Shown here piece after piece: positions 1 through 64,000 of a stretch of DNA of 64,000 bases. Position 1 is the stretch's first letter; each line of letters opens with the position of its first letter. A program made the translations under genes and the position numbers. This DNA comes from Ornithobacterium rhinotracheale DSM 15997 (GTDB lineage: Bacteria; Bacteroidota; Bacteroidia; Flavobacteriales; Weeksellaceae), in contig NC_018016.1 in NCBI RefSeq assembly GCF_000265465.1, forward strand, positions 1,664,001-1,728,000, written 5' to 3'. The notes beneath the pieces were generated by a model, which was not told the origin of the DNA, did not search any database, and saw only the letters and a program-made list of their open reading frames with translations.

Positions 1-33
1 ACAATTTATAAAACGCCATTCCATTTGAATTTA

Positions 34-825
34 TTAAGTGGTTCTTATTTTCTTAGAAACATACTCACCATAATTTAAAATCATTCTAGACTTAGAAAAT
101 TCCAAACTATTTTCTGGCATAACTCTATTTAAATTATAACCATTAAATAAAGCACCTTTCCAATGCATAAATGCACAAACCATATAATTAAAATTCATAT
201 CAAAATCCCTCGCTAAATCTGGATTTGATACAGCGTCAACCCCATTAACCTTCGAAAACTTTTCATACAAAAATCGTCCAGTAAGCTGACACAATCCTCG
301 TCCTCTAAAAGTATATCCATCTTCAAAAGATTTATTACCAATCTCTTTACCTTTTTTTCCTCCATTTCTAGATTTAGAAGAATTACCATATCTATATCCA
401 AAATAATTTCTAGGTGTATATTTCAAATCACCAAAATAATTTTCATTCCACCATTTACGACTTGGCTCCTCGTCTAAAACTTCATTATAATGACATTCTA
501 TCATTATATTAGCAAGAATAGCCGCCATGTGATTGGTTTTCATTTTACCACTTTTCACTAATGACAAAGCCTTTTCAAATACTTTTTTCTCAATAAATAA
601 ATTTGAACCAGCATCAAAACCATTTATTTGTAGACGCTCATCTTTATATTTTTCAAAATCTAAATTTTCCACAATATCAACGCCCACAAGTTCCAATTCT
701 CCAAATTCCACTTTAGACTTTGGTTTTGATATTTTATAAGCCCACCAACTTCCAGCTAGCAGGGCAATTGCTTTTAAATATGTCATTTTTTTATCTCTTC
801 TTTTATTTCTTCTCTTATTGCCCAT
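34..825 (-). CDS. Membrane-anchored GH19-type lysozyme/endolysin
   Basis: Probable cell-wall hydrolase of the glycoside hydrolase 19 (chitinase/endolysin) fold. The signature FRGRGLCQLTGR lies at residues 173-184, followed by a NPDLA stretch near 201, both typical of GH19 endolysins. E110, in the helix reading MIECHYN, is the likely catalytic acid. The N-terminus is very basic (residues 1-13), then a hydrophobic segment (about 16-31) suggests a membrane anchor rather than a free enzyme. It is the last visible gene of the minus-strand phage-like run and overlaps the preceding gene by 11 bases. Very AT-rich. The fold is fairly sure; a role in host exit or entry is inferred from context. Confidence 0.7.
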   Translation of the reverse strand: MGNKRRNKRRDKKMTYLKAIALLAGSWWAYKISKPKSKVEFGELELVGVDIVENLDFEKYKDERLQINGFDAGSNLFIEKKVFEKALSLVKSGKMKTNHMAAILANIMIECHYNEVLDEEPSRKWWNENYFGDLKYTPRNYFGYRYGNSSKSRNGGKKGKEIGNKSFEDGYTFRGRGLCQLTGRFLYEKFSKVNGVDAVSNPDLARDFDMNFNYMVCAFMHWKGALFNGYNLNRVMPENSLEFSKSRMILNYGEYVSKKIRTT

Positions 826-1288
826 ATAACGATTTATTAAATTTATCCAAAACCTTTTGCCACTCTGGGTGAAGCTTTGGTTTTGGTGCGGGTATCTTAG
901 GTTGATTATTTAACTTTGGACTTGGTGCGGAGCTCTTAGGTTGATTGTTTAACTTTGGTTTTGTCTTAATTGGAACAATACTTTTCCCCAACTCTATCCC
1001 ATATTCCAATGGAGTTTTAAACGTTCTTACACCATGTGTAACATAATAAGGGTCAAAGGATCCAACCGAAAAAAACATTTTAAACATTTCAGACCAAAAT
1101 CTAAAATTTGTCTTCACAAACTGTTCTGTAGTTTTTTCCTTTAAAACCAAAGGCTTTGCATCCTCCATTTTTTGTTTAACAACAGTTACAACTCTATTAA
1201 ATCTACGAACTAACAAAAATATTATAAAAGCTATCAGCGATAACGCCAATAGCTTACTATTCTTCATCAAATCACTTAAAAACTTCAT
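815..1288 (-). CDS. Membrane protein with Pro-rich tandem repeats, phage-like run
   Basis: Not a recognised family. One strong transmembrane helix (about residues 11-28) is followed by basic residues, so the rest probably sits on one side of the membrane. Residues 111-139 contain a tandem Pro/Lys/Asn repeat (PKLNNQPK occurs as PKLNNQPKSSAPS then PKLNNQPKIPAPK). It overlaps the upstream 35-aa gene by four bases (ATGA) and the downstream lysozyme gene by 11 bases, so the three are translationally coupled. A single-span protein with a flexible Pro-rich linker fits a minor virion or assembly protein, but this is inference. Confidence 0.6.
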   Translation of the reverse strand: MKFLSDLMKNSKLLALSLIAFIIFLLVRRFNRVVTVVKQKMEDAKPLVLKEKTTEQFVKTNFRFWSEMFKMFFSVGSFDPYYVTHGVRTFKTPLEYGIELGKSIVPIKTKPKLNNQPKSSAPSPKLNNQPKIPAPKPKLHPEWQKVLDKFNKSLYGQ

Positions 1289-1392
1289 CCTTTAAAACTA
1301 TCTTTAATGTGGTCCTTCAACACATCTGATAACATAATCATTCCAATGTAAACCACTGCAATTAAAACACTTGTAATTAATTTACTTGTCAT
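1285..1392 (-). CDS. 35-aa single-span membrane peptide
   Basis: Short ORF beginning MTSKLITSVLIAVVYIGMIM and ending HIKDSFKG. Residues 4-20 form one hydrophobic helix, followed by a charged tail. It ends in an ATGA overlap with the 157-aa gene and starts 12 bases after the end of the preceding frameshift ORF. It was called because it exactly fills the gap in a densely packed co-directional gene run and has start-stop coupling. Tiny single-span proteins of this size are common virion membrane or coat components of small ssDNA phages; the specific role is unknown. Confidence 0.5.
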   Translation of the reverse strand: MTSKLITSVLIAVVYIGMIMLSDVLKDHIKDSFKG

Positions 1393-1403
1393 CTCTCAAT
1401 ATT

Positions 1404-1606
1404 TTACCACATATGTTCCTTATCCGTAGGAACACCCGCAAGTTCTTCTTCATTCAAGTACTCTGGCTCGTTGCCCTCCACATCATCAAAAAGCGTATCT
1501 ATCTCTTTTTTGCCTCATACGCATGGTGCAAGCAAATTTTTGCACATTGCACATATTTCAACAATGTTGGAATACTTTTCATCAAACTTCTAATATTTTT
1601 AAACAT
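1404..1606 (-). CDS. Small protein probably made by -1 ribosomal frameshifting
   Basis: The zero frame opens at 1606 (MFKNIRSLMKSI...) and stops at 1499 after 35 codons. At 1505-1511 the minus strand reads A AAA AAG in the correct phase (GCA AAA AAG AGA TAG). A -1 slip there continues for 33 codons (EIDTLFDDVEGNEPEY...) to a stop at 1404, giving a 67-aa protein with a basic, helical first half and a very acidic tail. The -1 frame has no usable start of its own and fills the gap before the next gene. The start lies two bases after the upstream stop. The alternative is a one-base loss in the A run, by mutation or sequencing error. Confidence 0.5.
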
Positions 1607-1608
1607 AA

Positions 1609-2028
1609 CTATCTAGTTTTAATTTGTCCGAAATATCCACCATTAGGTGCTTTAGTTGAAATTACCATTCCTAGCTTTTGTAAATACACTTTTCCAGTAT
1701 TCACATTGAAACTTGCTATTTCTAGAACCTTTGCGCCTGTCTTTTTGTAAAATACCTCAAACATCGTGGTTATAAATCTATTTCCAGTGTTTGGAGACTC
1801 CGAGCGCACACTCTTAGAGTTTTCAAATGCTCTAACTGTGATTAGTCCTCTTTGCTTTGAATAATTCCAAGCCGTAACATAAAACCTTCCATTCTTGGAT
1901 TGTCCAGCTTTAGCCCCAGAATGTTTTTTAGGTTGTCTCTGATTATTATAACCTCGGTCATAACCTCGGTTAAAATTAGGGTTGGGATTTCCACCCCAAC
2001 CATTACTATATCCATTATTATACGCCAT
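1609..2028 (-). CDS. Basic Gly/Asn/Arg-rich-headed protein of phage-like run
   Basis: Unrecognised 139-aa protein. Residues 1-45 are low-complexity, rich in Asn, Gly, Tyr and Arg (NGYSNGWGGNPNPNF, then RGYNNQRQPKKH), and strongly basic. The remainder (about 46-139) looks like a compact beta domain (GRFYVTAWNYSK, MFEVFYKKTGAKVLEI, GKVYLQKLGM). A disordered basic head plus a small beta domain is reminiscent of single-strand DNA-binding or DNA-packaging proteins, but no family motif is visible, so this is only a suggestion. It sits between two tiny genes in the same operon with 2-23 base spacings. Confidence 0.55.
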   Translation of the reverse strand: MAYNNGYSNGWGGNPNPNFNRGYDRGYNNQRQPKKHSGAKAGQSKNGRFYVTAWNYSKQRGLITVRAFENSKSVRSESPNTGNRFITTMFEVFYKKTGAKVLEIASFNVNTGKVYLQKLGMVISTKAPNGGYFGQIKTR

Positions 2029-2051
2029 TTCTATACTTTTTTAGTTAATAA

Positions 2052-2216
2052 TTACCAGCCTCTTCTTTTTCCTTTGATTTTAATCCAGCCCATGTACACG
2101 GATAAAATCACTGCTCCCAATCCTAAAACCAAAAAGGTCGCAATACTTGTCCCTGCACCATTACCACTTAATGGCTTTAGTAAAAAACTATCAACTTTTG
2201 TTATTAATTCTTTCAT
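2052..2216 (-). CDS. 54-aa single-span membrane protein, coat-like
   Basis: Short ORF starting MKELITKVDSFLLKPLSGNG, with a hydrophobic helix at about residues 24-42 (SIATFLVLGLGAVILSVYMG) and a strongly basic C-terminus ending IKGKRRGW. The layout (amphipathic N-terminus, one membrane span, basic tail) is that of small virion membrane or major coat proteins in filamentous and membrane-containing ssDNA phages, where the basic end contacts DNA. It sits in line between the Gly-rich 255-aa gene (20 bases upstream) and the 139-aa gene (23 bases downstream). The coding call is good; the coat role is inference. Confidence 0.55.
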   Translation of the reverse strand: MKELITKVDSFLLKPLSGNGAGTSIATFLVLGLGAVILSVYMGWIKIKGKRRGW

Positions 2217-2236
2217 CTTTATTTTGTTTTTAAATG

Positions 2237-3004
2237 TTATTTTTTCTTTGTTAATAAATAAATCAATGCCCCTCCTAGTAATAAATACAAAATGTTATTG
2301 TCATTTCGCCCAACATGTCCAGTAGCTTTTCCATATACCTCCCCGTCTGTTACCGCAGGATACGCACCTTCTGTAGGCATTCCTGTTTTAAGTGTTTGAT
2401 CCTTACTAGGTCTGTAATCCGATGAACCTGCTTGGCTATCTGCTTGTCTTTCAGCATCTGTTTTTTCTCTAAAGAATGGCACGCGCAAAACTTCCTTACT
2501 CACGGCATCCCCTCTTGAAGTGTCACGGAATGGGAAATTTAAGTTTACATCAGTTCCTTTTGGATATTCCTTATCACCAACATAAGTAAATCTTGTCTGA
2601 TACTCTTTCAGCATTCTACCATATGCCTCTGTTATCATTGCAGCTAGTGCCTCGGTACCTTTACGCGTACAATCTTTTCCCCATGGAAAACCACTTGCAC
2701 AAACTTTTAAATAAAGTAACGCCTTATTAAAATTGTCAGCACTGGCTACCTTAGTAAACCCAGATTGTTCAATAATCCATTCAACGATTGTGGTTCCTTC
2801 TTTCATCGCTCTACTAGGCGACCAGCTCGAGCCCCAACAATGCAAATCAAAGCCGTTTGCCAAAACGCTATCTAACCCCCCAGTTATCTTACTTAATACA
2901 CCGCCTACTATCTTTCCTCCAAATTGACCAAGAGAGGAGCCGGAGGCGTTACCGCCCCCCACACTTCCAATTAAACTACTTACCGCTGTTACTGCTCCAA
3001 TCAT
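2237..3004 (-). CDS. Gly-rich protein with C-terminal membrane anchor
   Basis: Unrecognised 255-aa protein. The N-terminus (about 1-44) is Gly/Ser-rich and hydrophobic (IGAVTAVSSLIGSVGGG), resembling membrane-active segments of phage pilot or entry proteins. The middle (about 50-160) is a mixed domain with three Cys residues (HCWG, KVCASG, DCTRKG). A disordered polar linker precedes a last transmembrane helix (NILYLLLGGALIYLLTKKK). It starts eight bases after the stop of the beta-rich gene. Its size, two membrane-prone ends and position fit a virion adsorption or penetration protein; no homology is claimed. Confidence 0.55.
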   Translation of the reverse strand: MIGAVTAVSSLIGSVGGGNASGSSLGQFGGKIVGGVLSKITGGLDSVLANGFDLHCWGSSWSPSRAMKEGTTIVEWIIEQSGFTKVASADNFNKALLYLKVCASGFPWGKDCTRKGTEALAAMITEAYGRMLKEYQTRFTYVGDKEYPKGTDVNLNFPFRDTSRGDAVSKEVLRVPFFREKTDAERQADSQAGSSDYRPSKDQTLKTGMPTEGAYPAVTDGEVYGKATGHVGRNDNNILYLLLGGALIYLLTKKK

Positions 3005-3011
3005 TTCAATA

Positions 3012-3662
3012 TTATTTTGCGTCTAACAAATAGAATGTAAATTCTTCTCCTACATTTTTATACACTGCTAAGGTGTATAAGCCTGTTAAATCCAATGCAG
3101 GTAATTTCGATAACTCATCAATCCTTGCATTTTTTGCATAATCAAGTTGTAGTTGCGAAATCCTTGTTTTGCCCTGTGCATTGATAACTTGCAATTCATT
3201 TGGTGTCTTTTCAGCTACCAAATAATCAAATGCTAATACATCAACATCCTTTACAGATATATTTTGGTCAAGCTTCACTTGTTGCACATAAATAGGCTCT
3301 GCACTTCCAATAGCCTCAAATGTTTCTGCAGTTACATTCTGTGCTTGTCCACCCGATACATGGAACTCAATGTAAGTTTTGTCACCTAATGGCAAACTTC
3401 CAGATTTAGAAAAAGGAATTACCGCTACTTTGTCGCTACCAATTGTTGTTTGCAATTTAACAAAATGAACGCCCAACAATTCTGTAAATAGCTTAACGCT
3501 CATCTTTGGCACCAAAACCTTTTTAGTAAAGGTTTCATCTACTAGGTAAGACTCAATTTGCACCTGTCCGAAATCGGTACTTGAATTACCTTTTAAAATC
3601 AAACCCGCTGCACTTTCCTTAACTTCCAGCACCTCGGTTGCTTTTGCTAATGTTACTCTCAT
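3012..3662 (-). CDS. Beta-rich protein, candidate capsid/structural protein
   Basis: Unrecognised 216-aa protein with no membrane segment and almost no Cys. Alternating hydrophobic strands run throughout (GLILKGNSS, QVQIESYLV, DKVAVIPFSK, GLYTLAVYKN, EFTFYLLDA), suggesting a beta-sandwich or jelly-roll fold. It is the first gene after an internal promoter (-7 box at 3691-3698) and heads the structural-looking gene run, which is where a major capsid gene would be expected. The capsid role is inference: the protein is small enough for one jelly roll only. Structure prediction would settle it. Confidence 0.55.
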   Translation of the reverse strand: MRVTLAKATEVLEVKESAAGLILKGNSSTDFGQVQIESYLVDETFTKKVLVPKMSVKLFTELLGVHFVKLQTTIGSDKVAVIPFSKSGSLPLGDKTYIEFHVSGGQAQNVTAETFEAIGSAEPIYVQQVKLDQNISVKDVDVLAFDYLVAEKTPNELQVINAQGKTRISQLQLDYAKNARIDELSKLPALDLTGLYTLAVYKNVGEEFTFYLLDAK

Positions 3663-3690
3663 TTTTATATCTTATTTTAAATTTCTGAAA

Positions 3691-3698
3691 CAAAGATA
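3691..3698 (-). promoter_or_regulatory. Bacteroidota -7 box (TATCTTTG) for structural genes
   Basis: On the minus strand TATCTTTG matches the flavobacterial -7 consensus TAnnTTTG. It lies 29 bases before the start of the beta-rich gene and after the HTH gene, so it would separate early (rep/HTH) from late (structural) expression. No good TTG is seen at the usual -33 distance, which would suit an activator-dependent promoter. Confidence 0.45.
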
Positions 3699-3728
3699 TT
3701 AAGCATGCAAAAGCACTTTTTAAAATCT

Positions 3729-3762
3729 AGCGATTTTTACCACTTTTAAGCGATTTATACCA
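3729..3762. repeat. Two 14-bp direct repeats, operator-like
   Basis: AGCGATTTTTACCA (3729-3742) and AGCGATTTATACCA (3749-3762) differ at one base and repeat with a 20-bp period, two turns of the helix. They lie just upstream of the structural-gene -7 box and immediately downstream of the HTH gene. They could bind the HTH protein or Rep. Confidence 0.5.
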
Positions 3763-3772
3763 ATTTTTGACA

Positions 3773-3937
3773 CTAATCATCAAAATATTTTTTTACGAGC
3801 TTTAGCGTTAGATATTTCTTTTTATAGTGGCTTAAAATATCTTTTTTTATCATGCGTGCAGTGGAATAGCTTACGCCTAAATAATTAGCTAGCTCCTTAG
3901 CACTAATTATTTGCAAGTTCTGTGTATTGTTTTTCAT
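3773..3937 (-). CDS. Small helix-turn-helix DNA-binding protein
   Basis: 54-aa ORF starting MKNNTQNLQIISAKELANYL. Residues 11-33 (ISAKELANYLGVSYSTARMIKKD) match the winged-helix pattern of excisionase/MerR-like DNA-binding proteins: an SAKELA helix, a GVS turn and a recognition helix STARMIKK. It begins inside the last 35 bases of rep in another frame, so it is probably co-translated with it. It lies just before paired direct repeats and the promoter of the structural genes. It may be the element's regulator or excision factor; which of these is not resolved by sequence. Confidence 0.65.
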   Translation of the reverse strand: MKNNTQNLQIISAKELANYLGVSYSTARMIKKDILSHYKKKYLTLKLVKKYFDD

Positions 3938-5066
3938 AAATTAATTGGATTAACTGGTCTAAATTTATACTCAAATCGGTATCTAATAACTGTCTTATGG
4001 CTTTATTATAAATTTTTAAATGCTCGTTTAATTTTTTATATCCCTTGCGGATCATCTGATATACTTTACCTTTATACAACTCTACAAATTGAATAGCAGT
4101 AGGCACATACTCCAATTTTCCCCGCAAGTGGTTTAACTCCTCTAAATAACTGCTAACTTCAAAATTTAAATAATTGAGTTTTTTTACCTTATTTGATGCG
4201 CCCCACACCGCACCAATTACTGGGCGTTTATTTTCTTCTTGCTTTAATAGATATTTCACCACATACGCAACTATATTTCGTTTACTCTTTGGCGTTTCAA
4301 TTTTAGTACTTGGGGGATTGCTCCAACCCATTTTTTTATTACGCTGGTAAGCTAGTATGCAGTCTTTTTCTGATTTATAATTTTTTGAATACTTAGCCAT
4401 ATATTCTTTAGCCGTTAAGCGGTTCATCTTTTCAGAATATCTATCAACATAACCATATTTATTTATATACTGGTTCCATATGCGCTGAATATCCTCACGA
4501 GGGATTTTCGTGTCAATCAACACATGAAAATGCAAATTTCCATTCTTTTGAGTTTCAGCTTTCCATAAATAATTTTTCAAGCCATAGACCTTTTTTAAAT
4601 GGTCAAGGTATTTAGCCAGTATTTTACGCAACACTCTATCATGGTGTATTTGCGCACTGGGCAAGGTCAAGGTTACAAAAGATAAATATTTGTCTTTATT
4701 TGATTTAGTTGCGTCAGCAAATAAAATAGCATACTTTTTTATATTCCTTACTTGAGTATCCGAGAGCGTTCCTAAATCCTTTAAAACATGCCCTTTCTCA
4801 TTATACACTTCTTGTTGTTTCTCCTTATACAACTCAACACACTTTTCAGCATATTTAACAATTGAACCAAACTCTGAAATATCATCTAGTGCGTTTAACT
4901 CATCTAATTCTGTTTTTTCCTTGTTTAGATTTTGGCGTAAAGTAGGAGCATAGCCTACTTCGTAATTTCGTAAGTCCATCACATAACTATAATGCAATAG
5001 GCTAGTAGGTCTAAGCTGAACCTTTTCACACAAATAATAATTATTAACCTCTTGATATTGTCGCAT
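3903..5066 (-). CDS. HUH-type rolling-circle replication initiator
   Basis: Nicks one strand at an origin to start rolling-circle replication. The HUH motif is GNLHFHVLI with H179 and H181 as metal ligands. An upstream motif 1 reads SFVTLTLP (about 129-136), and the catalytic tyrosine motif lies about 88 residues later in VAYVVKYLLK (Y268 or Y272 with a lysine one turn on). Order and spacing are those of replication proteins of small ssDNA phages and plasmids. The 387-aa length is normal. It follows a small unknown gene and overlaps a small HTH gene at its 3' end. The enzyme class is confident; phage rather than plasmid is inferred from the lysozyme and structural-like genes downstream. Confidence 0.85.
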   Translation of the reverse strand: MRQYQEVNNYYLCEKVQLRPTSLLHYSYVMDLRNYEVGYAPTLRQNLNKEKTELDELNALDDISEFGSIVKYAEKCVELYKEKQQEVYNEKGHVLKDLGTLSDTQVRNIKKYAILFADATKSNKDKYLSFVTLTLPSAQIHHDRVLRKILAKYLDHLKKVYGLKNYLWKAETQKNGNLHFHVLIDTKIPREDIQRIWNQYINKYGYVDRYSEKMNRLTAKEYMAKYSKNYKSEKDCILAYQRNKKMGWSNPPSTKIETPKSKRNIVAYVVKYLLKQEENKRPVIGAVWGASNKVKKLNYLNFEVSSYLEELNHLRGKLEYVPTAIQFVELYKGKVYQMIRKGYKKLNEHLKIYNKAIRQLLDTDLSINLDQLIQLIYEKQYTELANN

Positions 5067-5124
5067 TTACAGGGATTTTTGCCGTTAGATTTTACCGATA
5101 CTTGAGACGAGCCCACTCAAAAGC

Positions 5125-5370
5125 CTATCGGCTTTCTATAAAAAAATCGGTTTCTTCTTTTTTCACAGCCACACGATGATATAAAATATCCTTAGGTTTA
5201 AAAGTTATCCACGAACGACCAGAAAATAATACCTCAATATTATTTTCTTGTTTCAACACCTGTACTACAATACCATATTCATATATGTACTGCTTAGGTT
5301 CTAAATGATTTACGGGAATGGGTACAAACTTCTGTACTACCAAAAAAGGTCTGATTTCTTCTCTTTGCAT
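5125..5370 (-). CDS. Unknown 81-aa protein upstream of rep
   Basis: No recognised family. The product is mixed charged and beta-leaning (FVPIPVNHLEP, YGIVVQVLKQ, EVLFSGRSWITFKPKD), with no membrane helix or signal peptide. The pattern resembles a small SH3-like or single-domain beta protein. It is the first gene of the minus-strand run and ends 58 bases before the rep start. By position it could be a replication accessory or regulatory protein, but nothing in the sequence demonstrates this. Confidence 0.5.
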   Translation of the reverse strand: MQREEIRPFLVVQKFVPIPVNHLEPKQYIYEYGIVVQVLKQENNIEVLFSGRSWITFKPKDILYHRVAVKKEETDFFIESR

Positions 5371-5468
5371 ACGCTTTTAGTTTTAAATTATTTAAGCGTT
5401 GCATTTGTGTTTTGAATGTAGAAAGTGGTAAATATGTGTAAAAATTATAATATTAAAATAAAATTATC

Positions 5469-5476
5469 TAAATTTG
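5469..5476 (+). promoter_or_regulatory. -7-like box (TAAATTTG) before nuclease-like gene
   Basis: TAAATTTG fits TAnnTTTG and lies 20 bases before the start at 5497. No clear -33 TTG is visible in the very AT-rich stretch upstream. The 126-base gap 5371-5496 is also where the right end of the phage-like element should fall; no attachment repeat is recognisable. Confidence 0.35.
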
Positions 5477-5496
5477 ATTGATTAAAAATTAAGCTT

Positions 5497-6702
5497 ATGG
5501 ATGAAATAAAAAATCTACTGAATAAAGTAGGAAAGATTAAAAAACATAACGACGAAATCTTGGATGCCACGGGAGCACGTTTCAATGTTTTTGGATTGTG
5601 TGGAGTTGCGCATTATGAATTGATGCATTCAAGAATTTTGGGCGAATTTTTAAACCCAAAAGGTTCACATGGTTTAAAAAATGCTTTTCTAGATGAATTT
5701 ATAGAAACGCTTAATCTATTGCCTAATAATGAGGAGGTGGTAGCCTTAGACAAAGAAAAAGCAAAATTATTTTTGGAATATTACACTCCTGAAGGCAGGA
5801 TTGATATTCTTATAGAAGATGGCGAAAATGCTTTAATCATAGAGAATAAATTATATGCGCAAGACCAAAGTCAGCAATTGTCTAGGTATGATGATTTTGC
5901 AAAGAAAAATGGATATAAATATTCAATTATTTATTTAACCTTAGACGGCTGTGATGCGTCTGCACAAAGTTGTACAAGTAATGATAAAAAACTAGTTGAG
6001 TATATCAAAATTTCCTATAAAGACACGATAATTAATTGGCTGGAGAATTGTTTGAAACATGCCGTAAAATACCCATATGTCAGAGAAACAATAGCACAAT
6101 ACATTAATCATTTAAAAACATTAACTCATCAAGATATGAACGATAAAAATAAAGAAGAGGTTTGCAAAGAACTCGAAGAAAATTTAGTAGCAGCAAAAGC
6201 AATTTACGAAAACTATGGTGCCGTATTTACTAAAATTGCAAAAGAAAAATTTATGACCAAAATCCAAGAGTATTGCGAGAAAAATAATATGCAATGCAAG
6301 TTTGATAGTGCGGCAGAAGAATACATTTGTTTCTCGGTCTTCGGGGGAGTTTTGCCACAAGATTTGAAAATATATTATTGGTATGATAAAACATCAAAGT
6401 ACTATTATGGCTTATATACAACAAATAGAGCTTTATATGATAAAATCTTTAATTATGTGCAATTAGAAAAGGCTAAGCCCATAGACGGGGCTAAAGATAA
6501 AGATGCTAAGTCTAATGAAAATGAAACTTTTATTAAGAGAGGAACATCAGGAGGTAATTATCCAATATGGTTTAACTTAGAATCTCTAACAATTGATGAT
6601 TGGAATGAATTAAAAGCTGAGAGTAAAAGATTTGCAAGTCAATGTATAGAGCAAATTCAATTTCTTATTAAGATAGCTCAAAAAGCCTTAAAAAATGAAT
6701 AA
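5497..6702 (+). CDS. PD-(D/E)XK nuclease superfamily protein
   Basis: 401-aa protein of the PDDEXK_4-type family. The nuclease core is clear: GRIDILIEDG supplies D103, and ALIIENKLYA supplies E116 and K118, followed by a conserved Gln/Tyr helix (QSQQLSRYDDF). The N-terminal HSRILGEFLNPKGSHG (44-59) is also typical of the family. There is no membrane segment. Such orphan proteins are often found in accessory islands and are suspected of roles in defence or DNA processing, but no reaction is proven. It lies next to the phage-like element and two bases upstream of the broken YD-repeat-like gene, which suggests co-transcription. Confidence 0.75.
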   Translation: MDEIKNLLNKVGKIKKHNDEILDATGARFNVFGLCGVAHYELMHSRILGEFLNPKGSHGLKNAFLDEFIETLNLLPNNEEVVALDKEKAKLFLEYYTPEGRIDILIEDGENALIIENKLYAQDQSQQLSRYDDFAKKNGYKYSIIYLTLDGCDASAQSCTSNDKKLVEYIKISYKDTIINWLENCLKHAVKYPYVRETIAQYINHLKTLTHQDMNDKNKEEVCKELEENLVAAKAIYENYGAVFTKIAKEKFMTKIQEYCEKNNMQCKFDSAAEEYICFSVFGGVLPQDLKIYYWYDKTSKYYYGLYTTNRALYDKIFNYVQLEKAKPIDGAKDKDAKSNENETFIKRGTSGGNYPIWFNLESLTIDDWNELKAESKRFASQCIEQIQFLIKIAQKALKNE

Positions 6703-6704
6703 TT

Positions 6705-7673
6705 ATGAGTGCTGACACGTTAAGCAAAAGATTGGTAGCAAAAAATAAAAGCTATTGTTCTTCAAGTTTGTTTTATATCAAGAGCTCTATTTTTAATAAG
6801 AAGCAGCAATTGTCCAATGAGGTTTATTCTGTTCATAACTTAGGATTTGGTGGTTCTGGCAACAAAATATATGTCTACGACGAGTCTGGAAATATTACAA
6901 AAATTGATATTCTCTTAGATTATGCACCTAAGCGTTCGGGGTATTTTTCGATGGTAATGGACTTGCCTAGTCGTTACATTCAAACCAGGGGTGATGATTT
7001 TGTGCAGTCGCATTTTTATAAAACATTTGAGTACGATGACCAGAATAGATTAATCCAAGAGTAGAATTTTAAGGTAGGCGAAGAAGGTGATGAGCTCCTG
7101 GAAACTATCAAAACATTCTATGTAAATCAAGTTTTTGAGATTGAAGAAAAAGAAGAAAATACCCATTATAGATTTATAAATGAAGAGGGACTGCTATTGC
7201 AAGAAGTTTTTGAAAATGGAGGCGTTTATGAGTATCAATACAATAGTAAAGGCTTATTGATTAAGAAATCTATGAAAATAAGTCGGCACCAAGAGCAGAC
7301 AGAGGAATATAAATATGATGAAGAAGGTAGATGTGTTTTTAAATTAACGAGATTCATAGATTGGGTAACAGATAGGAAATGGAGCGAAACGGAGAAATAT
7401 GAATTTAATGAAAAAGGTCAAAAAATAAAAATGATTAGCTTTTTTGATACTCATCAAAGTAAAACACGACCTGATAATGATGTTTTTCACGATTATACCT
7501 ATGATGAAAAAAATGGAAATTTAATTCGAATTACACAAAAAAATAGCCAAGGAGAAACATTGAAAGTTGAAAATTACACCTACGATGAAGACGGAAATCT
7601 AATAAAAGAAAACAAGAGAGACGGAGAAAGTGAAAAAGAAGACATTATAAATTATAATTACATTTACTTTTAA
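6705..7673 (+). pseudogene. YD-repeat-like gene interrupted by in-frame TAG
   Basis: One 322-codon reading frame is interrupted only by a TAG at 7062-7064. The frame on both sides is the same and stays open from 7065 to the start of the second half. The product has YD/RHS-like units: FEYDDQNRLI, YEYQYNSKGLLIKK, EEYKYDEEGRC, EKYEFNEKGQKIK, YTYDEKNGNLIR and YTYDEDGNLIKE. No signal peptide or toxin domain is visible. It follows the nuclease gene by two bases and ends before a strong terminator. Most simply it is a recently inactivated gene; the short 119-aa N-terminal piece may still be made. Confidence 0.65.
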
Positions 7674-7700
7674 AAATAAGTCATATTCTTTATCCTAAAA

Positions 7701-7730
7701 CCCCACAAAATCGGATTTTGTGGGGTTTTT
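7701..7730. terminator. Bidirectional terminator, 11-bp stem
   Basis: CCCCACAAAAT (7701-7711), loop CGG, then ATTTTGTGGGG (7715-7725) and TTTTT. An A run on the other side lets it serve both the plus-strand gene and the convergent kefB-like gene. The same hairpin recurs at 50366-50390 in the opposite orientation. Confidence 0.85.
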
Positions 7731-7733
7731 AGA

Positions 7734-9614
7734 TTATACTTGATTTTCTTCGTTCAAGTAGTCTCGTTCCCATGAGTGGTCTGTAGCTGCCTCTAGCACA
7801 TACAAGTCGTTTTTCAGTAAATCTTCTTGACTTTCAATTTCTTCTTTGAGTGTGGTGAAGTAGGCTTTTTTATCATGTCTTCTTGCCGCAAGTTTTTTAG
7901 TCGTTTCAATGTCGTATTTTATAAATCTATAGCCCTGTCTTGTTGCGGTGTATTTTCTAAGCCCAAGAGCTACTAAAGCATCAACGCCTAGCGTAACGGC
8001 AGAGTAGAGCGTATCTCGGTAAAAATCTTTGATGCCTAAATCTATAAATTGGTAAGCATCGTATCGGTTTCTGGCACGAGTCATTACCTTTACATGTGGG
8101 AAATTTTTGCGCACTACCTCCATGAGCTGAATATTCACTTCTGGGTTATCTACTGCGGCAATAAAGAGCTTAGCCTCATCCAGTTTAGCTGCCTTTAGTA
8201 CCTCTACACGCGTGGCATCGCCATAATACACTTCGTATCCCATTTTGCGCAAAATGTCTACGCGTTCCGAGTCGTGGTCTAGAATCGTAGGCGAAATATT
8301 ATTGGTCTTAAGCATACGCCCGATAGTTCCTCCAAAATGTCCAAAGCCAGCAATCACAACTTCGCTTGGGCGTTGAATTTCGTCAGAGAAAACTTCCTCA
8401 TCTCGTTTTGATTTAAATTTAGTCCCAATTTTAGGCTCTAAAATCCTTTCATTAAATAATAATAAAAACGGTGTCAAAAGCATACTGATGGCAATGATCG
8501 CCATAACGATATCCGAAGTTTCTCGATTCACAATGTCCAACTGGCGAGAGAAACTCATAATCACAAAACCAAATTCTCCCGCTTGGCTTAATGCAAAAGC
8601 AAACAAAAGGTTTTGATCCCAAGATTTTTTGTAAACTTTCCCAATTAAAAAGAGAATAAAGAACTTAACGGTAGTTAGAATTAAAACAAAAATCAATACA
8701 AACCATGGGTGTTGCATGATCAGTGGAAAGTTCACCGAAGCACCTACGCCGATGAAAAATAGCCCCAAAAGTAACCCTTTGAACGGTTCTATATCGCCTT
8801 CTAATTCATGTTTAAATTCAGAGTTTGCCAACACTACTCCTGCGATAAATGCACCAAGCGCAGGCGAGAGCCCCACCATTTCCATTAAGTAGGAAACACC
8901 CATAACTAAAAGTAGAGCAGAGGCGGTGAAAAGTTCTTGTAAACGGGTTTTTGCAATAATTCTAAGCAGGGGTTCTATGATGTATTTTCCTGCTAAACTG
9001 ATTAATCCAATCGAACCAATTACAATAAGGGTTTGTAGCCAGTTGGGCAAACCTTCGGTGAGAACGGCTGAATTTTCAGCCTTAAGGCTTGCGCCAGAAA
9101 CCGCCAAAAGTGGAATTAATGCCAAAATTGGGATTACGGCAATATCTTGAAAGAGCAAAACTGCAAACGATGAGCGGGCGGCAGAGGTGTTGTTTAAATT
9201 CTTTTCGCTAAGCGTTTGTAGCACAATCGCTGTCGAAGACATCGTTAGAGCCAAAGCGATGGCGATAGAAGTTTGCACGCTCCAGCCAATTAAAGTCACC
9301 ATAAGCAGGGTGAGCACCGTTGCCGTGAGCAGTAGCTGGATAGCTCCCATGCCTAAAATGAATTTTCGCATTTTCCAGAATTTCATAGGTTCTAATTCTA
9401 GCCCTACCAAGAATAACATCATTACCACACCGAACTCAGCAAAGTGCATTAAATCCTCGCCCTTCTGCCCAATCCACCCCAAGATATAAGGACCGATGAG
9501 CATTCCTGCAAAAATGTATCCTAAAACTGAACTTAATCCTAATTTTTTAGCCACTGGCACGCAAACGATGGCTGCCGCTAGGTAGATGATGGCTTGTAAT
9601 AAAAAACTATCCAA
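7734..9614 (-). CDS. CPA2 monovalent cation:H+ antiporter with TrkA-N domain (KefB/KefC type)
   Basis: Inner-membrane K+ (or Na+)/H+ antiporter. About 12 hydrophobic helices occupy residues 1-390, including a CPA2 signature around LGYIFAGMLIGPYILG and LSPALGAFIAGVVLANSEF. A cytosolic TrkA-N nucleotide-binding domain follows from about 415 (VVIAGFGHFGGTIGRML, a GxGxxG Rossmann motif, then GDATRVEVL). The 626-aa length is normal for KefB/KefC. The start is a TTG at 9614, chosen because the N-terminus then matches the family. It lies three bases after the flavodoxin-like gene, mirroring the kefF/kefC or kefG/kefB pairing. K+ efflux during electrophile stress is the expected role. Confidence 0.88.
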   Translation of the reverse strand: MDSFLLQAIIYLAAAIVCVPVAKKLGLSSVLGYIFAGMLIGPYILGWIGQKGEDLMHFAEFGVVMMLFLVGLELEPMKFWKMRKFILGMGAIQLLLTATVLTLLMVTLIGWSVQTSIAIALALTMSSTAIVLQTLSEKNLNNTSAARSSFAVLLFQDIAVIPILALIPLLAVSGASLKAENSAVLTEGLPNWLQTLIVIGSIGLISLAGKYIIEPLLRIIAKTRLQELFTASALLLVMGVSYLMEMVGLSPALGAFIAGVVLANSEFKHELEGDIEPFKGLLLGLFFIGVGASVNFPLIMQHPWFVLIFVLILTTVKFFILFLIGKVYKKSWDQNLLFAFALSQAGEFGFVIMSFSRQLDIVNRETSDIVMAIIAISMLLTPFLLLFNERILEPKIGTKFKSKRDEEVFSDEIQRPSEVVIAGFGHFGGTIGRMLKTNNISPTILDHDSERVDILRKMGYEVYYGDATRVEVLKAAKLDEAKLFIAAVDNPEVNIQLMEVVRKNFPHVKVMTRARNRYDAYQFIDLGIKDFYRDTLYSAVTLGVDALVALGLRKYTATRQGYRFIKYDIETTKKLAARRHDKKAYFTTLKEEIESQEDLLKNDLYVLEAATDHSWERDYLNEENQV

Positions 9615-9617
9615 TGC

Positions 9618-10223
9618 TTATTGTATTTTATGTTGAAACCAGTCGTTTAAATAAATGAAATCTTTTAATTCTGAATCAAAAATTCTGAATTTAGAAATAT
9701 AATCGAGCAAAATGCCATAGCGAGCACCTTTTTCTTCCAAAACTTCTTCAGAAACATTGTTCACATCGTGGAATACAAATGGGGGCAAGTAGCGCATGCC
9801 ACACATTAATGCAGTTTGAGAAAAAGGCTCGAGCAAATCGGGGATAGTATGTTTCTCTAATCCCGTAGGGCAGTAATTTTCTCTCGTTCCTCCTGTGGTG
9901 ATTACTTGCAAAAGCGTTTTGCCTTTCAAAGCGGCACCACACTCTCCATACGCCCAATCGTAGACCAAAACCATATCGATCCATTGCTTTAAAAGGGCAG
10001 GGCAAGAATACCAATACAACGGGTGTTGCCAAATAATGATGTCGTGCTCCAGGAGCAATTCCTGTTCCCGAGCAATGTCTACTTCAAAGTTGGGGTAACA
10101 TTCATACAAATCGTGAAATGTGAAATTGTCTGAATTTGGAATATTTTGATTGAGCACTTTATTGGCGCGAGACTTTTCGTACAAAGGATGTGCGAAAATA
10201 ATTAAAACTTTATGCTGTTTCAT
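9618..10223 (-). CDS. KefF/KefG-like NAD(P)H quinone oxidoreductase
   Basis: Flavodoxin-fold FMN oxidoreductase of the NQO/KefF family, 201 aa. The N-terminal VLIIFAHPLYEKSRANKVL and the WQHPLYWYSCPALLKQWID segment (about 80-100) are family hallmarks, with an FMN/NADPH-site segment TTGGTRENY at about 128-136. It is soluble. The direct coupling to the CPA2 antiporter (three bases) indicates the ancillary subunit that activates K+ efflux, a role known for E. coli KefF and KefG. The specific quinone substrate cannot be read from sequence. Confidence 0.82.
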   Translation of the reverse strand: MKQHKVLIIFAHPLYEKSRANKVLNQNIPNSDNFTFHDLYECYPNFEVDIAREQELLLEHDIIIWQHPLYWYSCPALLKQWIDMVLVYDWAYGECGAALKGKTLLQVITTGGTRENYCPTGLEKHTIPDLLEPFSQTALMCGMRYLPPFVFHDVNNVSEEVLEEKGARYGILLDYISKFRIFDSELKDFIYLNDWFQHKIQ

Positions 10224-10231
10224 AGATTTAT

Positions 10232-10906
10232 TTAGTGTGAAAATATAATTGCTAAAAGAAAGCCTAAAACCACCATCGATAATTTTTTGAACTTAAGTTT
10301 ATGTCCCTCTACACTTTCAAAAATAATCACTGTAGAAATATGCAAAAAGACACCTGCAGCCAAAGCAAGTGCATAAGTCAATAAATGGGGTGGTAAATAA
10401 TTTCCTACTATGTACCCAATGGGAGAAGCTAAAGCAAATAAAAGCATGAAAATGCCAATTTTGAAAGAGCTGAGTTTAGATTTAGAAAGAAATACAAAAA
10501 GCACCATAGCAACGGGAACTTTGTGTATGAGGATAGCCCATAGCAGATTGTGCCCATCGGGTCTTTGTAAAGGCACGCCCTCGATCAAAGCGTGAATAAA
10601 AAGCCCCAGAAACACACTGATCGGGAAGACCTCATGATCTTTACTGTGCAAGTGCCCGTGTTCAGCACCTTTTGTAATTCCCTCCAAAATGATTTGAATC
10701 AAAATTCCTAAAAGCACAAAAAGTCCGATTTTGCTTGCTGCTAAATCAGATGTGTATAAACTCGGAAAAACCTCTGCGATATTTACCCCAAGTAAATATG
10801 CCCCACTAAATGTGAGGAGTAGTTTATTTAGTAATTTATTGCTTCCCAGCAAAAGCCCCAAAGCCGCACCTAATGCTACGGCAACAATCAAAAAAATAAT
10901 CTCCAT
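10232..10906 (-). CDS. ZIP-family divalent metal transporter
   Basis: Inner-membrane permease of the ZIP family (Zn2+, Fe2+ or Mn2+ uptake), 224 aa with about eight helices. The metal-site helices are visible: FLGLFIHALIEGVPL (HxxxEG) and LWAILIHKVPVAM (HKxP). A His-rich loop (AEHGHLHSKDHE) lies between helices 3 and 4. I chose the ATG at 10906; a TTG four codons upstream is possible. It is followed nine bases later by the kefF-like gene, so the three membrane or redox genes are probably one operon. Confidence 0.85.
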   Translation of the reverse strand: MEIIFLIVAVALGAALGLLLGSNKLLNKLLLTFSGAYLLGVNIAEVFPSLYTSDLAASKIGLFVLLGILIQIILEGITKGAEHGHLHSKDHEVFPISVFLGLFIHALIEGVPLQRPDGHNLLWAILIHKVPVAMVLFVFLSKSKLSSFKIGIFMLLFALASPIGYIVGNYLPPHLLTYALALAAGVFLHISTVIIFESVEGHKLKFKKLSMVVLGFLLAIIFSH

Positions 10907-10944
10907 GCTCGTAGGCAAATTTACTATTTAATTTTGGTAAATCG

Positions 10945-11613
10945 CTATTTTTCTATGGCTAGTTTTAGGGCTTTGATTTCGTCTGAATTAGCAAGGTCTT
11001 CACCTTTTCTAATGGCTGATGAATGATAAAAAGGTGCTTTTACAATTTTAGCAATTTCACCAATATTGCTTGAGCGAACGCCTCCTCCTGGCATGATGTC
11101 TATCTGGTTTCCAAATCGTTCTTGCAATTGTTTTAAAACAGCAATTCCTTCTGGAGCAGCGTTGCAATCTCCTGAGGTTAAAATCGTTGAAAATCCTAAT
11201 TTTATTACTTTTTCTACCGATTCTATGATGTTTGGCGTGTGGTCGATTGCTCGGTGGAAACTGCAAGGTTTGCCTTCGCAGGCGGCAACAAGCTTTTGGC
11301 AGTTTTCTACATCGATGTTTCCCTCTTCGTCTAAAGCTCCAAACACAAAACCATCGGCACCTAGTTCTCCAAAGGTTCTGATGCTTTCAATCATTTGCTT
11401 GATTTCATTTGGCGTGTATACAAAATCTCCTCCCCTTGGTCGAATCATGATGTAGACAGGTTTTTTGCTTTCTTTTTTTACCGTAAGGTAGTCTTCCACG
11501 CTTGGAGTAGTGCCACCTTCGCTAAACCCTGCGCAGAACTCAATGCGGTCTGCAGGAGAAAGAGCTGCAATAAGAGCAGACTCTAAATTAAAACATGCGA
11601 TTTCTAGTTTCAT
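10945..11613 (-). CDS. cutC: CutC family protein
   Basis: TIM-barrel CutC protein, 222 aa. The N-terminal EIACFNLESALIA and AGADRIEFC-like SPADRIEFCAGFSEGGTTPS, the PVYIMIRPRGGDFVY strand (about 53-67) and the FHRAID motif (about 139) are family signatures. CutC was named for copper homeostasis in E. coli, but that role is disputed and the enzyme activity is not established. It stands alone between the ZIP gene (same strand) and a terminator upstream. Confidence 0.9.
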   Translation of the reverse strand: MKLEIACFNLESALIAALSPADRIEFCAGFSEGGTTPSVEDYLTVKKESKKPVYIMIRPRGGDFVYTPNEIKQMIESIRTFGELGADGFVFGALDEEGNIDVENCQKLVAACEGKPCSFHRAIDHTPNIIESVEKVIKLGFSTILTSGDCNAAPEGIAVLKQLQERFGNQIDIMPGGGVRSSNIGEIAKIVKAPFYHSSAIRKGEDLANSDEIKALKLAIEK

Positions 11614-11670
11614 AATTAAAATTGATTTTATTATTGGGTTGAAGTTACGATTTTTCGTGTAATAAAAAAA

Positions 11671-11703
11671 GCAACTTTTTCACTTGTGAAAAAGTTGCTT
11701 TCA
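11671..11703. terminator. Terminator downstream of glucan phosphorylase
   Basis: GCAACTTTTTCAC (11671-11683) and GTGAAAAAGTTGC (11686-11698) form a 13-bp perfect stem. A run of seven A residues precedes it on the plus strand, so on the minus strand the hairpin is followed by a U tract and ends the glucan phosphorylase transcript. Confidence 0.8.
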
Positions 11704-11724
11704 AAAATGTTTTATTCCAATTAA

Positions 11725-13383
11725 TTACAAATCGTAAATATTAGTATAATATTCCTCAACCATACGAGCAGAGTCAAAGAAAGGAGTCACGGTATTCATG
11801 CTTGTAAGCACTTTTTTGTACCATGCTTCTGGATTGTCGTAGTATAGAGGCAATGCTTCGTTTTGTAAAATTTTGTACAAGTTTTCTCTATCGATTTTAT
11901 CTTGTTCAAAGTGTGGCAATGTCCAATCAATGATTGGTAGAGTGTACAATGCATCTGGGTTCATCTCGTTGAACTCACGAATCCATCCATCGTTGGTAGA
12001 TAAGTTGATGGCTCCGTTCATAGCAGCTGTCATACCACTAGTTCCAGAGGCTTCACGAGTTACACGAGGATTGTTTAGCCAAATGTCTGCACCGTCTTTT
12101 AATTTTTTAGAAAGACTTAATTCATACCCAGCAAGCACAGCCATGTTTTTGTATCCGTGGCTTAATTCTACAAGCGCATCGTATTGGCGAATTGCGTTAT
12201 AGTCCATAGGATAAGGTTTTCCTGCAATGATTAGCTGGATTGGATGCTTGGTGCTGCTCATAAGCTCGTTGAATTTCTCGATGTCACGAGTAATCAAGTC
12301 CGCTCTTTTGTATTCAGCAAAGCGTCTTGCCCAAACGATGGTTAAAACATTAGGGTCAAACAATTTTGCGTTTTGGTCTGCCACTTCTTCAAACAAATAA
12401 GCCTTTAATTCTTTTTTACGCTTAATTAGGGCTTCAAGATTTTCGTCTTGTTTAGCTTTGTCTAGGCGTCTATCTGCCCAGTATTTTTTGTTTTGAGCAT
12501 TGGTTACATGGGTGATAGGGCATACACCTTCGTAGTTTTCCCACATATGTCTAGCCACTTCGCCGTGAAGTTTAGAAACCCCGTTTGCAATTCTTGCCAA
12601 ACGAAGTGCCACAAGCGAGTGATTAAATTCATCACCTTCTACTCCTGTAAGCTCACGCACGCGATCTAGTGGCAATCCGTTAAAGAAGCCCATTTCATTT
12701 AATTCGTGAATATTGTGTTTCTCGTTCCCCGCTTCTTCAGGTGTGTGAGTGGTGAAAACTAATTTTTCTTTCAATTTTTCTTTTCCAAATCTAGGTAGCC
12801 AATTAAATACGGCAGAAAGTGCATGAGCTTCGTTAAAGTGGTAAACCTCTGGATCGTAGTTCAGCTCTTCCAATAATTTAGCACCACCTAGCCCTAGCAC
12901 CATACATTGTGCAATCTTAGCTTTAGGGTCAGAGTCATATAGCTTAAAGGTAGTAGATTTAGCTAAATAGTCATTTTCTGGCAAATCCGTACTTAAAAGG
13001 AAAAGAGGTGCGGTGCCAAAGATTTCTGGATCCAAGTAAAAAGCCTTTACCCATACATCGTGTCCAGAGATTTTGATAGTAAATTTAATGTTGGTATCTC
13101 TCAAGAAATGATAGATTTTCTCTTGGAAAAGAACCCCCATTCTACGATCCTCTTTTTTGTACTGGTCGTAGTATCCATATTTCCATAAAATACCGATACC
13201 TATCAAATTTTGTTTAGTGTCATAAGCACTTCTCATGTGAGATCCCGCCAAGAAACCTAGACCTCCAGAATATATTTTTAATGCTTGATCTATCCCGTAT
13301 TCCATACAGAAATAAACAGCAGATTTTTTGAATTTAGGGTCAAATTCATACGGCGCACGAAACGCTTGCGGTAATTGATTCAT
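11725..13383 (-). CDS. glgP: Alpha-glucan (glycogen) phosphorylase family protein
   Basis: GT35-family short alpha-glucan phosphorylase, 552 aa, expected to release glucose-1-phosphate from glycogen or maltodextrin in the cytosol. Signatures: MEYGIDQALKIYSGGLGFLAG near the N-terminus, VYHFNEAHA, FTTHTPEEAGNEKH, VWARRFAEYKR and TREASGTSGMTAAMNGA. In the last motif the residue that normally carries pyridoxal phosphate (Lys in SGMK/GNMK) is Thr452 (codon ACA). Activity may therefore be altered or lost, or this may be a lineage variant. Monocistronic, with its own promoter and terminator. Confidence 0.8.
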   Translation of the reverse strand: MNQLPQAFRAPYEFDPKFKKSAVYFCMEYGIDQALKIYSGGLGFLAGSHMRSAYDTKQNLIGIGILWKYGYYDQYKKEDRRMGVLFQEKIYHFLRDTNIKFTIKISGHDVWVKAFYLDPEIFGTAPLFLLSTDLPENDYLAKSTTFKLYDSDPKAKIAQCMVLGLGGAKLLEELNYDPEVYHFNEAHALSAVFNWLPRFGKEKLKEKLVFTTHTPEEAGNEKHNIHELNEMGFFNGLPLDRVRELTGVEGDEFNHSLVALRLARIANGVSKLHGEVARHMWENYEGVCPITHVTNAQNKKYWADRRLDKAKQDENLEALIKRKKELKAYLFEEVADQNAKLFDPNVLTIVWARRFAEYKRADLITRDIEKFNELMSSTKHPIQLIIAGKPYPMDYNAIRQYDALVELSHGYKNMAVLAGYELSLSKKLKDGADIWLNNPRVTREASGTSGMTAAMNGAINLSTNDGWIREFNEMNPDALYTLPIIDWTLPHFEQDKIDRENLYKILQNEALPLYYDNPEAWYKKVLTSMNTVTPFFDSARMVEEYYTNIYDL

Positions 13384-13407
13384 AATATTTTAAAATTAAA
13401 ATTTTTG

Positions 13408-13415
13408 CAAAAATA
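13408..13415 (-). promoter_or_regulatory. glgP: -7 box (TATTTTTG) for glucan phosphorylase
   Basis: On the minus strand TATTTTTG matches TAnnTTTG, 24 bases before the start codon. A correctly spaced -33 TTG is not obvious. Confidence 0.45.
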
Positions 13416-13533
13416 AGTCTTTAAGACAAATTTTTAAGTAAAATAAAGGTTATTTTTGTCATCTTTTTCAATTGAGAAAGAAGCCGTGCCAAAGATGCAG
13501 ATTAAATTTATATAAAAATACCTCTCTCTACAC

Positions 13534-13564
13534 TTGCGCTCTGTTAAAAAAAACTTTACATTTG
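13534..13564 (+). promoter_or_regulatory. Promoter of the zapB-like/zapA genes
   Basis: TTG at 13534-13536, a 20-bp spacer and TACATTTG at 13557-13564 match the Bacteroidota -33/-7 consensus well. The start codon follows 31 bases later. Confidence 0.7.
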
Positions 13565-13595
13565 TACATTGTTAGAATTAATGCTCTAAAGATTG

Positions 13596-13895
13596 ATGCA
13601 AAAGTATAACGAAAGTTTTTTGGCTTTAGAAGAAGCAATCGCAGTTTTGTTGCGCAAATACAAGGAATTACAAGCGGAAAAAGACGAGTTGCTTCATCAA
13701 AATGAGCAATTGAAGCAAAAACTGAATGACGCGTGGGCAGAAAATCAAGAGTTGATATATATAAATAAAAATTTAAAAATGGCAAGTGCTTTGGGCGGAA
13801 ATCCAGAGCATAAGAAATTGATGAAATTAAAAATAAATCAACTGATTAAGGAATTAGATTTATGCATGGCAGAAATAAATAAAAACTCTTTGTAA
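13596..13895 (+). CDS. Coiled-coil protein upstream of zapA (ZapB-like)
   Basis: 99-aa protein that is nearly all alpha-helix with heptad pattern from about residue 5 to 62 (ALEEAIAVLLRKYKELQAEKDELLHQNEQL), then a second helix at the C-terminus. No signal or membrane segment. It ends eight bases before zapA and shares its promoter. A short coiled coil paired with ZapA suggests a Z-ring-associated partner comparable to ZapB; that is inference from context. The ATG at 13596 is preferred over the TTG one codon earlier. Confidence 0.7.
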   Translation: MQKYNESFLALEEAIAVLLRKYKELQAEKDELLHQNEQLKQKLNDAWAENQELIYINKNLKMASALGGNPEHKKLMKLKINQLIKELDLCMAEINKNSL

Positions 13896-13903
13896 AGACA
13901 CAC

Positions 13904-14188
13904 ATGAACCGAGTGAAAATCAATATAAATGTTGCAGATAGAAGCTACCCCATGGTGGCTAGCCCTGAAGAAGAGGAAATTTTGAGAGCCACTGGAAAGA
14001 AAATTAATGAGTTGATAAAATATTTTGAAGAAAAATACAGTGTAAAAGACAAGCAAGATGCCCTAGCAATGTGTGCATTGCAGTATGTGGCAAAGGCGAT
14101 GGCACAAGATGAGAAGGAAAAGGAACGCGAGGATTTGCAGAGCCAAGCCATCGATCAGCTTACACAGAAAATCAATCAAAATATATAA
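13904..14188 (+). CDS. zapA: Cell division protein ZapA
   Basis: ZapA binds and bundles FtsZ at midcell. The product (94 aa) has the family layout: a short beta head (VKININVADRSYPMVASPEEE), then a helix (LRATGKKINELIKYFEEKY) and a long C-terminal coiled coil. The size is normal. It lies between the coiled-coil gene and a 6S-like RNA followed by rny, an order that parallels the well-known zapA-ssrS linkage in proteobacteria. Confidence 0.85.
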   Translation: MNRVKININVADRSYPMVASPEEEEILRATGKKINELIKYFEEKYSVKDKQDALAMCALQYVAKAMAQDEKEKEREDLQSQAIDQLTQKINQNI

Positions 14189-14254
14189 TTTTTATATTTT
14201 TTCAATTAAATAAAACGAGAAGTTCTACCCATCTTTTTGCTGGTGGGATAATAA

Positions 14255-14441
14255 TTTTCCACATTAGTTCTAACATTATTTGGTAAACTCAACGAGAATT
14301 ATGTAACCGAGCCAATGCCAGTCCTAAGACAAGCCTTCGCCTACCCAGGCACCTAAAGAAAAGGAAGTCTGAATGCTGGAATAACTCAAATCCTGTTTTT
14401 AGGAGTTTTACACAAATCACCTGGACTAATGTGGATTTTTT
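14255..14441 (+). ncRNA. ssrS: 6S-like regulatory RNA (6S-Flavo type)
   Basis: The 296-base gap between zapA and rny holds a structured RNA. Its ends form a 12-bp closing stem: CCACATTAGTTC (14259-14270) pairs with GGACTAATGTGG (14423-14434), followed by a T run. The interior is long and mostly hairpin-like, as in 6S RNA, which mimics an open promoter to sequester sigma-bound RNA polymerase. The position next to zapA supports this. The assignment rests on structure and synteny; a covariance-model search with the 6S-Flavo family would decide. Confidence 0.65.
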
Positions 14442-14484
14442 TATGGAAAATATAGAAGAAATTAAATAAACTCAAATATTAAAA

Positions 14485-16092
14485 ATGGAATACATAATAA
14501 TAGGAATCATAGGATTGTTGGTAGGAGGATTGATTGCCTACATACTGACAAAGAAGCAGTTAGATAACCGAAGCGAAATTCTCTATAACGAGGCAAAACA
14601 AAAAGCAGATTTATTAGAAAAAGAAGCCAATCGCATAAAACTCGAAGCCGAAAGCAAGCTTAAAGAAGCCAATACCGAAGGCGAGAGTATTAAAAAAGAG
14701 AAAATATTACAAGCTAAAGAGAAATTTTTAGAACTAAAAGCACAACACGAAGAGGCAGTAAATCAGCGAGAAAAGAAAATCTCTGACAGAGAAAAAGTAA
14801 TCAAAGAAAAAGAACATAAATTAAACGAAGGGCTAGCAGAGCTTAAGAAAAATAGAAAATCCCTGACTTCTGAAATCGAAGTTTTTGAAGAAAGAAGAAT
14901 TGCATTGCACCGCAAAATCGATGAGGTAAATGCCAATCATAAACGCCAAGTAGAGCTATTAGAAAAAATCTCGGGTTATTCCGCAGATGAGGCGCGCGAA
15001 GAATTAGTTCAATCATTAAAAGATGAAGCTAAAACCAAAGCGCAAGCACACATCCAAGAGATTATGGACGAGGCAAATATGAACGCTCGGGAAGAAGCGC
15101 GCAAGATTGTAATTCAGTCGATTCAGCGAATCGGGACAGAGCAAGCGGTGGAAAATGCCGTATCTGTATTTAATCTTGAAAACGATGATATCAAAGGTAG
15201 AATCATTGGGCGCGAGGGAAGAAACATTCGTGCCATCGAGGCAGCCACTGGGGTAGAAATCATTGTAGATGATACGCCAGAGGCTATTGTGCTTTCATGT
15301 TTTGACCCTATTCGTAGAGAGATTGCTCGCTTGTCGATGCACAAACTCGTAACCGATGGTAGAATTCACCCAGGTAGAATCGAGGAAGTTGTGGCTAAAA
15401 CGACAAAGCAAATCGAGGAGGAAATCGTGAATGTAGGAAAGAAAACCGTAATAGATTTAGGAATTCATGGTTTAAATCCAGAGTTGATTCGTATCGTTGG
15501 GCGTATGAAATACCGTTCTTCTTACGGGCAAAACCTTTTGCAGCACTCTCGTGAGGTGGCGCACATTGCAGGTACTTTAGCGGCAGAATTGGGGTTGAAT
15601 GCCAAATTGGCTAAGCGTGCAGGGTTGTTGCACGACATCGGGAAAGTGCCAGAGCAAGAATCTGAATTGCCACACGCTATTTTGGGTATGCAATGGGCAG
15701 AGAAATTTGGAGAAAATCCAGAAGTGGTGAATGCCATTGGAGCGCACCACGACGAGATTGAAATGACTTCGTTATTGTCTCCTATTGTGCAAGTTGCAGA
15801 TGCGATTAGTGGAGCAAGACCAGGCGCAAGACGCCAAGTCGTGGAGTCATACATTCAGCGATTAAAAGATTTAGAAAATACCGCTTTAGGATTTGAGGGC
15901 GTGCAAAAAGCTTATGCAATTCAGGCGGGTAGAGAGCTCCGTGTAATGGTGGATTGCGAAAAAGTGGACGATGCTAGAGCCAACGAATTATCTTTCTTGA
16001 TTAGTGATAAAATTCAAAATGAAATGACTTATCCAGGGCAAGTGAAAGTTACCGTAATTCGTGAGACACGCGCCATCAATATTGCAAAATAA
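14485..16092 (+). CDS. rny: Ribonuclease Y
   Basis: Membrane-anchored endoribonuclease that initiates mRNA decay. The 535-aa product has an N-terminal transmembrane helix (about 2-19), a long charged coiled coil (25-205), a KH RNA-binding domain ([19 protein letters not shown], about 235-255) and an HD phosphohydrolase domain with [10 protein letters not shown] and a downstream AHHDE. Length and domain order match RNase Y fully. It follows the 6S-like RNA and ends at a strong terminator. Confidence 0.95.
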
Positions 16093-16133
16093 AATATAGC
16101 AAAATCCTATTTTTAGGGATTGATTTTAATGTT

Positions 16134-16171
16134 AAATCGTAAAGAAAAATTAAATTCTTTACGGTTTTTTT
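16134..16171 (+). terminator. rny terminator
   Basis: AAATCGTAAAGAA (16134-16146) pairs with TTCTTTACGGTTT (16155-16167) with one G-U pair, and the right arm merges into a T run. Confidence 0.8.
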
Positions 16172-16172
16172 A

Positions 16173-16180
16173 TATATTTG
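16173..16180 (+). promoter_or_regulatory. -7 box (TATATTTG) for DUF2807 lipoprotein
   Basis: A perfect TAnnTTTG match directly after the rny terminator, 23 bases before the start codon at 16204. Confidence 0.55.
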
Positions 16181-16203
16181 GTTAAGTCTTAAATAATAAT
16201 ATT

Positions 16204-16914
16204 ATGAAAAAAGGATTTTGGTTTATATTTTTCGTTTCATTTTTCATGGTTTCTTGTGGTATAGAGGCTATTTATGGAATCAAGGGGAATGGTAATGTGG
16301 TTGAGAGAAATTATGACTTGTCTAGGTTTCAAAAATTAGACATGTTAGGGAGTATGGATGTAGTTTATTACAAAAGCAATTCGTATAGAGCTACGGTGGT
16401 TGTAGATGAAAATATTCAGCCCTATGTTTTGGTAGAAGAGGGAAATAACACTTTAAGATTAAAAATGAAACCAGGTTCTTTTTCTTATAAAAAACTTTTG
16501 ATCAAAGTCTATGCGCCAGATTTATCGTCGGTAGACTTAATCGGGTCGGGTGATTTTAAAGCCAATGATAAAATCACGGCAAATAAATTTTGGGGTGCTG
16601 TTTCTGGTTCAGGAAATTTCAGAGGCACGCTTGATTGCGAAAAGGTAGAAATGGCAATTTCGGGCTCTGGCGATGTGAAAGTAGGGGGCAAAACGCAAGA
16701 TTTAAATGTTAGAATTTCAGGTTCAGGCAACTTTAATGGAAAAAGCTTGCAGAGTGAAAATGCAAATATCAAGGTTTCGGGCTCTGGAGATGTCACTGTA
16801 TTTGCCACAGAGTCATTGGACGCAGTGGTGAGTGGCTCTGGCGATGTTCGCTATTTGGGTAATCCTCGTTTAAATACAAAAACTTCGGGCTCAGGAAGTA
16901 TTCATAAATTGTAA
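16204..16914 (+). CDS. DUF2807 (GIN-domain) lipoprotein
   Basis: Exported 236-aa lipoprotein: signal helix with lipobox ending MVSCG (Cys19). The rest is a DUF2807 beta-helix made of repeated strands marked by the motif SGSGD/N, seen about seven times (IGSGDF, SGSGNF, SGSGDV, SGSGNF, SGSGDV, SGSGDV, SGSGSI). Such proteins are abundant in Bacteroidota and thought to be envelope or adhesion-related, but no activity is known. Monocistronic between a promoter and a terminator. Confidence 0.85.
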   Translation: MKKGFWFIFFVSFFMVSCGIEAIYGIKGNGNVVERNYDLSRFQKLDMLGSMDVVYYKSNSYRATVVVDENIQPYVLVEEGNNTLRLKMKPGSFSYKKLLIKVYAPDLSSVDLIGSGDFKANDKITANKFWGAVSGSGNFRGTLDCEKVEMAISGSGDVKVGGKTQDLNVRISGSGNFNGKSLQSENANIKVSGSGDVTVFATESLDAVVSGSGDVRYLGNPRLNTKTSGSGSIHKL

Positions 16915-16947
16915 AAAATACATTTTTTAGCCATAGATAAATATCAA

Positions 16948-16976
16948 AAATCGCAAAGTATTCTTTGCGGTTTTTT
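16948..16976 (+). terminator. Terminator after DUF2807 gene
   Basis: AAATCGCAAAG (16948-16958), a four-base loop, CTTTGCGGTTT (16963-16973) and continuing T residues. Confidence 0.75.
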
Positions 16977-17034
16977 CGTTTCTTAACGAAATGAGAAAGC
17001 ATAAAAAGTATTTATAAATCCCGAAAAAAATCCC

Positions 17035-17042
17035 TATTTTTG
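17035..17042 (+). promoter_or_regulatory. -7 box (TATTTTTG) for GH3-like gene
   Basis: Matches TAnnTTTG 21 bases before the start at 17064. Confidence 0.5.
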
Positions 17043-17063
17043 TGCGTTTTGTAAGGGAAAACT

Positions 17064-18581
17064 ATGGTAACAATCGTAAATAAAATCGCATCTTTTGTCG
17101 TTAATTCTTATGTCAATAAGGTAGAAGAAATTCGCACGCAGCCCATTGAGGCGCAGCAGCGTGTGTTCAAGTATTTGATAGAGAGAGGGAAGAGAACGCA
17201 GTATGGACAAAAGTTTGATTTTAAAAATATAAAAACCTACGAGGATTTTAAAGAGAAAGTGCCCGTGGTGATTTATGAAGAATTGGAACCAGAAATTGAA
17301 CGCGCACGCCGAGGCGCAGCCGATGTGCTCTGGCCAGGGAAGGTGCAATGGTTTGCCAAATCTTCGGGAACGACCAATGCCAAAAGTAAGTTTATCCCAA
17401 TTACCAAAGAATCTTTGGAGCAAAATCATTTTACTTCGGGCAAAATGCTTTTTGCCAATTATTTAGAAAATCATCCCAATACTGCGATGTTTACCAAGAA
17501 GAATTTGCGCATTGGGGGAAGTGCCGATTTATACCAAGAATATGGCACCAAGTATGGTGACTTGTCTGCAATTATGATTGATAATTTGCCATTTTGGGCA
17601 GATTATATGAATACACCAAATAAAGAAATTTCGCTACTCAGCGATTGGAATGTAAAGCTAGATGCCATTGCGCAAGCAGCAATCAAGGACAGTGTGGGCT
17701 CGCTCACGGGCGTTCCGTCGTGGATGCTGGTGTTGCTCAACCATTGTTTAAGCCTTACGGGCAAGGATCATTTACACGAGATTTGGCCAGATTTGGAAGT
17801 GTTTTTTCATGGAGGAATCAGTTTTAAGCCTTATTTAAAAAACTACGAAGAAATTTGTGGCAAAGAGATGAGGTATTACGAAATTTATAACGCGTCTGAA
17901 GGCTATTTTTCTATGCAAGATTTGCCCGATAGCAAGGACATGCTTTTAATGCTAAACACAGGGATTTTCTTTGAATTTATCCCGATGGAAGAGGAGGCTT
18001 TAAAGGCGAGAAAAGCAGTGCCATTGCAAGAAGTAGAGCTAAATAAAAACTATGCAATTGTGATTTCTACCATCGGCGGGTTGTGGCGTTATATGATTGG
18101 CGATACTGTGAAGTTTAAATCAATTAATCCGTATAGGATCGTTGTTTCTGGTCGCACCAAACACTATATCAATGCCTTTGGCGAAGAAATTATTATAGAA
18201 AATGCAGAGGAAGCGTTGGATTTTGCGTCCAACGAAACGGGAGCTAAAATTAAAGAATACACGGGCGCACCGATTTTTATGCACGACAAAGAAAAAGGAG
18301 CGCATGAATGGGTGATTGAATTTGAACGAGAACCAAACGATTTTGAGCAGTTTAAAATTCTTTTTGACCAAAAGCTGAAAGAAATAAATTCGGACTATGA
18401 GGCAAAACGCTACAACAACATGACTTTGAATTTCCCGAGCATTCACATGGGGCGAAAAGATTTATTTTACGACTGGATGGAAAGCCGAGGCAAATTGGGC
18501 GGACAAAATAAAGTGCCACGCCTTTGCAACGACCGAGAGTATATAGACCCGCTATTACGCCTAAACCAAACAGAATCTTGA
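17064..18581 (+). CDS. GH3 auxin-responsive promoter family acyl-adenylating protein
   Basis: 505-aa protein of the GH3 family, whose plant members conjugate amino acids to acids by acyl adenylation. Visible motifs: an ATP-loop FAKSSGTTNAKSKFIPIT (about 98-115), a YNASEGYFSMQ segment (about 277-287) and GLWRYMIGDTVKF (about 339-351), corresponding to adenylate-forming motifs 1 to 3. Cytosolic. Bacterial homologues are common in Bacteroidota but their substrate is unknown. It stands alone between promoter boxes. Confidence 0.85.
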   Translation: MVTIVNKIASFVVNSYVNKVEEIRTQPIEAQQRVFKYLIERGKRTQYGQKFDFKNIKTYEDFKEKVPVVIYEELEPEIERARRGAADVLWPGKVQWFAKSSGTTNAKSKFIPITKESLEQNHFTSGKMLFANYLENHPNTAMFTKKNLRIGGSADLYQEYGTKYGDLSAIMIDNLPFWADYMNTPNKEISLLSDWNVKLDAIAQAAIKDSVGSLTGVPSWMLVLLNHCLSLTGKDHLHEIWPDLEVFFHGGISFKPYLKNYEEICGKEMRYYEIYNASEGYFSMQDLPDSKDMLLMLNTGIFFEFIPMEEEALKARKAVPLQEVELNKNYAIVISTIGGLWRYMIGDTVKFKSINPYRIVVSGRTKHYINAFGEEIIIENAEEALDFASNETGAKIKEYTGAPIFMHDKEKGAHEWVIEFEREPNDFEQFKILFDQKLKEINSDYEAKRYNNMTLNFPSIHMGRKDLFYDWMESRGKLGGQNKVPRLCNDREYIDPLLRLNQTES

Positions 18582-18632
18582 TTTTAATAAAACCTTAGCG
18601 CGTAATATGCTTTAATTTTATAATTTACACTT

Positions 18633-18640
18633 TATATTTG
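18633..18640 (+). promoter_or_regulatory. -7 box (TATATTTG) for the mutL operon
   Basis: A perfect TAnnTTTG only seven bases before the ATG at 18648. Transcription would begin about at the start codon, giving a leaderless or nearly leaderless message. Confidence 0.55.
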
Positions 18641-18647
18641 CTTTACC

Positions 18648-18971
18648 ATGTTAGGAAAAATATTCAATAAACGAGAATCTAGAAAATTTAAATACATTCC
18701 TAGATTTTACGATACCAAAACCCAAGATTTAATCAATCGCAGAATAGGAGATACCCGCTTTGCACAAGGCTATGTGGGCAAGAAAAAATCCCGCGAAGCC
18801 GATGCAATAGATGAATCCCGCATTGATTTTAAATCGTTTAGAAACAAAGAGAAACAAAGCGCATATGCTGTGAGAATCAATACATTTATCATTTTTGCGA
18901 TTCTTATGCTATTTGTGTTTATCATGTGGCTTATCACAAGTCCAAGTTTTTCTAATTTCTTTGCAGAATGA
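18648..18971 (+). CDS. Small membrane protein upstream of mutL
   Basis: 107-aa basic protein of unknown function. Residues 1-75 are polar and rich in Arg/Lys (KFKYIPRFYDTKTQDLINRR); one transmembrane helix lies near the C-terminus (about 83-100). It overlaps mutL by four bases (ATGA), implying translational coupling. The same small gene is often found in front of mutL in flavobacteria and is sometimes mislabelled riboflavin synthase subunit beta; nothing here supports that name. Confidence 0.7.
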   Translation: MLGKIFNKRESRKFKYIPRFYDTKTQDLINRRIGDTRFAQGYVGKKKSREADAIDESRIDFKSFRNKEKQSAYAVRINTFIIFAILMLFVFIMWLITSPSFSNFFAE

Positions 18972-20791
18972 GCGATATCATTCAATTATTGCCCCCACAG
19001 GTAGCCAACCAAATTGCTGCGGGAGAAGTAGTGCAGCGTCCGGCCTCTGTGGTAAAAGAATTGCTTGAAAATGCAGTAGATGCAGGTGCTACCCAAATAC
19101 AATTGATCGTGAAAGATGCAGGGCGCACGCTCGTGCAGGTGATCGATAATGGCAAAGGCATGTCGGTAACCGATGCGCGTATGGCGTTTGAGCGTCATGC
19201 AACTTCCAAAATTCACACCAGTGATGATATTTTTAAAATCATGACTAAAGGTTTTCGTGGCGAAGCCTTGGCATCCATCGCAGCGGTGGCGCAAGTGGAG
19301 CTAAAAACCAAACAAGACGAAGATACGGTGGGAACTTGCGTGCAGATTAGCGGTGGCGATTTTGAAAGCCAAGAGCCTGCAGTTACGCAAAAAGGGAGCA
19401 TTATTTCTGTGAAAAATTTATTTTACAATGTCCCTGCGCGTCGTAATTTCTTGAAATCAAATGCCGTAGAATTTCGCCATATTTTAGATGAATTTCATCG
19501 CGTGGCACTTTCGCACGAAAATATAGATTTTACCTTAATTCACAACGACGAAGAAATTTTTAGGCTCACAAAAGCAAATTTAGCACAACGCGTTTTGCAC
19601 ATTTTTGGTCGCAAAATCGAAGGTCAGCTAGTGCCTATTTCCGAAGAAACCGATATTGTAAAGATTACTGGCTATGTGGGAAAACCCAATATTGCCAAAA
19701 AATCACGAGGCGAACAATTTTTCTTTGTGAATCATCGATTCATTAAGAGTAATTATTTGCATAAAAGTATACAAAACGCTTTCGAGGATTTAATACCCAA
19801 AGGCAATCATCCCAGTTATTTTATTTTTTTAGAGCTTCCGCCCGAAAAAATCGACATTAATATTCACCCAACCAAAACTGAAATTAAGTTTGAAGATGAA
19901 TATAGCATTTTTGCTCAATTAAGAGCTGCAACAAAGCATGCTCTCGGGCAATATCAAGTAACTCCACCTTTGGATTTTGATTCTACGGTACAAATAGATG
20001 TCCCGATTTTGGATAAAAGGAAAGATATTTCTTATCCAGAAATTTCGGTGGATAAAACTTACAATCCCTTTGAAGTGGACACGCCACCCGTGGCACCAAG
20101 TTCTGGCGTGCCTAAGAACGGAGGTTTTAGCTATTCGCCGTCCCCTAGACCAAAATCTGCGGGAGGCAGCTATGATTATTATGATTTATTGTCGGGGGAG
20201 GAAGAGCTGCAAACGACTTTTGTGCCACAAGAGGAAATTCAAGAAACAAGCCAAGTCTTGCAGTGGAATAATGCGTATATCGTAGCCACATACAAGGGCG
20301 ATTTGCTTTTGATCGATCAGCACCGTGCGCATCAGACTATTTTGTTTTATAATTTCAAAAATTTAGCCCAGAAAAACACTTTAAGCCAGCAATTGCTTTT
20401 CCCGATTGAATATCCACTTAATGAGAAAGAAAAAAGTTTGCTCAACGAGTCGCTTTCAGATTGGTTAAGCTTTGGATTTGATATGGAAGTGCAGGGCGAT
20501 GTTTGTTTGGTCAATGCCATTCCGTCTGAAATTTCTCAAGAAAATATGATTGAAATTTTACAACATTTTTTTGAGGAAGAATCCGTAGATGATTTGGGGG
20601 AGCTCAAAGAACATTTATGCCGAATCATGGCTAAAAGTGCTGCAGTGAAAAAGGGAACTACGCTCAACGAGGCAGAAATTAATCATTTGGTACAAGAATT
20701 GTTTAAGCTAGAGCAATTTAATTATAGCCCTTTTGGGAAAAAAATATATTATTCACTTTCTTTACAAGAGATTCAAAAAAAATTAGACTAA
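18968..20791 (+). CDS. mutL: DNA mismatch repair protein MutL
   Basis: 607-aa MutL linking MutS mismatch recognition to repair. The GHKL ATPase domain is intact: ELLENAVDAGA, DNGKGM and GFRGEALASI near the N-terminus, then a variable linker (about 335-430) and a C-terminal dimerisation domain. The endonuclease motif DQHA(X)2E(X)4E is degraded: residues 450-461 read DQHRAHQTILFY, with E456 replaced by Gln and E461 by Tyr. The CPHGRP-type motif near the end reads SPFGKK. The latent nickase is therefore doubtful. Followed immediately by two rhomboid genes. Confidence 0.95.
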   Translation: MSDIIQLLPPQVANQIAAGEVVQRPASVVKELLENAVDAGATQIQLIVKDAGRTLVQVIDNGKGMSVTDARMAFERHATSKIHTSDDIFKIMTKGFRGEALASIAAVAQVELKTKQDEDTVGTCVQISGGDFESQEPAVTQKGSIISVKNLFYNVPARRNFLKSNAVEFRHILDEFHRVALSHENIDFTLIHNDEEIFRLTKANLAQRVLHIFGRKIEGQLVPISEETDIVKITGYVGKPNIAKKSRGEQFFFVNHRFIKSNYLHKSIQNAFEDLIPKGNHPSYFIFLELPPEKIDINIHPTKTEIKFEDEYSIFAQLRAATKHALGQYQVTPPLDFDSTVQIDVPILDKRKDISYPEISVDKTYNPFEVDTPPVAPSSGVPKNGGFSYSPSPRPKSAGGSYDYYDLLSGEEELQTTFVPQEEIQETSQVLQWNNAYIVATYKGDLLLIDQHRAHQTILFYNFKNLAQKNTLSQQLLFPIEYPLNEKEKSLLNESLSDWLSFGFDMEVQGDVCLVNAIPSEISQENMIEILQHFFEEESVDDLGELKEHLCRIMAKSAAVKKGTTLNEAEINHLVQELFKLEQFNYSPFGKKIYYSLSLQEIQKKLD

Positions 20792-21505
20792 ATGTTTCAA
20801 AGAATAGCACCGATTACCAAGAATTTAATCATCATCAATTTGCTGTTTTATTTGGCAACCTTTGTGTTTTCTAGCACCAATGGAATAGATTTGAGAGAAT
20901 ATCTTGGGGCATTTTATCCGTTGTCGGATAACTTTAGAAGTTTTCAAATCCTGTCGCATATGTTCATGCACGGAGATTTGACACACTTGTTTTTCAATAT
21001 GTTGGCATTGTTTATGTTCGGTTCTACTGTGGAAATGGTGCTTGGACCTAAAAGATATGTTATCCTCTATTTTGCTTCGGCTTTGGGGGCTTATGTTTTG
21101 TTTAATGCAACTAATTATCTTGAGGCACAACAACTTATTGCCGCAGCAGATTTGTCGCCACAACAAGTGGCATTGCTCTCAACGCTCAAGCCTATGATGG
21201 GAATCCCGGGGCTAGAGACGCTAAGTGCAATTTATTCAACGCCTATGGTAGGAGCCTCGGGCGCAATTTTTGGTGTTTTGATTGCGTTTGGAATGCTATT
21301 CCCAAATGCTGTTTTAATGCTTATTTTTCCGCCAATTCCTATCAAAGCTAAATACATTATTCCGCTTTATGTATTGCTAGAGCTTGTTCTGGCGATTCAG
21401 AGCAATCCAGGCGACAACATTGCACATTATGCACACATTGGTGGCGCAATTATCGGATTTATACTCATTAGAAACTGGAAAAAGACCTTACCAAGATGGA
21501 ATTAA
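20792..21505 (+). CDS. Rhomboid-family intramembrane serine protease (first)
   Basis: 237-aa inner-membrane protease with about six helices. The catalytic serine motif is GASGAIFGV (about 152-160), the oxyanion-side HMFMHGDLTHLFFNM (about 52-66) is the rhomboid signature, and the catalytic histidine is in AHIGGAIIG near the C-terminus. It starts directly after the mutL stop and overlaps the second rhomboid by ten bases. Substrates are unknown. Confidence 0.9.
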   Translation: MFQRIAPITKNLIIINLLFYLATFVFSSTNGIDLREYLGAFYPLSDNFRSFQILSHMFMHGDLTHLFFNMLALFMFGSTVEMVLGPKRYVILYFASALGAYVLFNATNYLEAQQLIAAADLSPQQVALLSTLKPMMGIPGLETLSAIYSTPMVGASGAIFGVLIAFGMLFPNAVLMLIFPPIPIKAKYIIPLYVLLELVLAIQSNPGDNIAHYAHIGGAIIGFILIRNWKKTLPRWN

Positions 21506-22353
21506 TCAATAAATTAAAAAATCAATTTATAAACGGAAATATTGCCATTAAATTAATCTATATCAATGTAGCAATCTTTTTGCTAGGTTGGATTATCCGT
21601 ATTTTTACCCCGATACATTATTTGAATCTGTATTTTGGGCTAAGCCCTTATAGCAGTGATTTCTGGGCAAAACCATGGAGCTTATTCACTTATATGTTTT
21701 TGCATTATGATGTATTGCATTTATTATTCAATATGCTTATGCTGTATTTTGTATCGGAATTCTATTTTAGATATTTTGGGGAGAAATCATTTAAAATCTT
21801 CTATTTTGTGGGAGGAATTGTTGCAGGATTATTTTTTATGATTTTAAACACATTCAGTGTGCAGTCATCAAATCTCATAGGTGCAAGTGCTGCAATTTAT
21901 TCTGTATTTTTTGCGATGGTGGCATATCAGCCTAATATGGAATTGAGGCTCCCATTTGTGCAATCGCCAGTGAAGTTGCTGTACATAGCAATTGGTTTGA
22001 TTGTACTTGGATTTTTATTAAATACCGATAATTTAGGCGGAAATGTTTCCCACATTGGAGGTGCTTTGTTTGGGTATTTGTATATGAAGCAATTTGAAAA
22101 AGGAAAAGATATTTTTGGCAAATTGGCAGAAAAATTAAACGGATTATTCAGCAAAAAGAGTCATTTAAAAATGAAGAAAAACTCTAAAGCTGAGAGCCAA
22201 ACTCCTCCGAGAGATGACTACGAATATCAAGATTGGAAAGCCGAACAAGAGAAAAATATCGATGAAATTTTGGATAAAATTTCCCGTTCAGGTTACAATA
22301 GTTTGACTAAAGAGGAGAAAGATTTTCTTTTTAAACGAGGAAAAAAACAATAA
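21496..22353 (+). CDS. Rhomboid-family intramembrane serine protease (second)
   Basis: 285-aa paralogue of the preceding gene. Rhomboid motifs: YMFLHYDVLHLLFNMLML (about 68-85), GASAAIYSV with the catalytic Ser (about 128-136), and SHIGGALFGYLY with His (about 182-193). It carries an extra charged cytosolic tail (about 205-285) ending in a small helical module (LDKISRSGYNSLTKEEKDFL), typical of flavobacterial tandem rhomboids. It overlaps the first rhomboid gene, so the two are translated together. Confidence 0.9.
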   Translation: MELINKLKNQFINGNIAIKLIYINVAIFLLGWIIRIFTPIHYLNLYFGLSPYSSDFWAKPWSLFTYMFLHYDVLHLLFNMLMLYFVSEFYFRYFGEKSFKIFYFVGGIVAGLFFMILNTFSVQSSNLIGASAAIYSVFFAMVAYQPNMELRLPFVQSPVKLLYIAIGLIVLGFLLNTDNLGGNVSHIGGALFGYLYMKQFEKGKDIFGKLAEKLNGLFSKKSHLKMKKNSKAESQTPPRDDYEYQDWKAEQEKNIDEILDKISRSGYNSLTKEEKDFLFKRGKKQ

Positions 22354-22355
22354 AA

Positions 22356-22387
22356 TTGTGCTAAATCAAAATATTTGATTATATTTG
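22356..22387 (+). promoter_or_regulatory. Promoter of tRNA-Cys
   Basis: TTG at 22356-22358, a 21-bp spacer and TATATTTG at 22380-22387, ending 19 bases before the mature tRNA. Confidence 0.65.
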
Positions 22388-22406
22388 CACTCCCAACCCA
22401 AAAAAT

Positions 22407-22480
22407 GGTTTCGTGGCCGAGTGGCTAGGCAGAGGTCTGCAAAACCTTGTACAGCGGTTCGAATCCGCTCGAAACCTCCA
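22407..22480 (+). tRNA. tRNA-Cys (GCA)
   Basis: Acceptor arms GGTTTCG and CGAAACC, U73 discriminator and an encoded CCA at 22478-22480. The D arm reads GCCGAGTGGCTAGGC, the anticodon loop CTGCAAA gives anticodon GCA, and the T arm reads GCGGTTCGAATCCGC. The length is 74. U73 and GCA are both tRNA-Cys identity elements. Confidence 0.95.
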
Positions 22481-22515
22481 AAAATCTCTAAGACGAAAGT
22501 TTTAGAGATTTTTTT
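22481..22515 (+). terminator. tRNA-Cys terminator
   Basis: AAAATCTCTAA (22481-22491) and TTAGAGATTTT (22502-22512) followed by T residues. Confidence 0.75.
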
Positions 22516-22570
22516 ATGCCTAAAAAATCGATTTTTAGACATTTTTCAGTTTTCTTTCCATAATTAAAAG

Positions 22571-22578
22571 TAAATTTG
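22571..22578 (+). promoter_or_regulatory. -7 box (TAAATTTG) for rfbD
   Basis: TAnnTTTG match four bases before the ATG at 22583, so the message would be leaderless or nearly so. Confidence 0.45.
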
Positions 22579-22582
22579 TTTA

Positions 22583-23440
22583 ATGAAACAAGTTTTAGTT
22601 ACAGGAGGAAACGGACAATTAGGAAGTTGTATTCAAAAAATAGCATCTAACTATCCAGATTTTAAATTTACTTTTACTGATGTTGCTACTTTAGACATCA
22701 CTAGCCCAGAGGCGGTGAAAGACTTTTTTGCGCAAAATACATTTGATTTTGTGATCAATTGTGCCGCTTATACCGCGGTAGATTTGGCTGAGACAGAGCA
22801 AGAAATCGCACGAAAAGTAAATGCCGATGCCGTGGGCTATTTAGCCGAAGCGGCTCGTTTACAAGATGCGTGGTTCATTCATATTTCTACGGACTATGTT
22901 TTTGATGGAGGTTTTTCTACGCCTATATTGCCAGAGGAAAAAACAAATCCGCTCAATATTTATGGTAAAACCAAATTAGCGGGAGAGGAGCTAGCTTTTG
23001 CCAATAATCCCAAAACAATTGTGATTCGCACAGCTTGGGTGTATAGCGAGTTTGGCAAAAACTTCGTGAAAACAATGTTGAGATTATTCCGCGAAAAAGA
23101 TGAGCTTTCTGTGGTGAATGATCAAATCGGGGCACCTACTAATGCGAATGATTTAGCTTTAGCGATTCTATCAATTTTAGAAAAAAATCGTTTAAAATCG
23201 GGAATTTATCATTTTACCAATGAGGGAGAGATTTCTTGGTTCGATTTTGCTTCTGCAATTAGGGAGCTTTCGCAAAGTTCTATCACGATTCATCCCGTAG
23301 ATTCTACGGCGTTTCCTACTGTGGCTCTGCGCCCGAAATATTCTGTACTGGATTTGTCTAGTTTTAAAGAAACCTTTGAGCAAAAAATCCCAGATTGGAA
23401 AGTTAGCTTAGAGAAACTGCTGCAAGAAAATGATTTATAA
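22583..23440 (+). CDS. rfbD: dTDP-4-dehydrorhamnose reductase
   Basis: Last step of dTDP-L-rhamnose synthesis: NADPH reduction of dTDP-4-dehydrorhamnose, cytosolic. The 285-aa product is an extended SDR: Rossmann motif TGGNGQLGS (7-15), INCAAYTAVDLAE, the STDYVFDGG strand (about 101-109) and the catalytic YGKTKLAGE (Y and K, about 125-133). Length and motifs fit RfbD/RmlD. It is isolated from other rhamnose genes here and is flanked by tRNA-Cys and a bidirectional terminator. Confidence 0.9.
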   Translation: MKQVLVTGGNGQLGSCIQKIASNYPDFKFTFTDVATLDITSPEAVKDFFAQNTFDFVINCAAYTAVDLAETEQEIARKVNADAVGYLAEAARLQDAWFIHISTDYVFDGGFSTPILPEEKTNPLNIYGKTKLAGEELAFANNPKTIVIRTAWVYSEFGKNFVKTMLRLFREKDELSVVNDQIGAPTNANDLALAILSILEKNRLKSGIYHFTNEGEISWFDFASAIRELSQSSITIHPVDSTAFPTVALRPKYSVLDLSSFKETFEQKIPDWKVSLEKLLQENDL

Positions 23441-23444
23441 ATAA

Positions 23445-23478
23445 AAAAAGGGCTAAAAACTTAATTTTAGCCCTTTTT
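23445..23478. terminator. Bidirectional terminator between rfbD and HIT gene
   Basis: AAAAAGGGCTAAAA (23445-23458), a six-base loop and TTTTAGCCCTTTTT (23465-23478). It serves the convergent genes on both sides. Confidence 0.85.
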
Positions 23479-23514
23479 ACTTCTAAAAACATTTTATCAT
23501 GAAAACTAAATCGT

Positions 23515-23904
23515 TTAAATATTGCTAGCAATATTTGCTCTGATTTCTTCCATTTCTTCTTTGGAAATATCAATCTTATTGGCAAAATTCATGTCGCCCA
23601 TGTCATTCATTGGCACGAGGTGTACATGTGCGTGTGGCACTTCTAGCCCCATGACGGAAACGCCCACACGATTGCAATCAATGCTTTTCTCGATAGCATG
23701 AGCCACTTTGTAAGCAAAAGCCATTAAGCCATTGAATTGCTCTGGAGATAAATCCCAAATTCGGTCGGTTTCTTGTTTTGGAACCACAAGCGTGTGACCT
23801 TTAGCAATAGGAAATGCATCTAAAAACGCGATATAATCATCGTTTTCAGCGATTTTATAAGCAGGAATTTCTCCGTTGATGATTTTAGTGAAAATACTTG
23901 CCAT
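23515..23904 (-). CDS. HIT-family nucleotide hydrolase/transferase
   Basis: 129-aa histidine-triad protein. The motif HAHVHLVPM (residues 93-101) contains the HxHxH triad that hydrolyses nucleoside phosphoramidates or similar bonds. The N-terminus SIFTKIINGEIPAYKIAEND is typical of the HinT-like branch. It starts one base after the greA stop, so it is co-transcribed with greA, a common pairing in Bacteroidota. Confidence 0.92.
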   Translation of the reverse strand: MASIFTKIINGEIPAYKIAENDDYIAFLDAFPIAKGHTLVVPKQETDRIWDLSPEQFNGLMAFAYKVAHAIEKSIDCNRVGVSVMGLEVPHAHVHLVPMNDMGDMNFANKIDISKEEMEEIRANIASNI

Positions 23905-23905
23905 T

Positions 23906-24391
23906 TTATTCTTCTCCTAAACTTAATTCAGTGATTTCAAAATTTAAAACATTACCATTCGGTAACTTGATTTCAGCTTTTTCGCCTAATTCTTTACCCA
24001 ATAAACCTTTAGCAATAGGAGTGCTTACAGCAATTTTTCCCGCTTTTAAGTCAGCCTCAGTTTCTGGCACAAGGGTATATTTCATCTCTTGTCCGTTTGC
24101 CAAGTTTTTGATTTTCACGGTAGAGAGGATAGAAACCTTGGTAGAATCTAATTGAGATTTATCTATCACACGAGCATTGGCTACTTGGTCTTGCAGTTTA
24201 GAGATTTTAGCCTCAAGAAGCCCTTGCGCTTCTTTAGCAGCATCATACTCCGCGTTCTCAGACAAATCCCCTTTATCTCTTGCCTCAGCAATTTGTTGAG
24301 AGATTCTCGGGCGTTCTACACTTTCCAAATATTTTAGCTCTTCGCGCAATTTATCCAAACCTTCTTTGGTTACATATTGTAAATTTGCCAT
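23906..24391 (-). CDS. greA: Transcription elongation factor GreA
   Basis: 161-aa factor that rescues backtracked RNA polymerase by stimulating transcript cleavage. The N-terminal coiled coil (residues 8-76) carries the acidic tip DLSENAEYDAAKEAQG (about 43-58), and the FKBP-like C-terminal domain ends the protein (GKIAVSTPIAKGLLGKELGE). It is first in an operon with the HIT gene. A terminator-like hairpin lies in its leader (24421-24457), suggesting attenuation. Confidence 0.95.
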   Translation of the reverse strand: MANLQYVTKEGLDKLREELKYLESVERPRISQQIAEARDKGDLSENAEYDAAKEAQGLLEAKISKLQDQVANARVIDKSQLDSTKVSILSTVKIKNLANGQEMKYTLVPETEADLKAGKIAVSTPIAKGLLGKELGEKAEIKLPNGNVLNFEITELSLGEE

Positions 24392-24420
24392 ATCTTTGAT
24401 TTAAGTTATATAAAATAAAA

Positions 24421-24457
24421 AACATAATTCCACACTGTGGTAGTGCGGAACTATGTT
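24421..24457 (-). promoter_or_regulatory. greA leader hairpin with U tract (attenuator-like)
   Basis: On the minus strand AACATAGTTCCGCAC (24457-24443), loop TACCACA and GTGTGGAATTATGTT (24435-24421) form a 15-bp stem with two G-U pairs, followed by TTTTATTTTA. It lies between the greA promoter and the greA start, so most transcripts might stop here and yield a short leader RNA. Confidence 0.65.
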
Positions 24458-24465
24458 GTAAAAAG

Positions 24466-24496
24466 CAAATATAGTAAATGTTTACGATATGTACAA
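24466..24496 (-). promoter_or_regulatory. greA promoter
   Basis: On the minus strand TTG (24496-24494), a 20-bp spacer and TATATTTG (24473-24466): an excellent -33/-7 match. Transcription would begin at about 24459, right before the leader hairpin. Confidence 0.75.
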
Positions 24497-24950
24497 GTTT
24501 AAATTTCTGAATAAAAACTATTTAAAACTGATAATTGTTTCTTTTTTAATGATTTGTATGTCGGCATGTAACAATGATCAAGGGCGTTCTAGTTGTATGC
24601 CTCGCTCGTATGTAAATGCTCGCTACTCGCTCAATACGCCACAATTGATTCCGTTGCAAAGCCCGATGGGCTATGTGGTTTTAAATCCAGATGGAACCAA
24701 TGGAGGAAGAGGTTTAATTATCGTAAATACGGGTGCAAGATTTTTGGCTTATGACCGAAACGCACCACATATTTGCCCCACGGCTAAATCTACGCTAGAA
24801 GTGGTACATGGGCTAAAGGTAGTGTGCCCCGAGGACGGAGCCGAATGGATACTCAATACAGGCATGCCGGTAAATTCTGCGACAAATGGCGTACCTTTGT
24901 ACCAATACACTGTGCAGCGAGAGGGGAATTTTATTTTAATCTTTAATTAA
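24489..24950 (+). CDS. Rieske-fold-like lipoprotein without His ligands
   Basis: 153-aa lipoprotein: signal helix (about 13-25) with lipobox MSACN. The C-terminal half resembles a Rieske domain, but the cluster motifs CxH...CxxH read CPT...CPED, 17 residues apart, so both Cys remain and both His are lost. A 2Fe-2S Rieske cluster is therefore unlikely; a disulfide or another metal site is possible. It is divergent from greA and ends four bases before radA. Function unknown. Confidence 0.65.
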   Translation: MYKFKFLNKNYLKLIIVSFLMICMSACNNDQGRSSCMPRSYVNARYSLNTPQLIPLQSPMGYVVLNPDGTNGGRGLIIVNTGARFLAYDRNAPHICPTAKSTLEVVHGLKVVCPEDGAEWILNTGMPVNSATNGVPLYQYTVQREGNFILIFN

Positions 24951-24954
24951 ATTT

Positions 24955-26310
24955 ATGGCTAAAGCTAAAACCGTTTTTTATTGTCAGAATTGTGGGACAC
25001 GCCATGCGCAGTGGCTTGGGAAGTGCAATGCCTGTGGCGAGTGGAATACCATTGTAGAAGAAGTGGTGGAGAAAAATGCACCCGCTACACCATGGAAAGA
25101 TGATAGCATAAAAACACCTGTATTGTTTAATATTCATGATATTCCAAAGACCAACGAAGCCAGAATTACTACCAAAAATGGTGAGCTCGATAGAGTTTTG
25201 GGCGGAGGATTGGTTTTAGGTTCTGTTGTGCTTTTGGGCGGAGAGCCAGGCATTGGGAAATCTACGCTTTTGTTGCAAGTGGCTTTAAGCCTAAATCATT
25301 TAAAGGTTTTGTATGTTTCTGGAGAGGAAAGTGCCACGCAAATTAAACTCCGTGCCGAGCGCATAGGGATTGGGACAGATTCTTGTTTTGTTTTGACAGA
25401 AACACAGACGCAAAAAATCTTTAAACAAGCCAAAGAAATTCAGCCCAATGTTTTAATTATAGATTCAATTCAGACATTGCAGACGCAATTGGTGGAATCT
25501 TCGCCAGGGAGTGTTTCGCAAATCAGAGAATGCACGGCAGAGCTCATTCGTTTTGCCAAACAAACCAATACGCCCGTGATTTTGGTGGGGCATATTACCA
25601 AAGAAGGAAATATTGCGGGACCTAAAATACTGGAACATATGGTGGATGTGGTGTTGCAATTTGAGGGCGAAAGAAATCATATTTACAGATTATTGCGTGC
25701 GCAGAAAAACCGATTTGGCTCTACGGCAGAATTAGGAATCTATGAAATGCAAGGTGTGGGATTGCGAGAGGTGAGCAACCCGAGCGAAGTTTTGATTTCG
25801 GCAAAAGACCAACCGCTCAGTGGAAATGCCGTGGCATCTACCATGGAGGGGATCCGACCGATGTTAATTGAGATTCAAGCCTTGGTGAGCACGGCGGTAT
25901 ATGGAACGCCACAACGCTCCACCACGGGCTATGATATTAAAAGACTTAATATGCTTTTGGCGGTGCTAGAAAAAAGAGCAGGCTTTCAATTGGGGGTCAA
26001 AGATGTATTTTTGAACATCACGGGCGGAATCCGTGTAGATGATCCTGCGATAGATTTAGCAGTGGTTTGTGCGATTTTATCGTCTTATGAAAACGAAACT
26101 TTGCCAGATAATTGTTGTTTTGCCGCAGAGGTAGGGCTGAGTGGGGAAATTAGACCCGTTAGTCGTGTGGAGCAGCGTATTTCCGAAGCCGAAAAATTAG
26201 GGTATGATGTGATTTTTATTTCTAAATACAATAAAGTCAATACCTCAAATTTCAACATTAGAGTAGAAATGCTCGGCAATATTGGGGATTTATATAAATT
26301 GCTATTTTAA
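24955..26310 (+). CDS. radA: DNA repair protein RadA
   Basis: 451-aa RecA-like helicase that promotes branch migration in recombination repair. Domains in order: C4 zinc finger CQNCG...CNACG (about 10-27), ATPase with Walker A GEPGIGKST (about 96-104), the RadA-specific KNRFG motif (about 252) and a C-terminal Lon-like domain (GGIRVDDPAIDLAVV, SGEIRPVSRVEQR). Full length. Four bases downstream of the lipoprotein gene and ended by a clear terminator. Confidence 0.95.
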   Translation: MAKAKTVFYCQNCGTRHAQWLGKCNACGEWNTIVEEVVEKNAPATPWKDDSIKTPVLFNIHDIPKTNEARITTKNGELDRVLGGGLVLGSVVLLGGEPGIGKSTLLLQVALSLNHLKVLYVSGEESATQIKLRAERIGIGTDSCFVLTETQTQKIFKQAKEIQPNVLIIDSIQTLQTQLVESSPGSVSQIRECTAELIRFAKQTNTPVILVGHITKEGNIAGPKILEHMVDVVLQFEGERNHIYRLLRAQKNRFGSTAELGIYEMQGVGLREVSNPSEVLISAKDQPLSGNAVASTMEGIRPMLIEIQALVSTAVYGTPQRSTTGYDIKRLNMLLAVLEKRAGFQLGVKDVFLNITGGIRVDDPAIDLAVVCAILSSYENETLPDNCCFAAEVGLSGEIRPVSRVEQRISEAEKLGYDVIFISKYNKVNTSNFNIRVEMLGNIGDLYKLLF

Positions 26311-26330
26311 AGCATTTTTTTAAAAGTATA

Positions 26331-26366
26331 AAAAACGCAAGAATTCATATTTCTTGCGTTTTTTTG
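26331..26366. terminator. Bidirectional terminator between radA and lutC
   Basis: AAAAACGCAAGAA (26331-26343), loop TTCATAT and TTCTTGCGTTTTT (26351-26363), with T and A runs on the respective sides. Confidence 0.85.
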
Positions 26367-26371
26367 TGATT

Positions 26372-26965
26372 TTAAGCCTCGGGTAAAAAGAAAACGGTGA
26401 GGCTTCGTGCTCCTTGTGCTCCGTGTACCAAGGTTGCCTCAATGTCGGCGGTAGCAGAAGGCCCCATCATAAAGTTTCCGTATTTAATGCCCATTAAATC
26501 CAGTTTATGGTAGGCAGTGTGCATGTTTTCTGTGAGCTTGTTTGGATCGAGCAAGATGATTAAATGCTGAGATAAAAATCCAATGGCATTCACTTTTAAA
26601 TCTTTCTCCGTGAGCCAAACCATACCCATTTCTGCCACGCCAAACTCAGCTCGAATAATGCCTAAATCTACATCGGCTAAATCTTGCGGGTGGTCGATAC
26701 TGCCCACGGGCTTATTGCCCTGCCATTCATCGGTCACCGAGCAAATTACTTTTGCGTCTGGAAATTCTTTTTTCACGATTTCTTGTGCCTCTTCTATCGA
26801 ATTGACTTCGTGCCATTTTCCCGCAGCGATTTCTAGATTCTTTTTAAAATTTGCAAGCAAGTCTACACCTTCTTTTTCAAAAGTAGGAATTTCAGGATGC
26901 GCTACTTTCTCTCTTTTAGGGAGATTTTGTCTTATGTCGTTTAATATTTTTTCTTTGGTTGTCAT
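26372..26965 (-). CDS. lutC: LUD-domain lactate utilization protein C
   Basis: 197-aa LUD (LutC/YkgG) protein, the small subunit of the iron-sulfur L-lactate dehydrogenase complex LutABC, which oxidises lactate to pyruvate in the cytosol. Typical segments: ADVDLGIIRAEFGVAEMGMVWL (about 98-119) and the C-terminal GPSATADIEATLVHGAQGARSLTVFFL. It is third in the lutA-lutB-lutC order on the minus strand, separated from lutB by 89 bases. Confidence 0.88.
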   Translation of the reverse strand: MTTKEKILNDIRQNLPKREKVAHPEIPTFEKEGVDLLANFKKNLEIAAGKWHEVNSIEEAQEIVKKEFPDAKVICSVTDEWQGNKPVGSIDHPQDLADVDLGIIRAEFGVAEMGMVWLTEKDLKVNAIGFLSQHLIILLDPNKLTENMHTAYHKLDLMGIKYGNFMMGPSATADIEATLVHGAQGARSLTVFFLPEA

Positions 26966-27054
26966 GGTGGTGATATATGTTTAAATTGAAATATTTAATT
27001 AATTCAGAAAATTAATATTTATTAAATAAAAAATAGGTCTATTATAATTTATAA

Positions 27055-28440
27055 TTACTTCTCTTTTCTATTTTTCAAATACCAATCTCTAAAGGTTTCT
27101 TTCTTCACTTTAGGCATATCGTGAAATTGTCCATAGCCGTTGGCTTTCAAATAGATCAAAGCGTTTGGCGTAAATTTTTCGCCATAATGTCCCATTTTTT
27201 CTGCCATTCTAAATAGAGTAGGGCTGCCCAAAATTTCATCTGCGGCTTCGAACATTTTTCTGCGAATAAAAGGCGTTTGTTTGTGCTCCATCATGATTTC
27301 GCGCCATTTCATAATTTGGTCGGAGATATTGATATGCACAGGGCAAACTTCGGTACAAGAGCCACAAAGCGATGAGTGGAAAGGCAATTCAGAATATTTA
27401 GCTTCGTCATAGCTCGGGTCGAGGATAATACCTATCGGTCCCGAGTAAGTGGCTCCATAAGATAGCCCACCACTTCGGCGATATACAGGGCAAGTGTTCA
27501 TGCAAGCACCACAGCGAATGCATTTTAATGCCTCCCAGAAGTCATCGTTTCCTAATCTTTTTGAACGCCCGTTATCTACCAGCACGATGTGCATTTCGGC
27601 ACCATCTCTCGGGGCTGAAAAATGCGAAGTGTATTGCGTGGCGGGTGTTCCCAAGGCACTGCGAGAGAGCAAACGAATGAATACGCCCATGTCTTCTACG
27701 CGAGGAATGATTTTCTCTATCCCAATACTTGCGATGTGCAAATTCGGCAAACTAGCGGTGAGGTCTGCGTTTCCTTCGTTGGTGCAGACCACAAAAGTTC
27801 CCGTTTCGGCAATGGCAAAATTGGCACCCGTCATTCCGACATCGGCTTTTAAAAATTTAGGTCGTGCATTTTGGCGCATTGCCTCGGTGAGTTTCACAGC
27901 GTCATTGTTATTGGGATCCGTTCCTATGGTTTTGGCAAAAAGTTTAGACACATCTTCCACCGTTTTGTGTACAGCAGGTACCACGATATGGCTTGGTCGC
28001 TCGTGCGAAAGTTGCTGAATTCGTTCGCCAAGGTCGGACTCTACGACTTCTATGCCGTGTTGTTCCAGAAAAGGCGTCATACCACATTCTTCCTGCAACA
28101 TCGATTTACTTTTAATCAATCGCGAACGATTATTTTTTTGAATAATATCTAAAACGATTTGGTTATGCTCTTCGCCATCTTTAGCCCAATGAACAATAAT
28201 ACCTTTTTTCTCGGCATTTTCTGCAAATTGTAGCACATACTGGTCGAGATGAGAAAGCGTGTGCTCTTTGATTTGCGAAGCCAAATCTCGTAATTGTTCC
28301 CATTCAGGGATTTCGCTTGCCACTTTGTCGCGTTTCATGCGAGATGCCCAGAGTACACGGTCGTGCATAGGCTCGTGAATATTATCTTGATTGATGAATT
28401 CGGCGGAATTCTTTACAATATCTACTTTTTCTTGGCTCAT
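27055..28440 (-). CDS. lutB: Iron-sulfur lactate utilization protein B
   Basis: 461-aa LUD domain plus ferredoxin-like domain protein. Two 4Fe-4S motifs are clear: CIRCGACMNTCPVYR (about 309-323) and CGSCTEVCPVH (about 360-370). The upstream LUD domain contains TGANFAIAETGTFVVCTNEGN (about 205-225). The C-terminal part resembles the DUF3390 tail usual for LutB. The first gene of the operon, lutA, ends 14 bases upstream. Confidence 0.92.
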   Translation of the reverse strand: MSQEKVDIVKNSAEFINQDNIHEPMHDRVLWASRMKRDKVASEIPEWEQLRDLASQIKEHTLSHLDQYVLQFAENAEKKGIIVHWAKDGEEHNQIVLDIIQKNNRSRLIKSKSMLQEECGMTPFLEQHGIEVVESDLGERIQQLSHERPSHIVVPAVHKTVEDVSKLFAKTIGTDPNNNDAVKLTEAMRQNARPKFLKADVGMTGANFAIAETGTFVVCTNEGNADLTASLPNLHIASIGIEKIIPRVEDMGVFIRLLSRSALGTPATQYTSHFSAPRDGAEMHIVLVDNGRSKRLGNDDFWEALKCIRCGACMNTCPVYRRSGGLSYGATYSGPIGIILDPSYDEAKYSELPFHSSLCGSCTEVCPVHINISDQIMKWREIMMEHKQTPFIRRKMFEAADEILGSPTLFRMAEKMGHYGEKFTPNALIYLKANGYGQFHDMPKVKKETFRDWYLKNRKEK

Positions 28441-28454
28441 AATTTCTAATTTTT

Positions 28455-29192
28455 TTAAAAAGGACCTTCGTTTAAAACTTGAGCGATGTGTATAAACTTT
28501 AATTCAGATTTTTCTCGACTCGCAATACCACTCTGGTGCATCATGCAAGACATATCGGGAGATACCACATATTCCACATTGTGGCGAGTGTAATCTGCAA
28601 TTTTGTCGCTCCCCATTTTGGCAGAAACAGTGGGATCTGTCGCACAGAAAGTCCCCCCGAAGCCACAACATTCATCGGGGCGATCGATATGAATAATATT
28701 AATGTCTTTTACGCCAGAAAGTAAAGTTTCTGTTTTGTTGAAACGAGGCTCTTGCCATTCAGAGCGAGAGGTCAAATGCAGCCCACGAATGGCACTGCAC
28801 GAATTGTGAATTGCAATCGTATGCGGGAACGAAACCGAAGAAAAATCTTTAATCCCCAATACATCGTGAATGAATTCCACCAATTCGTAGGTGTTTTGTC
28901 TGATTTTCTTTACCTCGGGCGTTTGCTCCACCGAATGCATATGCTCCCGCACATGTTTCACGCAGCTCCCCGCAGGGCACACAATCGTGTCGTAGCCTGC
29001 AAAGTTTTTACAGAAATTTTCTTCCGTTTTTTTGGCACTTTCGCCCTCGTTGCCCATGGGTTGTCCACAGCAAGTTTGGTTGAGCGGGTATTCTACTTCT
29101 ACACCTAGTTTTTCTAAAAGCTCAAGCGTTGCGATGCCCACTTCGGGGTACACCGCATCTATATAGCAAGGTATGAATAATGCGACTTTCAT
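28455..29192 (-). CDS. lutA: Lactate utilization protein A (CCG-domain subunit)
   Basis: 245-aa protein with two cysteine-rich CCG domains: QTCCGQPMGNEGE (about 39-51), CPAGSC (about 72-77) and DECCGFGGTF (about 173-182). These are thought to bind iron-sulfur clusters and pass electrons in the LutABC lactate oxidase. First gene of the operon on the minus strand, divergent from the SDR gene. No LutR-type regulator is visible nearby. Confidence 0.9.
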   Translation of the reverse strand: MKVALFIPCYIDAVYPEVGIATLELLEKLGVEVEYPLNQTCCGQPMGNEGESAKKTEENFCKNFAGYDTIVCPAGSCVKHVREHMHSVEQTPEVKKIRQNTYELVEFIHDVLGIKDFSSVSFPHTIAIHNSCSAIRGLHLTSRSEWQEPRFNKTETLLSGVKDINIIHIDRPDECCGFGGTFCATDPTVSAKMGSDKIADYTRHNVEYVVSPDMSCMMHQSGIASREKSELKFIHIAQVLNEGPF

Positions 29193-29370
29193 TGTTTGTT
29201 TTTATGTAATTTTTAGCAATTTACTAATCAATTAGAAAAGCGGTTTACTTTAGCCCAAGTATTTTGAAAAACCATCAAAATATGGATTTTGTCTAAATAG
29301 AAATAGAACGCGACAGATACGGAACAATCTTTGCAGCATTTAATCTTGAAATTATAATATATTTTTAAAT

Positions 29371-30078
29371 ATGCAAATGAAAGATAAAGTAGCCTATATC
29401 ACAGGCGGAACCAAAGGAATCGGATTTGGTGTGGCTAAATTATTAGTAGATAATGGAATGCGTGTAGCAATTTCAGGTAGAAAATTGGAAGATGCGCAAG
29501 CTACAGCCAAAAAGTTAAGCTCAGACGAATCTCGTGTTTTGGGTTTAAGCTCAGATGTTTCGTCATTAGAAAATGAAGAAAATGCCGTAAAAGAGGTTTT
29601 AGCTAAATTTGGTCAGTTAGATGTTGTGTTGGCAAATGCTGGCGTAGGGCACTTTGCTCCCGTAGATGAGCTAACGCCAGACCAATGGCACCAAATGATT
29701 AATACCAATTTGAACGGAGCTTTTCATACCCTAAAAGCGAGTGTAGAAGCACTTAAAAAATCAAAGGGATATTACATCAGTTTGGCAAGTTTGGCAGGAA
29801 CCAACTTTTTTGCGACCGCTTCTGGGTACAATGCAAGTAAATTTGGTGTTGTAGGGTTTACGCAGGCAGCTATGTTGGATTTAAGAAAATATGATATTAA
29901 GGTAAGCACCATCATGCCAGGTTCTGTGGCAACGGAATTTAACCACCATACACTGAGTGAGTCTGATGCTTGGAAAATTCAGCCAGAAGACATCGGGCAA
30001 ATCGTTTGGGATTTATTGCAAATGAATCCAAGAACGCTTCCAAGTAAAATCGAGGTGCGACCTACAAAACCAGCTTAA
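29371..30078 (+). CDS. SDR-family NAD(P)-dependent oxidoreductase
   Basis: 235-aa classical short-chain dehydrogenase. Cofactor motif TGGTKGIGFG (about 10-19), NNAG-equivalent LANAGVG (about 87-93), and catalytic residues in SLASLAGTNFF with Y-N-A-S-K (about 146-161). Resembles 3-ketoacyl reductase-like enzymes, but the substrate is not readable. Monocistronic, ended by a strong hairpin. Confidence 0.85.
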   Translation: MQMKDKVAYITGGTKGIGFGVAKLLVDNGMRVAISGRKLEDAQATAKKLSSDESRVLGLSSDVSSLENEENAVKEVLAKFGQLDVVLANAGVGHFAPVDELTPDQWHQMINTNLNGAFHTLKASVEALKKSKGYYISLASLAGTNFFATASGYNASKFGVVGFTQAAMLDLRKYDIKVSTIMPGSVATEFNHHTLSESDAWKIQPEDIGQIVWDLLQMNPRTLPSKIEVRPTKPA

Positions 30079-30085
30079 TGATTTG

Positions 30086-30117
30086 AAAGCCACGAGATTA
30101 TTCGTGGCTTTTTTTTA
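30086..30117 (+). terminator. SDR gene terminator
   Basis: AAAGCCACGA (30086-30095), loop GATTAT and TCGTGGCTTT (30102-30111) followed by T residues. Confidence 0.85.
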
Positions 30118-30159
30118 TTCTCAAAAAATAAAGATTAACATTACCACCATAAAGGAAAA

Positions 30160-30190
30160 TTGAAAAATATGCTAAAAATCATTATATTTG
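30160..30190 (+). promoter_or_regulatory. Promoter of small membrane protein gene
   Basis: TTG at 30160-30162, a 20-bp spacer and TATATTTG at 30183-30190, 39 bases before the ATG. Confidence 0.65.
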
Positions 30191-30229
30191 GAAGGTTGCT
30201 AATTAAATATTAATCTAAAATAAAAAAAT

Positions 30230-30454
30230 ATGAAAAAATCGAATTGGTTTCAAAATTCTACTTTTAGTCAAGTTGTTATCTTTACGATTGCGTGCATTTT
30301 CTGTGTTGCTTTAAGTCTGCTTTCTATGACAAATTTTTTTACAATTAGTCCGTTTGTGGGCGGTAATTTATTTATGTGGTTTTTAATTATGGGGGCAGTT
30401 ATTTCTACCATTAAATTAATAATCAATTATAATCGAAATAAAAGCACCCAATAG
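30230..30454 (+). CDS. Small two-helix membrane protein
   Basis: 74-aa protein with two strong transmembrane helices (about residues 13-33 and 44-65) joined by a short loop, a basic N-terminus and a basic C-terminus (NYNRNKSTQ), so both ends probably face the cytosol. No family recognised. It has its own good promoter and lies 92 bases before argH, which also has a -7 box. Confidence 0.6.
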   Translation: MKKSNWFQNSTFSQVVIFTIACIFCVALSLLSMTNFFTISPFVGGNLFMWFLIMGAVISTIKLIINYNRNKSTQ

Positions 30455-30513
30455 TCTTGGTAAGAATTAACAACCCGTTGAAAAGAAAATTTTAAAAAGC
30501 TGCCAAAAGTCAT

Positions 30514-30521
30514 TATATTTG
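30514..30521 (+). promoter_or_regulatory. -7 box (TATATTTG) for argH
   Basis: Perfect TAnnTTTG, 25 bases before the argH start. The surrounding TCATTATATTTGG is identical to the promoter of the preceding small gene, but no -33 TTG is evident here. Confidence 0.5.
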
Positions 30522-30546
30522 GCAAACTTCTAAAAAATATACATTT

Positions 30547-31830
30547 ATGAAACTTTGGGACAAGGGATTCTCCGTTGACAAACAAATCGAAAACTTTACC
30601 GTAGGAAAAGACCGAGAGCTAGATTTAGTATTGGCAAAATACGACATGCTAGCCTCTAAAGCTCAGGCTAATATGCTTGCAAAAGTAGGGCTGTTGAGCG
30701 ATGAAGAAAACCAAGCCTTGCAAAAAGCTCTCGACGAGTTGTTGAAAGAAGAAGCCGAGGGGAAATTCGTAATCGATGAGAATTTTGAGGATATGCACTC
30801 AAAAATCGAAGCCGAATTGATTAAAAAATGTGGTGATGCGGGAAAGAAAATTCACACCGCACGCTCGCGCAACGACCAAGTTTTGGTGGCGATTCAATTA
30901 TTCCACAAAGAATACTTGAAAGAAATCACCGAAAAAGTGAAAAAATTAATCGAGATTATGCTCGAAAAAGCCGAAGAGCACAAAAATGATTTGTTGCCAG
31001 GCTACACACACTTCCAAGCAGCGATGCCAAGCAGTTTTGGAATGTGGTTTTCTGCGTATGCAGAAAATTTATTATCGGATTTAGCTTTTGTGAGAGCGGC
31101 ACATCATGTGGCAGACCAAAACCCACTGGGTTCTGGTGCTGGATTTGGAACAAGTTTCCCAATCAACCGCGCGCAAACTACCGAAGAAATGGGCTTTAAT
31201 TACATGGCGGTTTCATCTGTAGGGGCGCAAATGCTTCGCGGAAAAACAGAAAAAGCAGTAGCTTTTGCCCTTGCGATGCTTTGCGGAACTTTGTCAAAAC
31301 TTTCGTATGATTTGGTAATGTACAACTCGCAAGATATGGGATTTGTGAAATTGCCAAACGAAATGACAACTGGTTCTTCTATCATGCCACACAAAAAGAA
31401 TCCAGATGTGTTTGAGCTTACGCGTGCACATTGCAATAGAATCCAAGCTTTGCCAACCGATGTGATGCTTACAATCAATAACTTGCCAAGTGGATATCAC
31501 CGCGATTTCCAAATTTTAAAAGAAATCTTGATGGAACCAATGATGCAGTTCCACAATATCTTGGATATTTTGATTTTTGCACTTCCGCAATTGGAAATCA
31601 AAGATGGATTCATGGAACAGGAAAAATACGACAGCATTTACACCGTAGAAAACATCAACCACATGATTCAAACGGGGACACCTTTTAGAGATGCGTACAA
31701 AAATGTAGGGCTTTCTGTGGAAGATGGCAGCTACCAGCCACACAAAGAGTTTAAAACTAGCCATGAAGGAAGTATTCATAATTTAAGTCTAGATATCATT
31801 AAAAAGAAATTAAACGAATTTATTCTGTAA
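30547..31830 (+). CDS. argH: Argininosuccinate lyase
   Basis: Last step of arginine synthesis: argininosuccinate to arginine plus fumarate, cytosolic. 427 aa. Signatures of the fumarase/aspartase superfamily: HTARSRNDQV (about 102-111), PGYTHFQAAMP (about 156-166) and the flexible loop GSSIMPHKKNPDVFE (about 277-291) with the catalytic Ser. Slightly shorter than the E. coli enzyme (457 aa), as usual in Bacteroidota. No other arg genes are in the window. Confidence 0.93.
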   Translation: MKLWDKGFSVDKQIENFTVGKDRELDLVLAKYDMLASKAQANMLAKVGLLSDEENQALQKALDELLKEEAEGKFVIDENFEDMHSKIEAELIKKCGDAGKKIHTARSRNDQVLVAIQLFHKEYLKEITEKVKKLIEIMLEKAEEHKNDLLPGYTHFQAAMPSSFGMWFSAYAENLLSDLAFVRAAHHVADQNPLGSGAGFGTSFPINRAQTTEEMGFNYMAVSSVGAQMLRGKTEKAVAFALAMLCGTLSKLSYDLVMYNSQDMGFVKLPNEMTTGSSIMPHKKNPDVFELTRAHCNRIQALPTDVMLTINNLPSGYHRDFQILKEILMEPMMQFHNILDILIFALPQLEIKDGFMEQEKYDSIYTVENINHMIQTGTPFRDAYKNVGLSVEDGSYQPHKEFKTSHEGSIHNLSLDIIKKKLNEFIL

Positions 31831-31851
31831 TTCGCATTTAATTAAAAATAA

Positions 31852-31882
31852 AAAGAGAGCTTGAATAGGCTCTCTTTTTTGT
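31852..31882 (+). terminator. argH terminator
   Basis: AAAGAGAGC (31852-31860), loop TTGAATAG and GCTCTCTTT (31869-31877) with further T residues. Confidence 0.8.
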
Positions 31883-31967
31883 TTGAAAAAACAGGTTTTT
31901 AAAATTCTGTTTTATAGCAAATTAAAATTCTTTTTTTGTGAAAGTGTAAAAAAACGATAAAAAATAT

Positions 31968-31996
31968 TTGTAGTTTAGAAAAAAAGATTAACTTTG
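31968..31996 (+). promoter_or_regulatory. Promoter of Met-rich leader ORF
   Basis: TTG at 31968-31970, an 18-bp spacer and TAACTTTG at 31989-31996. A well-formed promoter in a region with no large gene for almost 700 bases. Confidence 0.6.
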
Positions 31997-31998
31997 CA

Positions 31999-32145
31999 AT
32001 GTTATCAAATCTCAATAGGGTAATGAGTAAAAATAAAACACATATTGCAAGTGCATTTGTTGCACCTACTTCGATGATTTTCAGAGCAGTACAAGTTCCT
32101 TGTATGTCTATGGAAGTCATGCGAATGTGTTTTATGTCTTTCTAA
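31999..32145 (+). CDS. Short Met-rich ORF, possible leader peptide
   Basis: 48 codons (or 40 from the ATG at 32023, which better suits the promoter spacing). The C-terminal 15 residues read PCMSMEVMRMCFMSF: six Met and two Cys. Basic start, no signal peptide. An isolated short ORF with a good promoter and codons for one amino acid clustered at the end has the form of an attenuator leader peptide (sensing Met or Cys supply), but no Met or Cys biosynthesis gene follows. It may be an orphaned leader or a small protein. Confidence 0.4.
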   Translation: MLSNLNRVMSKNKTHIASAFVAPTSMIFRAVQVPCMSMEVMRMCFMSF

Positions 32146-32684
32146 ACTCAGATTACACGACCCAAAATCACTTTAATAAATTTAATATTTAGAGTTTTGC
32201 TTTTTTACTTGAGAAAGAAATACAATGATATTCTTTTGCAAGTAGAGGGAAAATCAAAGTTTAGATTAAAGAAAAATTAGAAATAAAATTTCTTTAATTA
32301 CTATTCTTAATATTGTTTTCGATTTTTTTTCTGACAAGTTTGTGTTTTTCTAGTATAAAAAATGTTTCAGAATTCATGAACTAAATTTTAAAATTATCTA
32401 AAAACCGATAATTTCAGTGGCAAAACTCTATTTCTTTTCGGGTTGTATTCGCTAAAAAAACTTAATTAAAAACAATAAGATTGTCTAAGATTAGACAATT
32501 GCTAAACACTGAAAAAAAAATGAAAGTTAGCATTTACAAAAAATTTAAAATTTTCTTTATTGAAAAGGTGCTAAATCTTGAACGAATGTATGGTATATGC
32601 AATCTGTATAAGGAGCACAACGAGAGTTTATTACATTGCAATCAGGGCAATTATTATCAATTAAAATCAATCAAATAAAAACAA
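32146..32684. other. 539-base AT-rich intergenic region upstream of SusCD locus
   Basis: No convincing gene; a 65-codon ORF here has no coding character. It contains an imperfect dyad AGAAATAAAATTTCT near 32278, an 8-bp inverted repeat AAATTATC...GATAATTT (32391-32414) and a perfect 9-bp dyad at 32480-32499. It probably holds the regulatory region and long leader of the SusCD operon. Confidence 0.5.
32480..32499. promoter_or_regulatory. Perfect 20-bp dyad, operator-like
   Basis: ATTGTCTAA, GA, TTAGACAAT: two perfect 9-bp half-sites with a 2-bp centre, typical of a dimeric transcription factor site. It lies 185 bases before the SusC-like start. No U tract follows, so it is not a terminator. 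Confidence 0.5.
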
Positions 32685-35600
32685 ATGAAATTAAAAATAT
32701 TTATATACATATTTTTCATAAGTGCGGTGATATTTGCACAAAAGAAAATAGAAGGAACTGTGACAGATAAGTACTACCAACCAATTGCTGGCGTGAATGT
32801 GCTTATAAATAAAACAACAAAAGGAACAACAACTAATGCAGAAGGGCATTACAGCATAGAGGCAAAAGAGGGTGATGTGCTGGAGTTTAAGCGTATTGGG
32901 TATCAAACTGTAACAGAGAAAGTAGATTTTAAAAATCAAAAAACACTCAACCTAGATATTACGCTTGAAGAAGAAAGCGTTCAGCTGAATGAAGTGGTGG
33001 CTGTGGCTTTTGGAAAACAGAAAAAAGATGAAATTACAGGTGCTGTGCAAACGCTTAATTCTGATAAAATATCGGAATTGCAAAACGGAAATGTAGTGCA
33101 GGGATTGAGTGGTAAAGTGGCTGGCGTGCAGGTTTATAGCAATGGTCAGCCAGGTTCTGGAGCTACGATAAGACTTAGAGGAATCGGGTCGATTAATGCC
33201 TCAAGCTCACCACTCATTGTTTTAGATGGCGTGCCTTATTCTGGTTCTTTAAATAGTATCGCCGCTTCGGATATTGCCAATATTTCGTTTCTGCAAGATG
33301 CTTCTTCAAACGCCTTGTATGGAGCACGTGGAGCTAATGGTGTGATTCTCGTAACTACCAAAAGAGCAGCTAAAAATGGAGTGAATGTAGAATTAGATGT
33401 AAAGACTGGGGTAAACTTTAGAGCCGTTGCTGATTATGATGTGCTTACTACGGCTAAGGATTACTATTCAGCCTACTATCAACGAGTGCGAGTAGGGCAG
33501 ATTGCCGCTGGAAAATCCGAAGCACAAGCGCACGATTGGGCTATCAATAATTTGAAAAACACCTTGGTCTATAATGCGTATGATGTGCCGTTTGATAATT
33601 TATTTGATAGCAATGGGAACTTTAATCAAAATGCAAAGTTGCGTTATCAAGATGATTGGAGAGAGATGTTCCGTCCAGCCTCTCGCAACGAAATTAATTT
33701 AAATGTTTCAGGCAAGGGCGAGAAAGTGTCTACTTATACCTCAATCAATTATTTAAATGATAAAGGATATTTAATTAATTCTGGATTTGAAAGATTCGGA
33801 ATCAGAAACAATTTAGATTATAAATTAACCGATAATTTGAATTTAACCTCAAACCTTTATTATACTTATACTTCGCAGGATAATGGTTCGTCTTATGGTT
33901 TTTCCAATCCCTTTGCCTTTGCTAGAAACATAGCACCGTTTTATCCAGTGTATTTAAGAGATGACAACTTTAATCTAGTATATCGCCCTAATGGAGAGGT
34001 GCGCTATGATTATGGTGGAGGTGAGGGACCTAATAGCTGGGCTCGTTCCTATGCCGTGTTTGAGAATCCTATTGGAAACCGTATTTATAACAAAGATAAC
34101 GAGATTTATCATAGAATTTTCTCGAACCTTTCTGCCAAGTATCGTTTCTTGAAAGATTTTGAATTTACTTATAATTTTGGGGGGAGTGTAGCCAATCAGA
34201 GAGGTTTAGGTTTTGGAAATAAAATAGGGGGTACTTCTAGCTCTTCTGGAGGGAGTTTATACAGATCATCTATATTAGAGTATAACTTAAATCAACAGCA
34301 ACTCCTCACTTATTCTAAGAAATGGAAAGAGCACTCTTTTGAAATTCTCCTAGGGCACGAGTATAACAAGGAGCAAGGAAATGAGTTTGATGCCTCTAAA
34401 CAAGAATTGCTAATAGAAGATTTATTGGTATTTAATAATGCCGTGAAAATTGGGAATGTTTCAGGCTCTCAATATGATTATGCTACAGAAGGGTATTTGT
34501 CGAGATTGTTGTATAATTATGCAGGGAAATACTATTTCAATGCCAATATTCGTAGAGATGCCTCTTCGGTATTTGCACCAGAAAGCCGCTGGGGGACATT
34601 CTATGGTCTAGGTGCAGCTTGGAATGTGAAAAAAGAAGATTTTTTAAGAAATGTTAATTTCATCAATTCACTTCGTTTAAAAGTTTCTTATGGAGAGCAA
34701 GGAAATGATTATTTGCTAGATGGAAGAGGGTATAGATCTTATCAGCCTTACTTAGATTTGTATAAGATAGATAACTTAGGAAACGACACTCCGATTGTAA
34801 CATTCTCTAGCTTAGGAAACAGAGATTTGCGATGGGAAACCTCTAAAAACTTTAATGCAGGAATAGAGTCTACACTCTTTAATGGTAGATTTTCGTTCTC
34901 GCTAGAGTATTTCAAAAGAAGTGTGGCAGACATGATTTATAAGCAAGATTTGCCTGTGTCAAATGTAGGTAGATATCAAAAACTTGCAAATATTGGAGAT
35001 TTAGAAAACAAAGGAGTTCAATTTTCTACCGATGCCTTTATCGTAAAAAATGATAAAGTGAGCTGGTCTGTAAACTTAAATGCTACACATTATAAAAACA
35101 AAATTATTAGCTTGCCAGAAGCACAAAGAAAAACAGGTATTTCAAGTGGAGGATACTTCCGCCTAAAAGAAGGCTATGATCGTTATAATTATTATTTAAG
35201 ACAATTTGCAGGCGTAGACCCTAGCAACGGAGATGCTCTATGGTATGTAGATGAAAGCCGTACTACCAAAACAAATGATTACAGCAAAGCAAAACAAGTA
35301 TTTATTGGAAAATCAGCCATTCCAAAAGTGTACGGAGGATTTGGTACAGATTTAAATATAGGACGATTTGCCCTTTCATTAAACTTTGCATACCAGTTTG
35401 GCGGTTGGGGCTTCGATGAAACCTACCAAGCACTTTTACACTCAAACAACTACGGGTCAAACTATCACACAGATGTGGTGTATAATTCTTGGACGCCAGA
35501 AAACACCAATGCCGCTTTGCCAAGGATAGATAACTATAAGACAACTCAAAATAGTGATTCCGATTTATTCTTAATAAAATCAGACTATGTTAGTTTACAA

Positions 35601-35807
35601 AATGTATCCTTACGCTATACCTTGCCAAGCGTGGTTTCAAAATCATTGAAATTAAATGAGCTTTCTGTTTACGCCTCTGGTAGCAACTTGTATTTATGGT
35701 CGAAAAGAAAAGGATACGACCCAAGATTAAGCCTTAACGGTATCCCGAGTTCCCATGATTATTCAGTTTTAGCAACCGTTTCTCTAGGACTAAATGTTAA
35801 ATTTTAA
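32685..35807 (+). CDS. SusC/RagA-family TonB-linked outer-membrane transporter
   Basis: 1040-aa outer-membrane importer. Signal peptide (1-18), a carboxypeptidase-like regulatory beta domain (about 20-100, IEGTVTDKYYQPIAGVNVLI), a TonB plug with the SusC signatures VRLRGIGSINASSSPLIVLDG-like (about 162-182) and NALYGARGANGVILVTTK (about 208-225), and a C-terminal beta-barrel ending LGLNVKF. It pairs with the SusD-like lipoprotein 12 bases downstream to form a bedspring-type complex. The M28 peptidase gene that follows suggests peptides rather than glycans as cargo, as known for RagAB of Porphyromonas. Confidence 0.93.
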   Translation: MKLKIFIYIFFISAVIFAQKKIEGTVTDKYYQPIAGVNVLINKTTKGTTTNAEGHYSIEAKEGDVLEFKRIGYQTVTEKVDFKNQKTLNLDITLEEESVQLNEVVAVAFGKQKKDEITGAVQTLNSDKISELQNGNVVQGLSGKVAGVQVYSNGQPGSGATIRLRGIGSINASSSPLIVLDGVPYSGSLNSIAASDIANISFLQDASSNALYGARGANGVILVTTKRAAKNGVNVELDVKTGVNFRAVADYDVLTTAKDYYSAYYQRVRVGQIAAGKSEAQAHDWAINNLKNTLVYNAYDVPFDNLFDSNGNFNQNAKLRYQDDWREMFRPASRNEINLNVSGKGEKVSTYTSINYLNDKGYLINSGFERFGIRNNLDYKLTDNLNLTSNLYYTYTSQDNGSSYGFSNPFAFARNIAPFYPVYLRDDNFNLVYRPNGEVRYDYGGGEGPNSWARSYAVFENPIGNRIYNKDNEIYHRIFSNLSAKYRFLKDFEFTYNFGGSVANQRGLGFGNKIGGTSSSSGGSLYRSSILEYNLNQQQLLTYSKKWKEHSFEILLGHEYNKEQGNEFDASKQELLIEDLLVFNNAVKIGNVSGSQYDYATEGYLSRLLYNYAGKYYFNANIRRDASSVFAPESRWGTFYGLGAAWNVKKEDFLRNVNFINSLRLKVSYGEQGNDYLLDGRGYRSYQPYLDLYKIDNLGNDTPIVTFSSLGNRDLRWETSKNFNAGIESTLFNGRFSFSLEYFKRSVADMIYKQDLPVSNVGRYQKLANIGDLENKGVQFSTDAFIVKNDKVSWSVNLNATHYKNKIISLPEAQRKTGISSGGYFRLKEGYDRYNYYLRQFAGVDPSNGDALWYVDESRTTKTNDYSKAKQVFIGKSAIPKVYGGFGTDLNIGRFALSLNFAYQFGGWGFDETYQALLHSNNYGSNYHTDVVYNSWTPENTNAALPRIDNYKTTQNSDSDLFLIKSDYVSLQNVSLRYTLPSVVSKSLKLNELSVYASGSNLYLWSKRKGYDPRLSLNGIPSSHDYSVLATVSLGLNVKF

Positions 35808-35819
35808 AATTAAAACAAA

Positions 35820-37304
35820 ATGAAAAAAAAGATATATAAAGGATTTTTAATAGGATTTGCAATAGCTTTAGCTTCTTGCTCATCAGAATTAGACCTTGAA
35901 CCACAAGGTAATGTGAGTAAAGAACAAATTTCACAAGACCCTACTGCACTAGACAAAGCAGTAAACGGCTTATACTATGATCTAGCCATAACAGGATCGG
36001 CAGGAACAAGTTCACACTCAGATTTTGGACTGTATTCTCTAAAAGTGGGAGCCGATCTTTTGTCAAACGATGTAATCCAAGTAAAGCAGCAGCACTTAGG
36101 CTTTTATTACGATTACACGGGAGAGGTATCCTCAGGCTATGCATCGAGTTTGGTGTGGCGCACATTATACTCCAAAATATTTGTTATCAACGGACTTGTG
36201 GAATCCATTGAAAAGACAGGGATAAACGAAGAAAATAAATTTGCATATGGGCAGCTATTAGCTTTGCGTGCTTATTCTTACTTCTTCTTGTCTAGATTTT
36301 ATAGCAAGACTTATGTAGGGAACGAAAACACCCTTTCGGTACCAGCGGTATATACCACAGAAGATCAGTCCAAAGGATTGCCTAGAGCTACGCTCAAAGA
36401 TTTATATACCCGCATTCTCTCGGATATAGAAACTGCCATTGAAAAACTAGACGGCTACAAGGCTCCTTCCAAAGTTCAGATAGACCAGCGAGCGGCAAAA
36501 GCAATTGCAGCAGACATTTATCTAGAAACAGGTGATTTTGCCAAGGCAGCAGAATATGCACACCAGGCAAAAGAGGGGCTATCGCTAGCAGGAAAAGAGC
36601 TATATACAAGCACAGGATTTTCAGACATCAATAATCCAGAAACCATCTGGGGATTTGATTCTAATTCTAGCACCATCTCTGGGCGAAACTATTATGCAAC
36701 ACTATTTTCTCAGTTCGATAGTACCAACGAAGGTTATGCCGGAGCCGCCAGAATTTATAAAAGTATAGATAAAAGATTGTATGATGCTATAAAGGAAACA
36801 GATTACCGCAAAGAAGTGTTTAACGGAGATTCAACCATTGATTACTATTATGCCGCGGCAGGAAAATTAAAGAAAAACATTCCGCCTTATGCCAATCTTA
36901 AATTTAAAGATCCAACACTTTTCCAAGGAGATTTGCTTTACATTCGAGCTTCATTGCTTTACTTTATAGAGGCAGAAGCCCTTGCTAGATTGGGCAGAGA
37001 GGCAGAAGCCAGAGCTGTGTTGTTCGAGCTAGTGAGCAAAAGAGATACAGCTTATCAATTATCAACCCAATCAGGGCAAAATTTAATAGATGAAATTTTG
37101 CTACAAAAGCGCATAGAATTGTGGGGCGAAGGATACGCTTGGTTTGATTTGAAAAGAAATCATTTAGCCCTAGTGAGAGATTATCCAGATTCTAATCACA
37201 CCTTTGGTAAATTTAATCTACCCGCAGATAGCCCTAAATTCTTATTCCAAATCCCAGATTTTGAAATAAGTAATAACCCAGCAATTGTTCAAAATAAATA
37301 TTAA
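35820..37304 (+). CDS. SusD/RagB-family substrate-binding lipoprotein
   Basis: 494-aa surface lipoprotein: lipobox ALASCSS (Cys at about 20), the N-terminal SusD feature DPTALDKAVNGLYYDL, TPR-like helices (LRAYSYFFLSRFYS, AAKAIAADIYLETGDFAKAAEYA) and the family C-terminus (LLQKRIELWGEGYAWFDLKRN). It acts as the lid of the SusC-like barrel and binds substrate. The gene ends at a very strong terminator. Confidence 0.92.
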   Translation: MKKKIYKGFLIGFAIALASCSSELDLEPQGNVSKEQISQDPTALDKAVNGLYYDLAITGSAGTSSHSDFGLYSLKVGADLLSNDVIQVKQQHLGFYYDYTGEVSSGYASSLVWRTLYSKIFVINGLVESIEKTGINEENKFAYGQLLALRAYSYFFLSRFYSKTYVGNENTLSVPAVYTTEDQSKGLPRATLKDLYTRILSDIETAIEKLDGYKAPSKVQIDQRAAKAIAADIYLETGDFAKAAEYAHQAKEGLSLAGKELYTSTGFSDINNPETIWGFDSNSSTISGRNYYATLFSQFDSTNEGYAGAARIYKSIDKRLYDAIKETDYRKEVFNGDSTIDYYYAAAGKLKKNIPPYANLKFKDPTLFQGDLLYIRASLLYFIEAEALARLGREAEARAVLFELVSKRDTAYQLSTQSGQNLIDEILLQKRIELWGEGYAWFDLKRNHLALVRDYPDSNHTFGKFNLPADSPKFLFQIPDFEISNNPAIVQNKY

Positions 37305-37317
37305 GCTAAATTTATCC

Positions 37318-37358
37318 CAAATCTTTTCTGCCTCTTGAGGCGGAAAAGATTTGTTTTT
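37318..37358 (+). terminator. SusCD operon terminator
   Basis: CAAATCTTTTCTGCCTC (37318-37334), loop TT and GAGGCGGAAAAGATTTG (37337-37353) form a 17-bp stem with one T-G pair, followed by TTTTT. Confidence 0.9.
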
Positions 37359-37449
37359 AACTCATGCTGTATTTTTAAAATTGGGCTAAAATAGAAGGTT
37401 TTAAAGTTCCTTTTTTTATCTTTCGCAAACGAATGCTCATGGCTTGCCC

Positions 37450-37511
37450 AAAAACACACTACATTTTTCCAAAAAACACGCGTGTCTTTTTAAAAAACAC
37501 AGGTGTTTTTT
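37450..37511. repeat. Three tandem ~20-bp A-run/T-run palindromic units
   Basis: Unit 3, AAAAAACACAGGTGTTTTTT (37492-37511), is a near-perfect dyad. Unit 2 (37471-37491, AAAAAACACGCGTGTCTTTTT) has one mismatch, and unit 1 (37450-37469, CAAAAACACACTACATTTTT) is decayed. They lie 88 bases before the M28 peptidase gene and could be repeated operators. Confidence 0.5.
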
Positions 37512-37598
37512 TCGAGGGCAATATTTCGTTAGTTTTTAAAAGCACAATGAGTTTAATTTAACTTAGAAAACAAGAAAAAGTTTAAATAATAAAAAAAC

Positions 37599-39068
37599 AT
37601 GAAAAAAATCAAATTAAAATTTTTTACAATCATTTTGGCTACCACCTCTTTGATGGCTCAGCAATACCCTCAGCCACTCGTTTCTGCCATCAAAGAAAAA
37701 GACCTTAAAACAGACATGTATCAGCTCGCGGCAGATGAGTTTTGGGGGCGCGAGGCAGGAACCTTAGATGAGCTAAAGGTATCGATGTGGCTGGCAGACA
37801 AGGCAAAAGCAGCAGGTATGCAACCCGCAGGAGAAAACGGGACATTCTTTCAGTTTTTTGATATGTATCGCCACCAGATCGCGCCACAAAGTTTTATAAA
37901 AATAAATAACAATGAGCTTAAAATCTGGAAAGATATCCTCGTGGCAGATGTAGTGAATGCCAATTTTGATGGGCAAATTGTATATGCAGGACAGAGCGAG
38001 CCAGAGGAGCTTACTAAATTTGATTTAAAAGGAAAAGTTTTGGCAATAAACGCATCGGAAAAAGATATTGCCAAAAATATGACACTTTTTGAACGAAGAT
38101 ACCCAGGCTTCATTCGTAAAAAATATTATGCCATTGCAGAAAAACTAGGAGCAAAGGGAATCATTTTTATCACAGATGATATTTCAGAAAAAAGCTGGGC
38201 AGAAGTCCTACCTCAAATGACGAGAGGACTCTATGGTGTAGAAGGACTAAGAGAAAAGGTAGTAAACGGTATTCCCGTTTTCTGGATACATAGAAATCAC
38301 ACCGATTGGGTAAAAAACAATCCACATATTTCGTATAACATCATCACAGAAAGCTACAAATACCCATCTGTGAACATTATCGGGAAAATTGAAGGCACAG
38401 ATCCTAAGCTTAAAAATGAATATGTATTGCTAAGTGGGCACCAAGATCATGATGGGATTCGCCATCCTGTGAAAAACGATACCATTTACAATGGTGCAGA
38501 CGACAATGCCTCTACCTGCGTAGCAATGTTGGCAATAGCGAGAGCGTATAAAAAACAACCAGGAAAGCGAAGCATCTTATTTGTTTTTCATGGAGCCGAA
38601 GAAAGAGGGCTATTAGGCTCTAGATGGCACTCAGCACACCCCGTTGTGCCAAGAGAAAACATCGTAGCAGTGCTAAATGGTGATATGATAGGTAGAAACA
38701 AAATCGATGAAGCAGCCCTTTTAGGCGGAGAGGCACCTCACAAAAATTCAGATGATTTGGTGAAATGGGCTAAAGAAGCAAATGACGAAAGTACCAAATT
38801 CAAATATTTGAAAGATTGGGACTTGCCAGAGCACCCAGAGTATTTCTATTTCCGTAGCGACCATGTCCCGTATGCCAAGTTGGGCATTCCTGCGGTGTTT
38901 TTTACTAGTGTGTTGCACCATCAGTACCACCAGCCACAAGATGAGTCGGAGAATATAAACTTTAAAAAGCTGCATAAAATGACCGAGTGGATCTATAGAA
39001 CCAGCTGGAAAGTAGCAAATGAACCAGAAAGACCTAAACTGCTTCCAAATGTTCAGTTTGAAAGGTAA
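37599..39068 (+). CDS. Secreted M28-family metallopeptidase
   Basis: 489-aa exported zinc exopeptidase. Signal peptide (1-20, ending SLMAQQ). A PA-type insert domain spans about 120-225. The catalytic M28 domain carries the metal ligands in LLSGHQDHDG (about 280-289), YNGADDNAS (about 300-308) and FHGAEERGLLGSRWH (about 331-345), and a final His in VFFTSVLHHQYHQPQDE. Likely an aminopeptidase releasing amino acids in the periplasm or outside. Its location behind a RagAB-like pair supports peptide feeding. Confidence 0.88.
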   Translation: MKKIKLKFFTIILATTSLMAQQYPQPLVSAIKEKDLKTDMYQLAADEFWGREAGTLDELKVSMWLADKAKAAGMQPAGENGTFFQFFDMYRHQIAPQSFIKINNNELKIWKDILVADVVNANFDGQIVYAGQSEPEELTKFDLKGKVLAINASEKDIAKNMTLFERRYPGFIRKKYYAIAEKLGAKGIIFITDDISEKSWAEVLPQMTRGLYGVEGLREKVVNGIPVFWIHRNHTDWVKNNPHISYNIITESYKYPSVNIIGKIEGTDPKLKNEYVLLSGHQDHDGIRHPVKNDTIYNGADDNASTCVAMLAIARAYKKQPGKRSILFVFHGAEERGLLGSRWHSAHPVVPRENIVAVLNGDMIGRNKIDEAALLGGEAPHKNSDDLVKWAKEANDESTKFKYLKDWDLPEHPEYFYFRSDHVPYAKLGIPAVFFTSVLHHQYHQPQDESENINFKKLHKMTEWIYRTSWKVANEPERPKLLPNVQFER

Positions 39069-39085
39069 ATTTTGATTGATGAGAA

Positions 39086-39119
39086 AAGGCTATCTCCTTA
39101 TGGAGGTAGTCTTTTTTTT
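39086..39119 (+). terminator. M28 peptidase gene terminator
   Basis: AAGGCTATCTCC (39086-39097), loop TTAT and GGAGGTAGTCTT (39102-39113), a 12-bp stem with two G-U pairs, followed by eight T residues. Confidence 0.8.
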
Positions 39120-39352
39120 GTTCAAAAAAATGATAATATTCCCCTTTTTTGATTTAGTGAGAATGTCAATTGTTAATTAAAAAATAAGCGTTTTTCATGT
39201 ATTTTTGATTGTTAAAAATCTTATTTTCAATATTTTTCTTGTGTTTTTTGAGCATTTGGGCAAGCGGCAGGCTTTAAAACAAAACGAAAAATTAATCACG
39301 ATTTTCGATAGTATAAAAATTATTTTCAATAATCATTATTTATGAGATTAAT

Positions 39353-39360
39353 TACTTTTG
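39353..39360 (+). promoter_or_regulatory. -7 box (TACTTTTG), possible urease-locus promoter
   Basis: TAnnTTTG match 20 bases before the small secreted-protein gene at 39381. No TTG at -33. It is the last good -7 box seen before ureA. Confidence 0.4.
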
Positions 39361-39380
39361 CCAAGTATTTTAATTAAAAG

Positions 39381-39758
39381 ATGAAAAAGATATTGTGTAT
39401 TTTAATGAGTATGATGATGCTTCTATCATCTACCGCTTTTGTGAGAGGCGCGAGTCTCTTAGCAGGAGAAAGTACGCACTCCACAGTTTTTCATCATAGA
39501 AATTCTTTAAAAACTAATATTGCAAATAGCAGAACAGCGGTATTGCTAAACGCATCTGAAACAGATGAGCAAGAACTAGAGCAGCAGGAGCTAGCGCAAG
39601 AAGATTTTTGCCCTCAGTTTTTAGCGCAGTTCTACTTATTTCAGTTATTAAATAAAGGGAGTTCTTCAAACCCTTTTGTAAAGAGCCAGCACTTAGAGCT
39701 CTTATCATACACACCTGTGTATATTTTATTCCATTCTATTCGACTATACTCGTGCTAA
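39381..39758 (+). CDS. Small exported protein of unknown function before ureA
   Basis: 125-aa protein with a clear signal peptide (KKILCILMSMMMLLSSTAFVRG, 1-23). The mature part is short, with a Gln/Glu-rich linker (EQELEQQELAQED, about 63-75), and a hydrophobic aromatic C-terminus (YTPVYILFHSIRLYSC). No domain recognised. It is on the same strand as, and about 190 bases upstream of, ureA, behind the only visible promoter box. It may belong to the urease transcript, but a role in urease or nickel handling is not shown. Confidence 0.55.
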   Translation: MKKILCILMSMMMLLSSTAFVRGASLLAGESTHSTVFHHRNSLKTNIANSRTAVLLNASETDEQELEQQELAQEDFCPQFLAQFYLFQLLNKGSSSNPFVKSQHLELLSYTPVYILFHSIRLYSC

Positions 39759-39946
39759 TTTTTTAAAATCATTAGCAAAGAATAGTTGTACCCTAAATTT
39801 TCTTATTTCACTTAGGCTAAAATCTATGATTTAGCTAATGGTTTTATATGCCATTTTCTAGACGAAAAAAAATGATTTTTTCATCTAGGGAAGGCGTGGC
39901 TATGTCCGAAAAAAAGAATAAAAAATCAAAACTAAATCATACAAAT

Positions 39947-40249
39947 ATGCATTTAACACCAAGAGAAAAAGAGAAGCTAATGCTGCACTTTGCAGGAGAA
40001 TTGGCTCAAAAAAGAAAAGACAGAGGGGTGAAACTAAACTATCCTGAGTCTATAGCATTAATCAGTAGTTTTTTACTAGAAGGCGCTCGCGACGGGAAGT
40101 CTGTAGCAGAACTTATGCAAGCAGGAGCGCAAGTGCTCACACGAGAGGATGTGATGCCAGGAGTTCCAGAAATGGTACACGAGGTACAGATAGAGGCAAC
40201 TTTTCCAGATGGGACTAAACTTGTAACCGTGCACAATCCAATTCGTTAA
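39947..40249 (+). CDS. ureA: Urease gamma subunit
   Basis: Smallest subunit of urease, which hydrolyses urea to ammonia and carbamate in the cytosol. From the ATG at 39947 the product is 100 aa, exactly the family length, and starts [20 protein letters not shown]. Other hallmarks: YPESIALIS and [24 protein letters not shown], and the C-terminal [15 protein letters not shown]. In-frame ATGs at 39902 and 39848 would add 15 or 33 lysine-rich residues not found in UreA, so they are rejected. UreB follows 18 bases later. Confidence 0.93.
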
Positions 40250-40267
40250 TCAAAAGAAAATTAAAAA

Positions 40268-40642
40268 ATGATACCAGGAGAAATTTTTGTAAAAGAAGGT
40301 GAAATCATCTGCAACGAAGGCAGAAGAACCACCAAAATAAAAGTTATAAATACAGGAGATAGACCTATACAAGTAGGTTCCCACTTTCACTTTTTTGAAG
40401 TAAACAAGGCAATGAAATTCAACCGAGAAGAGGCTTTCGGTATGCGATTGAACATCGTGGCTAGCACCGCGGTGAGATTTGAGCCAGGAGAAGAAAAAGA
40501 AGTAGAACTTGTTGAGCTAGGCGGAAGAAAACGCGTGGTAGGGTTCAATAATTTAGTAAATGGTTCAGTAGTTTCAGAAGCCACTAAAAACGAAAGTTTG
40601 AATAAAGTAGAAAGTTTAAAATTTGAAAATCTTAAAAAATGA
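40268..40642 (+). CDS. ureB: Urease beta subunit
   Basis: 124-aa structural subunit. Family signatures: [13 protein letters not shown] at the start, [19 protein letters not shown] (about 29-47) and a later [17 protein letters not shown] (about 78-94). A short Lys-rich tail after residue 105 is a little longer than in many UreB proteins. It overlaps ureC by four bases (ATGA), ensuring equal subunit supply. Separate ureA and ureB genes exclude the fused Helicobacter-type arrangement. Confidence 0.95.
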
Positions 40643-42360
40643 GTTTAAAAGTAGATAGAAGACAGTATGCTAATATTCTTGGGCCTACTGCTGGAGATAA
40701 AATTCGATTGGGAGACACCAACATCATTATAGAAATAGAGAAAGACTATGTTCATTACGGAGACGAAGCCATCTTTGGTGGAGGAAAAACAGTGCGTGAT
40801 GGAATGGGGCAAAATGTGAATGCAAAAAGATCAGACGGCGTTCTAGATTTATGTATTACAGGAGCTACAATCCTAGACCACTGGGGAATCGTAAAAGCAG
40901 ATATCGGGATAAAAGATGGGAAAATTGTAGGAATTGGTAAGGCAGGAAATCCAGATACAATGGATGGCGTAACGCCAGGAATGGTTATCGGGGCATCTAC
41001 CGAAGTACACGGAGGAAATGGCTACATCGTAACAGCGGGCGGAATCGATACCCATATTCACTTTATTTGTCCTCAACAGATTGAAACTGCTTTATACAGC
41101 GGAATCACAACCATGATAGGTGGGGGAACTGGTCCAAACGATGGAACCAATGCTACCACTTGCACACCAGGGGCATTTAATATTAGAAAAATGCTAGAGG
41201 CTTGTGAGGAATATCCTATGAACATTGGATTGTTTGGAAAAGGAAACTGTTCTGCCACTCAGCCGCTCATTGAGCAAATCGAAGCAGGTGTCTTGGGGGT
41301 GAAAATTCACGAAGATTGGGGAGCTACACCAGCCACTATCGATGCTGCTTTGAAGGTAGCAGATGAGTATGATGTGCAAGTAGCAATCCACACCGATACT
41401 TTGAACGAGGCAGGTTTCTTGGAAGATACCATGGCGGCAATCAATGGTAGAGTGATCCATACATTCCACACCGAAGGTGCAGGAGGAGGACACGCGCCAG
41501 ACATCATCAAAGCAGCGATGTATCCAAATGTATTGCCAGCATCTACAAACCCTACAAGACCTTATACTGTAAACACAATCGATGAGCATTTAGACATGCT
41601 TATGGTGTGCCACCACTTGAGCAAAGATATTCCAGAAGATGTGGCTTTTGCAGATTCTAGAATTAGACCAGAAACCATTGCAGCAGAGGATATTTTACAC
41701 GACATGGGGGTGTTTAGTATCATGAGTTCAGACTCTCAAGCTATGGGGCGTCCAGGAGAAGTAGTTACTAGAACATGGCAAACTGCTAGCAAAATGAGAG
41801 ATCAGAGAGGTTATCTTGAAGAAGATGAAAAGAACCAAAATGATAACTTCCGTGCAAAAAGATATGTGGCAAAATATACAATCAACCCAGCAATAGCACA
41901 CGGAATCTCAAATTATGTAGGTTCTATTGAGGTTGGTAAAATTGCCGATTTAGTAATCTGGAAACCAGCCTTATTTGGAGTGAAACCAGAAATGATTGTA
42001 AAAGGAGGATTCGTAATTGCTAGCAAAATGGGAGATCCAAATGCTTCTATCCCAACTCCACAACCAATCATTTATAGAAACATGTTTGGAGCCGATGGAA
42101 AAGCAAAATTCGGAACCTGTGCTACATTCGTTTCAAAAGCTTCTATTGAAAACGGAAATATTGCATCTTATGGTTTACAAAAATTAGTGTTACCAGTAAG
42201 CAATTGCCGTTCAATTTCAAAAGCGGATTTAATCCATAACGATAAAACACCTGTGATTGATGTGAATCCAGAAAACTACAAAGTAAGCGTAGATGGAGAG
42301 CATATCACATGCCAGCCAGCGGAAGAGTTACCATTAGCTCAATTATACTATTTATTCTAG
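40639..42360 (+). CDS. ureC: Urease alpha (catalytic) subunit
   Basis: 573-aa amidohydrolase-fold catalytic subunit holding two Ni2+ ions. Metal and active-site residues are all visible: [10 protein letters not shown] (His pair, about 137-139), the carbamylated lysine in [12 protein letters not shown] (about 221), [26 protein letters not shown], the mobile flap MVCHHLSKD and SSDSQAMGR with the Asp ligand. Full length, so the enzyme should be functional once loaded with nickel by UreDEFG encoded downstream. Confidence 0.97.
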
Positions 42361-42371
42361 TAGAATTTTCA

Positions 42372-42405
42372 AGACTTAAGGCTTGTTATTATAAGCCTTA
42401 AGTCT
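42372..42405 (+). other. Intra-operon hairpin between ureC and barrel gene
   Basis: AGACTTAAGGCTT (42372-42384), an eight-base loop and AAGCCTTAAGTCT (42393-42405): a perfect 13-bp stem without a following T run. Such hairpins protect upstream mRNA or mark processing sites, here perhaps raising ureABC levels over the accessory genes. Confidence 0.6.
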
Positions 42406-42424
42406 ATTAAAAAAACAAACCAAA

Positions 42425-43030
42425 ATGATGAAAATATTATTAAACACATTATTAATCTTAGCTGCAAGTGCTAGCCTTATGGCTCAGTCATTTGGGCAGA
42501 GAATAGGAAAAGATGAAGCAGGACCAAAAGGAAATATACTAGTTTATGGTTCATTAGATTACTCTAAGAATGTAACGCCTGCGGGCAGTGCTAGCGAATT
42601 TGGAACAAGCCCAAATGCGAGCATTCCTTTGGGAGTAGGGTACTTTATCAATAACAATGATTTGATTGGGGTAAACTTTGCATTTGCTCAGCAAAAAGCA
42701 GACAGCAATGTAAATTTTAGACAAAGCGAAGTAGGGATTTGGTATAGCCCTTCTGTTATGTTAGGCAAATATTTTGGGCTAATCGCTCAGTTTGATGCAC
42801 ACTATGTGTGGGGCGAACAAAATAATGAAAAATATGATGGATACCGACTAAGAGCTTATCCAATGTTAGGCGTTTTCTTAGGAAATGGATGGGCATTAAA
42901 ATTCAAATTTGGAGAATTATCTATGCTTTCTACCAAGAGAGATGCAGGCTGGAGCCATGACTATGTAGCAGGACTAAGTGGAGCTACATTCGGAACAGGG
43001 ATTTCAAAAACTTTTAAAATTAGAAAATGA
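42425..43030 (+). CDS. Outer-membrane beta-barrel protein within urease operon
   Basis: 201-aa exported protein: signal peptide with cleavage near SLMAQS (about 20), then amphipathic strands typical of a small outer-membrane barrel (NILVYGSLDYSKN, IPLGVGYFINNNDLIGVNFAF, FGLIAQFDAHYVW, GWALKFKFGEL), ending with an aromatic/basic terminus. No known urease accessory protein matches. It overlaps ureE by four bases (ATGA), so it is translated with the maturation genes. It may help urea or nickel cross the outer membrane, or sense the envelope; inference from position only. Confidence 0.65.
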   Translation: MMKILLNTLLILAASASLMAQSFGQRIGKDEAGPKGNILVYGSLDYSKNVTPAGSASEFGTSPNASIPLGVGYFINNNDLIGVNFAFAQQKADSNVNFRQSEVGIWYSPSVMLGKYFGLIAQFDAHYVWGEQNNEKYDGYRLRAYPMLGVFLGNGWALKFKFGELSMLSTKRDAGWSHDYVAGLSGATFGTGISKTFKIRK

Positions 43031-43536
43031 TAATCACGCAGGCAATCGGGAAATTAGAAAACCCTTCATCAGTAAGTAAACAAGTAGATTATTTGGATTT
43101 GGAATGGTTTGAAGCCACAAAGAAAATTCAAAGAAAAAGAACACGAGCAGGGGAGGAGGTTGCCATTAAATTTTTAAAAGAAGGGCAACGACTTTATCAC
43201 CACGATATTTTATTTGAAGATGAAAATAAACTAATCGTTGTAAATATTCTGCCTTGCGAAGCTATTGTAATATCCCCTAAATCTCTCCTAGAAATGGGAA
43301 CGGTGTGTTATGAAATAGGAAATAAGCATATGCCACTATTCATTCAGAATGATGAGGTATTGATGCCTTATGAGCATCCTATGTTTAGGTGGCTAGAAGC
43401 CAGTGGATACAATCCTGAAAAAAGAGAGGAAAGATTGCTAAACTTATTAAAGTCTAATGTGGAGCCACATTCACATGCAAGTTCTGGCACTTCCCTTTTT
43501 ACCAAAATTTTAAATCTAGCTTCAACAAAAGAGTAA
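43027..43536 (+). CDS. ureE: Urease accessory protein UreE
   Basis: Nickel metallochaperone, 169 aa. It shows the two-domain UreE layout: an N-terminal peptide-binding-like domain with WFEATKKIQRKRTRAGEEVAIKF (about 27-49) and a metal-binding domain with CYEIGNKHMPLFIQNDEVLMPYEHPM (about 96-121), in which H102 is the likely dimer-interface nickel ligand. The C-terminal tail is short, with only a small HSHAS cluster rather than a long His tail. It overlaps the barrel gene and is followed four bases later by ureF. Confidence 0.9.
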   Translation: MIITQAIGKLENPSSVSKQVDYLDLEWFEATKKIQRKRTRAGEEVAIKFLKEGQRLYHHDILFEDENKLIVVNILPCEAIVISPKSLLEMGTVCYEIGNKHMPLFIQNDEVLMPYEHPMFRWLEASGYNPEKREERLLNLLKSNVEPHSHASSGTSLFTKILNLASTKE

Positions 43537-43539
43537 TTT

Positions 43540-44229
43540 ATGCAAACATCTTTTTTAGGAAGTTTATTACACTTATCAGATCCCACTTTACCCATCGGGG
43601 GCTATACCCATTCAAATGGGCTAGAGACCTATGTTCAGAAAAAAATAGTGAAAGATGCGCAATCTGCAGAGACCTTTGTGGTGAATATGCTTAAACATAA
43701 CATGAAGTATAACGATGGTGCCTTTGTGAGATTTGCTTACGAGGCAGCCAGTCGCAATGATTTAGCGCAAATTTTGGCACTAGACAAAGAATGTACTGCA
43801 TTAAAATGCCCAAAAGAAATCAGAGAAGCAAGTCAAAAACTAGGGATAAGAGTAATAAAAATCTTCATAAGACAAAAAAGTTTTGAATTAATCAATGAGT
43901 ATCAAAAAGCTGTGAAAAATAAAAAAGCAGATACCAATTATAGCGTAGTATTTGGGCTCTTTTCATACTTATTGCAAATTCCATTGAGAGAGGCACTTTT
44001 TGCTTTCTATTACAACGCAGCCATTGGTATGATAACCAATGCCGTGAAACTGGTGCCTCTAGGGCAATTGGAAGGGCAAGATATACTTTTTAGGCTCCAG
44101 CCCATTTTGCAGGAAGTAACAGAGGAAACGCTCCAAATCATGCAAGAAGAAATCGGGCTATGCAATCCAGCATTTGATATCAGATGCATGCAGCATGAGC
44201 GTTTATATTCAAGACTTTATATGTCATAA
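43540..44229 (+). CDS. ureF: Urease accessory protein UreF
   Basis: 229-aa all-helical protein that forms the UreDFG activation complex and gates UreG GTPase. Family features: [25 protein letters not shown] at residues 6-30 (canonical LxDPxxPxGxFxHSxGLE) and a C-terminal [19 protein letters not shown]. Normal length. It lies between ureE and ureG in the usual maturation order. Confidence 0.93.
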
Positions 44230-44258
44230 AAATTAAAATAATTAAAAAACAACCAAAA

Positions 44259-44900
44259 ATGAATTCAGAAAGAAAATATATAAAAGTAGGAGTGGCAGGA
44301 CCAGTAGGTTCTGGGAAAACTGCACTTCTAGAAAGATTAAGCCGACAACTTTATGGTACCTATAATCTTGGCGTTATCACCAATGATATTTATACCAAAG
44401 AAGATGCAGAATTTATGGCAAAAAATAGTTTGTTGCCACAAGATAGAATCATAGGAGTAGAAACAGGAGGTTGCCCTCACACTGCGATCCGCGAAGATGC
44501 GAGTATGAACCTAGAGGCAGTAGACGAGCTTGTAGAACGCTTCCCAGACATAGAATTGATTTTAATTGAAAGTGGTGGGGATAACTTATCAGCCACCTTC
44601 AGTCCAGACTTGGCAGATGTTACCATTTTTATCATCGATGTGGCAGAGGGCGAAAAAATCCCAAGAAAAGGAGGACCTGGAATCACTCGTTCAGACCTGT
44701 TGGTAATCAATAAAATAGATTTGGCGCCACATGTGGGAGCAAGCCTAGAAGTAATGGAGCGCGACGCTAGAAGAATGCGTGGTGGAGCCCCATTTGTGTT
44801 TACCAACTTAAAAACAGATGAAGGGCTACAGTCAGTCATCGGTTGGATTAAAAAATATGCACTCTTAGAAGAAGTAGAAGAACCCAATCTTGTGAGATAA
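44259..44900 (+). CDS. ureG: Urease accessory GTPase UreG
   Basis: 213-aa SIMIBI-class GTPase that delivers Ni2+ and drives lysine carbamylation. Motifs: P-loop [14 protein letters not shown] (about 14-27), [12 protein letters not shown], the metal-binding [17 protein letters not shown] (Cys-Pro-His, about 68-84), [13 protein letters not shown] and the guanine-specificity [10 protein letters not shown]. No His-rich N-terminal extension. It is followed directly by ureD (one base after the stop). Confidence 0.96.
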
Positions 44901-45686
44901 ATGGATTGTAAACTACATATACAAGCAGGCTTTAAAAATGAAAAATCTTACCTAAAAGATGTGTTTTTAACGCGTCCTTTTAGGTTAGTTCCCGTGGGGC
45001 AGCGAAAAAATGACAATAAACTTTATGCCATGATTATGAGCTCTTCGCCAGGAATATTAAGCGGAGACCATTATGACTTAAAGATTGATCTAGACGCCAA
45101 AACCAATTTGCAAATCCAGTCTCAGTCCTATCAAAGATTATTTAACATGGACGGAGAAGCAAGCCAAACGATGCAGGTAGAAGTGGGCGATGAGTCGTTT
45201 TTTTCCTATGTTCCGCATCCTATTGTGCCACACGAAAATTCAACATTTAAAAGCAAAACAAGCGTGAAAATGGGCGAGAAAAGCCGTGTGATTTTAAGCG
45301 AAATCATTACTTGTGGAAGAAAACACCACGGGGAGCTTTTTAAATTCAAGCATTTTCAAAACTTAATGGAAATTAAATACCAAGATCAGCTAGTGCTGAA
45401 GGATAATGTGATTTTAAAACCTCAGCAAATTCCAATCAGTAGCATCGGGATTTTGGAGGAATTTACTCACCAAGGCACGCTAGTATATTACTCAACCGAT
45501 AAAGACGAAAACATTGCTGAATGGGTAGAGAAAATTTATGAAAAGGCAAATGATAATAATTTATTAGAATTTGGAATTTCAGCGATGCAAGAAGGCGGTT
45601 TTGTATTCAGAGCCTTGGGGCAAGGAGGAGAAGCTATGTATAATTTCTTTTTAGAAATACAAGATTTAATCTGGGAAAAAAATTAA
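44901..45686 (+). CDS. ureD: Urease accessory protein UreD
   Basis: 261-aa scaffold that binds apo-urease and, with UreF and UreG, delivers nickel. Family hallmarks: LTRPFRLVPVG (about 23-33), SSPGILSGDHYDLKIDLD (about 49-66), LQIQSQSYQRLFNM and the YVPHPIVPHENSTFKSKT segment (about 104-121). Placement at the end of the accessory set, after ureG, is the common Bacteroidota arrangement. It ends two bases before the nickel permease gene. Confidence 0.92.
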   Translation: MDCKLHIQAGFKNEKSYLKDVFLTRPFRLVPVGQRKNDNKLYAMIMSSSPGILSGDHYDLKIDLDAKTNLQIQSQSYQRLFNMDGEASQTMQVEVGDESFFSYVPHPIVPHENSTFKSKTSVKMGEKSRVILSEIITCGRKHHGELFKFKHFQNLMEIKYQDQLVLKDNVILKPQQIPISSIGILEEFTHQGTLVYYSTDKDENIAEWVEKIYEKANDNNLLEFGISAMQEGGFVFRALGQGGEAMYNFFLEIQDLIWEKN

Positions 45687-45688
45687 TT

Positions 45689-46387
45689 ATGAATACTACT
45701 TTATTGGCATTAGCCATTACATCTATATCAATCAGTTTTGTGCACACCGCCTCGGGTCCAGACCATTATTTGCCATTCATTGTGCTTTCTAAATCTAAAA
45801 GATGGAGCATGTTCAAAACAACATTCATCGTGATTATTTGCGGTTTAGGGCATGTTTTGAGTTCTGTGCTTTTGGGGCTAGTGGGCGTATTTTTAGGTTG
45901 GCAGCTTAACAAGATTTCTTGGTTTCAGGACATAAGAGGAAATGTATCTGGTTGGGCTTTGTTGATTTTTGGAGTAGCCTATCTGGTGTATGCCATAATC
46001 CAAGTGGTGAGAAACAAGCCACACAAGCATTTTGATGTAATGGGAGATGATGTATATGTCTACGAGCACAATCATAGCGAAATTGTGATGCCACAAAATA
46101 GAATTAAAGTTACGCCATTGGTGCTTTTTGCCATTTTTGTCATGGGACCTAGCGAGCCACTTATTCCTTTGTTGTTTTATTCAGGGATAAACCGTTCGGT
46201 TACAGAAATTGTGGTTTTAATCGTGAGTTTCACTACCTGCACTGTGCTCACAATGCTACTTATGGTAATGCTCGGAAGATATGGCTATACACTCATTCAA
46301 TCTCAAAATTTTGAAAAATACATGAATGTAATAAGTGGAGCCGTGGTTACGCTTTGTGGTGTGGGAGTAGTATTCTTTGGTCTATAA
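45689..46387 (+). CDS. UreH/NiCoT-like nickel permease
   Basis: 232-aa inner-membrane protein with six to seven helices. Helix 1-2 carries SISFVHTASGPDHYLPFIVLSKS (about 12-34), an HxxSGPDH motif that corresponds to the metal-binding H-x4-DH of nickel/cobalt permeases. A second conserved element is FVMGPSEPLIPLLFYSG (about 150-166). A His-containing loop (KHFDVMGDDVYVYEHNHSE) faces one side. Directly behind ureD, so nickel supply for urease is the obvious role; cobalt is not excluded. Confidence 0.8.
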   Translation: MNTTLLALAITSISISFVHTASGPDHYLPFIVLSKSKRWSMFKTTFIVIICGLGHVLSSVLLGLVGVFLGWQLNKISWFQDIRGNVSGWALLIFGVAYLVYAIIQVVRNKPHKHFDVMGDDVYVYEHNHSEIVMPQNRIKVTPLVLFAIFVMGPSEPLIPLLFYSGINRSVTEIVVLIVSFTTCTVLTMLLMVMLGRYGYTLIQSQNFEKYMNVISGAVVTLCGVGVVFFGL

Positions 46388-46405
46388 AAAAATAGAATTT
46401 AAAAA

Positions 46406-47308
46406 ATGAATTTATTAAAAAAAGAAGCTCTAGTTACTCAAGTTTTAAAAGGTATAGGGCAAATCATGTTGCAAGAAAATAGCCTCACAGGATTATTATT
46501 CTTGATCGGAATATTTTTAGGAAGTTGGCAAATGGGCGTAGGCGGACTTTTGGCTACCTTGGCAGGAACTTTAGTGGCAAGATTTTTAAAGTACCCTGCC
46601 GAAGAAATCAATCAGGGATTGTATGGGTTCAGTGCCGCATTGGTGGGCGTTGCATTGACTTTTATGTTTCAATCTCAGGTGATTATTTGGGTTTTAGTCG
46701 TTTTGGGAGGAGGCTTGGCTACCGTTGTGCAGCATTTTTTTATAAGAAAAAATATTCCTGTTTTCACACTTCCATTCATCATCATCACATGGTGTATAGT
46801 TTTCTTATTACACAGATTTACAGACATTCCGCCATCAGATGTTTTGTCGGCAGATATTAAAATCGATGATTTAGATGATTTTGCCACATCAATCAATGGA
46901 TTTGGCGAAGTGATTTTTCAAGGAGGTTTTTGGTCTGGCGTTTTATTCTTTGCGGCAGTATTCATTAGCAAGCCAGCCGCAGCATTATATGGCTTATTTG
47001 CCTCATTGCTGGGGGCGGCACTTTCGCACCATTATGGCGAGAGCATGGAGCAAATCCATATGGGATTATTTGGATTCAATGTTGTGCTTTCAGCCATTGT
47101 ATTTGCAGGATTTAAGAAAATAGACGGATTCTGGGTTTTGGTAGCCATTTTATTGACATGGTTTATAGACATAGCCCTAGTCGAGAGCAATGCTCTAGAC
47201 ATTTTTGGAGGCGTGCTCACCTTCCCATTTGTTGCAGGCACATGGATTACATTAATCATTAAAAAATATTTAGATCCAGTTTTATCAAAAATTACATTTG
47301 ATTTCTAA
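46406..47308 (+). CDS. Urea transporter (UT family)
   Basis: 300-aa inner-membrane channel-like urea transporter (PF03253 type) with about ten helices in two inverted halves. Each half has the family pattern: EEINQGLYGFSAALVGVALTF (about 66-86) and EQIHMGLFGFNVVLSAIVFAG (about 213-233), the conserved LxGFNxxL-type pore segments. It brings urea to cytosolic urease. It starts 19 bases after the permease and its stop overlaps upstream-frame candidates of the TonB receptor. Confidence 0.88.
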   Translation: MNLLKKEALVTQVLKGIGQIMLQENSLTGLLFLIGIFLGSWQMGVGGLLATLAGTLVARFLKYPAEEINQGLYGFSAALVGVALTFMFQSQVIIWVLVVLGGGLATVVQHFFIRKNIPVFTLPFIIITWCIVFLLHRFTDIPPSDVLSADIKIDDLDDFATSINGFGEVIFQGGFWSGVLFFAAVFISKPAAALYGLFASLLGAALSHHYGESMEQIHMGLFGFNVVLSAIVFAGFKKIDGFWVLVAILLTWFIDIALVESNALDIFGGVLTFPFVAGTWITLIIKKYLDPVLSKITFDF

Positions 47309-47318
47309 AAACATAAAA

Positions 47319-49403
47319 ATGAACAAAAAAAGAATTTTATTAAGCGTTTTAGGGCTTATTGGGCTAAACTCAGTCATAAAGGCTCAAGAAACCCAAGCTA
47401 AATTTGAAAATGATACCATTCATGATAATAAAATGGTGCATTTGAATGATTTAAAAGTAACAAGTAGTGATTTTATCAAAAACATTACAAAAATAGATTT
47501 AAACAAAGTTCCCGTAAACACAGCACAGGATTTACTTAGAAAAGTGCCAGGTTTATTCATCGCTCAGCATGCTGGCGGGGGGAAGGCAGAACAGCTTTTC
47601 TTGAGAGGTTTTGACTCCGACCACGGGACAGATGTAGCCGTTTATGCAGACGGAATGCCTGTGAACATCGTATCTCATGCTCATGGGCAAGGTTATGCAG
47701 ATTTGCACTTTGTGATTCCAGAAACAATTGATTACATCGATTTCGGCAAAGGAAGTTATTACGTAGACAGAGGAGACTTCAACACCGCAGGATATGTTGA
47801 TTTTAAGACTTTAAACTCAATCGATCAATCCATGGTGAAAGTTGAAGGCGGAAGCTTTAATACCAAAAGACTTTACACTCAATTAAACCTTTTGCACAAT
47901 CATCAAGATAGAAAGTATGCTTATGCCGCAGCGGAATATAATTATACCGATGGGCCTTTTGATGTGAAACAAAACTTTAACCGAGTAAATTTATTCTTGA
48001 AATACAACCAATGGTTTAATAATAAGCAATATGTAAATTTACAATTATCATCATTTAATGCCGATTGGAACGCGTCTGGGCAAATCCCAACACGCGCCGT
48101 GGAGCAGAAAATCATAGGTAGATTCGGCAGTATAGACCCTACCGAGGGAGGGAACACTTCGAGAATCAACGCCTTGCTTCAATACAAAAACATCTTGAGC
48201 GATACCGAGAGATTTGAAAGTAATTTATGGTATAGCAAATACGCCTTTAATCTGTTTTCAAACTTTACATTCTATAAAGAAGACAAAAATAAAGGCGACG
48301 AAATTCAGCAGACAGATGATAGAAATATCTATGGCGGAGAAAGTAAATACATCAAAAATTTAGATTTTGGTAATTCTCACGCAATATGGACATCGGGCGT
48401 AGGCTTTAGATTCGACAATATTGGGAAATTACAACTCAACAGAGTGTTTCAGCGAGATGAATTGCTCGGAAGATTATCAGATGTTAAAGGTACAGAATCT
48501 AATCTGCATGCTTATACAAGCTTTAGATACAAAACAGGAAAATTTACAATCAATCCAATTTTAAGGGTAGATCATTTCATGTTCAATCTTCAAAATTTAT
48601 TGAAAGGAACAAATCCAGAATTAGGAAATTTAGACAAAGAATTGCCTATCGACAAATCAGAAGAAGCTACTCGAGTGAGCCCTAAATTAGACATGTCTTA
48701 TGAGCTAAGCCCAAATGCGTTGTGGTTCTTAAAAACAGGCATGGGATTCCACTCAAACGATGCTAGAGTAGTGATTGCTCAAAATGGTAAAGAAATTTTA
48801 CCATACTCATTGGGGGCAGATTTTGGAGTGAGATTAAGACCATTGCAAAACTTGATCATAACCCCTACTTTGTGGTACACATATTTGCAACAAGAGTTTG
48901 TGTATGTAGGAGACGAGGCAGTGGTAGAGCCATCTGGCAAAACAAGAAGACTGGGAGCAGATTTGAGTGTGAGATATCAACCAACCGAGAATTTATACTT
49001 TAATGCAGATGTGAGCTATGCACACGCTCGCTCTATCGACGATCCTAAGGGCGAAGACTACATTCCGCTAGCACCAATTTGGGTGAGCACTGGAGGAATC
49101 GGTTGGAACTTCCTAAACGGTTTTTCAGCCAATTTACAATACCGCTTTATGGGAGAAAATCCAGCAAATGAAGATAATACAATCAAAACCAAATCTTATT
49201 TTGTAAATGATTTATTGCTAAATTATAACAAAGAAAGATGGGGCGTGAACTTGCAAATTCAAAACTTGTTCAATGTAGAATGGAACGAAGCGCAGTTTGC
49301 CACAGAAACTCAGCTTAGAGGAGAAGCCCAGCCTATCACCGACTTGGCGTATACTCCTGGTACACCATTCTTTATGAAATTAGGAGTTTCATTCAAATTT
49401 TAA
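47319..49403 (+). CDS. TonB-dependent outer-membrane receptor, urease locus
   Basis: About 695-aa outer-membrane active transporter. Signal peptide (MNKKRILLSVLGLIGLNSVIKAQ), plug domain with DLLRKVPGLFIAQHAGGGKAEQLFLRGFD (about 70-98), and a 22-strand-type barrel ending FFMKLGVSFKF. It lacks the SusC regulatory domain. The ATG at 47319 is chosen because it begins a proper signal peptide; the upstream ATG at 47298 overlaps the urea transporter. Co-transcription with nickel permease and urease genes points to nickel-chelate uptake. His/Asp-rich DSDHGTDVAVY and VSHAHGQGYADLHF loops are compatible with metal binding. Confidence 0.85.
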   Translation: MNKKRILLSVLGLIGLNSVIKAQETQAKFENDTIHDNKMVHLNDLKVTSSDFIKNITKIDLNKVPVNTAQDLLRKVPGLFIAQHAGGGKAEQLFLRGFDSDHGTDVAVYADGMPVNIVSHAHGQGYADLHFVIPETIDYIDFGKGSYYVDRGDFNTAGYVDFKTLNSIDQSMVKVEGGSFNTKRLYTQLNLLHNHQDRKYAYAAAEYNYTDGPFDVKQNFNRVNLFLKYNQWFNNKQYVNLQLSSFNADWNASGQIPTRAVEQKIIGRFGSIDPTEGGNTSRINALLQYKNILSDTERFESNLWYSKYAFNLFSNFTFYKEDKNKGDEIQQTDDRNIYGGESKYIKNLDFGNSHAIWTSGVGFRFDNIGKLQLNRVFQRDELLGRLSDVKGTESNLHAYTSFRYKTGKFTINPILRVDHFMFNLQNLLKGTNPELGNLDKELPIDKSEEATRVSPKLDMSYELSPNALWFLKTGMGFHSNDARVVIAQNGKEILPYSLGADFGVRLRPLQNLIITPTLWYTYLQQEFVYVGDEAVVEPSGKTRRLGADLSVRYQPTENLYFNADVSYAHARSIDDPKGEDYIPLAPIWVSTGGIGWNFLNGFSANLQYRFMGENPANEDNTIKTKSYFVNDLLLNYNKERWGVNLQIQNLFNVEWNEAQFATETQLRGEAQPITDLAYTPGTPFFMKLGVSFKF

Positions 49404-49418
49404 TCAAAATTAATTAGA

Positions 49419-49460
49419 ACAAAATACCAAAAGAGCACAATCTTTGGTATTTTGTCTTTT
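49419..49460 (+). terminator. Terminator-like hairpin between TonB receptor and araC-type gene
   Basis: ACAAAATACCAAA (49419-49431) and TTTGGTATTTTGT (49443-49455), a perfect 13-bp stem, then CTTTTT. The next start codon is only ten bases after the stem. Confidence 0.8.
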
Positions 49461-49464
49461 TACT

Positions 49465-50358
49465 ATGAGCGAAGAAAATTCAATCAAAATATTATCCAAC
49501 ACAGAATACAAAAAATCTTTTCTGCCCGATGTATCAGATTTAATTTTAAATAATAAATCATCGATACAACTATATCGGTTAGAATCCTATTTGCGCAATA
49601 TTCTCATTCCCGTAACGCCCTATCGCACCACATTTAACTTTGTATTATTTGTGAAAAAAGGAAGGCTTAAACAATATTTAGACGGCGAGGAATATGTAGT
49701 GAACGAAGGAGAATTTTTGTACATAAAGCAAGGCTCCATCACAGCCACTTTAGAAATCACCAAGGATATAGAGGGGTATTTTTTATTGTTTGAAAACGAA
49801 ATATTTACTTCGCCTCACTTTACGATAAAACACCCCAATTTATTTTTCATTTCCCCTTATTTTAGTTCAGAGAATTTAGGATTCGAAAGTTTTATCAAGG
49901 TTTTAAAACTGATGGAATACGAACTCTTTGTGAATCAATATCAAGACAATGAGATTGTGCTATCTATGCTGAGAGCCGTTTTATTGAAAATGATAGAGCA
50001 GGGAAATCAAAACCCTACCAAAGTGAGCCGATCTCTTGAAATTACATTAAAATTTAGAAACCTCTTGCACGAAAATCATAAGCAAGAAAAAAAAGTGAGT
50101 TTTTATGCAGATCATCTCCATTTAACAGAGAATTATTTAAACAAATGTCTAAAAGAAGTAACGGGAAAAACACCCAAGCAATGGATCAATGAGATAGACA
50201 TAGATTACAGCAAAACACTTCTCCAGACGGGCAAATCAATATCTGAAATTGCCTACGAATTGAATTTTCAAACCCCTTCGCATTTCTCTCAAGTTTTTAA
50301 AAAACTTATAGGCATTTCGCCCACAGATTTTAGATTAAAATTACAGAATAATAAGTAA
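49465..50358 (+). CDS. AraC-family transcriptional regulator
   Basis: About 297-aa regulator starting MSEENSIKILSNTEY. The N-terminal half is a cupin-like sensor (KKGRLKQYLDGEEYVVNEGEFLYIKQG, about 60-87). The C-terminal third is the double helix-turn-helix AraC domain with VSFYADHLHLTENYLNKCLKEVTGKTPKQW (about 205-234) and SISEIAYELNFQTPSHFSQVFKKLIGISPTDFR. It follows the urease locus and probably controls it or the neighbouring heme operon in response to a small ligand, which cannot be identified from the sequence. The upstream in-frame ATG at 49444 lies inside the hairpin and is not preferred. Confidence 0.85.
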   Translation: MSEENSIKILSNTEYKKSFLPDVSDLILNNKSSIQLYRLESYLRNILIPVTPYRTTFNFVLFVKKGRLKQYLDGEEYVVNEGEFLYIKQGSITATLEITKDIEGYFLLFENEIFTSPHFTIKHPNLFFISPYFSSENLGFESFIKVLKLMEYELFVNQYQDNEIVLSMLRAVLLKMIEQGNQNPTKVSRSLEITLKFRNLLHENHKQEKKVSFYADHLHLTENYLNKCLKEVTGKTPKQWINEIDIDYSKTLLQTGKSISEIAYELNFQTPSHFSQVFKKLIGISPTDFRLKLQNNK

Positions 50359-50365
50359 ATGAAAA

Positions 50366-50396
50366 CCCCACAAAATCCGATTTTGTGGGGTTTTTT
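50366..50396. terminator. Terminator, same hairpin as at 7701
   Basis: CCCCACAAAAT (50366-50376), loop CCG and ATTTTGTGGGG (50380-50390) then TTTTTT. The 25-bp hairpin is the exact reverse complement of the one at 7701-7725. Confidence 0.85.
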
Positions 50397-50496
50397 ATTA
50401 TAGCTTGTAAGATTGTAAATATATTTTAAAAACACTTTTCTAATTGTTATCTTTTATGATTTTTGTCATAAATAATGTAAAAAATAAATTCAATAC

Positions 50497-50519
50497 TTTT
50501 TATTTAGAATAAATAAAAA
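50497..50519. promoter_or_regulatory. Fur-like palindrome overlapping hmuY promoter
   Basis: TTTTTATTTA, GAA, TAAATAAAAA: two perfect 10-bp half-sites around a 3-bp centre. The site abuts the -7 box and fills the spacer between -33 and -7, where a bound dimer would block RNA polymerase. The operon is for heme uptake, so an iron-responsive repressor is likely. Confidence 0.6.
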
Positions 50520-50527
50520 TAGATTTG
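50520..50527 (+). promoter_or_regulatory. -7 box (TAGATTTG) of the heme operon
   Basis: TAnnTTTG match 18 bases before the HmuY start at 50546, directly after the palindrome. Confidence 0.6.
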
Positions 50528-50545
50528 CGTCAAAATTTAAAGTAT

Positions 50546-51166
50546 ATGAAAAAATCAATTTTAGCAATTGCAGGAGCATTGGTAATGTTTTCCTGCAGCA
50601 GTTCAGACGACGACAATGGCAAAAAAGTCGTAGATGGCAATGCAGGTGTTGTAGAAGTGCAAACCAGTGCAAAATCTTATGACAAATGGACATACTATTC
50701 CATCGAGCAAGGAAAGGAAGTAGCCATCGAAAATCCAAAAGAATCCCTAGCTTGGGATATAGCCTTTCACCGTGGAGATGTAAAATTAAATGGGGGAGCA
50801 TCTGGAAAAGGTAAAGGAGAGGCTATTAAGCTAACGACTACGGACTTTGCAACAGTGACAGAGGCACCTGCCGAGGGTTATGTAAAAGATGTTAAGGCAA
50901 ATATTTTATCTTACAACATCAAAACTCACCAAATGACTCCACTGCCAGATGGCTCTAAAAACAATCAACTTGTTTGGCTTAATATAGATACCTCTACTCC
51001 GCCGCCAAAATACACATTGTACAAAAATGTATTTGTGATAAAAACAGCAAACGGAAAATATGCCAAAATCCAATTTTTGAATTATATAGGAGATAATAAA
51101 GAAAAAATTGTGGCTACTTGGAAATACTTTTACCAAGCTAATGGCTCAAGAAAATTAGTGAAATAA
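50546..51166 (+). CDS. hmuY: HmuY-family heme-binding lipoprotein
   Basis: 206-aa surface lipoprotein: MKKSILAIAGALVMFSCSSS with the lipobox Cys at about 17, followed by an acidic Asp linker. The HmuY fold is indicated by VVEVQTSAKSYDKWTYYSIEQGKEV (about 33-57) and SLAWDIAFHRGDVKLNGGASGKGKGEAI (about 66-93), the beta-rich body of this family, and ends with VATWKYFYQANGSRK. HmuY takes heme from host hemoproteins and hands it to the TonB receptor encoded two bases downstream. Start chosen at 50546 so that the signal peptide is complete. Confidence 0.82.
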   Translation: MKKSILAIAGALVMFSCSSSDDDNGKKVVDGNAGVVEVQTSAKSYDKWTYYSIEQGKEVAIENPKESLAWDIAFHRGDVKLNGGASGKGKGEAIKLTTTDFATVTEAPAEGYVKDVKANILSYNIKTHQMTPLPDGSKNNQLVWLNIDTSTPPPKYTLYKNVFVIKTANGKYAKIQFLNYIGDNKEKIVATWKYFYQANGSRKLVK

Positions 51167-51168
51167 AA

Positions 51169-53310
51169 ATGTTTACCAAAAAGTTTCTTCTATTTTTCAT
51201 AGTATTATGCGGGCTAAGCCTAGAGGCACAATGCCCGCATAATTTTATCGTAAAGACAGAGGAGGGCAAAGAGATACATGATTTTTGGGTAACTTATCAA
51301 GGAGAAACCTTTAAATGCTCCCAAGGCGATTCCATTTTTTATCCCGAAAAAGGCACTAAATTAAAATTTAAAAAAGAAGGTTTTTCGGGCAAAACAGTAG
51401 AAGTTTCTGGAGAAAAACAATGGGTGGTATTGCAAGGCAAGGAGCAAGAATATTCACTCAATCCCATGGTGATTACTGGCACTAGAATGCCTAAGCCATT
51501 GAGCAAATCTGCCATCTATACCAGAGTTATAACCTCAAAGCAGATCAATGCGACGGGAAATGTGGATTTGGAAGGAGTGCTCACGCAGGAAATTCCCTAC
51601 ATAAGTTTTACAAATCATGCAGGAGAGCCCAATATAAAGTTTCACGGGCTGGGCGGAAACTCTGTGCTCGTGCTCGTAAACGGAGAGCGACTAGCTGGCG
51701 AAACGAGAAATAATGTGGACTATAACCAAATAAATCTAAACGATATAGATAGAATCGAAGTTTTGCAAGGAGCTTCCTCCACTTTGTATGGTTCTGGAGC
51801 CGTGGGCGGAGTAATAAATATCATTACCAAAAAGCCGTTTAGAGGATTCAATCTAGGTTTGTCGAGTCTTTATAATTCCCAGAAACAGTCTAAAAACAAT
51901 TTGAATCTCTCGTATTCAAACGAAAAATTAAGTACAAAAACAATATTTAATTATGATTTTTGGGCAGAAAAGGAATTTAAAGATTCAGAGCTAGCTTTTA
52001 GAACTTATGAAAATGGCGAAATCGAAAAAGATAAAACGCTCAATACAACATTTGCACCCGAGCAATTCTTCTGGAAAGTGGGGCAAATTGTAGGGTATAA
52101 ATTCAATGAAAATCTAGAGGCGAGTGTAGATGTTTCGCATTTTTTCAAAGATAGAAAAAGCACAGGGGCAGAAAAAAGTATTTTTAAAAATACCTTTAGC
52201 GATAATGCAGGAGTGCTACGAGTAAACTATCGCCGAAATCATTGGGAACATCAGTTTAGTTATAATATAAATACCTACCAGAAAAGGGAAGTTTTTCTAA
52301 AGAAAGATAGCATAAGCGATCATTACAACAGTAGTATCTTCAATGCCAAATACGCCGTGAATTACAAAAAAGACAAAATCGGGGTGCTGAGCGGTGCCGA
52401 GTTTTTCTCCCAAAGGTTGAAAACCTACATGTTTCAAGAAAATGGAACCAAACGAGTGCATTCGTATAGCTTCTTCAGTCAGTTGGATTGGCAACTGGGC
52501 AAAAACGCCTTTTTGCTGGCGGGAGCAAGGCTAGAGTCTCACCAATTTTACGGAACGGCATTTACGCCCAAAATTGCCTTTAAACATAATATTTATAGAA
52601 ACATAAGTGCACGCTGGAACTTTTCCACAGGATTTCGTTCGCCGAGTCTCAAGGAGCTTTACACCGATTGGGATCATTTAGGCATGTTTAGAATCATAGG
52701 CTCTACGGATTTAAAGCCAGAGCACAGCAAGCACTATATGCTCACAATTGAGCAGAATGGCAAAAAGTTTTACAACGCCATCAATTTCTTTAAAACAGAT
52801 ATTAAAGACAAATTAGGCTTAAGGTATAAAAATGCGCACCAAGATACGCTGCAATATCAAAACTTTGAAAAGCAAAATGTTTGGGGAATAGATTTTATGT
52901 CTAAAATTTCTGTGCTTAAAAATGTAAACATCAATCTAGGCTACGGATACACCAAAGATGAAATGAAAATAAACGGCAAAAACGCCTCAGACACGCGCCC
53001 GCATGCATTCAATTACAGCGTGGAGTATCAGACCAAACTTAGTCCAAGTCTAGCCACATCAGTTTCGTGCAATGGAAATTATTACAGCGGAATCAAGTTT
53101 TGGGTAAAGGATAATTACAATAAATTCTTTTATCAAGATTATCCCGCCTACTATGTTATGGGGCTTAATGCGACATTAAAATATAAAAAATATGCCCGCT
53201 TAAACTTAGGCGTGCGAAATATGCTCAATTATAAACCTAAAAATTACAATTTCTACAATCCCATGATCGATGGGGCATTGTACTATATAAGTATAAACTT
53301 AAACAACTAA
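51169..53310 (+). CDS. HmuR-like TonB-dependent heme receptor
   Basis: 713-aa outer-membrane receptor. Signal peptide (1-20), a short beta domain (about 25-90), a TonB box/plug start at MVITGTRMPKPLSKSA and plug motifs VLVLVNGERLAGE and RIEVLQGASSTLYGSGAVGGVINIITK. The barrel contains FRSPSLKELY followed by STDLKPEHSK, a degenerate form of the FRAP and NPDL boxes of heme receptors. Directly behind HmuY, matching the hmuYR pair of Porphyromonas. Energy comes from TonB-ExbBD encoded elsewhere. Confidence 0.87.
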   Translation: MFTKKFLLFFIVLCGLSLEAQCPHNFIVKTEEGKEIHDFWVTYQGETFKCSQGDSIFYPEKGTKLKFKKEGFSGKTVEVSGEKQWVVLQGKEQEYSLNPMVITGTRMPKPLSKSAIYTRVITSKQINATGNVDLEGVLTQEIPYISFTNHAGEPNIKFHGLGGNSVLVLVNGERLAGETRNNVDYNQINLNDIDRIEVLQGASSTLYGSGAVGGVINIITKKPFRGFNLGLSSLYNSQKQSKNNLNLSYSNEKLSTKTIFNYDFWAEKEFKDSELAFRTYENGEIEKDKTLNTTFAPEQFFWKVGQIVGYKFNENLEASVDVSHFFKDRKSTGAEKSIFKNTFSDNAGVLRVNYRRNHWEHQFSYNINTYQKREVFLKKDSISDHYNSSIFNAKYAVNYKKDKIGVLSGAEFFSQRLKTYMFQENGTKRVHSYSFFSQLDWQLGKNAFLLAGARLESHQFYGTAFTPKIAFKHNIYRNISARWNFSTGFRSPSLKELYTDWDHLGMFRIIGSTDLKPEHSKHYMLTIEQNGKKFYNAINFFKTDIKDKLGLRYKNAHQDTLQYQNFEKQNVWGIDFMSKISVLKNVNINLGYGYTKDEMKINGKNASDTRPHAFNYSVEYQTKLSPSLATSVSCNGNYYSGIKFWVKDNYNKFFYQDYPAYYVMGLNATLKYKKYARLNLGVRNMLNYKPKNYNFYNPMIDGALYYISINLNN

Positions 53311-53318
53311 TTATAATC

Positions 53319-54254
53319 ATGAAAAGAATTAAAAATTACATTTTATTATGCAGCACATTGCTACTCACACTGGCTTGTAGCAAGAAGCAAGAAAATGCCA
53401 CAACATCTGAGAATGATGGGCAAAAAAAGATTGCCGTTCTACTAGTGAGCCATGGTTCGCACTCAGAAACTTGGCGAAATGCACTACTACATTTAGAAAA
53501 AAACACCAAACAAGAAATACTGAAAGACACGCCAGCCCAAGCCGTAGAAACCGCCTTTATGGAATATAACGAGCCCTCAATCGCTACACGCTTGAAGGAA
53601 TTTGACAAAGAAGGCTATACCGATGTGTTGATTGTGCCCGTGTTCTTAACCGTGAGTCCGCACTCGTTTGAGGATATTCCTACCATCGTGGGGCTTAAAG
53701 AAAGTCCTTCGTCTATGGAAACTCTAAAAATTGAAAATATAGAAAGATATCCAGCCAAGGCAAAAGTGCATATAGCTCCGCTTTTAGACTTTAGCAATAT
53801 TCTTGAGAAAAATGTACTGAGAAGAGTAAAAGCACTCTCTACTCAGCCTGCAGAAGAAGGCGTTACGCTTGTGGGCTATGGCGACAAGGATTATGAGGCA
53901 GAATGGAGCAACTTGTTTAAAAAAATAGGAGAAAGCATTAAAGATAGTTTAGGAATTACAGATTTAAACTATGCATGGTGCGGGCACATTGCAGGATATA
54001 GCTCAGAGCCTACACAAAGGGCAATAGAAGAGATTTTAAAACAAAAAAAGAGAGATATTGTAATTCCTGTTTTGGTGGCTCACGATGAAAACTTTCAAGT
54101 GAAAATCATAGGAGGTGCAATAGACAAAGTGGCAGATAATAAAGAGAAAGTAGGGTATAAACCAGACGCTATTTTGCCAGATAAAAATGTAGAAAATTGG
54201 ATAGTAGACATCACTAAACAATATGTAGATAAAATCAATAAAGGTGAAAACTAA
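53319..54254 (+). CDS. CbiK-like chelatase lipoprotein
   Basis: 311-aa protein of the sirohydrochlorin cobaltochelatase (CbiK/CbiX) fold carrying a lipobox (LLTLACSKK, Cys at about 20), so it is anchored on the periplasmic side of a membrane instead of being cytosolic. Chelatase residues: LLVSHGSHSETWRNAL (His, about 42-57), VPVFLTVSPHSFEDIP (about 105-120) and LNYAWCGHIAGYSSEP (about 227-242). In a heme-uptake operon it could remove iron from heme or insert metal into a tetrapyrrole; the direction is not readable. Periplasmic CbiK relatives are known in Desulfovibrio. Confidence 0.75.
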   Translation: MKRIKNYILLCSTLLLTLACSKKQENATTSENDGQKKIAVLLVSHGSHSETWRNALLHLEKNTKQEILKDTPAQAVETAFMEYNEPSIATRLKEFDKEGYTDVLIVPVFLTVSPHSFEDIPTIVGLKESPSSMETLKIENIERYPAKAKVHIAPLLDFSNILEKNVLRRVKALSTQPAEEGVTLVGYGDKDYEAEWSNLFKKIGESIKDSLGITDLNYAWCGHIAGYSSEPTQRAIEEILKQKKRDIVIPVLVAHDENFQVKIIGGAIDKVADNKEKVGYKPDAILPDKNVENWIVDITKQYVDKINKGEN

Positions 54255-54822
54255 AAGCCGTAGATACAAAAAGTTTATAAAACTAAATCGAGATTATCAT
54301 CGCGACTTGGGATACTTTTTTTCGGGCTTAGTCATTATTTATTGTCTATCGGGCATTGCCTTTAATCATATAGATGATTGGAACCCTGATTTTATTTTAA
54401 ACAAAAAAGAAATTCAGATAAAACAGGAATTAGACAAGGCACATTTTTCAGACAAGACAGCTCACGAGCTGAGCCAGCTTTGTGGCGAGAAGGAATACAA
54501 ACTTTATGATTTTCCCACGCCCTATCAAGTGAAAATCTATTATAAAGATGCAAGCTTTCATGTAGATTTTAATAAAAAAATGGGCGTTTATGAGCAGATT
54601 ACCCGTCGTCCAGTCTTTTATGAAGCCAATGTTTTGCACAGAAACAATGTCAAAGCTTGGCGGTGGTTTGCCGATATATTTTCGGTGGCACTTATCATAA
54701 TTGTGGTAACGGGCTTGTTCATAGCTTCGGGCAAAAATAGTTTTAAGAAAAGAGGATTCATCTTCTTTGCATTAGGATTCATACCTCCCATTGTGGCGAT
54801 AATCATTCATTATTTAAATTGA
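54244..54822 (+). CDS. PepSY-associated membrane protein
   Basis: 192-aa inner-membrane protein of the PepSY-TM type. First helix YHRDLGYFFSGLVIIYCLSGIAFN (about 18-41) with the family histidine, a periplasmic PepSY-like beta domain (about 50-125), and two C-terminal helices (about 140-160 and 170-190). A conserved LHRNNVKAWRWFADIFSVALI segment fits the family. Such proteins are associated with ferric or heme reductase activity. It starts at a GTG inside the last 11 bases of the chelatase gene, so the two are translationally coupled. Confidence 0.78.
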   Translation: MKTKSRRYKKFIKLNRDYHRDLGYFFSGLVIIYCLSGIAFNHIDDWNPDFILNKKEIQIKQELDKAHFSDKTAHELSQLCGEKEYKLYDFPTPYQVKIYYKDASFHVDFNKKMGVYEQITRRPVFYEANVLHRNNVKAWRWFADIFSVALIIIVVTGLFIASGKNSFKKRGFIFFALGFIPPIVAIIIHYLN

Positions 54823-54828
54823 AAAAAA

Positions 54829-55254
54829 ATGAAAAAATTAATATTTTTAAGTCTCTGTTTGGGATTTATCGTAGCATGTTCTCCTAAAGGAAATCAATTA
54901 TTTAAAGGAGACTCTGTGTGGCAGCGGGATTTCTACCCCATGCCAGGGCTAAAGCACCATGTCGAGTATCAATTAGGCAACGATAGCATAAGCTATGCAA
55001 TAAACGGTAGTGCTGTAAACACGGCATATACAATGCGGGTGGATACCGTGGTGCCAGAGGAAAATAGAATTGTAGCATTTGACAAAGATGGCGTTTGCTA
55101 TGTGTTGTTTGTTAAAGAATTAGGCGGAGATTCCATCAAAATTTTTAAAGAGCAACGAAATGATAGGGCAGATGCACTTAATTTTCCCGTTCCAGCACTT
55201 GATTACAAAGCCAATCACAACCAAGGCTGGAATACCTATTATAAGAAATCTTGA
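54829..55254 (+). CDS. Small lipoprotein at end of heme operon
   Basis: 141-aa lipoprotein with lipobox FIVACSPK (Cys at about 17). The mature part is a small beta domain (KHHVEYQLGNDSISYAINGS, RIVAFDKDGVCYVLFVKELGG), with a short HH pair near the start. No family recognised. It follows the PepSY gene by six bases and is last before a 40-bp perfect palindromic terminator, so it belongs to the heme operon; its function is unknown. Confidence 0.65.
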   Translation: MKKLIFLSLCLGFIVACSPKGNQLFKGDSVWQRDFYPMPGLKHHVEYQLGNDSISYAINGSAVNTAYTMRVDTVVPEENRIVAFDKDGVCYVLFVKELGGDSIKIFKEQRNDRADALNFPVPALDYKANHNQGWNTYYKKS

Positions 55255-55306
55255 AAAAAAGCAGAAAGCACAAGAGCTTTTAGCCAATTTCTCAAGTGAT
55301 ATTTAT

Positions 55307-55350
55307 AAAAGCACAAGTGATTTTGTACAAAATCACTTGTGCTTTTTTTC
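55307..55350. terminator. 40-bp perfect palindromic terminator
   Basis: AAAAGCACAAGTGATTTTGT (55307-55326) is followed immediately by its exact reverse complement (55327-55346) and more T residues. It closes the heme operon. Confidence 0.85.
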
Positions 55351-55422
55351 GCAATACAATAGTAGGGGAAAGGCTTTGGGCTAAATTTTAGAGAAATCTT
55401 TAGCCTGAAAACTAAAAATCAG

Positions 55423-55430
55423 TATATTTG
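55423..55430 (+). promoter_or_regulatory. -7 box (TATATTTG) of the yidD-lgt operon
   Basis: Perfect TAnnTTTG only four bases before the yidD ATG; the message should be leaderless or nearly so. Confidence 0.5.
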
Positions 55431-55434
55431 CCCC

Positions 55435-55680
55435 ATGTCTAGAATCATTCAGCAATTACTTGTTTTGCCCGCCATTGGTTTGATAAAACTTTACCAAATG
55501 CTTATTTCGCCATGGCTTGGTCGCAATTGCCGATTCACGCCCACTTGCTCGCAATATGGCATCGAGGCACTGAAAACGCACGGATTTTTCTATGGCAGTT
55601 ATTTAACCATTAGGAGAATTATGCGCTGCCACCCGTGGGGAGGTAGTGGCAAAGATCCTGTTCCCAAAAAAGAAAAATAA
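55435..55680 (+). CDS. yidD: Membrane protein insertion efficiency factor YidD
   Basis: 81-aa amphipathic, membrane-associated protein that aids YidC-dependent insertion. The signature [34 protein letters not shown] (starting about residue 17; [11 protein letters not shown] is the family hallmark) and [17 protein letters not shown] (about 61-77) are both complete. It lies two bases before lgt. Confidence 0.93.
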
Positions 55681-55682
55681 TA

Positions 55683-56573
55683 ATGAAAGAAACTTTAGCA
55701 TACATTACCTACAAAGGCTCAGAAGGAATCGAGATTTTCGGATTACCCCTACATTTTTATAGCTTAATGTGGCTAGCCGCTTTTGTCGTAGGCTGGTACA
55801 TTATGGCAAAAATGTTTAAAATCGATGGCGTGTCAAAGGATAAGCTAGACCCGCTATTTATGTACACTTTCTTTGGAGCCGTGTTGGGAGCACGCATCGG
55901 GGAATTTTTGTTTTATGATCCGAGCGCATTTATTGAGCGTCCGCTAGAGGTATTTTTACCCATTCAATATTCGCCAGGGAGCGAGTTTCTTTTTGGCTTA
56001 ATTAAAAATTACAAATTCGTAGGATTTCAAGGGCTTGCAAGCCACGGAGCCACTGTGGGGCTTTTGATAAGTTCATACCTTTATACCAGAAAATATTTGC
56101 CAGGCAAGAACATGCTTTGGCTTGTGGATCGATTAGCCATCTGTGTTTCTATCGGTGGAGCTTTTGTGCGAATTGGGAATTTTGTAAACTCTGAAATCGT
56201 GGGCAAACCAAGCGACTTGCCGTGGGCGGTGTTGTTCGAGAAACAGAGCTTAAGCTATGGCGAAATCGTGCCTAGACACCCAGCACAGTTGTACGAGGCA
56301 TTTGCTTATATTTTGCTATTTATTCTGCTTTGGTGGATTTACAATAAAACCAATAAAAAATACCAAAACGGATATATTTTTGGGCTATTTTTCACTTTGC
56401 TTTTCAGTATCAGATTCATTATCGAATTTTTTAAAGAAAGCCAAGGTGTAGAGTGGGTGGCTCAAACTTTAAAGGTGAATTTAAACAATGGGCAAGTATT
56501 GAGCATCCCATTTATCATCATTGGACTTGTGGTGATGTACTTGTCGAACAAAGGATATTTTAATAAAAAATAG
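55683..56573 (+). CDS. lgt: Prolipoprotein diacylglyceryl transferase
   Basis: 296-aa inner-membrane enzyme that transfers diacylglycerol to the lipobox Cys of prolipoproteins, the first step of lipoprotein maturation. About seven helices; hallmark GGAFVRIGNFVNSEIVG (about 159-175) with the essential Arg/Asn, FQGLASHGATVGLL and RHPAQLYEAFAY. Essential given the many lipoproteins in this window. It shares an operon with yidD and the DUF192 gene. Confidence 0.95.
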   Translation: MKETLAYITYKGSEGIEIFGLPLHFYSLMWLAAFVVGWYIMAKMFKIDGVSKDKLDPLFMYTFFGAVLGARIGEFLFYDPSAFIERPLEVFLPIQYSPGSEFLFGLIKNYKFVGFQGLASHGATVGLLISSYLYTRKYLPGKNMLWLVDRLAICVSIGGAFVRIGNFVNSEIVGKPSDLPWAVLFEKQSLSYGEIVPRHPAQLYEAFAYILLFILLWWIYNKTNKKYQNGYIFGLFFTLLFSIRFIIEFFKESQGVEWVAQTLKVNLNNGQVLSIPFIIIGLVVMYLSNKGYFNKK

Positions 56574-56576
56574 AAT

Positions 56577-57086
56577 ATGAAAAATTTTAAAATACAATTA
56601 TTAAGCCTTTTGGCTGCGGGAGCTTTTTTAGTTTCATGCGAAAAAAAATCGACTCAAATCGAGGCAAACAATGCACCTATCGAGATAGAATTTATTAAAG
56701 AAGGCGATTTAGTGTTGAAAAATAACGATTCAATCATCAAGAAATTGGATGTTGAGGTGGCAAACACAGATTCTGAACGCCAAATTGGGTTGATGAATCG
56801 TAGCAGCATGCTAGAAAATAGAGGTATGATTTTCGTTTTCGACGAAGATAACACTTCTGGTTTTTGGATGAAAGATACTAGAATTCCGCTCGATATTATT
56901 TTTGTAGGGCAAGATAGCACTGTAATCAATGTGCAAAAAAATGCGAAGCCTTATGATGAACATAATTATCCTGCAACAGCACCATATCGCTATGTGCTAG
57001 AGGTGAATGGTGGTAGTGCCGATAAATGGGGCGTAAAAGATGGTGAGACTAAGTTGAGCTGGAAAGTAACAGATCCTAAGAATTAA
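56577..57086 (+). CDS. DUF192 lipoprotein
   Basis: 169-aa exported protein with a lipobox (FLVSCEKK, Cys at about 21). The DUF192 domain is clear: DSERQIGLMNRSSMLENRGMIFVF (about 66-89) and GFWMKDTRIPLDIIFV (about 95-110), then YRYVLEVNGG near the end. Function is unknown; the fold is small and beta-rich. It follows lgt by three bases and precedes mscL by 15. Confidence 0.85.
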   Translation: MKNFKIQLLSLLAAGAFLVSCEKKSTQIEANNAPIEIEFIKEGDLVLKNNDSIIKKLDVEVANTDSERQIGLMNRSSMLENRGMIFVFDEDNTSGFWMKDTRIPLDIIFVGQDSTVINVQKNAKPYDEHNYPATAPYRYVLEVNGGSADKWGVKDGETKLSWKVTDPKN

Positions 57087-57101
57087 AAAAAATAGAGATA
57101 T

Positions 57102-57479
57102 ATGGCATTTTTTAAAGAATTTAAAGAATTTGCAACAAGAGGTAATGTTGTAGATTTGGCAGTAGCGGTAATCATCGGGGCTGCGTTTAGTAAAATCGTT
57201 TCATCTTTTGTAGATGATTTAGTGACTCCACTAATTTTAACCCCAGCATTGAAAGCTGCTAAGGTAGATAAAATTGCGGATTTAAGCTGGAACGGAATCA
57301 TGTATGGAAACTTTCTAGCTGCAGTTTTAAACTTCATTGTTATTGCTTTTGTTTTATTTTTAATGATTAAAGGAATTAATTCATTAAAGAAAAAAGAGGA
57401 GCCAAAACCAGAAGCACCAGCAGGTCCTTCGCAAGAAGAATTATTAACTCAGATTAGAGATTTACTTAAAAATAAATAA
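57102..57479 (+). CDS. mscL: Large-conductance mechanosensitive channel MscL
   Basis: 125-aa inner-membrane channel that opens under hypo-osmotic membrane tension. N-terminal amphipathic FFKEFKEFATRGNVVDLAVAVIIGAAFSKIVSS (starting at residue 2; RGNVVDLAVAVIIGAAF is the hallmark), TM2 FIVIAFVLFLMIKGIN (about 79-94) and a charged C-terminal helical bundle (EELLTQIRDLLKNK). Normal length. Ends at a perfect palindromic terminator. Confidence 0.95.
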   Translation: MAFFKEFKEFATRGNVVDLAVAVIIGAAFSKIVSSFVDDLVTPLILTPALKAAKVDKIADLSWNGIMYGNFLAAVLNFIVIAFVLFLMIKGINSLKKKEEPKPEAPAGPSQEELLTQIRDLLKNK

Positions 57480-57504
57480 GAATTTTCTTATTCCCGAAAA
57501 AAAG

Positions 57505-57533
57505 AAAAGCCACTCAATTGAGTGGCTTTTTTA
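57505..57533. terminator. Bidirectional terminator after mscL
   Basis: AAAAGCCACTCAA (57505-57517) followed by TTGAGTGGCTTTT (57518-57530): a perfect 26-bp palindrome with flanking T and A runs, between convergent genes. Confidence 0.85.
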
Positions 57534-57554
57534 TAAACTAATGAAAAAGTATTT

Positions 57555-59054
57555 TTAGAATCTAAATCCTAAAGATAAAGAAAAGTTGTTATATTTTTCT
57601 TTGATATCTTGTATAGAAGCGGCATAGCCAGTTCCATCAAAATTAGCTCCGTTATCTCTAGCAAAAGTATTTACTTCTAAGCTAGTTCTAGCACCATTAG
57701 TCAATACAGGATCTGCAGGGTTTGTAATATTAGGTGCAATATCACTAAATTTAACATTGGCACCAGGCATATTGTTGAAATATATTCCGCTGAGCAGGTG
57801 ATTTCTATCTCTTTGAGAGTAGCTGTAAGCCGCGTCTAGATAGAAGTTGCCAAAGTTGTATCCCAATCCTAGAGAGAAACCGCTCAGGTCTCCATAAGGT
57901 TTAAAAGTGTTTCTTACTCCCTCAAAGCTCACTTCTTTATACGGAGATTGAACATATTTAAATCCAGCGCGTAGACTTAAGTCCTTAACTCTAGTTTCTG
58001 CTCCTACTTTTACGCTAGAGCTTCCAGAAACAAAGTTGTTGAAGTAATCATTTACCCCACGAAATATCTCATCACTTTCTGGAGTGTATTTTACAGAGCC
58101 AAAATCGTTGTAGGTATAATCCACATTGATCAATCCTTTTTTTCCTAAAATTAAGGCACCAGATGCAGTGAATTTTTGTGCAGAATTAAATCCGTTTTCA
58201 CCATAATTTTGTTGGCTCACTACATAGAATGCTTGGTTTCGATCAGTTAAGAAATGCTCCATAGCAGTTTCAGAAACATCTCTATACCAAGTAGGGGACT
58301 CGTAAGATAATCCTAGGCGTAAGTTTTTGTTTACTTTTCCTATAACACCTAACCCCACAGAGATACCTGTTCCCTCTCTACGACTAGGCGAGTAATCTTG
58401 AATGTAGCTCACAGTTTGGTTAGATGTTGGATTAAACTCAGCTAAGCCATTAAGCCTGCTACTTTCAAATTGGCGAAAGTTTAAGCCTACCCCTAGGTAT
58501 AATTTATCGTCGTAATTACCCGCAAAACTTAAATTCGTAACACTAGAATTAATTTCGTTTTGCGAATAAATTTGCTTCAACGAGCCTACACTAGATTGAA
58601 TATCAACAGGAAGATTTATTTCATTATTGACATCAGAGCTTTTTTGGTAATTTAATCCTAAAGCAAAGCTTTTCCACTTCTCAGAAGGAGCTCCTGTGTT
58701 AAACACCATTACAGCACCTACTTGTCCTAAATTAAATTGGCTATTCTTATTTGTGAAAGAACTATTTTCATAATTACCATTTAATTTACTAGAGGATACA
58801 CCAGCTGTGAAGTTGGCTTCAGAATTAATGAAAACTCCCACCCCCGCAGGGTTTTCGTTCATTGCAGAAAGATCTCCTCCCAATGCTCCCATGGATCCGC
58901 TCAAGGCACGATATCGTGAAGTTCCATAGATCCCTTGGTAATCATTGATTTGGTAAATATCTTCTATATAATTTGTGTTGATCTGTTGAGCACTCAAAGC
59001 CCCAGAGGCTAGCAAAAGCCCAAGACAACTAAGTTTTATAAATTTATTTTTCAT
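57555..59054 (-). CDS. Outer-membrane transport barrel (OmpP1/FadL-like)
   Basis: 499-aa exported protein: signal peptide (1-22, ending SGALSAQQ), then beta-barrel strands throughout and a C-terminal FSLSLGFRF with terminal Phe. The N-terminal GTSRYRALSGSMGALGGDLSAMNENPAGVGVF (starting at about 44) is the characteristic plug-like start of Bacteroidota OmpP1/FadL/TodX relatives that pass hydrophobic molecules. It follows the Gly/Tyr-rich lipoprotein gene by 15 bases, and both are minus-strand. Confidence 0.8.
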   Translation of the reverse strand: MKNKFIKLSCLGLLLASGALSAQQINTNYIEDIYQINDYQGIYGTSRYRALSGSMGALGGDLSAMNENPAGVGVFINSEANFTAGVSSSKLNGNYENSSFTNKNSQFNLGQVGAVMVFNTGAPSEKWKSFALGLNYQKSSDVNNEINLPVDIQSSVGSLKQIYSQNEINSSVTNLSFAGNYDDKLYLGVGLNFRQFESSRLNGLAEFNPTSNQTVSYIQDYSPSRREGTGISVGLGVIGKVNKNLRLGLSYESPTWYRDVSETAMEHFLTDRNQAFYVVSQQNYGENGFNSAQKFTASGALILGKKGLINVDYTYNDFGSVKYTPESDEIFRGVNDYFNNFVSGSSSVKVGAETRVKDLSLRAGFKYVQSPYKEVSFEGVRNTFKPYGDLSGFSLGLGYNFGNFYLDAAYSYSQRDRNHLLSGIYFNNMPGANVKFSDIAPNITNPADPVLTNGARTSLEVNTFARDNGANFDGTGYAASIQDIKEKYNNFSLSLGFRF

Positions 59055-59069
59055 TTTTTAGTTATTTTT

Positions 59070-60134
59070 TTATTTGAATAATCTACCACTTCCACTGCTA
59101 GAACCTCTTGATGGAGTAGAGTACGAACCTCTGCTGCTACCCCAGCTACTGTTGCTGTTTCCCCAACTAGAGTTGCTGCTTGGTGTATCATAGCTCACTC
59201 TTGCTCGTCTCACTGGAGGAGTAGAAGGATAATTGTTGTAATTCTCATTTCTAGTACTTCTCTGGTATCTTCTAGGAGCGTTAGATTGTGTAGAGTACGC
59301 ATCGTTTCTGGTAGGAGCATTGCTTCTAACTCTTAAAGAACTTCTTGAACTATTATTGTAGTAGCTGCTGTTATAAGCACTATTGTTCATAGTTCTTCTA
59401 GGAGCTATTGTTGCATTGCTACCCATTACACTTCCTCTTTTTACAGGCACCGGTTTCACATAGTACGGAGTATAATATCCGCTTCCATAATATCCACCGC
59501 CGTAATAATAAGGATTGTTATAACCATAATATCCGTAATACGGAGCATATGGAGCCCAAGAGTTATAGCCATAGCCATAATAAGGAGAGTAGTATCCGTA
59601 ACCTCCATAGAACGGATAGTCCCAGCCCCAGAAATTATTGTAGTAGCCATAAGGATAATATCCACCATAAAATCTTGGCGAGTACCAATTATAGCCCATT
59701 CCAAAACCTAATCCTAAGCCAAAGCCAGAATAGTATGGAGAACCAAAATAGTTGACAGAAACATTTACATCTTGGTCAACATCGCCCCAAGTAGAATATT
59801 TGGAGCGTGGCTTTCTATCCTTTCTTTGCCAGTCTCCCTTGTATTCAGATACAGGAGCATTGCCATTTTCGTCAAAATATTTACCCCCAATCCTTACCAA
59901 ATCTTTTTCTTGAGTAGGCGTTTGGGTGTAATATCTTGCATCGTAGTACACATCTTCATTGCCATTATCATACACGGCAACTTCTCTTACATCCACAGAA
60001 GGGTCGTAATAAATTCCATCGGTTTCTCTTGCCATTGGTTGAGAAACGGTACAAGAAGAAACCCCTGCAAACAACAATCCCAGCGGAATTATGCGCAGAA
60101 ATGCTAAGTTTAATATTTTATTTTTATTTTTCAT
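59070..60134 (-). CDS. Gly/Tyr-rich lipoprotein
   Basis: 354-aa lipoprotein with lipobox AGVSSCTV (Cys at about 28). The first third (about 30-130) is a mixed domain (YYDPSVDVREVAVYDNGNED). The middle (about 140-225) is a low-complexity Gly/Tyr/Pro stretch (many YGYY, GGYY and PYYG units). The last third is Ser/Asn/Arg-rich (SSRSSLRVRSN, SNSSWGNSNSSWGSS). Highly biased, surface-type composition; likely extracellular, function unknown. Divergent from proS and upstream of the OmpP1-like gene, a recurrent flavobacterial arrangement. Confidence 0.7.
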   Translation of the reverse strand: MKNKNKILNLAFLRIIPLGLLFAGVSSCTVSQPMARETDGIYYDPSVDVREVAVYDNGNEDVYYDARYYTQTPTQEKDLVRIGGKYFDENGNAPVSEYKGDWQRKDRKPRSKYSTWGDVDQDVNVSVNYFGSPYYSGFGLGLGFGMGYNWYSPRFYGGYYPYGYYNNFWGWDYPFYGGYGYYSPYYGYGYNSWAPYAPYYGYYGYNNPYYYGGGYYGSGYYTPYYVKPVPVKRGSVMGSNATIAPRRTMNNSAYNSSYYNNSSRSSLRVRSNAPTRNDAYSTQSNAPRRYQRSTRNENYNNYPSTPPVRRARVSYDTPSSNSSWGNSNSSWGSSRGSYSTPSRGSSSGSGRLFK

Positions 60135-60276
60135 GACATAAAAGTTTTATGTAAATATACAAATAATTAAATTTGTGCTTTTATTTTTAACCAAGAAAAT
60201 TCAAATCATATGCCAATATTGAACGATTTATAATTTCATGAAAAAGATTGGCAAATATTTAATAAAAAAGAAGGAT

Positions 60277-61752
60277 ATGGCAAAATTAACGCCTCGTAAT
60301 GAGGATTATAGCAAGTGGTATAACGAGCTAGTAGTTTCTGCAGATTTAGCAGAAAATTCAGGAGTAAGAGGTTGTATGGTAATCAAACCTTATGGCTATG
60401 CCATTTGGGAAAAAATGCAAGCTCAATTAGACAAAATGTTCAAAGAAACTGGGCACCAAAATGCATATTTCCCGTTATTTGTTCCCAAAAGTTTATTTGA
60501 GGCTGAAGAGAAAAATGCAGAAGGATTTGCCAAAGAGTGTGCCGTAGTTACACACTACCGATTGGTAAAAGACGAGGAAAAGCCAGGGAAATTAAAAGTA
60601 GATCCTAACTCAAAATTGGAGGAGGAGCTTGTGGTGCGTCCCACCTCAGAAGCCATTATTTGGAATACCTATAAAAACTGGATTCAATCGTATCGTGACC
60701 TGCCAATTTTGGTAAACCAATGGGCAAATGTGGTGCGTTGGGAAATGCGTACACGCTTGTTCTTGAGAACTGCCGAATTCTTATGGCAAGAGGGGCACAC
60801 AGCACACGCTACTCGCGAGGAGGCAATTGAGGAAACAGAGAAAATGATTGGGGTTTATGCAGATTTTGCAGAAAACTATATGAAAATTCCTGTAATTAAA
60901 GGTTTAAAAACTGAAGCAGAGCGTTTTGCAGGAGCAGATGAAACTTATTGTATCGAGGCGTTGATGCAAGATGGCAAAGCATTGCAAGCAGGAACATCTC
61001 ACTTTTTAGGGCAAAACTTTGCAAAGGCTTTTGATGTTAAATTCAATTCAAAAGAAGGTAAATTAGAATATGTTTGGGCAACTTCTTGGGGCGTTTCTAC
61101 GCGATTGATGGGAGCTTTAATCATGACTCACTCAGACGACCAAGGGTTGGTGTTACCTTCAACATTGGCACCGATTCAAGTAGTGATTGTTCCAATTTAT
61201 TTCAACGATGAGCAAAAAGCTAAAATCGATGAGGTAGCTTTGAGAATGCACGATGAATTAAAAGCTAAAGGGCTTAGCGTGAAATACGATGACAATGATG
61301 CCTATAAGCCAGGCTGGAAATTCCACGAATATGAATTAAAAGGTGTGCCAGTGCGTATCGCAATTGGACCAAAAGATTTAGAAAAAGGACATGTAGAAGT
61401 GGCAAGGAGAGATACGCTTGAAAAACAATTCATCGCGACCGATGAGGTAACCGATCTAGTGCCAAATCTTTTACAAGAAATCGACAATAATTTATTTAAG
61501 CGTGCGGTGGAATATCGTGCAACGCATACTACCAAAGCCGATACTTGGGAAGAGTTTGTAGATATTTTAGAAAACAAAGGAGGTTTTGTGTCTGCTCACT
61601 GGGACGGAACTACGGAAACCGAGGAGAAAATTCAAGAGATGACCAAAGCTACAATTCGTTGTATTCCTTTAGATAATCAATTGGAAGAAGGAAAATGTAT
61701 ATTGACGGGCAAGCCAAGTAAACAACGCGTATTGTTTGCAAAATCATATTAA
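60277..61752 (+). CDS. proS: Prolyl-tRNA synthetase
   Basis: 491-aa class II aminoacyl-tRNA synthetase, short (type 3, archaeal/eukaryotic-like) form without the bacterial editing insert. Motifs: [15 protein letters not shown] near the start, motif 2 [29 protein letters not shown] and motif 3 [26 protein letters not shown]. An anticodon-binding domain and a C-terminal domain ending in the usual Tyr follow. The ATG at 60277 is preferred because an AAGAAGG sits just upstream and the product begins [15 protein letters not shown]; the ATG at 60238 would add 13 Lys-rich residues. Confidence 0.95.
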
Positions 61753-61777
61753 AATTCGATTTTTCAAAACACAAAAA

Positions 61778-61813
61778 AAATCCGTGCTCATCTCTGAACA
61801 CGGATTTTTTTAT
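61778..61813. terminator. proS terminator
   Basis: AAATCCGTG (61778-61786) and CACGGATTT (61799-61807), a 9-bp stem with T run. The A run on the other side can also serve the convergent DUF4136 gene. Confidence 0.75.
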
Positions 61814-61823
61814 AGATAAAAAT

Positions 61824-62372
61824 TTATTTTTTAGGCGGGTAGAAATACAAAATTTCATTTACCGCTTTCGGGATTCGTTCTACTTTGTCAGAAAGCTTAT
61901 ACAAGTTTAATCCCTCACCCATTCCTTGCCAAACAAGCGTATTGTTTTTGCGATTTACCAAATCGATGATCAAAGTCCCATCGTGGTATTTTCTCACATT
62001 CGGTGCACCCCAGTAGCCGTTGTAGCCATAAGGTCCCCAAAGACCAGCCCACCATGGATTATACCATGGGTCTACATCTACATTCACATGTTTTTGCGTT
62101 TTAGCAACGAGGTTTACGATCAAATCGGCAGAATTTTCAGAATTTGCCATCGTCAAACCTTTTTCTTCAAGATTTTGCTGAACTGCTGCTACTACACGAC
62201 GCTTGTCTAAATCATTCATTTTTAAATTATTTAGACCTTTTTCATGAAAAGCAAAAGTTTTAAATTGCTGAAAATTCACATTTCTGTCGTAGTCACTGCT
62301 CACGCTCACCGTTCCACAGGAAGTCAATGCCAATAGCATGATCATTCCAATGATAGATAAATATTTATTCAT
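61824..62372 (-). CDS. DUF4136 lipoprotein
   Basis: 182-aa lipoprotein with lipobox LALTSCGT (Cys at about 19). The DUF4136 domain is indicated by SSDYDRNVNFQQFKTFAFHEKG (about 25-46), DLIVNLVAKTQKHVNVDV and the C-terminal YHDGTLIIDLVNRKNNTLVWQGMGEG (about 129-154). A Trp/Tyr/Gly-rich stretch (PWYNPWWAGLWGPYGYNGYWG) lies in the middle. Function unknown, common in Bacteroidota. Monocistronic. Confidence 0.85.
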   Translation of the reverse strand: MNKYLSIIGMIMLLALTSCGTVSVSSDYDRNVNFQQFKTFAFHEKGLNNLKMNDLDKRRVVAAVQQNLEEKGLTMANSENSADLIVNLVAKTQKHVNVDVDPWYNPWWAGLWGPYGYNGYWGAPNVRKYHDGTLIIDLVNRKNNTLVWQGMGEGLNLYKLSDKVERIPKAVNEILYFYPPKK

Positions 62373-62485
62373 GATTAATTCGTTTAATATAAAAGAGCGA
62401 GTAACAATAATTATTCCAATTCGTTAAGCACTAGTTTTTTAGCAAAGAATTATGCTTTGATTAAAAAATATCAAAATTCTATTTT

Positions 62486-62653
62486 TTATCTTTTTTTTCT
62501 AAAGGAATTGGTCTTTTTATCATAGCCATAAGGGCAATGTTTGCACCCACTTTGGCAACAATAGCCGCGTTTGAGCAAATATTTCTCGGTTTTAATTTTA
62601 AAACCTTCGGGCGAAAGATAGAAATCTCCTTCCTCTAGTTTATCTTGTGGCAT
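62486..62653 (-). CDS. Small DUF5522-like cysteine protein
   Basis: 55-aa ORF beginning MPQDKLEEGDFYLSPEGFKI and containing YCCQSGCKHCPYGY (about 31-44), a four-cysteine cluster plus His likely to bind a metal or iron-sulfur centre. The sequence EGFKIKTEKYLLKRGYCC fits DUF5522. It starts in a TAATG overlap with the aroA stop, so it is translated by re-initiation. Function unknown. Confidence 0.7.
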   Translation of the reverse strand: MPQDKLEEGDFYLSPEGFKIKTEKYLLKRGYCCQSGCKHCPYGYDKKTNSFRKKR

Positions 62654-63882
62654 TATGGCTGAATGTTAAAGCCTACTCGTTCCAAATCTTTCCAGAAATT
62701 AGGATAGGACTTGCCCACAACTTCTGGTTCTTTAATTTCCATTTCACGAATCACGGCTAGTGGCGTAAAACTCAGTGCCATACGGTGGTCTTGATAAGTC
62801 TCAATAGTTGGCGTTTGCCAAATATTTTCAAAAGAAACAAGCTCAATAGAGTCTCCCGTAATGATGGTTTTTACTCCACATTTTTCTAATTCTGCTTGCA
62901 GTGCTACCAATCGATCGGTTTCTTTGATTTTTAAAGTATGTAATCCAGTGAGCATAGCTTTGATTTTCAATCCTGCACAAGTGATGGCAATTGTTTGTGC
63001 TAAATCTGGATTTTTATTTAAATCTAAACGAATAACCTCTGGTGGTGTGAAATCTGTTTTTTTGCGTAAAATCACTTTGTTGTTACGCCAAAGGGTCATT
63101 ACGCCAAAGTATTTTTCATAAATCGGAACCAAGCGTGCATCACCTTGTAGGCTATCTTTTTTATAAGTAGAAAGCGTGATGTCGCAATCTTTGGACAAAG
63201 CCGCCATGCTGTACCAATACGAAGCCGAGCTCCAGTCTGATTCTACAACAACATTGGTGCGTCTTATCCTACGACAAGGAAACACTCGAATGCCTGTTTC
63301 GTCATCAAACCATTCAACTTTTATTCCCACAGATTCCAATTGTGCTTTGGTCATTTCAATATAGGGTTTAGAAGTAAGTTCGGTGGTGAATTTTATTTCT
63401 AAACCTTGTCTTAATTTAGGCGCAACAAGCATTAATGCAGAAATGTATTGGCTGCTCAAATTTGCTTGGATTTCGATATGTTTAGGCTGAATGGCTCTTC
63501 CTGTGATTTTGAGCGGAGGATAGCCTTCTTTTTTTACATATTCGATATCGGCACCTGCTTTTCTTAGAGCTTCTACGAGAGGAGCAATTGGTCTTTCCTG
63601 CATTCTTTTAGAGCCAGTGAGGATAACTTCTTTTCCCTTAGAGAGGGCATAGTAAGCCGTAAGGAAACGCATGGCTGTTCCTGCGTGATGAATATCAATT
63701 TCGCGAGAATCACTTTGCAATGCACTTCGCAAAACTTTGGTGTCCTCGGCATCTGCAATGTTTTCTATGTCTTTGATTTCTGGGAAAAGTTTCTTTAAAA
63801 TCAGCCAGCGGTTGCTCTCACTTTTTGAGCCTCCGATTTCGATTTCTCCAAAAATTTCAGCAGAGTGGTGGATAAGTTTCAT
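62653..63882 (-). CDS. aroA: 3-phosphoshikimate 1-carboxyvinyltransferase (EPSP synthase)
   Basis: 409-aa shikimate-pathway enzyme joining shikimate-3-phosphate and PEP. Signatures: GGSKSESNRWLIL (about 17-29, the substrate-binding SKS), HHAGTAMRFLTAYYAL (about 60-75), SQYISALML, SDWSSASYWYSMAALS and LKIKETDRLVALQAELEKCG (about 322-341) with the conserved KETDR. It is shorter than E. coli AroA, as in other Bacteroidota. It lies three bases downstream of a MazG-like gene and upstream of the DUF5522 gene. Confidence 0.93.
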   Translation of the reverse strand: MKLIHHSAEIFGEIEIGGSKSESNRWLILKKLFPEIKDIENIADAEDTKVLRSALQSDSREIDIHHAGTAMRFLTAYYALSKGKEVILTGSKRMQERPIAPLVEALRKAGADIEYVKKEGYPPLKITGRAIQPKHIEIQANLSSQYISALMLVAPKLRQGLEIKFTTELTSKPYIEMTKAQLESVGIKVEWFDDETGIRVFPCRRIRRTNVVVESDWSSASYWYSMAALSKDCDITLSTYKKDSLQGDARLVPIYEKYFGVMTLWRNNKVILRKKTDFTPPEVIRLDLNKNPDLAQTIAITCAGLKIKAMLTGLHTLKIKETDRLVALQAELEKCGVKTIITGDSIELVSFENIWQTPTIETYQDHRMALSFTPLAVIREMEIKEPEVVGKSYPNFWKDLERVGFNIQP

Positions 63883-63885
63883 AAT

Positions 63886-64000
63886 TTAAGAACGGAGTTT
63901 TGGGTTATTGGCGTGTCTGTCGTGGTCTCTTTTGGTTTTGAGTTCCATTTTGCGCTGAAAGGCAGCGTCGATGTCTGTACCTGTTTGGTTGGCTAAACAA
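63886..64000 (-). CDS. 3' end of MazG-like nucleotide pyrophosphohydrolase (partial)
   Basis: The last 38 codons of a minus-strand gene that runs off the right edge: LANQTGTDIDAAFQRKME and a basic tail (TKRDHDRHANNPKLRS). The pattern LANxTGxDIxxAFxxKM is what follows the metal-binding helices in all-alpha MazG-type NTP pyrophosphohydrolases; the catalytic part lies outside the window. It is separated from aroA by three bases, so the two are co-transcribed. Confidence 0.5.
   Translation of the reverse strand, partial: CLANQTGTDIDAAFQRKMELKTKRDHDRHANNPKLRS

Follow-up and report, generated by a model that had tools for sequence, protein, structure and literature searches.

Chelatases that act on heme outside the bacterial cytosol have already been shown (HmuS) or proposed (IhtB) in the accessible text of the papers cited here. 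HmuS of Bacteroides thetaiotaomicron, a membrane-anchored protein encoded in hmuYRSTUV by the third gene, after hmuY and hmuR, removes heme iron only if NADH is supplied and needs reduced heme, and its authors state that how the heme becomes reduced is not yet known (PMC12583661). The HmuS homologues of B. fragilis are predicted to lie on the periplasmic side, and in that organism heme iron is reported to be removed in the periplasm and to enter through FeoAB (PMC6460266). In Porphyromonas gingivalis, the CbiK-related lipoprotein IhtB has been proposed to free heme of its iron, either extracellularly or at the outer membrane (PMC10913741, PMC6460266). CbiK of Desulfovibrio vulgaris is a class II chelatase that is exported to the periplasm. 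It is not known to have a PepSY or HmuY partner. The related chelatases CfbA, SirB and CbiX function in cofactor synthesis with sirohydrochlorin.

In the work reported here, we analysed a stretch of 64,000 nucleotides (the window) from a host genome that is a single contig of 2,399,175 bases. As in the hmuYRSTUV operon, a chelatase-type gene stands third, after hmuY and a receptor gene, and its product is anchored in a membrane and, like the B. fragilis HmuS homologues, predicted to face the periplasm; however, HmuS belongs to class I, is CobN-like and has about 1,450 residues (PMC13227078), whereas the protein found here has 311 residues and a class II fold and is encoded next to a PepSY protein. 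As with IhtB, a chelatase-like lipoprotein is encoded at a locus for heme or iron, although IhtB is CbiK-related and is set with receptor and ABC-transporter genes, no PepSY gene being named in the text available. Like D. vulgaris CbiK, the lipoprotein is an exported class II chelatase, but not of the CbiK type, and it shares the N-terminal domain and a His pair with CfbA, SirB and CbiX but is exported and encoded in a HmuY operon. The PepSY protein shares the PepSY unit, membrane helices and conserved His residues with FoxB and other PepSY_TM reductases, which reduce iron outside the cytosol (PMC13038864, PMC8238504), but it has one PepSY unit, three helices and three invariant His, and its partner is a chelatase instead of a ferrisiderophore pathway.

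We propose from the sequence that cbiX and pepSY would form an extracytosolic module for the reductive de-metallation of heme, or of a metal tetrapyrrole closely related to it, a reading to which we assign a probability of about 55%. What appears to be new is a different class of chelatase in the position of HmuS together with a candidate electron donor; targeted searches of openly licensed literature turned up no description of this combination in the passages that they covered. The initial annotation had spoken of a function with few described examples, which is fair, although HmuS (PMC12583661) and the IhtB hypothesis (PMC10913741, PMC6460266) come close. The extraction of heme iron outside the cytosol in bacteria that lack HmuS is largely an open question, and a two-gene module with a small and soluble chelatase side makes it testable with two purified proteins. 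If the proposal is correct, heme de-metallation would have a dedicated electron source, two classes of chelatase would have been recruited to the same step, and there would be an answer, for these lineages, to how heme iron gets reduced, the step left open for HmuS.

Layout of the operon

An AraC-family regulator gene (49444..50358; Pfam HTH_18, 5.8e-22) is the upstream neighbour of the operon, in which genes for a HmuY hemophore-like lipoprotein (50546..51166; Pfam HmuY, 1.1e-39), a TonB-dependent receptor (51169..53310; Plug 2.9e-22, barrel 3.6e-31), a CbiX-type class II chelatase lipoprotein (53319..54254; Pfam CbiX, 1.4e-14), a PepSY_TM_like_2 protein of 192 residues with a GTG start (54244..54822; Pfam, 3.9e-14) and a small lipoprotein (54829..55254; no Pfam family above the cut-off) follow one another with tight spacing, all six on the + strand. 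The two central reading frames and their 11-bp overlap bear out the initial annotation, which had described a chelatase-fold lipoprotein gene that overlaps a PepSY gene, and the heme operon context that it had claimed is supported by HmuY and the TonB-dependent receptor upstream. We call the receptor HmuR-like from its place beside hmuY, and heme as its substrate is putative.

The pairing of HmuY with an adjacent TonB-dependent receptor is a trait of the Hmu operon, but neither Pfam searches nor the open reading frames of the window revealed hmuS, hmuT, hmuU or hmuV after cbiX and pepSY. In the accessible text on Flavobacterium psychrophilum, only the receptor and a HmuY-like protein are reported of the Hmu set (PMC9331221). 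A HmuS encoded elsewhere was considered and set aside: the CobN/HmuS family (PF02514) gave no match in the host genome, whereas 7 of 13 searched genomes have one.

The sequence TAGATTTG (50520..50527, + strand) lies 18 bp 5′ of the hmuY ATG and fits TAnnTTTG, which we take to be the Bacteroidota -7 box. Because this pattern is no commoner in the window (86 occurrences) than in shuffled sequence (mean 91.75), position is the sole argument for TAGATTTG, and its identification as the -7 box of a hmuY promoter is suggestive only.

The small lipoprotein whose gene closes the operon has relatives in 3 of 21 searched neighbourhoods (L033, L035 and L036), all from the same genus, and is followed by yidD and lgt, which were identified by eye. 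Farther upstream (44901-49403), Pfam (UT) identifies a urea transporter gene, which is directly followed by a second TonB-dependent receptor gene, and genes read by eye as urease accessory genes adjoin them; this second receptor might import a nickel complex. A small DUF6686 protein is encoded one or two genes from CbiX in different organisms (L001:9461-9784 and L143:7566-7886).

The chelatase lipoprotein and its PepSY neighbour

The Pfam CbiX model (PF01903) matched residues 45-159 of the lipoprotein with 54.7 bits against a cut-off of 22, whereas CbiK (PF06180; 3e-4) reached 20.6 bits, under its cut-off of 26.2, and a ferrochelatase match was weak and also below the cut-off. CbiK membership is therefore rejected, and we use the label CbiX-type in place of CbiK-like: the exported lipoprotein and the chelatase fold first proposed for this gene stand, but the CbiK label does not. 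The nearest NCBIfam model was the CfbA nickelochelatase, which matched at 3.2e-19 but with 69.1 bits stayed short of its cut-off of 120. When solved structures were searched by sequence and by profile, CfbA, SirB and short CbiX proteins were found, all on the N-terminal half, and a profile of the CbiX family aligned to the ferrochelatase of the host genome over 35 columns only.

The CfbA/SirB-type pair of metal-binding His residues sits in the N-terminal domain, where H45 (in the motif VSHGS) and H115 (in PHSFEDIP) align with the two metal-binding His of CfbA. Among the 19 of 23 copies that were aligned (the broken copy of genome G050, the remnant of G065 and two copies of G559 were left out), H45, E82, H115, Y187, W220-C221-G222-H223 and E257 are invariant, whereas H255 varies. 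Loss of the chelatase His residues, which had been named as evidence that would refute the initial proposal, was thus seen in none of the 19 copies. The WCGH motif of the C-terminal domain is a mark of this CbiX group as sampled.

The signal peptide ends in TLLLTLA and is followed by CSKKQ, and a Cys preceded by A, G, S, T or V lies 20-32 residues ahead of H45 in all 19 aligned copies. Some Bacteroidota lipoproteins carry a surface-export signal of the SDDDD type (PMC5080379, accessible text). After the lipobox, HmuY reads CSSSDDDN, which resembles this signal and suggests surface exposure, whereas the CbiX-type protein reads CSKKQENA, and because this stretch has no paired acidic residues the predicted location of the protein is the periplasm.

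Structure models were built from the window and L001 sequences only, without those from the whole-genome searches, and both are therefore of low confidence. The weak model of the CbiX-type protein (pLDDT 57.5, pTM 0.51) has a topology of two alpha/beta domains. In Foldseek, this low-confidence model matched SirB best (3.1e-7), followed by ferrochelatase (3.2e-6), and a second structure comparison, made with the same low-confidence model, gave CpfC (Z 12.3; rmsd 5.0 over 221), SirB (Z 10.9), D. vulgaris CbiK (2xvz; Z 10.0) and P. gingivalis FetB (9b86; Z 9.9, rmsd 5.1 over 199 residues). We take FetB and IhtB to be the same protein. At the sequence level, FetB was absent from a single-sequence search of solved structures up to E 1 and reached only E 0.24 against the CbiX family profile, our N-terminal region pairing with its C-terminal half.

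The PepSY protein exceeded the cut-off of PF16357 (PepSY_TM_like_2; 53.6 bits against 27) and fell below that of PF03929 (25.6 against 28.8). PepSY-like proteins of these two families are described as having three helices and have been connected with the transfer of electrons and the reduction of iron (PMC8238504, accessible text). Three membrane helices (22-40, 142-160 and 173-191) were predicted here, with H19 and H42 flanking the first and H132 preceding the second, and these three His are invariant in all 14 aligned copies, the broken one of G050 having been left out of 15. Under the positive-inside rule, the periplasmic face would be the site of H42 and H132, which could bind one heme there, and H19 would presumably require a partner, for example in a dimer. 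FoxB has two His per heme and two hemes (PMC13038864, accessible text); three invariant His in 14 copies do not make two such pairs, but a dimer could bring further His. The low-confidence PepSY model (pLDDT 60.3) gave no usable match in the fold comparison, and sequence searches of solved structures returned nothing meaningful; the absence of FoxB there is not counter-evidence.

Conservation, substitution and decay of the gene pair

At E ≤ 0.001, the CbiX-type lipoprotein was found in 5 of 296 genomes of the family, whereas HmuY was found in 216 of the same 296; therefore, most HmuY systems do without the module. In the phylum, 18 of 395 genomes had a match, 10 of them close (E below 1e-100) and eight weak. 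By order, 8 of 98 genomes matched in that of G300 and G466 and 1 of 4 in that of G306, and further matches came from one metagenome-assembled contig and two Persicobacter plasmids. The close matches are spread over four families (f1, f13, f16 and f18), L001 and Persicobacter, and because the module is rare and patchy, its distribution suggests horizontal transfer between lineages.

The eight weak matches, with E values from 1e-9 to 5e-4, were kept apart from this family. Seven of them (L045-L051) form a more distant CbiX-like group with hydrophobic N-termini, in which the HG motif is kept but the alignment shows a His at the H115 position in none. The eighth (L052) keeps a SHAKNDIP motif, its N-terminal part is absent in the frame read, and its surroundings look by eye like a B12 cluster. 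Only L051 among the eight has both receptor and HmuY matches nearby; it adjoins a TonB receptor, HmuY and DUF4198, and a PepSY_TM protein is encoded a few genes away.

It was found that a PepSY gene is adjacent to a close CbiX gene in 15 of 17 records, a count that includes one record in which both genes are broken and another that retains no more than a remnant of CbiX. Because the adjacent pair recurs in this way, chance is a poor explanation for it, and the conserved pairing is probably of functional significance. Divergence of CbiX and PepSY was correlated across 12 loci (r 0.81, reached by none of 5000 permutations), which shows joint inheritance, not joint function. A TonB receptor resembling that of the window is nearby in 14 of the 17 records. 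HmuY, whose neighbourhood frequency the initial annotation had offered as a check, is present in 9 of the 17 records (8 by phmmer and one more by Pfam) and was undetected in 8, the neighbourhoods of green-sulfur type having been searched for it by phmmer, without the Pfam model. Neither HmuY nor a receptor was found near the pair in G031, a genome that is 56% complete.

No PepSY match was found in the two Persicobacter records (L143 and L144). There, the open reading frame after CbiX encodes 1223 (L143) or 1211 (L144) residues with FMN_bind, Fer4_5 and TonB receptor matches (Pfam), and HmuY follows. These joined frames lie at L143:8881-12552 and L144:8935-12570, and a stretch resembling a signal peptide was noticed by eye in mid-frame. 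The FMN_bind/Fer4_5 half would be an inner-membrane-type FMN/Fe-S electron-transfer module in the place of PepSY. The best indirect evidence that the job of the partner is to supply electrons is therefore this second, unrelated type of electron-transfer protein in the same position, and the conserved pairing likewise makes an electron-supply role plausible for PepSY.

Two CbiX copies flank one PepSY gene in six genomes (G422, G442, G466, G559, G588 and G603), which are probably green sulfur bacteria. The two-CbiX loci are L039, L040, L041, L043, L044 and L014, the last at a contig end. In the five second copies that were aligned, H255 and D256 are lost and H45, H115 and WCGH are kept. Genes near L039 encode a flavodoxin, TonB, ExbB and ExbD, those near L042 a flavodoxin and a DtxR-FeoA iron-dependent repressor, and those near L043 the same type of repressor, a set of neighbours that suggests a setting of iron starvation. 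Five of the six two-copy genomes (all but G559) were searched for CobN-type proteins and have 3 to 6 matches each, and such proteins are likewise encoded by all seven of the f16 and f18 relatives that were searched; therefore, the module does not simply replace HmuS there.

Two close relatives show a damaged operon. In G050 (L035), an insertion that contains two transposase open reading frames disrupts cbiX, and each of hmuY, hmuR and pepSY is split, whereas six flanking genes matched to the window (for a urea transporter, a TonB receptor and a regulator upstream, and for a lipoprotein and YidD and Lgt homologues downstream) are full length. The heme operon thus appears to have decayed as a unit, although the breaks may instead come from assembly error. 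In G065 (L036), pepSY is intact, but hmuY, hmuR and the greater part of cbiX have been lost next to a transposase gene.

Heme as substrate and the alternatives

Three points favour heme as the probable substrate: HmuY is matched strongly, the fold is that of a chelatase, and other tetrapyrroles are excluded. In a phmmer search of solved chains, HmuY matched 8b6a (6.4e-28) and the P. gingivalis-type HmuY 3h8t (1.3e-23). Aligned to 3h8t, it retains one (GHQM) of two His residues that we take to be heme ligands, and the second (FSHG) is Thr. HmuY ligands have been given as His134 and His166 (PMC9331221, accessible text), which may correspond to these two residues. The receptor matched the TonB-hemin model TIGR01785 (3.7e-32) with 111.6 bits against a cut-off of 316.85, behind two general receptor models, and the heme receptor PhuR was only a distant solved relative (3.9e-9). 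Because the receptor is nearer to siderophore/colicin and B12 receptors and TonB-hemin is below its cut-off, the word heme rests mainly on HmuY.

The genes, their families, the exported lipoprotein, the conserved His and the pairing are observed, and from them we infer a substrate, a direction of reaction, an electron transfer and an order of steps. HmuY would capture heme at the cell surface and the TonB receptor would import it. The periplasm-facing CbiX-type lipoprotein would then hold the heme between its two domains, and PepSY, with a heme b between its His residues, would relay electrons from the inner membrane that convert the iron to Fe(II). The Fe(II) would leave by way of the N-terminal His pair and enter the cell through FeoB, and protoporphyrin IX would remain; the host genome carries feoB, hemC and hemH. 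A wider claim, which we hold tentatively and at somewhat less than even odds, is that this is a new kind of reductive heme de-chelatase in which a class II chelatase running in reverse is combined with an interchangeable transmembrane electron donor, mostly a PepSY cytochrome and in Persicobacter an FMN/Fe-S module joined to a TonB receptor.

The alternative that survives best, although we consider it unlikely, is that the CbiX-type lipoprotein is a periplasmic carrier of heme or porphyrin that removes no metal, with PepSY either holding the heme in its reduced state or acting at a later stage. The fold list of the CbiX model also contains the periplasmic binding proteins LsrB and xylose-binding protein, a likeness between chelatase and binding-protein folds is noted in the accessible text of PMC12583661, and the solved class II relative FetB of P. 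gingivalis is named a heme-binding protein. However, a carrier would have no obvious need of the two metal-binding His and E82, which are invariant in all 19 aligned copies, and in each of the 17 records a possible redox partner adjoins the chelatase gene, PepSY in 15 of them and FMN/Fe-S in the other 2.

Less probable still is a function that involves no tetrapyrrole, with PepSY as a reductase of ferric iron or ferrisiderophores and the CbiX-type protein as an Fe(II) chaperone. Characterised PepSY proteins reduce ferrisiderophores (PMC13038864), and PepSY genes beside TonB receptor genes also occur in a B. thetaiotaomicron locus that serves xenosiderophores (PMC10434189). A pepSY gene is marked in a figure legend on heme-uptake regions of Porphyromonas (PMC12106395), in passages that do not describe the pair found here. 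The best solved relatives of the receptor in the window are of the siderophore/colicin type, headed by the colicin I receptor (4.4e-31), and CfbA entries 6m28 and 6m27 hold bare Co or Ni ions, according to their titles. Against this, HmuY is encoded in the operon itself and in 9 of 17 records, and the two-domain architecture of a chelatase has been retained.

The weakest alternative is that another metal (cobalt, nickel or zinc) or another tetrapyrrole (sirohydrochlorin or an imported corrinoid precursor) is handled, by insertion or removal, and we think it improbable in the host genome even though the nearest named models are a sirohydrochlorin nickelochelatase and a cobaltochelatase and BtuB is among the relatives of the receptor, since HmuY is encoded in the same operon and a family search found no uroporphyrinogen-III methyltransferase in that genome. 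Sirohydrochlorin is therefore not an expected substrate there, and cytosolic synthesis of B12 or siroheme was rejected as unlikely on the same ground; both TP_methylase matches of the genome are nearest to the 16S rRNA methyltransferase model TIGR00096, whose cut-off one of them exceeds and the other does not reach. Genomes G300 and G381 have a separate CbiX match among TP_methylase genes, so the lipoprotein is additional there, which speaks against this alternative. In G422, G442, G466 and G603, however, the lipoproteins are the only CbiX matches, and they may therefore have a B12 role there; three of these four genomes have several TP_methylases.
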